Source: Verrucomicrobiaceae bacterium (lineage in GTDB: Bacteria; Verrucomicrobiota; Verrucomicrobiia; Verrucomicrobiales; Akkermansiaceae). Taken from it: a DNA stretch of 33,649 bases. The position numbers and the translations under genes are program-made. The stretch lies in the NCBI GenBank assembly GCA_027487355.1, contig JAIYDT010000248.1, positions 1-33,649 on the forward strand, in the 5' to 3' direction. Below are positions 1 through 33,649 of this stretch, one piece after another; the stretch's first letter is position 1, and each line of letters begins with the position of its first letter. The notes below the pieces were generated by a model. That model worked only from the letters and a program-made list of their open reading frames with translations, did no database searches and was not told where the DNA came from.

Positions 1-149
1 AGAATGCGCTCGAACATCCGGACCGCGCCGGAAAGCACGCCCACCACGCTAAGCATCGTTGCCACGCCGAGGGCGATTCCGGTCGCGCCGATGGCCGTGC
101 GCACGCGGTGGCGGCGCAGGTTGGTAAAGATCAATCGCCAGAGGGACAC
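1..149 (-). CDS. ABC transporter permease (MacB/FtsX-like), N-terminal fragment cut by the window edge
   Basis: Reverse strand from GTG at 149 reads MSLWRLIFTNLRRHRVRTAIGATGIALGVATMLSVVGVLSGAVRMFERI, a typical permease N-terminus (LRRHRVRTAIGATGIALGVA) with its first TM helix. Confidence 0.7.
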   Translation of the reverse strand, partial: MSLWRLIFTNLRRHRVRTAIGATGIALGVATMLSVVGVLSGAVRMFERI

Positions 150-154
150 GGGGG

Positions 155-187
155 AGATTCAAGATTTCAAGATTCAAGACTCAAGAC
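155..187. repeat. Imperfect heptanucleotide tandem repeat, TCAAGA(T/C) x4
   Basis: AGATTCAAGATTTCAAGATTCAAGACTCAAGAC; TCAAGA occurs at 159, 167, 174 and 181 (spacing 8, 7, 7). Confidence 0.7.
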
Positions 188-197
188 AAGATCCACC

Positions 198-1124
198 TTA
201 GACGGCGACGGTGTCTTCCTCAATGCCGGGCCACGGGGACGCGACCCTCATGAACGGAAGCATCCACCAGCGTTCGGGCGGACCAGGAAGCCGGCTCTGA
301 ACCCGGTCGCCGATGTCCTGCAAGCGTTGGAAACGCTGCGACGCCGCCGTTACTCCTTCCGCCAGAGCGAGGTTTGGCCGCCCCATGGCATCATCGCGAC
401 CGCTGGTCTTGCCGCTTTCATTTTGCAGGCAAAGCACATCCTTGAGATCATCCGCCGCCTGGTAGGCCAGTCCGCGCAGCAGCGCCAGACGGTCCAGCAA
501 ACGCACTTCGCGGTCCGTCCCACAGCCGATCAGCGCAGGCAGAACGACCGGCAACCTGAGCAGGGTTGCGGTCTTCATCGCCGCCACGTGGATGACTTCG
601 CTGACATCCTGGCCCTCACGCCAGCCACGCAGGTCATGGGCTTGTCCACCGACCAATCCGGCGAGTCCGAGGCAGGATTCCACGAGGTCTCCAGCCATCT
701 TCCGCCGGGCAGGCCGGACATTGCCGATCCCCTGCCAAAGCAATCCGTAGCCGCGATTGATCAAGGCCAAGGCAGCCAAGGTGGCCACTCCTTCTCCATG
801 AGCCACGTGGATGCAGGGAGAGCCACGGCGCGTGCGAGCATCGTCCATCGACGGCATGTCATCGAAAATCAAAGAAGCCGTGTGCAGGTATTCGATGCCG
901 CAGCCGATCGAGCGGGAACGGTCCTCAGGGAGGCCCATTTCGTTTCCAATGTGATAGGCCATCGTCGAGCGGACCAGCGAACCAGGACGCGCCAGAACGT
1001 CCCCGAGTGCTGCTGCGAGGCGGGGTTCCACCCGATCGAGACGGCCCATGCCGCCGCGAAAGGCCATCTTCATCACCGCCAGGCCGCAGGCAAAGCGGTG
1101 GTGCCACCAATGTTCAGGAGTCAT
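198..1124 (-). CDS. Polyprenyl (FPP/GGPP-type) synthase family protein
   Basis: First Asp-rich motif in YLHTASLIFDDMPSMDDARTRRG and second in YQAADDLKDVL; trans-isoprenyl diphosphate synthase hallmarks. Confidence 0.88.
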   Translation of the reverse strand: MTPEHWWHHRFACGLAVMKMAFRGGMGRLDRVEPRLAAALGDVLARPGSLVRSTMAYHIGNEMGLPEDRSRSIGCGIEYLHTASLIFDDMPSMDDARTRRGSPCIHVAHGEGVATLAALALINRGYGLLWQGIGNVRPARRKMAGDLVESCLGLAGLVGGQAHDLRGWREGQDVSEVIHVAAMKTATLLRLPVVLPALIGCGTDREVRLLDRLALLRGLAYQAADDLKDVLCLQNESGKTSGRDDAMGRPNLALAEGVTAASQRFQRLQDIGDRVQSRLPGPPERWWMLPFMRVASPWPGIEEDTVAV

Positions 1125-1149
1125 GATCCGGAAATTCGAATTCAGCGGA

Positions 1150-1704
1150 TCACTTGGCGTCGCCTTCGAGGTGGAAGGAAATCTTGAGCTTCGGATCGAC
1201 GGTCATGACCGCCATGTTGCGGATGATGGGCAGGCTGAAATCCTGATAGTCGATCCAGACCGCGCCATCAATCTTCACCCGGTCACCGGACTTCGAGGTG
1301 GTCAGTGGGAAGGCCACCGCCTTCGACATTCCGTGGAACTTCAGGTTGCCCTGGGCCCAGACCTTGCCGGCCGAGTCGGTCCAGGTCTTGGTCATTTCAA
1401 AGGAACCCTTCTGGTTCTTCGCATACTCCAGCCACTTCAGCATCTCGGCGTCGCGCTTGGCATCGTTCGTCTTGAGGTCGGAAAAGTCCCACTGCAACGT
1501 CGCGGAAGCCGGCACCAGCGAGGCAGGATCGCCGCTGACCTTGGCATCGAACTTCGACAGCGAGCCGCTGAAGCTGTGGCCGGTGGCGCTGGCGTCGACC
1601 TTGACCCAGCTATTCCGGGAATCGACTGCGAGATCCGCCGCCTGGGCGGAAAATGAGGCAAAGAGAGCCAGGAGGGAGAGACCTAGGAAAATCGTTGTTT
1701 TCAT
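1150..1704 (-). CDS. YceI family periplasmic protein
   Basis: MKTTIFLGLSLLALFASFSAQA signal peptide followed by DSRNSWVKVDASATGHSFSGSLSKFDAKV...LKFHGMSKAVAFPLT; YceI-like lipocalin fold pattern. Start trimmed from the 1773 ORF to the Met before the signal peptide. Confidence 0.8.
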   Translation of the reverse strand: MKTTIFLGLSLLALFASFSAQAADLAVDSRNSWVKVDASATGHSFSGSLSKFDAKVSGDPASLVPASATLQWDFSDLKTNDAKRDAEMLKWLEYAKNQKGSFEMTKTWTDSAGKVWAQGNLKFHGMSKAVAFPLTTSKSGDRVKIDGAVWIDYQDFSLPIIRNMAVMTVDPKLKISFHLEGDAK

Positions 1705-1795
1705 ATCGGATGAGTTTAGCGCTGGCGGAGCAGCTTTTGCTGGATAGATTCGTAACGGTTCGGTCAGAATCAATCAATCTTCCAACCATCCGATC

Positions 1796-2278
1796 ATGAA
1801 GCCATTCCAATCCGCCTTCCGTTTGCTCGCCCTCGCCGCCGTGTTCTGCTCCTCGATTGCCTTCGCAGAGCCCTATGCCGTCGGCTCGAAGGTCAGCCCG
1901 TTCTCCGCCAACGACCAGCACGGTGCGGCTTTCACCCTCGATGCCAAATCGACCCGCTACCTGCTGGTCAGCTTCGACATGGAGACTGGCAAGAAGGCCA
2001 ACGCCTCGCTCACCGGCCTCGGCGTGAACTACCTGCCCGACAAGAAAGCGGTTTATGTGGCCAACATTTTCGGCATGCCGGGGATCGGCCGCATGTTCGC
2101 GATCCCGAAGATGAAGGGTTACGCCCACCGCATCATCCTCGGCGACGATGCCAACCTCCTCACGCCTTATCCTCAGCAGCCAGCCAAGGTCACCGTCCTG
2201 AAACTTGATGACGGCAAAGTCAGCAAGGTTTCCTACTGGGATCCAGCGGCGGAAGGCGTCGATGGCTACTTGAAATGA
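1796..2278 (+). CDS. Exported hypothetical protein, possibly thioredoxin-like (YtfJ-like)
   Basis: Signal peptide MKPFQSAFRLLALAAVFCSSIAFA, then VGSKVSPFSANDQHGAAFTLDAKSTRYLLVSFD, resembling a redoxin/YtfJ N-terminus. Confidence 0.6.
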   Translation: MKPFQSAFRLLALAAVFCSSIAFAEPYAVGSKVSPFSANDQHGAAFTLDAKSTRYLLVSFDMETGKKANASLTGLGVNYLPDKKAVYVANIFGMPGIGRMFAIPKMKGYAHRIILGDDANLLTPYPQQPAKVTVLKLDDGKVSKVSYWDPAAEGVDGYLK

Positions 2279-2294
2279 ACCGTGGCGACGATTC

Positions 2295-2332
2295 CCAAGC
2301 GCCAGTCCCGCAGTGAAGGCCTTGGCGCTTGG
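2295..2332. terminator. Inverted repeat between convergent genes, possible bidirectional terminator
   Basis: CCAAGCGCCA (2295-2304) and TGGCGCTTGG (2323-2332), perfect 10-bp arms with an 18-nt loop; no clear T-tract. Confidence 0.45.
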
Positions 2333-2346
2333 AAACCCGCAAAGTC

Positions 2347-3528
2347 CTACGACGGAGCCTGACGGGAGAGCGCGTTCGACTGCTTCACGAAATCATCGCC
2401 ATCCCACTCGGCATCGCTCTTGACCATGCCGGCCCGCTCCTTGGCCGCCGCTTCCTCGGCCTTGCGGGCCAGCTGCATGCGGACGAGTTCGGCGTGGGTG
2501 GTGAAATACTGGAGACTGTGGCCCTTGAAGTCGTCGAGCGTCTCGAAGCCCTTGCTCTCCATGAACGACAGCAGCCCTTCGCAAAGATCCTTCACCATGC
2601 CGTAGCCGAACTTCATGACTCCGGTGCAGACCTGAATGGTATCCGCCCCAAGAAGGATGAACTGCGCTGCGTCGGCTCCGGTTTCCACACCGCCGATGCC
2701 CGAAAGCGTGCGACCGGGAAACTCCTTCCGAATCAGCGTGGCGATCTCCATCACCATGCGAAGGGCGATCGGCTTGACCGCCTTCGACGAGTAACCGCCG
2801 GGAGTGGAGTAGCCTTCGACGGTCGGCTCCGGACGCAGTGTTTCCAGATTCACGCCCATCACGCTGCGGATCGTGTTGATCGCACTGACCCCCTGGCACC
2901 CAGCCCGGAAAGCGGCAGCGGTCGGCTCCTCGATGTGCGTGACGTTCGGCGTCATCTTTGCCCACACCGGAATCTTCGCGACACCCATGACCCACTGACA
3001 AACCTCCTCAAGGATCGCCGGATTCTGGCCCATCGCCGCGCCCATCTTCCGCTCTGGCAGGCCGTGGGGGCAGGAAAAATTCAGTTCGAAGGCATCGACG
3101 CCCGCGTCCTGACATCGCTCGGTGATCTCGCACCAGGCGTCCTTGTTGAACTCCTCCATGATTGAGGCGATCAGGATGCCTTCGGGATGTTCGTCCTTCG
3201 CAGCCTTGAACTCATCGAGCCAGGTATCGAACGAGCGATCACTGATCAGCTCGATGTTTTCCCACCCGATCACCTCCTTGTTGTCGGCGGACATGAGTTT
3301 GGCATAGCGCGGACCAACGTTGACGACCTTGGAAGGATCGAGGCTCACCGTCTTCGCGATCACGCCGCCCCAGCCCTCCTTGAAGGCGCGCTTGATGACC
3401 TTCACATTGGTGCCTGGAGGTCCAGACCCGATCACGAAGGGGTTCAGGAAATTCAAGCCGTCAACGGTGGTTGCTAGAGTAGCCATAGGAAGAAGTGTGC
3501 GAGGAATCGTTTGGTTCTGAAAGCTCAA
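2347..3528 (-). CDS. preA: PreA-like NAD-dependent dihydropyrimidine dehydrogenase subunit (FMN domain only)
   Basis: LNPFVIGSGPPGTN, VIAKTVSLDPSKVVNVGPRYAKL, ELNFSCPHGLPERKMGAAMGQ and SGIGGVETGADAAQFILLGADTIQVCTGVM match PreA/DHOD-type proteins. The start could instead be MATLATT at 3483. Confidence 0.85.
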   Translation of the reverse strand: MSFQNQTIPRTLLPMATLATTVDGLNFLNPFVIGSGPPGTNVKVIKRAFKEGWGGVIAKTVSLDPSKVVNVGPRYAKLMSADNKEVIGWENIELISDRSFDTWLDEFKAAKDEHPEGILIASIMEEFNKDAWCEITERCQDAGVDAFELNFSCPHGLPERKMGAAMGQNPAILEEVCQWVMGVAKIPVWAKMTPNVTHIEEPTAAAFRAGCQGVSAINTIRSVMGVNLETLRPEPTVEGYSTPGGYSSKAVKPIALRMVMEIATLIRKEFPGRTLSGIGGVETGADAAQFILLGADTIQVCTGVMKFGYGMVKDLCEGLLSFMESKGFETLDDFKGHSLQYFTTHAELVRMQLARKAEEAAAKERAGMVKSDAEWDGDDFVKQSNALSRQAPS

Positions 3529-3576
3529 AGCATGCCTGAAGGGCTCGAAGGGGAAGGAAATCGCAAATTGCCGCTC

Positions 3577-3591
3577 GTGTGAAGTTCACAC
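3577..3591. promoter_or_regulatory. Perfect palindrome upstream of preA, candidate operator
   Basis: GTGTGAA-G-TTCACAC, 7-bp arms around one central base, in the AT-rich region upstream of the preA start. Confidence 0.4.
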
Positions 3592-3905
3592 AGAATCAGT
3601 TTATGAATCCTTTCCCGCGAAGCGCGAAAAGCTCCCTTACCGGAACAAATGCACAATTACTCTATCTTGAACGATCACAATTTGACAACTTTCACTTAAA
3701 ACAATAGGATTACATTACCTGAATCTCCTCCTCAAAGATTCAAGATAAGACCGAATGAAATGCGCTACATCTCGTTGGATGATCACGTTCGCAGTGTCAG
3801 AAATGCGGGTTAGGTTGGACCGAAGGACTACTCCCCCATCCTGAACTGGAACAACAGGCAACGATCCAGCCCGAACCTTCACTGAGGCGAGCACGACCAA
3901 AGACC

Positions 3906-4367
3906 TCAATTGGAGCCCTTGAGCATCCGCGCGGCCCGAAGTGCCCCCACTCCTCCGTGCAGCGCGTACACGTCCTTCGTCAGATCGAACTTGAGGATCT
4001 TCTGAACGACCTGGTGACTCAGTCCGCAGTTGCCTTCGCCACAATAAACAATGACGGCGGGCGGCCCCTCCATGAGATGATTCATGGCATCTTCCTCGAA
4101 CTTGAACGCGTCCTCAGCAGGATCGAGGCTCCAAAGGATCGATCCCGGCACGCCATCCGCCTGCCATTCCTTGCGGGTTCTCGCATCCACCCAAAGGACC
4201 TTGCCCTTCCATCTTGCCACGACCTGGTCGAGGCAGATTTCATGGGCCTTCAAGTTGGACGGATCGCAGGAGACACGGCGTTCCGGTGGACCGGAGATGC
4301 GGAAATGGATCGCAGAAGCGGTCAGGGAGATCCCGGTCAGGACCGCCAGTTGCCCGATCAGTCTCAT
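3906..4367 (-). CDS. Rhodanese-like domain protein with N-terminal membrane anchor/signal
   Basis: MRLIGQLAVLTGISLTASAIHF hydrophobic N-terminus; VLWVDARTRKEWQADGVPGSI and VIVYCGEGNCGLSHQVVQKI (active-site Cys loop). Start overlaps the upstream stop (ATGA). Confidence 0.82.
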   Translation of the reverse strand: MRLIGQLAVLTGISLTASAIHFRISGPPERRVSCDPSNLKAHEICLDQVVARWKGKVLWVDARTRKEWQADGVPGSILWSLDPAEDAFKFEEDAMNHLMEGPPAVIVYCGEGNCGLSHQVVQKILKFDLTKDVYALHGGVGALRAARMLKGSN

Positions 4368-5059
4368 GGCTGGGTCTTGGCCGCTTCCGAAGGCAGGGCG
4401 CGACGGATGCTGGCGAAGGCCTGCTTGACCTTGTGGCGCTCGATCTTGCAATCCGTATCAATCCTGAAAACGCCGAGCCCGGAAACCGAGCTGTCCTTTG
4501 GAGCGACCACCAGTTCATAGCTCAGGCCTTCCTTAAGGGTCTTGAGCTCCACGGTGAAATTGTCGTTCGAGTTTGAAACGGACCGGATGTTGACCTTCTC
4601 CTCGCCCTCGACGGTAATCTTGATGGTCTGAGGGCTTGGAGGCGCGCCGACATCCCATTTCACGGTCTTGGGTTCAATCTTGATGACTTCCGGAATGTGG
4701 GCCTTGACCAGCAGGGTGACCGAAGGGGTGCTCTCGGGATCCGCATCCAGCCAAATGGCGATCGACTTCTCGACATCCCCCGAGTAGTTGCTCATGTCGA
4801 ACTTCGCCCGGATCACCCCGGCCTCGCCCGGCTGATAGACCAGCTTGCCGCCAGCCACTCCGACCGCCATGCAGGCGCATCCGGCATCGTAACGCTTGAT
4901 CTCGACCGCCTTGCCCGTCTTGTTGGTGAAGGGAAAATCGGCGACGATTTCGGTGGCATCAGCCGGGGCATTGATCGCTTTGGTGGACTCCTGGAAGTCG
5001 AGCCCGGCGGCGGAAAGCGCGGCTGTGAGAATCGACCAGAGAAAGAGCGTGGTTTTCAT
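4364..5059 (-). CDS. DUF1573 domain-containing exported protein
   Basis: Signal peptide MKTTLFLWSILTAALSAAG; ADFPFTNKTGKAVEIKRYDAGCACMAV...YQPGEAGVIRAKFDMSNYSG is typical of DUF1573. Confidence 0.8.
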   Translation of the reverse strand: MKTTLFLWSILTAALSAAGLDFQESTKAINAPADATEIVADFPFTNKTGKAVEIKRYDAGCACMAVGVAGGKLVYQPGEAGVIRAKFDMSNYSGDVEKSIAIWLDADPESTPSVTLLVKAHIPEVIKIEPKTVKWDVGAPPSPQTIKITVEGEEKVNIRSVSNSNDNFTVELKTLKEGLSYELVVAPKDSSVSGLGVFRIDTDCKIERHKVKQAFASIRRALPSEAAKTQP

Positions 5060-5065
5060 GGGAAA

Positions 5066-5569
5066 CTAAGAGCGTGGTTTGCTGGCGGAGGCAAGGGAAA
5101 CGGAAATGATCAGCCGTCCGCCACGCCAAGCCGGGCCCAGCACATAAAGCGGACGCTCGGAGGAAAGCTCGGCATCGGTCTTGAGGATCTTCTTGCGGCT
5201 GAGCCAGAACTCCAGACCGAGCCTCGCGGAGGACTTGGAAGGACGGCTCTGGGCTTCGAAGCGCACCAGAACCTCGTCCGAGGCCCCCAGCGGCTGCGCC
5301 CAGTTCTCATAGCTGCGGTAGAGGGGCTTGGTGTCCACCCCGATTTCCCGGTAGTGGGCAAACTTCAGCCGGGCCTCGCTTTGGAGTCGTTCGGTGATTG
5401 CCTTGGAGACCGGCTTGGCTTTGTCACCCGCGGTGGCGACGTCCCCATCGGTCGCGTGAATCACCCGAACGACGATGGAACCCACGACCTCCTTGCCGGG
5501 GTCCGAGTCCTGTCCTCTGACCTGCAACACCAGAAGCAGTCCAAGGGCGCATCCGGCGAGAAATCTCAT
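5066..5569 (-). CDS. Exported hypothetical protein in the sigma-factor operon
   Basis: Signal peptide MRFLAGCALGLLLVLQVRG; no family recognised. Start overlaps the preceding stop by 4 nt (ATGA). Confidence 0.65.
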   Translation of the reverse strand: MRFLAGCALGLLLVLQVRGQDSDPGKEVVGSIVVRVIHATDGDVATAGDKAKPVSKAITERLQSEARLKFAHYREIGVDTKPLYRSYENWAQPLGASDEVLVRFEAQSRPSKSSARLGLEFWLSRKKILKTDAELSSERPLYVLGPAWRGGRLIISVSLASASKPRS

Positions 5570-6165
5570 TGGGTGACTTCCAAAACGGGCTTCTCCTGCT
5601 TGGCGGCGGTTGACTCCACTTCACTGTCGGAAGGGATGGCTGCCGTCTCGCGGAAGTCCAGGGCGTCCGAAAACGCGGGAACTCCATCGAGCACGATCAC
5701 CGTCGCATCCGCAGTCCGGCTGGCGAAATAATCCGCCCTCACCCCGGTCTCCGGGGTGTACACCACGGGTGATGAGCTGCTGACCTCTATGACTGAAGCA
5801 GGCGCAACCGTCATGCTCGTCCGGGTGCCCATCCAGAACGCCAGCGTCATGCCTGCAGCGGCGGCGGCCGGCATGAACCAGTTCGACCGCCACCAGGAAG
5901 CCCTCGACTCGACCGCCTTCACCGGAACCTTTTCCAATTCGGAAATGGCCGCTGAAATCCGGCTGTTGAAGAACTCCGGATAAGGGGGCTCCTCCACGTG
6001 TGGGAGTGCCGAAGAAATCATCTGCCGCCAGTCACGGACCGCCTGCCGGGCCGCGAGCTGATCCGGCTGCGCAGCCGCCCATGCTTCCACGGACGCGAAG
6101 GCATCCCCTTCCAATTCATCGTCCAGCCACAGGGCCAGCGTTTCGTCATCGGGTTTCGTATTCAT
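5566..6165 (-). CDS. Anti-sigma-factor-like membrane protein
   Basis: N-terminal DDETLALWLDDELEGDAFASVEAWAAAQP, an anti-sigma-like acidic helical region, then TM segment WFMPAAAAAGMTLAFWMG; directly follows and overlaps the ECF sigma gene. Confidence 0.68.
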   Translation of the reverse strand: MNTKPDDETLALWLDDELEGDAFASVEAWAAAQPDQLAARQAVRDWRQMISSALPHVEEPPYPEFFNSRISAAISELEKVPVKAVESRASWWRSNWFMPAAAAAGMTLAFWMGTRTSMTVAPASVIEVSSSSPVVYTPETGVRADYFASRTADATVIVLDGVPAFSDALDFRETAAIPSDSEVESTAAKQEKPVLEVTQ

Positions 6166-6820
6166 CCTTGAGTAGGGCTTGGAGTTTCTGACGGGCGTAA
6201 AACAGACGGCTCATGACCGTGCCGATCGTGCACCCCATGGCGTCGGCGATTTCCTTATACGACAGACCCTGAACATCTTTCAAGATCACTGACTCACGAT
6301 GTTCAGCGGAAAGCTTGAAAAGCGCGGCTTGGATCTTCATCCGCAGCTCGCCGTGCTCCATCGATGTGTCGGGAGATTCCGCGCCCGAAGGGGCGGTCGA
6401 AGCCAGCGGGTCGATCTGATCACGGTCGAAGATCTCGTCGTTGAACTCACCCGCGCTGTCGATCTTCCGCTTGCGGGTCCAGTCATAGACGACGTTGTGG
6501 GCGATCCGGAACAACCAGGTCGAGAAGCGGGCCTTTGCCTCGAAGCGCGGCAACGCCTGCCACGCCTTCACGAAGACGTCCTGGGAAAGGTCCCAGGCGT
6601 CGGCTTCGTGGTGGATCATGTTGCGGACCATGGCAAAAATTCTTCCCCGGTGCCGGATCACGAGTTCGTCGTAGGCCCGAAGGTCGCCTTTCTGGGCCTG
6701 TTTGACGAGCTGTGCATCGTCATCCGGCTCCCCTTTGGCGCGGGACTCGACGGGCTCGGATGGCCCCGTCAGAGGATTCGACGGATCCGGGCGGACTTTA
6801 TTCATGGGAAAGACATCCAT
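6146..6820 (-). CDS. ECF-type RNA polymerase sigma factor (sigma-70 family)
   Basis: Region 2: DELVIRHRGRIFAMVRNMIHHEADAWDLSQDVFVKAWQALPRFEAKARFSTWLFRIAHNVVYDWTRKRK. Region 4: LSAEHRESVILKDVQGLSYKEIADAMGCTIGTVMSRLFYARQKLQALL. Confidence 0.93.
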   Translation of the reverse strand: MDVFPMNKVRPDPSNPLTGPSEPVESRAKGEPDDDAQLVKQAQKGDLRAYDELVIRHRGRIFAMVRNMIHHEADAWDLSQDVFVKAWQALPRFEAKARFSTWLFRIAHNVVYDWTRKRKIDSAGEFNDEIFDRDQIDPLASTAPSGAESPDTSMEHGELRMKIQAALFKLSAEHRESVILKDVQGLSYKEIADAMGCTIGTVMSRLFYARQKLQALLKDEYETR

Positions 6821-6920
6821 TTACAGCAACCTTGCCCGTCTTCGTGAACACCCGCCGCCAAAGGCGCTTTTTGAACCACGGCGGGCACGACATGGTTGGA
6901 ACGTGGCTTGTCTCGGGTTC

Positions 6921-8201
6921 TCAGGCAATGCCGATCTCAGAGGGTTCCGGGAAGTTTCCATGTCCAGGAATCCGTCGCGCCAATGAAGGGGTCGGATCTC
7001 CCCCACCCGCCTTGATCGCAGCAGCCACCCCGGCAGCCTGTCCAGTGGCGAAACAAGTGCCCATGACCCGGATCGAGGCCTGGGCCTCGTGGTCCACGGA
7101 AATGCAGCGGCCAGCGACGAAGAAATTGTCGTGATCGGGAATCCTCAGACAATCGAATGGAATCCCGGTCGGCCGATCCTCCACCGGAAACCGCCATTTC
7201 GGGCCGCGGGTGTTTTCACGAAGCTCCATCGGCCAGGTCGCCAGCCCGATCTCGTCCGCGAACCGCGTTCCTGCCTCGATCTGTGCTCCGGTCAAACACG
7301 CCCGTCCCACCCAGCGACGGCTCTCGCGGATGCCAGCACGCGCGGGCCATTGGGAAATGAACGCCGCCCTCCATTCCGGATCCATTTCCCGCAGGCAGGC
7401 CACCACTCCAGAGGCCACGCGACGTCCCTCGGCTTCCAGGGCACTGAGCCCTACGGGATCGAGCGGATCATAGATCGAACCACTTTCCTCACCCGCAAGA
7501 TCGAGCGTGCCGAACAGCTCACCGGGACGACCGGAGGGGCGGAAGGAAAGCCCGAGAGCCGCCTTGGAAAGAATGCCCGAGCGGATTCCCTCGACCAGCA
7601 TTCCTGCCAACTGAAGCCGACGCTCGTCAGGGAAAGATCTTACTCCCTGGATTCCGAAGACATAAGCTGGACGCTGGAGTCTTGGGGCGACCTCATGCGC
7701 CGCTCCGATCCACGGAGCCGTCACCGCATCCCCTGAGGCATCGATGATCACCGTGCTGAGTGTTTTTCCCAACGAACCACGGCAAGACCAGTCGATCTCC
7801 CATCGCCCTTCATTCTTCCGAACTCCAATGACTTCGGTGTGCCATTGGACCACGAGGGAAGACTCGGCCTTCACCAACTCGTCGGCGATCCGGACAAAAT
7901 CCGCCGGGTGCTGGGGCAACACGTCGAGCCGGCCCATCCTGATCGGCCCCAGCCCCGTGGTAGCGATCATCCGCTCCGCCATTTCGCTGGGAAAGCCGAG
8001 GTTCGCCAGCTCGGCACCAGGTCCGCTTTTCAGGAGATAGAGCCCGCAGAAGGTGTGCACCAGCGAGGCGGTTCCCATGCCGCCGAGAAAGCCCTGACGC
8101 TCGAGAAGCATCACCCGCGCGCCTTGACGCGCCGCCATGACGGCCGCAGCCAAGCCCGCACTGCCTCCGCCGATCACGGCCACATCGACGTCCCGGATCA
8201 T
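6921..8201 (-). CDS. FAD-dependent oxidoreductase (FAD_oxidored-like)
   Basis: DVAVIGGGSAGLAAAVMAARQGARVMLLERQGFLGGMGTASLV dinucleotide fold; C-terminal FFVAGRCISVDHEAQASIRVMGTCFATGQAAGVAAAIKA. Confidence 0.88.
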   Translation of the reverse strand: MIRDVDVAVIGGGSAGLAAAVMAARQGARVMLLERQGFLGGMGTASLVHTFCGLYLLKSGPGAELANLGFPSEMAERMIATTGLGPIRMGRLDVLPQHPADFVRIADELVKAESSLVVQWHTEVIGVRKNEGRWEIDWSCRGSLGKTLSTVIIDASGDAVTAPWIGAAHEVAPRLQRPAYVFGIQGVRSFPDERRLQLAGMLVEGIRSGILSKAALGLSFRPSGRPGELFGTLDLAGEESGSIYDPLDPVGLSALEAEGRRVASGVVACLREMDPEWRAAFISQWPARAGIRESRRWVGRACLTGAQIEAGTRFADEIGLATWPMELRENTRGPKWRFPVEDRPTGIPFDCLRIPDHDNFFVAGRCISVDHEAQASIRVMGTCFATGQAAGVAAAIKAGGGDPTPSLARRIPGHGNFPEPSEIGIA

Positions 8202-8446
8202 GCGCGGCGTTCGTCGATCAGGGCTGCGAGCGATTCCGCCGTGCCGAGATTGTCCTTTGTTAGATCGACTGCCTGCAATTGCGCCCCGAAGCGTTCCTCA
8301 GCTGCGACCACGAGCTGCATCACCGCCATGGAGTCGAGTCCGGCCAGGAAGAGATCATCCTGGACCGAGAACCCCTCTTCCAGCATCAGGATCTCCTCGC
8401 TCCGCAACCAGCCAATCACCTTGATGCCATCAACTTCCTCGCTCAT
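8198..8446 (-). CDS. Acyl carrier protein
   Basis: 82 aa with phosphopantetheine site LAGLDSMAVMQLVVAAEERFG. Confidence 0.83.
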   Translation of the reverse strand: MSEEVDGIKVIGWLRSEEILMLEEGFSVQDDLFLAGLDSMAVMQLVVAAEERFGAQLQAVDLTKDNLGTAESLAALIDERRA

Positions 8447-8467
8447 GAGAGACCAGACCCTGTGACT

Positions 8468-9325
8468 TCAGCGGGTTGCCCGCAAGCTGGAAAGCCCCGG
8501 ATCCGAGCTGAGGCTGGCCGCCGTGAGCGCACCTGCATCGATGAGGCTCCGTGCGGTCCTCCACTGGAAGATGCCAGGGTGAACCGTCCGCGTTTCCAGG
8601 AACACGACCTTCTTGCCGGACAAGGCCGCCAGCGATTTCCGCTTCTCGAAAAGTTCCGCCGCTGCCACCGAATGGGCGGTCGCCGCGACACTGGTGGCAT
8701 TCCACCAAGGGATCAGCCGGCGGCTGGTATGATGTCGGATGTAGTGAACGAGGATCGTGTGAATCGAGGGATCGTCGAGCCAATGCTCAAACGGGGTCTC
8801 GTTGGCCACTCCTCCGTCCACATAGTCCTCCCCTTCCACCGTCTGGACCGTGAAAAGCAGCGGCACCGCCAGGCTGGCAACCATGAAATCCACCAGTGAA
8901 CCCTCCTTTTTCAGCTGCATGCAGTTCTGGCTGAGATTGGAAACCGCCAGTTCCAGCGTCGGATCCCGAAGCTCCTCGATGCGTCGATTCCCGATCAGGC
9001 GGATCAGAAATTTCCGAAGGCGGGAACCCGAGAGAACCCCGCTCGGCCCCAAGTTCAGGAACAGCAGATGAATCCGAAAAAGCGAAAAGAGATCGAGGAA
9101 CGATCGTTTGAATCGATGGGATAAAATGAGCGATTCCAACTGCTCGCCACGGATTCCAGCCGCCCACAAGCCGCCGCTCAGGGCTCCTGCCGAAGCCCCG
9201 GCAATTCTCCCTGGGCGTAGGCCCAAGCGATCCAGTCCATTGAGAAAGCCCGAATGTGCATGATAACCACAAAATGACGAGGCCAGGCAAACCGCCAGCC
9301 CTGGATCTCCTTGGTGTCCGCTCAT
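8468..9325 (-). CDS. Patatin-like phospholipase/acyl hydrolase
   Basis: GFLNGLDRLGLRPGRIAGASAGALSGGLWAAG (GxSxG) and EDYVDGGVANETPFE (Asp of the catalytic dyad, DGG). Start MSGHQG at 9325 overlaps the upstream stop. Confidence 0.82.
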   Translation of the reverse strand: MSGHQGDPGLAVCLASSFCGYHAHSGFLNGLDRLGLRPGRIAGASAGALSGGLWAAGIRGEQLESLILSHRFKRSFLDLFSLFRIHLLFLNLGPSGVLSGSRLRKFLIRLIGNRRIEELRDPTLELAVSNLSQNCMQLKKEGSLVDFMVASLAVPLLFTVQTVEGEDYVDGGVANETPFEHWLDDPSIHTILVHYIRHHTSRRLIPWWNATSVAATAHSVAAAELFEKRKSLAALSGKKVVFLETRTVHPGIFQWRTARSLIDAGALTAASLSSDPGLSSLRATR

Positions 9326-10377
9326 GTTTCCTGCTCCGTTCTCTGGTCCACGCCTTCCAACTCCGCGACCGTGACCCGGTCCCTTTTCCTCAGAAAGAGG
9401 AGTCCCCCGATCAAAGCCCAGAATGTGCTGCACGCAAATCCAGCCAGCGAAGCCGCCACGGAAATCTCCGGCGGTGTTCCTGCTAGATCCCTCATCAGAA
9501 TCTCGAAAAGCTTCTCACGGACTCCCAGGCCACCCACCGAGATGGGAAGCGAGCTGACCGAGTCGATCACCGGCATGGCTGAAAGCACCGTGCCCGCCGA
9601 GGCCGTGCCTCCGACCGCGCGCAGCCCGCACCAGAAGGTCAGGAAGTAGGCCAGCAGCATCACAAAGGAAACGCCCACCCCGGCCAGCGCCAGCGGCCAC
9701 TTTCTACGATAGACATCGTAGGTCTCCGGCACCCTCCTCAGCAGCTCCCATTTCCACTCCCGCCCGTTTGCATGAATCCGCCGGTGGACCGGGGGACAGG
9801 CCGCCAGGAAACATAGCAACACCAAACCTAGCCCTCCGGAAAGATAAACCCACGCGAACTGGATCACGCCCTTGCCCAGGTGGCTCTGGTTCGCCAGCGC
9901 ATCAAACTTCGCCACCGAAACGATGAAGAACATCCCGGCCAGCGACACCATCCCGGCCAGATGATCGACCATTACCGCCATCGTGACCGCCAGTTTCCGC
10001 TGCGGATGCTCACGGATCAACAACAGCACCCGCGCGGCATCCCCGCCGATGCCACCGATCGAGAGCAGGTTGAAAAGATTGCCGATCAGCGTCAGCTCGG
10101 TCGTGCGGTGCATCCCGGGGTCCACTCCCTGTGCGAGGAGGAACAGCCTCCAGCGCAGCGCTGTCAGCATCACGGTCAGTCCGGCCATCACCACACCACC
10201 AACCATCCAGCGGTAATCCACCGCCCCCGATCGGAAAAAAACGGAATCACGAAGATCCACCTGCGACAGCGCCCAGGCGAGGCAACTGCCGGTGAGCACG
10301 AGCTTCAGCAGAAAAACCAGGACCTTTTTCCACATGCCGGAAGATGCTTTGTCATCAGACATGTGGACCGGGATCAA
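9322..10377 (-). CDS. Lysylphosphatidylglycerol synthase TM-region/UPF0104-like membrane protein (flippase-like)
   Basis: Multi-TM protein with LFNLLSIGGIGGDAARVLLLIREHPQRKLAVTMAVMVDHLAGM and SVSSLPISVGGLGVREKLFEILM, typical of the LPG_synthase_TM family. Confidence 0.82.
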   Translation of the reverse strand: MIPVHMSDDKASSGMWKKVLVFLLKLVLTGSCLAWALSQVDLRDSVFFRSGAVDYRWMVGGVVMAGLTVMLTALRWRLFLLAQGVDPGMHRTTELTLIGNLFNLLSIGGIGGDAARVLLLIREHPQRKLAVTMAVMVDHLAGMVSLAGMFFIVSVAKFDALANQSHLGKGVIQFAWVYLSGGLGLVLLCFLAACPPVHRRIHANGREWKWELLRRVPETYDVYRRKWPLALAGVGVSFVMLLAYFLTFWCGLRAVGGTASAGTVLSAMPVIDSVSSLPISVGGLGVREKLFEILMRDLAGTPPEISVAASLAGFACSTFWALIGGLLFLRKRDRVTVAELEGVDQRTEQET

Positions 10378-10634
10378 GCAGGCTTCTCGATCTCACGAGC
10401 GATGGTGTCCACGCTCTCCAGAACGCCCTTGGCCTCATCCGAGTTGCCGATCTTCAGACCAAAATGCTTGTCCAGAGCCACCACCAGTTGAAGTGCGTCC
10501 ACAGAATCAAGGCCCAAGCCGCCCGCTCCGAAGATCGGGACCGTGTCCCCGATGGATTCCGCGTCCTGATCGAGCATCAACTCCTCCACCATCACCTCCT
10601 TGATTTTCAGACGCAGCTCGGGACCCTGGGACAT
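10374..10634 (-). CDS. Acyl carrier protein
   Basis: 86 aa with FGAGGLGLDSVDALQLVVALDKHFGLKI phosphopantetheine site. Confidence 0.88.
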   Translation of the reverse strand: MSQGPELRLKIKEVMVEELMLDQDAESIGDTVPIFGAGGLGLDSVDALQLVVALDKHFGLKIGNSDEAKGVLESVDTIAREIEKPA

Positions 10635-10653
10635 TTGGTTCGTTCGTTTCTTG

Positions 10654-11379
10654 TCAGAAGATTCCGCCGTCGATCTTCAAGGCGGAACCTGTGACATACC
10701 CCGCATCCTGACAAGCGAGAAAGAACACTGCCGAGGCCACCTCCTCCGGCTTTCCGAAACGCCGCATCGGGATGCCCTGTCTGGCCACCTTCCTCGCCTC
10801 CTCATCCATGCCGGAAAGGGCCTCGGTCTCGATGTAGCCCGGAAGGAGGCAGTTCACCGTGATCCCTGCCCTGGCGACCTCCTTGGCCATGGTTCTGGAA
10901 AAGGCCACCACCCCGGCCTTCGCCGCCGCATAGTTCGTCTGGCCCATCGGCGGCAGGATCGCACTAAGCGAGGCAATGTTGACGATCCGACCGAACCGCT
11001 GGCGCATCATCGGTGTGACCACCGCCCGGCAGCCATGGAAGACCGAGTCGAGATTCGAGGAAATCACCTGATGCCAGGACTCCGCAGGCATCGCCGCCAG
11101 CAGATGATCGCGATGCAGTCCGGCATTGTTGACCAGCGCGTCGAGCCGACCATCGGCATCCACAATCGTGGAAACCGCCAGCTCCCAGGCCTTCGCATCG
11201 GTCACATCCAGATCCACCAGCCGACAGCGCCCGGAGAACTCCGCTGCCAGCGCCTCCGCCGCCTCACGGTTCGAACGCACGCCCAGCCAGACGCGACACT
11301 CCGGATCCTTTTCCAGGAAATACCGCCCGATCCCACGCCCGAGCCCCCCATTTCCACCTGTGATCAAGATGCTTCGCAC
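10654..11379 (-). CDS. fabG: 3-oxoacyl-ACP reductase-type short-chain dehydrogenase
   Basis: SILITGGNGGLGRGIGRYF (Rossmann), LVNNAGLHRD, Ser...TNYAAAKAGVVAFSRTMAKEVARAGITVNCLLPGYIETE (YxxxK), YVTGSALKIDGG. GTG start. Confidence 0.9.
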   Translation of the reverse strand: MRSILITGGNGGLGRGIGRYFLEKDPECRVWLGVRSNREAAEALAAEFSGRCRLVDLDVTDAKAWELAVSTIVDADGRLDALVNNAGLHRDHLLAAMPAESWHQVISSNLDSVFHGCRAVVTPMMRQRFGRIVNIASLSAILPPMGQTNYAAAKAGVVAFSRTMAKEVARAGITVNCLLPGYIETEALSGMDEEARKVARQGIPMRRFGKPEEVASAVFFLACQDAGYVTGSALKIDGGIF

Positions 11380-11386
11380 GCCCGCA

Positions 11387-11433
11387 GTGTCGCGACCACC
11401 GACTCGTCACGTCAAGGGCCGTCGTCGCGACAC
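11387..11433. promoter_or_regulatory. 10-bp inverted repeat in the divergent intergenic region / fabG leader
   Basis: GTGTCGCGAC (11387-11396) and GTCGCGACAC (11424-11433), separated by 27 nt, each with palindromic core TCGCGA. Confidence 0.5.
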
Positions 11434-11475
11434 CTTTGCTGCAATGAGGCCACAACTCAGCGTGTATTCAGCCGC

Positions 11476-13101
11476 ATGAAAACCCTCATCCTCCTGCTCA
11501 CCAGCCTTTTCGGCCACGCGGCCGCGATGGAGCACGATGTCGTGATCTACGGCGGCACCTCGGCCGCCGTGATCGCCGCCGTGCAGGTCACGAAGATGGG
11601 AAAATCCGTCGTCATCGTCTGCCCGGAAAAGCACCTCGGCGGACTCAGCAGCGGCGGGCTTGGCTTCACCGATACCGGCGACAAGTCGGTCATCGGCGGA
11701 CTCGCCCGGGACTTTTATCACCGCATCTGGCAGCACTACGACCAGCCAGGAGCCTGGGTCCAGCAGAAGAAGGAAGACTACGGCAATGTCGGCCAAGGCA
11801 CGCCCGCCATGGACGGAGCCAACCGCACGATGTGGATCTTCGAACCCCACGTCGCCGAGCAGGTCTTCGAGGGATATGTGAAGGAGTTTAAGATCCCCGT
11901 CGTCCGCGATGAATGGCTTGATCGGCAGAAGGGTGTGAGGATGGAGGGCACGCGGATCGTTTCGATCACGATGCAAAGCGGGAAGACCTACTCCGGAAAG
12001 AAGTTCCTCGACGCCACCTACGAGGGCGACCTCATGGCCGCCGCCGGAGTCGACTACCACGTCGGGCGCGAGGCGAACTCCGTCCATGGCGAAACGCACA
12101 ACGGCAACCAGGTCGGCGTCCTCCATCATGCCCATCACTTCGGCGCGGTGAAATCCCCCATCAGCCCCTACGTCATCCCTGGTGATCCCAACAGCGGGCT
12201 TGTCGCCGGCGTGCAAGCCGAGCCTCCCGGCGTCCGCGGTGAAGGCGACAAGCGGATCCAAGCCTACTGCTTTCGCATGTGCCTCACCAACGATCCCGCC
12301 AACCGGCTGCCCTTTGAGAAACCCGAGGGCTACGATCCGGCGCACTATGAACTCCTCGCCCGCGTCTTCGAGGGCGGCTGGAAAGGCTTCTTCTCCAAGT
12401 TCGATCCCCTCCCCAACCACAAGACCGACACCAACAACCACGGTCCTTTCAGCTTCGACTTCATCGGGGGAAACTGGGATTATCCGGAAGCCTCGCATGT
12501 GAGACGCCAGGAAATCATCAAGGCCCACGAGACCTATCAAAAGGGCCTGCTCTGGTTTGTGGCCACCGATCCCCACGTGCCGCAGGAAGTCCGCTCGAAG
12601 ATGCAGGCCTGGGGATTGCCGAAGGATGAGTTCGCCGACAACGGCCATTGGTCACGCCAACTCTACATCCGCGAGGCGCGGCGCATGGTCGGCCGTTTCG
12701 TCATGACCGAAAACGAGCTGACGAGGAAAAAGCCAACCCCTGAGTCGGTCGGCATGGGCAGTTACACCATGGACTCCCACAACGTCCGCCGTTACGTCAC
12801 GGAAAAGGGCAACGTTCAGAACGAGGGTGACATCGGCGTGGGCCTGAAGCCCTATCAGATCTCCTATGGCTCGCTGGTTCCGAAGAAAGGGCAGGCCGAC
12901 AACCTCCTCGTTCCGGTCTGTCTTTCCAGCTCCCACATCGCCTACGGCAGCATCCGCATGGAGCCGGTCTTCATGATCCTCTCCCAAAGCGCCGCCACCG
13001 CAGCCGTGCTCTCCATCGAGAAGGGAATCAGCGTTCAGGACCTTCCCTACGTCGATCTCCAATCCCGTTTGAGAGCGGATGGTCAGGTTCTCGAAAATTG
13101 A
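11476..13101 (+). CDS. Exported FAD-dependent oxidoreductase
   Basis: Signal-like MKTLILLLTSLFGHAAA, then HDVVIYGGTSAAVIAAVQVTKMGKSVVIVCPEKHLGGLSSGGLGFTDTGD; C-terminal LLVPVCLSSSHIAYGSIRMEPVFMILSQSAATAAVLSIEKG. Start trimmed from the 10600 ORF. Confidence 0.86.
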   Translation: MKTLILLLTSLFGHAAAMEHDVVIYGGTSAAVIAAVQVTKMGKSVVIVCPEKHLGGLSSGGLGFTDTGDKSVIGGLARDFYHRIWQHYDQPGAWVQQKKEDYGNVGQGTPAMDGANRTMWIFEPHVAEQVFEGYVKEFKIPVVRDEWLDRQKGVRMEGTRIVSITMQSGKTYSGKKFLDATYEGDLMAAAGVDYHVGREANSVHGETHNGNQVGVLHHAHHFGAVKSPISPYVIPGDPNSGLVAGVQAEPPGVRGEGDKRIQAYCFRMCLTNDPANRLPFEKPEGYDPAHYELLARVFEGGWKGFFSKFDPLPNHKTDTNNHGPFSFDFIGGNWDYPEASHVRRQEIIKAHETYQKGLLWFVATDPHVPQEVRSKMQAWGLPKDEFADNGHWSRQLYIREARRMVGRFVMTENELTRKKPTPESVGMGSYTMDSHNVRRYVTEKGNVQNEGDIGVGLKPYQISYGSLVPKKGQADNLLVPVCLSSSHIAYGSIRMEPVFMILSQSAATAAVLSIEKGISVQDLPYVDLQSRLRADGQVLEN

Positions 13102-13280
13102 GAGGAACTGCCAGCACCTGTCCGGACATGGTCACCAAGGACTTGCGGGCACCATCGGATTCAAAAATTTTAGCCGGGCCCCGAAGTGGATGCTGATCCA
13201 TCCTTCTCCGACCGTCCTGTGGTCAGTTGCCGCTTGTCATTCAAGGGCGTGACAGGCACCTTCAGCCACGATTTGCCTGC

Positions 13281-14051
13281 ATGAAACGCCTTTTCCTTCC
13301 TCTGGCCGCCGCGATGGTTGCCCACCTTCCCGCTGCCGAAGTCCCCGCCGTGTTTGCCGGCCTTCTTGAAAAGGACACACCGGTCCGTGCCCAGATCGGC
13401 ATCGTGATGCCACCGCCGGAGATCGAGAAATATGTCGTCAAGGTCGAGGAGGCCGCCCGCAAGAACCCGGAGTGGTTCAAGCAGACTTCCGCCAAGGCCA
13501 AGCCTGGGGCGCCACTGCCCTTCGATGAGAACCTCGGTCTCACCAAGGAGGAGTACGATGAGTATCTCAAGCTCTGGGCGGCGCGTGAGTTCAAGCCAAA
13601 GGAGGATGTCGCCATCATTCTGCGGCAATCCGGTGCCGACCAGTGGTCACTCACCTGCACGGGAACGGCCGCTACGATCTCGACACTGCGTTACTCGGCC
13701 AAGGACGATGTGTTCCGCTCCCCGAATGGCGATTTGAAACGAATTGAGGACATCAACGCCGATTCTTCCAGCATTCTGGGCGCATGGACCGGACACGAAT
13801 GGCGTTTCGAGGAGGAAAACACCCTCGCCAAAATCAAAGAGAACATCGCCGTGGGCCAATACGCCGACAAGAAATTCGGTCTGTTGGTTTACCGTGTGCA
13901 GGAGATTTCAAGTGAAGGAACCCGCCTGCTCGACAAGAGCCTCGTGATCCGATTTGCCCTGGGCAAGTCGGCACCAGAGCCGTCATCAGGCTCCAAGGAA
14001 CCGGCCACCAAGCCAGCCCCCACCAAGCCAGCACCGGCGAAAAAGAAATAA
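13281..14051 (+). CDS. Exported hypothetical protein with Lys/Pro/Ala-rich C-terminus
   Basis: Signal peptide MKRLFLPLAAAMVAHLPAAE; tail EPATKPAPTKPAPAKKK. No family recognised. Confidence 0.6.
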   Translation: MKRLFLPLAAAMVAHLPAAEVPAVFAGLLEKDTPVRAQIGIVMPPPEIEKYVVKVEEAARKNPEWFKQTSAKAKPGAPLPFDENLGLTKEEYDEYLKLWAAREFKPKEDVAIILRQSGADQWSLTCTGTAATISTLRYSAKDDVFRSPNGDLKRIEDINADSSSILGAWTGHEWRFEEENTLAKIKENIAVGQYADKKFGLLVYRVQEISSEGTRLLDKSLVIRFALGKSAPEPSSGSKEPATKPAPTKPAPAKKK

Positions 14052-14054
14052 GGC

Positions 14055-15551
14055 ATGACCGCAGGAGCCCAGCAGGGAAAATCCCACTCGTGGTTCCGTC
14101 GTCGATGGATCAAGGTGTTGCTGCTGTTAGGCTGCCTCCCCGTCGTTCTCTTCTTTTTGAGCAACCTCTGGCTGGCCCTTCCTCCGGGCCGACATTGGGT
14201 CGCCGCGAAGATCTCCAAGCGAACCGGTTTCGAAGCCGGCGTGGAAAGAGCCTCGTGGTCTCCGTGGGATGGCATCCGGATCAACGGCTTGGTCATCCAA
14301 CAGCCTCCCGCCTTGCGGTCAAGTGTCCATGAACCGCTCTTCACCGCCACCTCGATCCAGATCTGGCCGAAGTGGATGGCTTGGTTGCAGAAGCGGATCG
14401 AGATTCATTCGATCCAGCTCGATGCGCCAAAAGCCGTTATTCCGATCGAACTGATCGCCCATCTTTCCGGCCCACCGCCCATCGTTCAAGCTCCTCCGGT
14501 CGTGGCCGCAGCAAGTCCTTCACCCACCGCGCCTAACCAAGCCCCCCCTCCGACCATCGCGGCCGCTCCGCCCATCCAGGGTCCCCCACCCACCATCGCG
14601 GCCGCTCCGCCCGGTGCGGTCGCGCTTCCTCCTCCGCAGCCTTCGATCCAGAACACGCCGCTCGCACCTGCCGCGTCCTCGTCCGTCTCCGTGCCCACCT
14701 CATGGATTCATGTGAGACATGGCTCGCTCGCCATCGTTGCCGGAAGCCAGGCACGTACCCTTCTCGAAGCGGACCATTTCAATGCGGACCTTCCGGCTGC
14801 GGGCGCTCCCGCCTCTTCGCTTGCAACCTTGGAGTCGATCAAGGGTCTCGGGCATGAGGTCATCCGTGATTTGAAACTCCCCCTCAACTGGCAGTCGCCC
14901 ATCCTCGAGATCGGCCCCATTTCCGCCGAGGCCAGCGGCATTCCGTTCCAATTGATCGCCAAGCTCGCCTTCGCAGGAAACCTCCCGATCGCCATCGACT
15001 TGAACCTTCCGCCGAAGGAATCCTTCAAGGTCACCCTCCCGAACCAACGCCTTGTCTCCGTCGATGCCTTCCGTGCCTTTGGTCATTTCCGGGGCTTCGT
15101 TGCCTTTCCCGCCTCCTGGCAGGGAGACTTCCTGATTGAGGGACGCGGGCTTTCCACCAGCCTGCCGCCTCAGGCTGACCTCCGCTTCGACCGGGGCATC
15201 GCTGTCTTCTTGCTGCGGGGCGGGCTGCTGACCTGCACCGATGCCCGGCTCATTGGCGACGACCTTTCCCTGCTCGGAAATGGCACGGTGCTCTCCGATA
15301 GTCGGGCTGCCGCAGTCTTGAGGATCGTGGCCCCGCCCGCCTACGCACACGGACTCTCCGAACGCATCGGCAGGATGACCGGCAAGCGCATCACCTTCGG
15401 CACAATGGGCACCCCGGATCGGATGGGGTCGGACCTCTACGCGCTCGGAAATCTGGACGGCATCAACGTCCAACTCGGGCAAGGCGGCGATCTGATCGAT
15501 GGGCCGACCCTGCTGGCCCTTCTCAAAGCGAAGGCCGCCGCATCGCCGTGA
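14055..15551 (+). CDS. Membrane-anchored hypothetical protein (AsmA-like) with a Pro/Ala-rich repeat linker
   Basis: Single N-terminal TM VLLLLGCLPVVLFFLSNLWLALPPG, then RTGFEAGVERASWSPWDGIRINGLVIQQP, an AsmA-like pattern; linker PPPTIAAAPPIQGPPPTIAAAPP. Confidence 0.6.
   Translation: MTAGAQQGKSHSWFRRRWIKVLLLLGCLPVVLFFLSNLWLALPPGRHWVAAKISKRTGFEAGVERASWSPWDGIRINGLVIQQPPALRSSVHEPLFTATSIQIWPKWMAWLQKRIEIHSIQLDAPKAVIPIELIAHLSGPPPIVQAPPVVAAASPSPTAPNQAPPPTIAAAPPIQGPPPTIAAAPPGAVALPPPQPSIQNTPLAPAASSSVSVPTSWIHVRHGSLAIVAGSQARTLLEADHFNADLPAAGAPASSLATLESIKGLGHEVIRDLKLPLNWQSPILEIGPISAEASGIPFQLIAKLAFAGNLPIAIDLNLPPKESFKVTLPNQRLVSVDAFRAFGHFRGFVAFPASWQGDFLIEGRGLSTSLPPQADLRFDRGIAVFLLRGGLLTCTDARLIGDDLSLLGNGTVLSDSRAAAVLRIVAPPAYAHGLSERIGRMTGKRITFGTMGTPDRMGSDLYALGNLDGINVQLGQGGDLIDGPTLLALLKAKAAASP
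14547..14617 (+). repeat. 39-nt (13-aa) tandem duplication inside the AsmA-like ORF
   Basis: ACCATCGCGGCCGCTCCGCCC occurs exactly at 14553-14573 and 14592-14612. Confidence 0.75.
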
Positions 15552-15586
15552 TTGTCAGCCGCCGCGCGGGATGCCACGAATCCGGC

Positions 15587-16144
15587 GTGCGCATCATCGC
15601 AGGAAAAGCAGGCCGACTGGCCATCAAGGTTCCGGGAGCAGTGGCCCGGCCGACCACCGACTTCGTCCGTCAGGCGATTTTCTCGATCCTCGGGGAAAAG
15701 GTCGATGACGCCCGAGTGCTCGACCTCTTCGCCGGCTCCGGCGCGATCGGCCTGGAAGCACTCAGCCGCGGTGCCGCCTCGTGCGTCTTCGTCGATGATC
15801 ACCGCCAGGCGATCAAGGTCATCGGGGAAAACCTCGCGAAGTCCCGGCTCGAAGGAGCCCGCGTGGTGAAGTCCGAGGCCCTGCCCTTCCTGAAAGGCGA
15901 CAAGGCGCTTTATGACCTCATCTTCGCCGATCCTCCCTACGTGAAGCACTACGGCGACCACGATCACCTGCGTGAGCTGTTAGACAAGGGTGACATCCAG
16001 TCGCACCTCGCGCCCGATGGCTGGTTCATCGTCGAGGTTTCCTCCTCCTATCGCTCTCCGGAAGCAGACGGCTGGCGGCTGGTGGATCGTCGCGAATACG
16101 GCAGCAGCGCCATCCTGCTTTACGCTCCCGCTCCCTCAGCCTAG
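15587..16144 (+). CDS. rsmD: 16S rRNA (guanine(966)-N(2))-methyltransferase RsmD
   Basis: VRIIAGKAGRLAIKVP...RPTTDFVRQAIFSIL, VLDLFAGSGAIGLEALSRGA, DLIFADPPYVKHYGD. GTG at 15587 gives the usual MRIIAG start; the ORF extends to GTG 15548. Confidence 0.9.
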   Translation: MRIIAGKAGRLAIKVPGAVARPTTDFVRQAIFSILGEKVDDARVLDLFAGSGAIGLEALSRGAASCVFVDDHRQAIKVIGENLAKSRLEGARVVKSEALPFLKGDKALYDLIFADPPYVKHYGDHDHLRELLDKGDIQSHLAPDGWFIVEVSSSYRSPEADGWRLVDRREYGSSAILLYAPAPSA

Positions 16145-16155
16145 CCTTCCGAGCG

Positions 16156-17433
16156 ATGCGAAGTTTTCTTGGAATGGCGATCTACCGGCTGTTGTTGCCG
16201 GGGCTGTTCCTTGTCGCGTTCCCGGCCTGGCTCGTCAAGATGGCGCGACGCGGCGGCTTCGGCAGCGGCCTGCGGGAGCGGCTCTCCTGGTATCGCACCT
16301 CTCTCGACTACGAACCCTGCGCGGCGGCCCACCTGCATGCCGTGAGTGTCGGCGAGGCCCTGCTTGCCCTGAAGCTTCTGCGCGAGTGGCGGAAGGCGGA
16401 CCCGGAACAGAAGTTCGTCCTCGCCACCGGCACCGCCACCGGCCACGCGGTCGCGCTTGAGAACGCCCCTGATGACGTTCGCGTCGTTTATGCGCCGCTG
16501 GACTTCAAGTGGATGGTGAGGCGCTATCTGAATCGCTTCGAGCCGACACAGATCGTCCTCGTAGAAGGAGAGGCCTGGCCCAACCTGCTGCAAGAATGCA
16601 ATCGCCATGCAATCCCGGTGCGACTGGTCAACGCCCGTGTTTCCCCAAGGTCCAAGCGCCGCTATCGGAAATTCGCAGCTTGGATCAGGCCCGTGTTTTC
16701 CCTTCTCGATCTGGTCGCCGTGCAGGAACCCGAGGATGCGGAGATCTGGAACGAGCTCGGAGTTCCCAGAGACCGCATCGTCGTCACCGGCAGCCTGAAA
16801 TTCGATCCTGGCAGCGGTGCCCGTCCGCAGCCTCGAGCGGAGTTCTCGGAAATGCTGGCGGCCTTTGGATCTAACAGACCCATCGTCCTCGCCGCCAGCA
16901 CGCATGCAGGTGAGGAAATCCTGACTGCCCGCGCCGTGCGTGAGGCCTCATCAGAAGCGCTGTTCGCCGTTGTCCCCCGCCATGCCGAACGCCGCACGGA
17001 AGTCCGGGCAGCGCTGGAGGCGGAGGGCTTTGAGGTCATCCTGCGATCCTCGTTTTCACAGCCTTCAACTCCATCGAACGCGGTGTTTGTCATCGACTCC
17101 ACCGGTGAACTGCGCGACTGGACCGCCCATGCCGATGTGGTGGTGATCGGGAAGAGTTTCCTGGGCACCGGCGGGCAGAATCCCTGTGAGGCGGTCATCG
17201 CCGGCAAGCCGGTTGTCTTCGGCCCTCACATGGAGAATTTCGAACCGCTGGCCACACGACTCGCCTCATCCGGCGGATGCCTTCGCGTCGAGACTTCCGA
17301 AAACCTGGCAAAAACCCTCCGGACCACCTTGGCTGGCGGCCCCTCATTGGATGGCGGCATCATCGCCGCGCGTGCGGCACTCGGCCTTCATGAAGGTGCC
17401 TGCGCCCGAATGGTCGCGCTCTTACGGGCTTGA
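16156..17433 (+). CDS. waaA: 3-deoxy-D-manno-octulosonic acid (Kdo) transferase
   Basis: HLHAVSVGEALLALKLL, FVLATGTATGHAVA, VYAPLDFKWMVRRYLNRFEPTQIVLVEGEAWPNLL, LVNARVSPRSKRRYRKF, VVIGKSFLGTGGQNPCEAVIAGKPVVFGPHMENF. Confidence 0.93.
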   Translation: MRSFLGMAIYRLLLPGLFLVAFPAWLVKMARRGGFGSGLRERLSWYRTSLDYEPCAAAHLHAVSVGEALLALKLLREWRKADPEQKFVLATGTATGHAVALENAPDDVRVVYAPLDFKWMVRRYLNRFEPTQIVLVEGEAWPNLLQECNRHAIPVRLVNARVSPRSKRRYRKFAAWIRPVFSLLDLVAVQEPEDAEIWNELGVPRDRIVVTGSLKFDPGSGARPQPRAEFSEMLAAFGSNRPIVLAASTHAGEEILTARAVREASSEALFAVVPRHAERRTEVRAALEAEGFEVILRSSFSQPSTPSNAVFVIDSTGELRDWTAHADVVVIGKSFLGTGGQNPCEAVIAGKPVVFGPHMENFEPLATRLASSGGCLRVETSENLAKTLRTTLAGGPSLDGGIIAARAALGLHEGACARMVALLRA

Positions 17434-17499
17434 AATCATCGCGAGATTGCCTCAACCCCGTGTTTGTCATTTGCAAACAACCCATTAACCTCGCCACCT

Positions 17500-19074
17500 G
17501 TGAGCGATCCTGAATCCAATCCCCTGCGCAGCCTGCTGTCCGGCATCGACCTCGGTCCGGCCTGGGCGCGCAGCACCACGCCTCCGAAACCGCAGGCACG
17601 CGCCCCTCGTGAAGACTCCACTCCGGAGGTGCCGAGACGCGACTCCAGTGATCGCAACGACCGTGGCCCCCGTGGCCCCCGTGGCGCAGGCGGAGGGGAC
17701 CGCGACGGCGGACGGCGTTTTGAAAAGCGGCAGGACGAGCGCGGCGGCAAGTACGAGGATCGTCGTAGTGCCCCACCCCAGCGCGAGGAGATCGAGCCCG
17801 CACCCGGCGTGCGCGTCCAGATCCATCCGGACCCACAGGCCTTGAATCTGGTCGGCAAGGAAATCCATCAGGTCGCCCGGGTTTACTCCCTGTTCGACAT
17901 CGCCCAGATCCTTCTCGCCCAGCGCGAACGGGTCCGTGCGGTCTTCGAGGTCGAGGACAAACGCCCCGCCCTCTTTCTCGGGAAGCTCGATGGCTCGCTC
18001 TGGCTCACCCGCGAGGAAGCGGTCCGCCATTTCTGGCAATCCGATGCGAAGGCTGGACTCTTCGAAGAGGAAACCATCGAGGTCGATCCACCAACCGGAA
18101 ATTTCCAGATCGTCGCACGCTGCGGCATGAGCGGCGAGTGGCTCGGACCTCCGAATTTTCATGCCTATCAGACGAACCTCCGTCGCATCCATCGCGAGCG
18201 GTTTTCAAATCTTCCCTTCGAGGTCTATGCCTCACGCGTCCGCAGCGAACGCGGCGAGGAGGCGGTCAACGCATGGCTTGAAACCATGAAGAAGCGGACC
18301 CGCTGGCGTCCGAAGGGTGACGAGGACGCCGCCTGGATCGAGGATGCAGCCGAGGCCGAGCGTGCCTTCAGCAGCAAGTTCTTCGCGGACGCCTTCGAGG
18401 AAACCCGCAAGGCCGAGGTGTCCGGCGGAGTTCCAGCCAAGCACATTTCTCCAAGTCTGCTGGCGTCCCTGCGCATGGCTGGCTTCCACTCCCGCAAGCA
18501 TCCAGCCGTCATGATTCCGACGATCTGTCGCATGCTTGAAGGCGAGCACCTTCCAGTCTTCAAGCGCGAGGGCAAGCTTTTCACCGGCCCAGCCCGTCCT
18601 CATCCGGTTCCTGCCGACTCCGTCCTGGCCGAGCGGCCTGCCGCCATCGTTTCCTGGCTCAAGGGTCGGAAAGATCCGAAACTGGGAGAACTCTGGAAAG
18701 GAGTGCTCCCCGAGGGCGTCACCGAAGCCCCCCAGGAATGGCTGGTCGATCTCTTCTGGCTTCTCACCCAAGGCCACCTTCTCCTGTTCGCCGATGACCG
18801 CATCGTCCTTCCGGAGCGTCGCCAGAGCGGTCAATCCGCCAAGGCAGCCCCCACCAAACCGGAGCCTGTCGCGGTTGACAAAAAGAAGCGCAAACGCAGA
18901 ACCAAGAAGCGGAAACCCAAGAAGCGCGTTGGAGTAAGCCGTCGGCGCCTGAAGCTCAATCCCCTTGCGCTCCGCCTCGCCAAGGCAGCCCCGGACAAGA
19001 TGTGGAGCCACCAGCTTCGCACCCGGACCCTGCGCCGCAGCCAGATCCTTTCCGCTCGCGAAGAGGAATCGTAA
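17500..19074 (+). CDS. Large hypothetical protein with Arg/Gly-rich N-terminus and Lys/Arg-rich C-terminus
   Basis: RDSSDRNDRGPRGPRGAGGGDRDGGRRFEKRQDERGG and KKKRKRRTKKRKPKKRVGVSRRRLKL. GTG 17500 (MSDPESN) preferred over the TTG at 17464. Confidence 0.65.
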   Translation: MSDPESNPLRSLLSGIDLGPAWARSTTPPKPQARAPREDSTPEVPRRDSSDRNDRGPRGPRGAGGGDRDGGRRFEKRQDERGGKYEDRRSAPPQREEIEPAPGVRVQIHPDPQALNLVGKEIHQVARVYSLFDIAQILLAQRERVRAVFEVEDKRPALFLGKLDGSLWLTREEAVRHFWQSDAKAGLFEEETIEVDPPTGNFQIVARCGMSGEWLGPPNFHAYQTNLRRIHRERFSNLPFEVYASRVRSERGEEAVNAWLETMKKRTRWRPKGDEDAAWIEDAAEAERAFSSKFFADAFEETRKAEVSGGVPAKHISPSLLASLRMAGFHSRKHPAVMIPTICRMLEGEHLPVFKREGKLFTGPARPHPVPADSVLAERPAAIVSWLKGRKDPKLGELWKGVLPEGVTEAPQEWLVDLFWLLTQGHLLLFADDRIVLPERRQSGQSAKAAPTKPEPVAVDKKKRKRRTKKRKPKKRVGVSRRRLKLNPLALRLAKAAPDKMWSHQLRTRTLRRSQILSAREEES

Positions 19075-19355
19075 TCACACCGTTTCAAACCCTATCGACC
19101 CGGCTTGTTTGGGATTCACCGCAATCGATACGTAAAACAACGAGTGCGGTATTCTTATTTAATAGCCCAAAATACCAAAAAGAAACCGCGCGCGGACGTC
19201 ATCAAAGACTAATCTTCACTCAAAAACGTGGATCAATTGCTGCATTCTAGGGCTGAGTGCGTTGATCCTCAGTGGTCATTATAAAAAATTAATTCGAGGA
19301 TTTCAGAATAAAACGACTTGCATGCGCTATCCGACAGGAGAATGGTTCCGCCCGC

Positions 19356-19898
19356 ATGTTGAATATACCTGAACCGACGCTGTCGAAGATCCTCGAACTC
19401 AGAACGAAGAACGGTCTCGAAGCCACCCCGGAAGCTCTTGAAGCCTCCATCATTGCCGCCAAGTGCAAGTGGACCCTTGAGGACACGCCCCGCTATCGCA
19501 CCGCTGGAGAATCCCCTATTTATATCTCCGGAAAATATCTCACCCAAGCGGGTGTCTGTCCCGCCACGGGCGAAAAGGATGGCGGACGTACCTCCAAGCC
19601 ACCGGGCATCAAGGCTCCGAAAGCCGCCAAGCCCGAGCCGACCGCCTTTGGCACCGCCAACAGCGAAGAGGCCTTTTTCCGTGTCCTCCACGCGAAGGGC
19701 TTCGGCATCAAGATCAGCAAGGATCTGCTCACCGGCGAGATCAACAAGGAAGTGCCACGCGCCATCGCCGACCTCGGCCTGGTGTTCAGCTCCATCCCGG
19801 TCCGCACCGACTCGGTCCATGTGATCCAGACCAGCCCACAGATCCAGGTCGCCATGAGCTTGGACAAGTTCCTTGAGATCGCCAAGATCAAGGCCTGA
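19356..19898 (+). CDS. Hypothetical protein
   Basis: 180-aa ORF starting ATG after an AT-rich leader and followed by a strong hairpin terminator; no family recognised. Confidence 0.65.
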   Translation: MLNIPEPTLSKILELRTKNGLEATPEALEASIIAAKCKWTLEDTPRYRTAGESPIYISGKYLTQAGVCPATGEKDGGRTSKPPGIKAPKAAKPEPTAFGTANSEEAFFRVLHAKGFGIKISKDLLTGEINKEVPRAIADLGLVFSSIPVRTDSVHVIQTSPQIQVAMSLDKFLEIAKIKA

Positions 19899-19946
19899 CC
19901 CTAATCGCGGATCCGCGCTTCCAAGTGGAGCCGATCCGCCTCTTCC

Positions 19947-19972
19947 AAAGGCCCCGTTCGCGGGGCCTTTTT
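19947..19972 (+). terminator. Rho-independent terminator
   Basis: AAAGGCCCCG-TTCG-CGGGGCCTTT plus TT; 10-bp stem, TTCG loop, T-run, 48 nt after the 19898 stop. Confidence 0.88.
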
Positions 19973-20037
19973 CGTGCCGTGAGACCTGAAGATTGGCCTG
20001 CCCACGGTGGGGTCACCGGGAGCAGGCCCATGAGAAG

Positions 20038-21438
20038 TCACGCCATCACCGGAACCAGTGCAGGAAGGCTGCCGGCGGCGACCGCCTGGCCGTGACGCTT
20101 GGTCTTTTCGTCAGGAACCACGAGCTTGATGCGGAGATCCGGGAACTCGTTGGCGAGCACGGTTTCCGCCTCGTCGATGATGATCTGGCCGCCTTCGCCG
20201 GAGGTCACGCGACCGAGAATCAGGAGGTTCTCGATGTCATAGAAATCGGCGTAGTGGGCGATGGAGTAGCCGAAGCAGGTGCCGATCGTTTCATAAATCT
20301 GCGCCGCGCGGGTGTCGCCGGCCTTCATCGCTTCCTGAACCTTCACCAGCTGCTCGGGGAATGGCATCTTGCCGAAGTCGAAGCCAGCCGCCGGAGCAAG
20401 TCGGGCCACCGCCTGTTGCGAGAAATACTGGGCGCCACAGCCAATGTCGCCGGACCATTCATCGGACGGTGCATCATCACGGTAATCGACCGGCGCGAAG
20501 GCGAGTTCGTTCAGCCACGGCAGGATGTGCCCGGAACCGTTGACATAACCGGCGGCCTGCGAAGTACCCATGGCAACCCCGAGCACGCGGTTGGCCTCAA
20601 GGCCCATCGATCCGGCCAGTGCCGTAACTTCACCGTCATTGACGACCTCGAATGGAATGTTGCCCCAGCGCTCCTTGAGCGTGAAGAACAGGCGGCGGAT
20701 GTGCGTTTCGAAATCCTCCGGGCTGACCCCACGGAAGAGCGAGGCCGCGCGGATCTCGTTGTTCACGTAAACGCCGGCGGACGAGCCACCGATCGCGTCC
20801 ACACGTGGCAGATGGGCGGCGGCGCGCTTCAAGGTGTCGTGGATGCCGTCGATGTGATACTGCGGATCGCTCTGGAAATACGGGTCCCACACGACCTCTT
20901 CGGAAAAGACCACCTCGCCATCAATCAGCGCGGCACACTTGCGGTCGGAGCCACCAAGGTCGAAGCCGATGCGGCAGCCTTCCAGGTTCCGGCCCAACGA
21001 CATCGCGGCACCATTTTCCTCAGGCAGGTCCTCCACGGAACCCACGGTCGTCACGGAAATCGGCTCGCCGAAAATCTTGGTGCCAATGAAATCGCGGTCG
21101 AACTTGCGGAGGCCATCCTCGGAGTAGATCCGCGTCAGCGAGGCGGCGACATCCGGAGCACCCGCCACCAGGATGCGACTGCCACCCTTCTGCCAGAGCA
21201 GGAATTTCACGAGGCGTTCGACGTATTTCGTCGTCAGCGCGTCATTGGCGGGACCGGCGGAAAGGATGGTCCCCGACCAGCGAAACGCGGTGCCGTCGGT
21301 GCGGACCAGTGCGAGATCGAGCTTCCGGGCCCCTGGGTCTGCGGCCACCTTGGTGGCGTAGGCGCGATTCCAGAGTACAGCCGGGACGAAGCCGGAATCC
21401 AATACCGGCACGAATTGAGGAGTAACGGTCAGTGACAT
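20038..21438 (-). CDS. ROK/BadF-like sugar kinase family protein
   Basis: CRIGFDLGGSDRKCAALIDGEVVFSEEV, DAIGGSSAGVYVNNEIR, FEVVNDGEVTALAGSMGLEANRVLGVAMGTSQAAGYV. Start trimmed to MSLTVTP. Confidence 0.75.
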   Translation of the reverse strand: MSLTVTPQFVPVLDSGFVPAVLWNRAYATKVAADPGARKLDLALVRTDGTAFRWSGTILSAGPANDALTTKYVERLVKFLLWQKGGSRILVAGAPDVAASLTRIYSEDGLRKFDRDFIGTKIFGEPISVTTVGSVEDLPEENGAAMSLGRNLEGCRIGFDLGGSDRKCAALIDGEVVFSEEVVWDPYFQSDPQYHIDGIHDTLKRAAAHLPRVDAIGGSSAGVYVNNEIRAASLFRGVSPEDFETHIRRLFFTLKERWGNIPFEVVNDGEVTALAGSMGLEANRVLGVAMGTSQAAGYVNGSGHILPWLNELAFAPVDYRDDAPSDEWSGDIGCGAQYFSQQAVARLAPAAGFDFGKMPFPEQLVKVQEAMKAGDTRAAQIYETIGTCFGYSIAHYADFYDIENLLILGRVTSGEGGQIIIDEAETVLANEFPDLRIKLVVPDEKTKRHGQAVAAGSLPALVPVMA

Positions 21439-21550
21439 GAGATGAGCGTGGACAAAAGGAACGGCGAGAAGTTGAACCCGTCCCGATCGAAATCCAAGTG
21501 GAAAGAACGGTTGGGTGGAGAGACCAGTGGGGGGACTTGTCACTCAAACA

Positions 21551-21577
21551 AAATGGCCCGGCAGAACCTGCCGGGCC
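21551..21577 (-). terminator. Rho-independent terminator of the Gfo/Idh/MocA gene
   Basis: On the minus strand GGCCCGGCAG-GTT-CTGCCGGGCC followed by ATTTTGTTTG, just after the stop at 21594. Confidence 0.8.
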
Positions 21578-21593
21578 TCATGACAAGCTTCAA

Positions 21594-22745
21594 TCAAGCC
21601 AGTTTCGGAACGTCCACCCACGTGCCCTTGCGGTGGGACTCCCAGCTCAGTTCGGCGAGCTGGACGCCTTTCGCGCCTTCGCGGAGCGTCCATGGGAAGG
21701 GCTCGTCGGCGACGACGTGCTTGAGGAAAAGTTCCCACTGGATCTTGAAGGCGTTGTCGAAGGGAACCTGGTCCGGCACCTCGACCCAGCGGTCGTAGTA
21801 GTTGATCGGGCTGTCGATGTCCGGATTCCAAACCGGGCGCGGGGTTGTGCTCTGATGCTGGGCCCAGCACTTGCGGAGGCCGACGATGGCCGAGCCTTCG
21901 GTACCGTCCACCTGCATGGTCAGAAGGTCGTCGCGACGGACACGGACATTCCATGACGAGTTGAACTGGCAGATGATGCCGGTTTCGGTCTCGAACATCG
22001 CGTAGGCGGAGTCATCGGCCGTGCACTTGAAGGGCTTGCCCGCCTCATCGAAACGCTGCGGGATGTGGGTCGCGGCGTGACAAAACACGCGGGTAACGTT
22101 TCCGAAGAGGTTGTCGATGACATATCTCCAGTGGCAATGCATGTCGACGATCATGCCGCCGCCATCTTCTTCCCGATAGTTCCAGCTCGGACGCTGGATC
22201 GGCTGGCCCTGATGCTCGCCGGTGAAAACCCAGTAGCCGAACTCTCCGCGCACGCTGAGGATCTTGCCGAAAAAGCCCTGCTCCTTCAGAAGCTGGAACT
22301 TCCGCAAGCCTGGCAGCCAGAGCTTGTCCTGCACTGCACCGTTCTTGACGCCGGCCTCTTCCGCGATCCGGGCGATCTTGATGGCGTCGTCAGTAGAGAC
22401 GGCAATCGGCTTTTCACAGTAGATATGCTTTCCGGCAGCGATGGCCTTTTCAAGGAAACCGATACGGTATGGCGTGCCGGAGGCATCAAAAAAGATCTCG
22501 TTCGCAGGGTCGGCCAGTGCGGCGTCGAGATCGGTCGTGAAACGGGAGACACCGTACTTCGCGGCGAGGGTCGCCAGCTTGTCGGCATTGCGACCGGTGA
22601 GGATCGGGTCCGGGATGACGCGGGTGTCGCCGCAGACGATGCCGCCCTGGTCGCGGATCGCGAGGATCGAGCGGACGAGGTGCTGATTGGTGCCCATGCG
22701 TCCGGTGACGCCGTTGAGGATGATGCCGAGGTTTCGGGTTTTCAT
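21594..22745 (-). CDS. Gfo/Idh/MocA family oxidoreductase
   Basis: LGIILNGVTGRMGTNQHLVRSI (Rossmann), AIAAGKHIYCEKPIAVSTDDAIKIARIAEEAG (EKP), GGMIVDMHCHWRYVIDNLFG. Start at MKTRN. Confidence 0.88.
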   Translation of the reverse strand: MKTRNLGIILNGVTGRMGTNQHLVRSILAIRDQGGIVCGDTRVIPDPILTGRNADKLATLAAKYGVSRFTTDLDAALADPANEIFFDASGTPYRIGFLEKAIAAGKHIYCEKPIAVSTDDAIKIARIAEEAGVKNGAVQDKLWLPGLRKFQLLKEQGFFGKILSVRGEFGYWVFTGEHQGQPIQRPSWNYREEDGGGMIVDMHCHWRYVIDNLFGNVTRVFCHAATHIPQRFDEAGKPFKCTADDSAYAMFETETGIICQFNSSWNVRVRRDDLLTMQVDGTEGSAIVGLRKCWAQHQSTTPRPVWNPDIDSPINYYDRWVEVPDQVPFDNAFKIQWELFLKHVVADEPFPWTLREGAKGVQLAELSWESHRKGTWVDVPKLA

Positions 22746-22788
22746 AAGAGTGTGAAGGTTGAAATCTTGAGTGTTCAGGGAAGACCAA

Positions 22789-23601
22789 TCAAAGCTCCGC
22801 GCAACTGGCGGCGATTTTTTCGAGGAAGCTATGCTGGTTCTCGGACCAGTACTTGCGGGAAAAGATTTCGACTTCGGTCGGGCCGGTGAAGCCGGAGGCG
22901 TGGACAAGGTCGGAAATGCGCTTCGAGGCATTCACTCCCTCGCCCGGCAGGCCGCGATCAAGCAGGACATGGTCGAAGTCGGGCTTGAACTCACAGACGT
23001 GGAAGGCGAACAGGCGCTGCTTTGCTGCACACTGGCGGATCTGGGCTTCAAGGTCGCTTTCCCACCAGACGTGGAAGACATCGACCGCGACGCCGACCAG
23101 CGGATGGGAAATGCGATCGCAAAGCTGGTTGGCATCGCGCATCGAGGCCACGGCGCAGCGGTCCCCGGCATACATCGGGTGCAGCGGCTCGATCGCCAGC
23201 TTGATGCCGGCGGCTTCCGCAGCGGGAAGGATGGCGCGGATCCCCGCTTCAATCTGGTCGAGGTTCTCGGTCGGCGATTGGCCGATCGTGGCCCCGCAGA
23301 CTAGCACGACCATCGGCAGGCCGAGCGCCTCGCATTCACGGAGGACGGTGAGGTTGTCATCGATGCCCACCTTTCGGGACTCCGCTGTTTTCCCGGTGAA
23401 GAAGCCACCGCGGACGTAGGAGACGCCTTTCAGGCCGCTGTCGGCGATGTGCTGCTTCACCTTCGAAAGGTCCTCACCCGCCACGGTTTCCCGCCACACC
23501 GACAGGCCGCCGAAGCCGTGGGAGGCATAGTTTTCAATGCACTCGTCGATCGACCAGGGCTTGGTCGTGAAGGTGTGGATGGCCAGGTGTTCGCGGTTCA
23601 T
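22789..23601 (-). CDS. Sugar phosphate isomerase/epimerase (AP-endonuclease 2-like TIM barrel)
   Basis: WSIDECIENYASHGFGGLSVWRE, GIKLAIEPLHPMYAGDRCAVASMRDANQLCDRI, VGVAVDVFHVWWE, HVCEFKPDFDHVLLDRGLPGEGVN. Confidence 0.85.
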   Translation of the reverse strand: MNREHLAIHTFTTKPWSIDECIENYASHGFGGLSVWRETVAGEDLSKVKQHIADSGLKGVSYVRGGFFTGKTAESRKVGIDDNLTVLRECEALGLPMVVLVCGATIGQSPTENLDQIEAGIRAILPAAEAAGIKLAIEPLHPMYAGDRCAVASMRDANQLCDRISHPLVGVAVDVFHVWWESDLEAQIRQCAAKQRLFAFHVCEFKPDFDHVLLDRGLPGEGVNASKRISDLVHASGFTGPTEVEIFSRKYWSENQHSFLEKIAASCAEL

Positions 23602-24596
23602 GAAAGGGATGGCAGGGTGGAATCGCCGAGGACCAGTTTGCCGGCGAGACGGATCAGGGGCAGCGGCTCCACCGACTCGATGATCGCGGAGGCAAGCTGC
23701 TTTCCAGCCATGCGGGCGAGGTCGTGGACCGGCATGGAAACACTCGTCAACAGGGGCCGGGTCAGTTTTCTAACAGGAGAGTCGTCGAAGCCGGTGACCT
23801 GGCACTGTGAGGGCACCTGGATGCCACCGCGACCAAGCTCGGAAAGCACGGAGGCGGCAACGATGTCGTTCACGCAGAATAGAGTGTTGAAGGACTTCGC
23901 CAGCTTCAACATCGTCCGCGAATCGAGGTGGTCGATGCCGGGGAAATGGAGGATCTGCTTTTCGGGATTCAGGCGGAACCCGTGGGACTTGAGGGTCTCG
24001 ATCCAACCCTTGAGACGGGTTTCATGAACCTCGCCGAGCCCTTCGATGCTGATGAAAGCCGGCTTGAGGTCGCAGCTGTTAGAGACCACATGGTCCACCA
24101 GATCGCGCATGCCCTGTGCATGATCGGACACCACGCACGGCACTCCTGGCACGGTGCGGTTCAGGACCACGGCGGGCACGCCGCGCAGCCTGAGTTCGCG
24201 AAGCACCCTGGGCGAGGGCTCATGGAAAGCGAACACGAAGCCATCAGTGTCGCCGCCCTTCTTGTGCGGAAAAGGATCGTAGTCCGGCCCGCCGGTGTCG
24301 CAGATGATGTTCGACGCGGAGGGCTTCAGTCCCTCGTTGAGACCAGCCACCAGTTGAGAGAAATCGAAGAACAAACCGCGCTCGGGAGCCGCGTGACGGG
24401 GTAGCACCAGACGGATGCTGAGGATCGCGCGTGCCCGGTGCCGACGGACCGTACGGCGTTCGAATCCCAGTTCGCGCGCCACCTTTTCCACCCGGCCACG
24501 CACGTCATCGCTCACCATCCGCGAGCCCTTGAGGGCGCGCGAGACAGTGGAGGCGGAAACTCCGGCCTCGTTCGCGATGTCGTAGATCGTCGCCAT
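23598..24596 (-). CDS. LacI family transcriptional regulator
   Basis: ATIYDIANEAGVSASTVSRALKGSRMVSDDVRGRVEKVARELGFE HTH; FCVNDIVAASVLSELGRGGIQVPSQCQVTGFDDSPV effector domain. Confidence 0.94.
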   Translation of the reverse strand: MATIYDIANEAGVSASTVSRALKGSRMVSDDVRGRVEKVARELGFERRTVRRHRARAILSIRLVLPRHAAPERGLFFDFSQLVAGLNEGLKPSASNIICDTGGPDYDPFPHKKGGDTDGFVFAFHEPSPRVLRELRLRGVPAVVLNRTVPGVPCVVSDHAQGMRDLVDHVVSNSCDLKPAFISIEGLGEVHETRLKGWIETLKSHGFRLNPEKQILHFPGIDHLDSRTMLKLAKSFNTLFCVNDIVAASVLSELGRGGIQVPSQCQVTGFDDSPVRKLTRPLLTSVSMPVHDLARMAGKQLASAIIESVEPLPLIRLAGKLVLGDSTLPSLS

Positions 24597-24598
24597 GA

Positions 24599-25540
24599 TC
24601 AATAGCCGAGACGGAGCGCGCAGTCGGCGATGATGCCGGATTCCCAATCGGGACGTCGCGGACAAAGCGGATGAGGCTCGGACGAAGGGATGCGGCCGAG
24701 GTGATGCTGGAACACCGCGCAACTGTGCTTGTAGGCCGGCACCGGGGCGCGGAAGCCGACGTTGCCAAGATATTGCAGGGCATCGTTGAGGGCGAAGTAG
24801 CGATCGTCGCCAGTCTCCCAATAGAGGTCGCGCTCGGCGAATTTCTCCGGGCAGAACGCGGCCAGTCCGAGCAGGTAATCGGAGCCATACTCGGTCATGT
24901 CGATGCCGAGATCATTGCCCGTGAAGACCTTGAAGTCTGGACGGATCTGGTCGCGCAGCTCCAGACGGCGAAGCTCCATGCCGCGATCCAGCGACGAGTG
25001 CTTCATGCCCTTCAGCGACGGGATCTTCATCAAACCGGCCACCGTTTCCTCATCGAAAATCATCCCGTTCGGCGCGAACATCTTGCCGAGTTCAAATCCG
25101 AACACCGAGTCAAAGCCCTCGCAGACGGCGGCATACAAATCGACAATCTGCTGCGGCGACCAATCATGGAAACGCGTCGTCTGGAACAGGATCGGCGTGC
25201 CACCGAAGGAGACGATCTGCTCCATCTGCTTGCGGTAGAGTTGCACCAGATCCCCTTCCAGGCCCTCGACGAAGACTCCAGCGACGAAATCGCGCCTGCC
25301 CTGAATGACGTCGCGCGTCCATCCGAGAACGGCGGTTCTTTCCTCTTCGGTCAGGTAATTGGCGTAACCGGTGTCCATGTTCACCGCACAGCCGAGACCG
25401 GCATCGGTGGTCCGGGCCACGGCCTGCTGAAAGGCTTCCCTGGCGATGGTTCCATCGGCTTCAAAGGGCAACAAACACGCGGCATAACCGGTGATCTTGC
25501 GGCGGAGACGGCGGCTGGCATGACGGGCTTCAATCGACAT
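24599..25540 (-). CDS. Dihydrodipicolinate synthase/N-acetylneuraminate lyase family protein
   Basis: ITGYAACLLPFEADGTIAREAFQQAVARTTDAGLGCAVNMDTGYANYLTEEERTAVLGWT, KGMKHSSLDR, FKVFTGNDLGIDM; DapA-superfamily pattern. Confidence 0.78.
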   Translation of the reverse strand: MSIEARHASRRLRRKITGYAACLLPFEADGTIAREAFQQAVARTTDAGLGCAVNMDTGYANYLTEEERTAVLGWTRDVIQGRRDFVAGVFVEGLEGDLVQLYRKQMEQIVSFGGTPILFQTTRFHDWSPQQIVDLYAAVCEGFDSVFGFELGKMFAPNGMIFDEETVAGLMKIPSLKGMKHSSLDRGMELRRLELRDQIRPDFKVFTGNDLGIDMTEYGSDYLLGLAAFCPEKFAERDLYWETGDDRYFALNDALQYLGNVGFRAPVPAYKHSCAVFQHHLGRIPSSEPHPLCPRRPDWESGIIADCALRLGY

Positions 25541-25551
25541 GCCGGATTTAA

Positions 25552-25561
25552 TTGCATGCAA
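25552..25561. promoter_or_regulatory. TTGCATGCAA palindrome in the leader of the DapA-like/LacI operon, candidate LacI-family operator
   Basis: 10-bp perfect palindrome 11 nt upstream of the 25540 start. Confidence 0.35.
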
Positions 25562-25882
25562 CTTTTCATCCGTCCAGCGGAAATTACGAGGGCAACGATC
25601 GCTTTGCCAAGCTGCTCGGTTTTCCACACCCACTTCATGTGCAGGTCCTCTCGGCGCGCTCTTCATCCAGACGGCCCGGCGGTGCCCAATGGAGATTGCC
25701 GGGCCGAAGGGATTCGCTCGCCCGTTCACTGGAGTCTTTGGGAGGTTTTCGGAGGGTGCTTTGATCGGTCAGCGCTCGAATCAATCCCAAACCCCTCATT
25801 TCCTGATTGATGTCAAGAGGGATGATCAAACATACTTGGCAATCATACTTGCGATTCCGACTCCTGCGGGGATTATTCGGCC

Positions 25883-26119
25883 ATGGCTCAGTTGACGATC
25901 TATCTGGACCCCGAGACCCAGCGAAAAGTTGAAGCCGCCGCCAAACGGGAATCCATTTCGTTATCGAGATGGGCACGTGAGCGCCTGTCCAAGGCGGCCG
26001 ATATCGAATCTTCGGCAGCATGGGATCATCTCTCCCTCTTCTCAGGAACCATTGGCGACGATTTTCAACTCCCTTCCAGGGATCCGCAGCACCGTGTTGT
26101 TTCCAGCATGGATTCCTGA
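25883..26119 (+). CDS. Ribbon-helix-helix (CopG/VapB-like) antitoxin
   Basis: MAQLTIYLDPETQRKVEAAAKRESISLSRWARERLSKA, beta strand plus two helices of an RHH antitoxin, immediately upstream of a PIN-domain ORF. Confidence 0.8.
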   Translation: MAQLTIYLDPETQRKVEAAAKRESISLSRWARERLSKAADIESSAAWDHLSLFSGTIGDDFQLPSRDPQHRVVSSMDS

Positions 26120-26124
26120 TTTAA

Positions 26125-26517
26125 TGCCTTGATACCAACATTTGGTCGTACCTGCTGAGGCAGCCGAACGAGGCATTGATTCGACACCTCAAGACCTGTC
26201 GATCAGGGGATCTTTGCTATACGGAACTCGTCCGTGCCGAGCTTCTTTACGGAGCTCGGAGGAGTTCGCGAAGTATAGAGCTCACCCAGCGGATCGAAAG
26301 CCTCCTTGCTCCCTATCCAGCCCTTCCCTTTGGTTCCGAAGCTGCCGGGCATTACGCGGAAATCCGGACCCATCTGGAGAAGCAGGGAACGCCAATCAGC
26401 CCGAACGATCTCATCATTGGCGCTACCGTTCGGGCGGCCAACGCCACCCTGGTCACCGCCAATCAACGCGAGTTTCTCCGGATTCCAGGCCTGATGTGCG
26501 AGGACTGGACCGTCTGA
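26125..26517 (+). pseudogene. VapC-like PIN-domain toxin without a recognisable canonical start codon
   Basis: Frame after TAA (26122-26124) reads CLDTNIWSYLLRQPNEALIRHLKTCRSGDLCYTELVRAELLYGARRSSRS...ISPNDLIIGATVRAANATLVTANQREFLRIPGL. The PIN LDTN motif is present but no ATG/GTG/TTG lies in frame upstream of it. Confidence 0.6.
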
Positions 26518-26592
26518 TGTTCGCCCTCGTTTGAACGATCCATCAATCTCCGTGTCGCCTTCCAGCCCGCATGCTTCACTGTCGGCCAGCCG

Positions 26593-33649: not shown

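Follow-up and report, generated by a model that had tools for sequence, protein, structure and literature searches.

A minus-strand operon with two acyl carrier proteins

The window analyzed here, i.e., the whole stretch of 33,649 nucleotides from a Verrucomicrobiaceae contig (JAIYDT010000248.1, assembly GCA_027487355.1), carries on its minus strand six consecutive open reading frames: fabG, an acyl carrier protein (ACP1), an LPG_synthase_TM-type flippase, a patatin, a second carrier (ACP2) and a PF12831 flavoprotein (FAO). The six genes and their order had been predicted from the sequence beforehand, and all were recovered, each with a clear Pfam match; sequence motifs indicate that the catalytic residues of both carriers, FabG and the patatin are intact. 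Of the three ATGA junctions in that prediction, those at 9322-9325 and 8198-8201 are true overlaps, whereas the one at 10374-10377 reads TTGA and is probably no overlap, as ATG 10362, a more likely start codon for the flippase than TTG 10377, leaves a gap of ~11 bases to ACP1, as in a near-identical relative (locus L032). The identical order was found in two near relatives (G002, G023) and also in another family (G123; loci L133/L208), and because of this recurrence we consider it to be more than a chance arrangement. Across the relatives' loci, FabG, ACP1, flippase and patatin form one conserved block, and ACP2 and FAO a conserved pair.

The first gene (10654..11379, GTG start) encodes a FabG-type 3-oxoacyl-ACP reductase of the SDR type (241 aa; adh_short_C2, 4.6e-54) that reaches 243.8 bits against TIGR01830, under the cutoff of 297.75, and its Ser-Tyr-Lys motif is present in 44 of 44 family members. 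It is followed by ACP1 (10374..10634, 86 aa; PP-binding, 6.5e-7), a candidate carrier of a polyene chain that matches PRK09184 with 41 bits (under the cutoff of 70) and shares the G-L-D-S motif with ACP2 (8198..8446, 82 aa; PP-binding, 1.2e-9). The flippase-like membrane protein (9322..10362; LPG_synthase_TM/TIGR00374 type) has PF03706 (1.3e-32, residues 23-323) as the sole Pfam match in its 351-aa reading frame; the flippase region carries no fused MprF-type synthase domain, which speaks against an identity as MprF lysylphosphatidylglycerol synthase. In most loci this gene comes directly after ACP1, and 85 of the 88 flippase-bearing genomes also possess ACP1. The patatin-like acyl hydrolase/transferase (8468..9325, 285 aa; PF01734, 1.8e-21) begins at ATG 9325, in the overlap with the flippase stop, and not at an upstream GTG. 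It has the GASAG nucleophile elbow and the DGG motif, with a subfamily oxyanion motif, SSFxG(Y/F)xxHxGF, in place of GGGxRG. Its nearest solved structure is PlpD (PDB 5fqu), with which the Ser and Asp motifs align, but GGGxRG is absent here and the 285-aa protein is without an autotransporter domain.

FAO (6921..8201, 426 aa; PF12831, 1.1e-75) has 43 invariant columns across 50 homologues. Its AlphaFold model (pLDDT 93.7) folds like flavoprotein monooxygenases, halogenases and amine oxidases but has no close solved relative, and as all matches of a structure search, drawn from these same three groups, were remote (TM about 0.3-0.5, 10-17% identity), no substrate can be derived from them. Directly downstream lies an ECF sigma factor (6146..6820, minus strand; Sigma70_r2/r4_2), a possible regulator, together with an anti-sigma factor-like partner (5566..6165, minus strand) identified by synteny and a match to NF052375 below the cutoff (2.9e-8). 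Homologues of the sigma factor follow FAO in 13 loci, ten of which also contain the anti-sigma gene.

Dispersed modules in the genome and its relatives

No ketosynthase (KS), AT or PPTase is encoded in the window, as originally noted, while KS genes and one AcpS are located elsewhere in the genome. The conclusion first drawn, that the operon borrows from primary fatty acid synthesis (FAS) or performs no elongation, is not supported by comparison with relatives, where a dedicated KS, a chain-length factor-like KS (CLF), a FabZ-like dehydratase (DH) and an AMP-ligase (LIG) accompany it. The most complete case is a single stretch in genome G192 (L062) that contains a methyltransferase (MT), GT2, a lysophospholipid acyltransferase (LPLAT), the patatin (PAT), DH, LIG, KS, CLF, FabG, ACP1, the flippase (LPG), FAO and ACP2. 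The genome under study has MT-GT2-LPLAT-DH-LIG-KS in the order of L062 on another contig (C390), and because this contig ends inside the KS gene, no CLF is seen. KS, CLF, FabG and ACP1 are contiguous in five loci (L062, L065, L072, L077, L088); the KS has its catalytic residues (NACASG ... HGTGT ... GH), whereas the Cys-less CLF is devoid of them. A side branch of primary FAS would have no dedicated condensing enzyme, but here a KS occurs with LIG and ACP1 in relatives and with LIG on C390. Another KS gene, the genome's third, has a BioB-like/aminotransferase context (C508) and does not belong to this pathway.

ACP1 was found in 116 of the 291 genomes of the order, and its distribution closely follows that of LIG: 111 genomes have both, nine only one of the two (5 + 4) and 171 neither, and within the genus the corresponding numbers are ten with both, one with ACP1 only and 16 with neither. 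The two genes are 3.3-9.6 kb apart in 22 genomes, and in 22 genomes ACP1 is linked on one contig to the ligase, KS, CLF or DH. Given this co-inheritance and the conservation of both the four-gene block and the ACP2-FAO pair, the original idea of a dedicated pathway acting on ACP-bound acyl chains, with plausible lipid translocation, is supported.

Where FAO loci are of the Luteolibacter/Haloferula type, ACP2 adjoins FAO in most of them, and a gene order ACP2-CDOM-FAO-ADOM-HAL recurs among relatives. The genome itself encodes a second ligase (ADOM) and a PF04820 halogenase-like flavoprotein (HAL) on two further contigs (C212/C233). A 549-aa protein in L071 that was considered as an ACP2-FAO fusion proved, by Pfam and alignment, to join ACP2 with a condensation-like HxxxDG enzyme.

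Comparison with the aryl polyene cluster of E. coli

The aryl polyene (APE) cluster of E. coli comprises apeA-R, including an MMPL/LolA export pair (PMC8253772). Family profiles built from the genes described above were compared with the APE proteins of E. coli Nissle, and matches were obtained for GT2 with ApeJ (2e-69), LPLAT with ApeD (1e-41) and ACP1 with ApeE (1.5e-16), in addition to LIG with ApeH (8e-9) and an unspecific match of FabG with the ketoreductase (KR) ApeQ (3e-51), whereas those of MT with ApeB (3e-5) and DH with ApeI (2.5e-4) are weak. Equivalents of ApeH, ApeE, ApeI and ApeQ can thus be named, with the reservations just given for DH and KR, and those of the anchor genes (ApeD, ApeJ and ApeB) are located on C390. 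KS and CLF are linked to the carrier and KR in relatives, while the KS of the genome itself is on a separate contig. The KS profile scored higher with the genome's own FabF (313 bits) than with ApeR (255) or ApeO (203). Among the E. coli APE proteins, ApeC was not matched by the CLF profile, and orthology to ApeO and ApeC is therefore unsupported. Likewise, in a comparison of the KS with the PDB the top matches were FabF, and aryl-polyene KS structures did not stand out. No profile matched ApeA, ApeG or ApeN.

Both systems share type II PKS logic, i.e., two ACPs, an ACP-ligase, a KS with a Cys-less partner and a KR, as well as a FabZ-like DH, LPLAT, GT2 and a SAM methyltransferase. They differ in that the genes here are spread over several loci, the KS is nearer FabF, the ApeK-type thioesterase is missing from the cluster, and a flippase, a patatin and an ACP2/FAO/ADOM/HAL arm are additional; for patatin, flippase and FAO no counterparts were found in the E. 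coli cluster, and a search of the available literature for aryl polyene together with patatin retrieved no paper. Using ApeM as a phmmer query gave no match, and by Pfam, Chthoniobacter-type loci (L167, L213) add an MMPL (ApeM-type) and a LolA (ApeL-type) protein. The genome itself has an MMPL fragment (C239) about 30% identical to the MMPL of L160/L167. The earlier statement that this is not a standard aryl-polyene cluster thus holds for the fragment in view but not for the whole set, in which ACP1, ligase, KR, LPLAT and GT2 match E. coli APE. Scattered homologues in relatives and a match to a described class had been named as grounds against the original prediction, and each applies in part, as the modules are scattered and the whole set resembles the aryl polyene class.

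A candidate pathway for a pigment lipid

Based on the above, we consider it likely that the operon forms one module of a type II polyketide pathway, dispersed in the genome, for an aryl-polyene-like pigment lipid in Verrucomicrobiota. Gene content, synteny, co-occurrence and intact motifs come directly from the sequences, and from the gene families we infer the substrates, order of steps, product and flipping as follows. The short, ApeH-like AMP-ligase on C390 would load an aromatic starter onto ACP1, the KS and its chain-length factor would elongate the chain, and FabG would reduce each keto group before the FabZ-like dehydratase removes water, producing a conjugated polyene. A search of the genome for an aromatic ammonia lyase (PF00221) gave no match, and the aryl starter is therefore a candidate only. 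ADOM would load ACP2, whose acyl group FAO could oxidize or desaturate, the PF04820 flavoprotein may hydroxylate or halogenate, and the condensation-like HxxxDG enzyme may transfer in some lineages. LPLAT and GT2 would build a glycolipid anchor, the methyltransferase would decorate the aryl head, the patatin would release the finished chain from the ACP or transfer it to a lipid or sugar acceptor, and the LPG_synthase_TM protein would flip the product across the inner membrane. On our best reading, three features would be additions to the E. coli scheme: the flippase, the patatin, and an ACP2/FAO arm served by a separate ligase. More speculatively, the product may be a two-carrier hybrid in which an aryl polyene on ACP1 and a second acid on ADOM-loaded ACP2, oxidized by FAO and modified by the halogenase-like enzyme, are joined on a glycolipid by the patatin or the condensation-like enzyme, and the flippase exports it, replacing or supplementing the MMPL/Lol route.

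The ACP2-FAO pair, with ADOM, HAL and CDOM, might instead be a separate small-molecule pathway placed by chance beside the four-gene block in this lineage, since ACP2-FAO is usually unlinked to ACP1 and 41 of the 116 ACP1 genomes are without FAO. We regard this as unlikely: 75 of the 78 FAO genomes also have ACP1, the pair adjoins KS-CLF in Luteolibacter marinus (L151) and in L149, is near KS, CLF and LIG in L213 and inside the cluster in L062 and L167, and the order of the window recurs in another family (L208). Slightly less probable still is a non-polyene acyl-ACP pathway, e.g., for a specialised membrane lipid made from primary FAS intermediates, in which FabG and ACP1 would tune a 3-hydroxyacyl chain, the patatin transfer it and the flippase move the lipid. 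In keeping with this, many Prosthecobacter-type genomes have fabG-ACP1-flippase-patatin on its own, with KS and LIG at a distance, and an ornithine-lipid ACP model matches both carriers, each below its cutoff. Against it are the near-perfect co-occurrence of ACP1 with a dedicated ligase, the 22 genomes with linked genes and the resemblance of ACP1 to ApeE, the ACP1 profile leaving the genome's own primary-type ACP (beside fabF on C57) unmatched at E<1.

Flexirubin clusters of Bacteroidota combine aryl polyene machinery with a halogenase-like flavoprotein. A pathway of this dialkylresorcinol type, in which the polyene would form an ester with a resorcinol and the flavoprotein would modify the aryl head, would agree with the likeness of FabG to the flexirubin SDR FlxB (206.6 bits, cutoff 340) and with the halogenase-like flavoproteins adjoining ACP1 in many relatives, but is the least probable alternative, as no DarA/DarB-like resorcinol-forming pair was identified among the annotated neighbour genes, and GT2, LPLAT, MMPL and LolA point to an APE-like glycolipid anchor and export.

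An aryl-polyene-like pathway split into separately located yet co-inherited modules may be missed by cluster-based gene cluster finders. For a family of bacterial gene clusters that is very widespread, its flippase, patatin and ACP2/FAO arm point to new steps of release, tailoring and export. It also offers a concrete genetic candidate for a yellow pigment of Luteolibacter and its relatives, i.e., yellow bacteria of soil and water, although the color could come from carotenoids instead. An arylpolyene cluster was called by antiSMASH in Oceaniferula flavus, another member of the phylum with yellow colonies (PMC9865893), a likeness in phylum, color and arylpolyene call. Members of Luteolibacter have a yellow or pale yellow color; antiSMASH lists no arylpolyene for yellow L. 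soli (PMC11427321), which would count against the proposed pathway if L. soli carries these genes. The pale yellow L. pohnpeiensis has the gene set in its genome.

Conservation of the six-gene operon

The six minus-strand genes predicted at 6921–11379 (fabG, ACP1, an LPG_synthase_TM-type flippase, patatin, ACP2 and FAO, a PF12831 FAD-dependent oxidoreductase) are present in the claimed order, as judged from ORFs and domain matches, and motifs are intact in both ACPs (G-L-D-S), FabG (catalytic Ser-Tyr-Lys) and the patatin (GASAG and DGG). Of three expected ATGA junction overlaps, those at 9322–9325 and 8198–8201 stand, with the patatin starting at ATG 9325; the one at 10374–10377 reads TTGA, and ATG 10362 is the more likely flippase start. 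Patatins of this subfamily (e.g., 9260–9325 in the window) carry SSFxG(Y/F)xxHxGF or close variants instead of the oxyanion motif GGGxRG.

This arrangement is more than chance. The block is present again in two genomes (G002 and G023, 84–99% protein identity), the six-gene order is identical in a member of another family (G123), most loci examined keep FabG-ACP1-flippase, often including patatin, and ACP2-FAO constitutes a separately conserved pair, i.e., the operon is real and conserved. The flippase-patatin pair is also found away from ACP1 (G141, G293 and contig C24 of G039), suggesting that they may function together. Across 291 genomes of the order, ACP1 (116 genomes) and LIG, a short ApeH-like AMP-ligase (115 genomes), occur together in 111 and are both missing from 171 (Fisher p = 2e-68, which, like such p-values generally here, overstates co-occurrence because the genomes are related). 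Within the genus alone, ten genomes have both, one has only ACP1 and 16 have neither; in 22 genomes a single contig carries both, separated by 3.3 to 9.6 kb. ACP1 also accompanies the flippase (85/88 flippase-positive genomes), FAO (75/78) and patatin (70/75).

A dispersed ketosynthase and likeness to aryl polyene clusters

Given no ketosynthase (KS) in the window, the original prediction was that the operon borrows from primary fatty acid synthesis or performs no elongation. This is not supported, as a KS is encoded on another contig of the same genome (C390), and a same-family locus (L062, genome G192) unites, in a single stretch, a methyltransferase, GT2, lysophospholipid acyltransferase (LPLAT), patatin, FabZ-like dehydratase, AMP-ligase, KS, second KS-like protein, FabG, ACP1, flippase, FAO and ACP2. 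C390 carries methyltransferase, GT2, LPLAT, dehydratase, AMP-ligase and KS in the order of L062 (40–58% identity) and terminates within the KS gene. The KS has Cys and His motifs; its KS-like partner lacks both, as expected of a chain-length factor (CLF). One AcpS gene was found in this genome. The missing ketosynthase is thus a matter of dispersal, not chemistry, and the general logic first guessed for the operon (an ACP-bound acyl chain modified, then released or transferred, with a lipid plausibly moved across the membrane) is probably right.

Profiles from the fetched families, compared with the aryl polyene (ape) proteins of E. coli Nissle 1917, matched ApeJ (GT2, 2e-69), ApeQ (FabG, 3e-51), ApeD (LPLAT, 1e-41), ApeE (ACP1, 1.5e-16), ApeH (ligase, 8e-9), ApeB (methyltransferase, 3e-5) and ApeI (dehydratase, 2.5e-4). 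FabG and KS matches are uninformative alone, because any FabG or FabF would match; the case is carried by ACP, LPLAT, GT2 and ligase. Moreover, MMPL and LolA, which together serve export in the E. coli cluster (PMC8253772), adjoin ACP2, FAO and ADOM (a second AMP-ligase) in two Chthoniobacter-type loci (L167 and L213). In contrast, the KS is nearer the organism's own FabF than ApeR or ApeO, the profile of its partner did not match ApeC of Nissle 1917, and the E. coli cluster has no counterpart of patatin, flippase, FAO or the halogenase-like protein. Based on the profile matches and the MMPL/LolA loci, we consider that the pathway resembles the aryl polyene cluster in mode of working and gene content, which makes it a candidate rather than an established full member of that class. 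In two Haloferula-type loci (L103, 3474–8290; L105, 10186–15027), the region separating KS-CLF from the ligase contains an AcrB-type RND pump together with an adaptor-like gene and a TetR-like regulator, for which pigment export is a possible role.

The ACP2 arm and a proposed pathway

The order ACP2, condensation-like HxxxDG enzyme, FAO, ADOM recurs in L126/L166, L130, L160, L174, L179, L183, L186 and L197, mostly followed by a PF04820 halogenase-like flavoprotein, and in L071 the condensation-like enzyme is fused to ACP2. This enzyme was not found in the organism's own genome, where ADOM and the halogenase-like gene are on contigs C212 (L225) and C233 (L226), whose ends share a 119-base overlap inside ADOM, i.e., an assembly break in the pathway. 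ADOM is similar to aryl and acyl ligases (PDB); the FAO structure was modelled with high confidence (pLDDT 93.7), but its structural matches are all remote. Prosthecobacter-type ACP2 loci (e.g., L130, 9495–12480) repeatedly include an upstream 712-aa MFS/spermidine-synthase-like fusion, along with a xylose-isomerase-like protein.

Beyond gene content, we infer that polyene synthesis would begin with the ligase charging ACP1 with an aryl starter and proceed through KS/CLF, FabG and the dehydratase, and that ADOM, FAO and the halogenase-like enzyme might prepare a second unit on ACP2. The patatin could then release the chain or transfer it to an anchor that LPLAT and GT2 would supply, and the flippase would move the product across the membrane.

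Taxonomic spread, colour and flanking genes

FAO homologues in such contexts occur in Luteolibacter, Haloferula, Prosthecobacter, Brevifollis and Chthoniobacter-type Verrucomicrobiota, and on one short Nitrospirota-binned contig (L161, 6 kb, with FAO at 48% identity, ADOM and halogenase-like genes), possibly through misbinning or transfer. Luteolibacter pohnpeiensis (G027), in which genes for FAO, ACP1, the ligase and the flippase all occur, has a pale yellow colour, and yellow is also recorded for other Luteolibacter (PMC11427321) and for Oceaniferula flavus, with an arylpolyene call (PMC9865893); alternatively, this colour may come from carotenoids.

After FAO, the window (3906–6820) encodes an ECF sigma factor, an anti-sigma-like protein, a 167-aa protein, a DUF1573 protein and a 153-aa protein; this set may regulate ACP2-FAO, since a sigma homologue comes after FAO in 13 loci. 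Divergent from fabG lies a second, longer PF12831 protein (11476–13101, 541 aa), whose position is kept in G002 and G023 and which shares only 24–26% identity with FAO over a short stretch.
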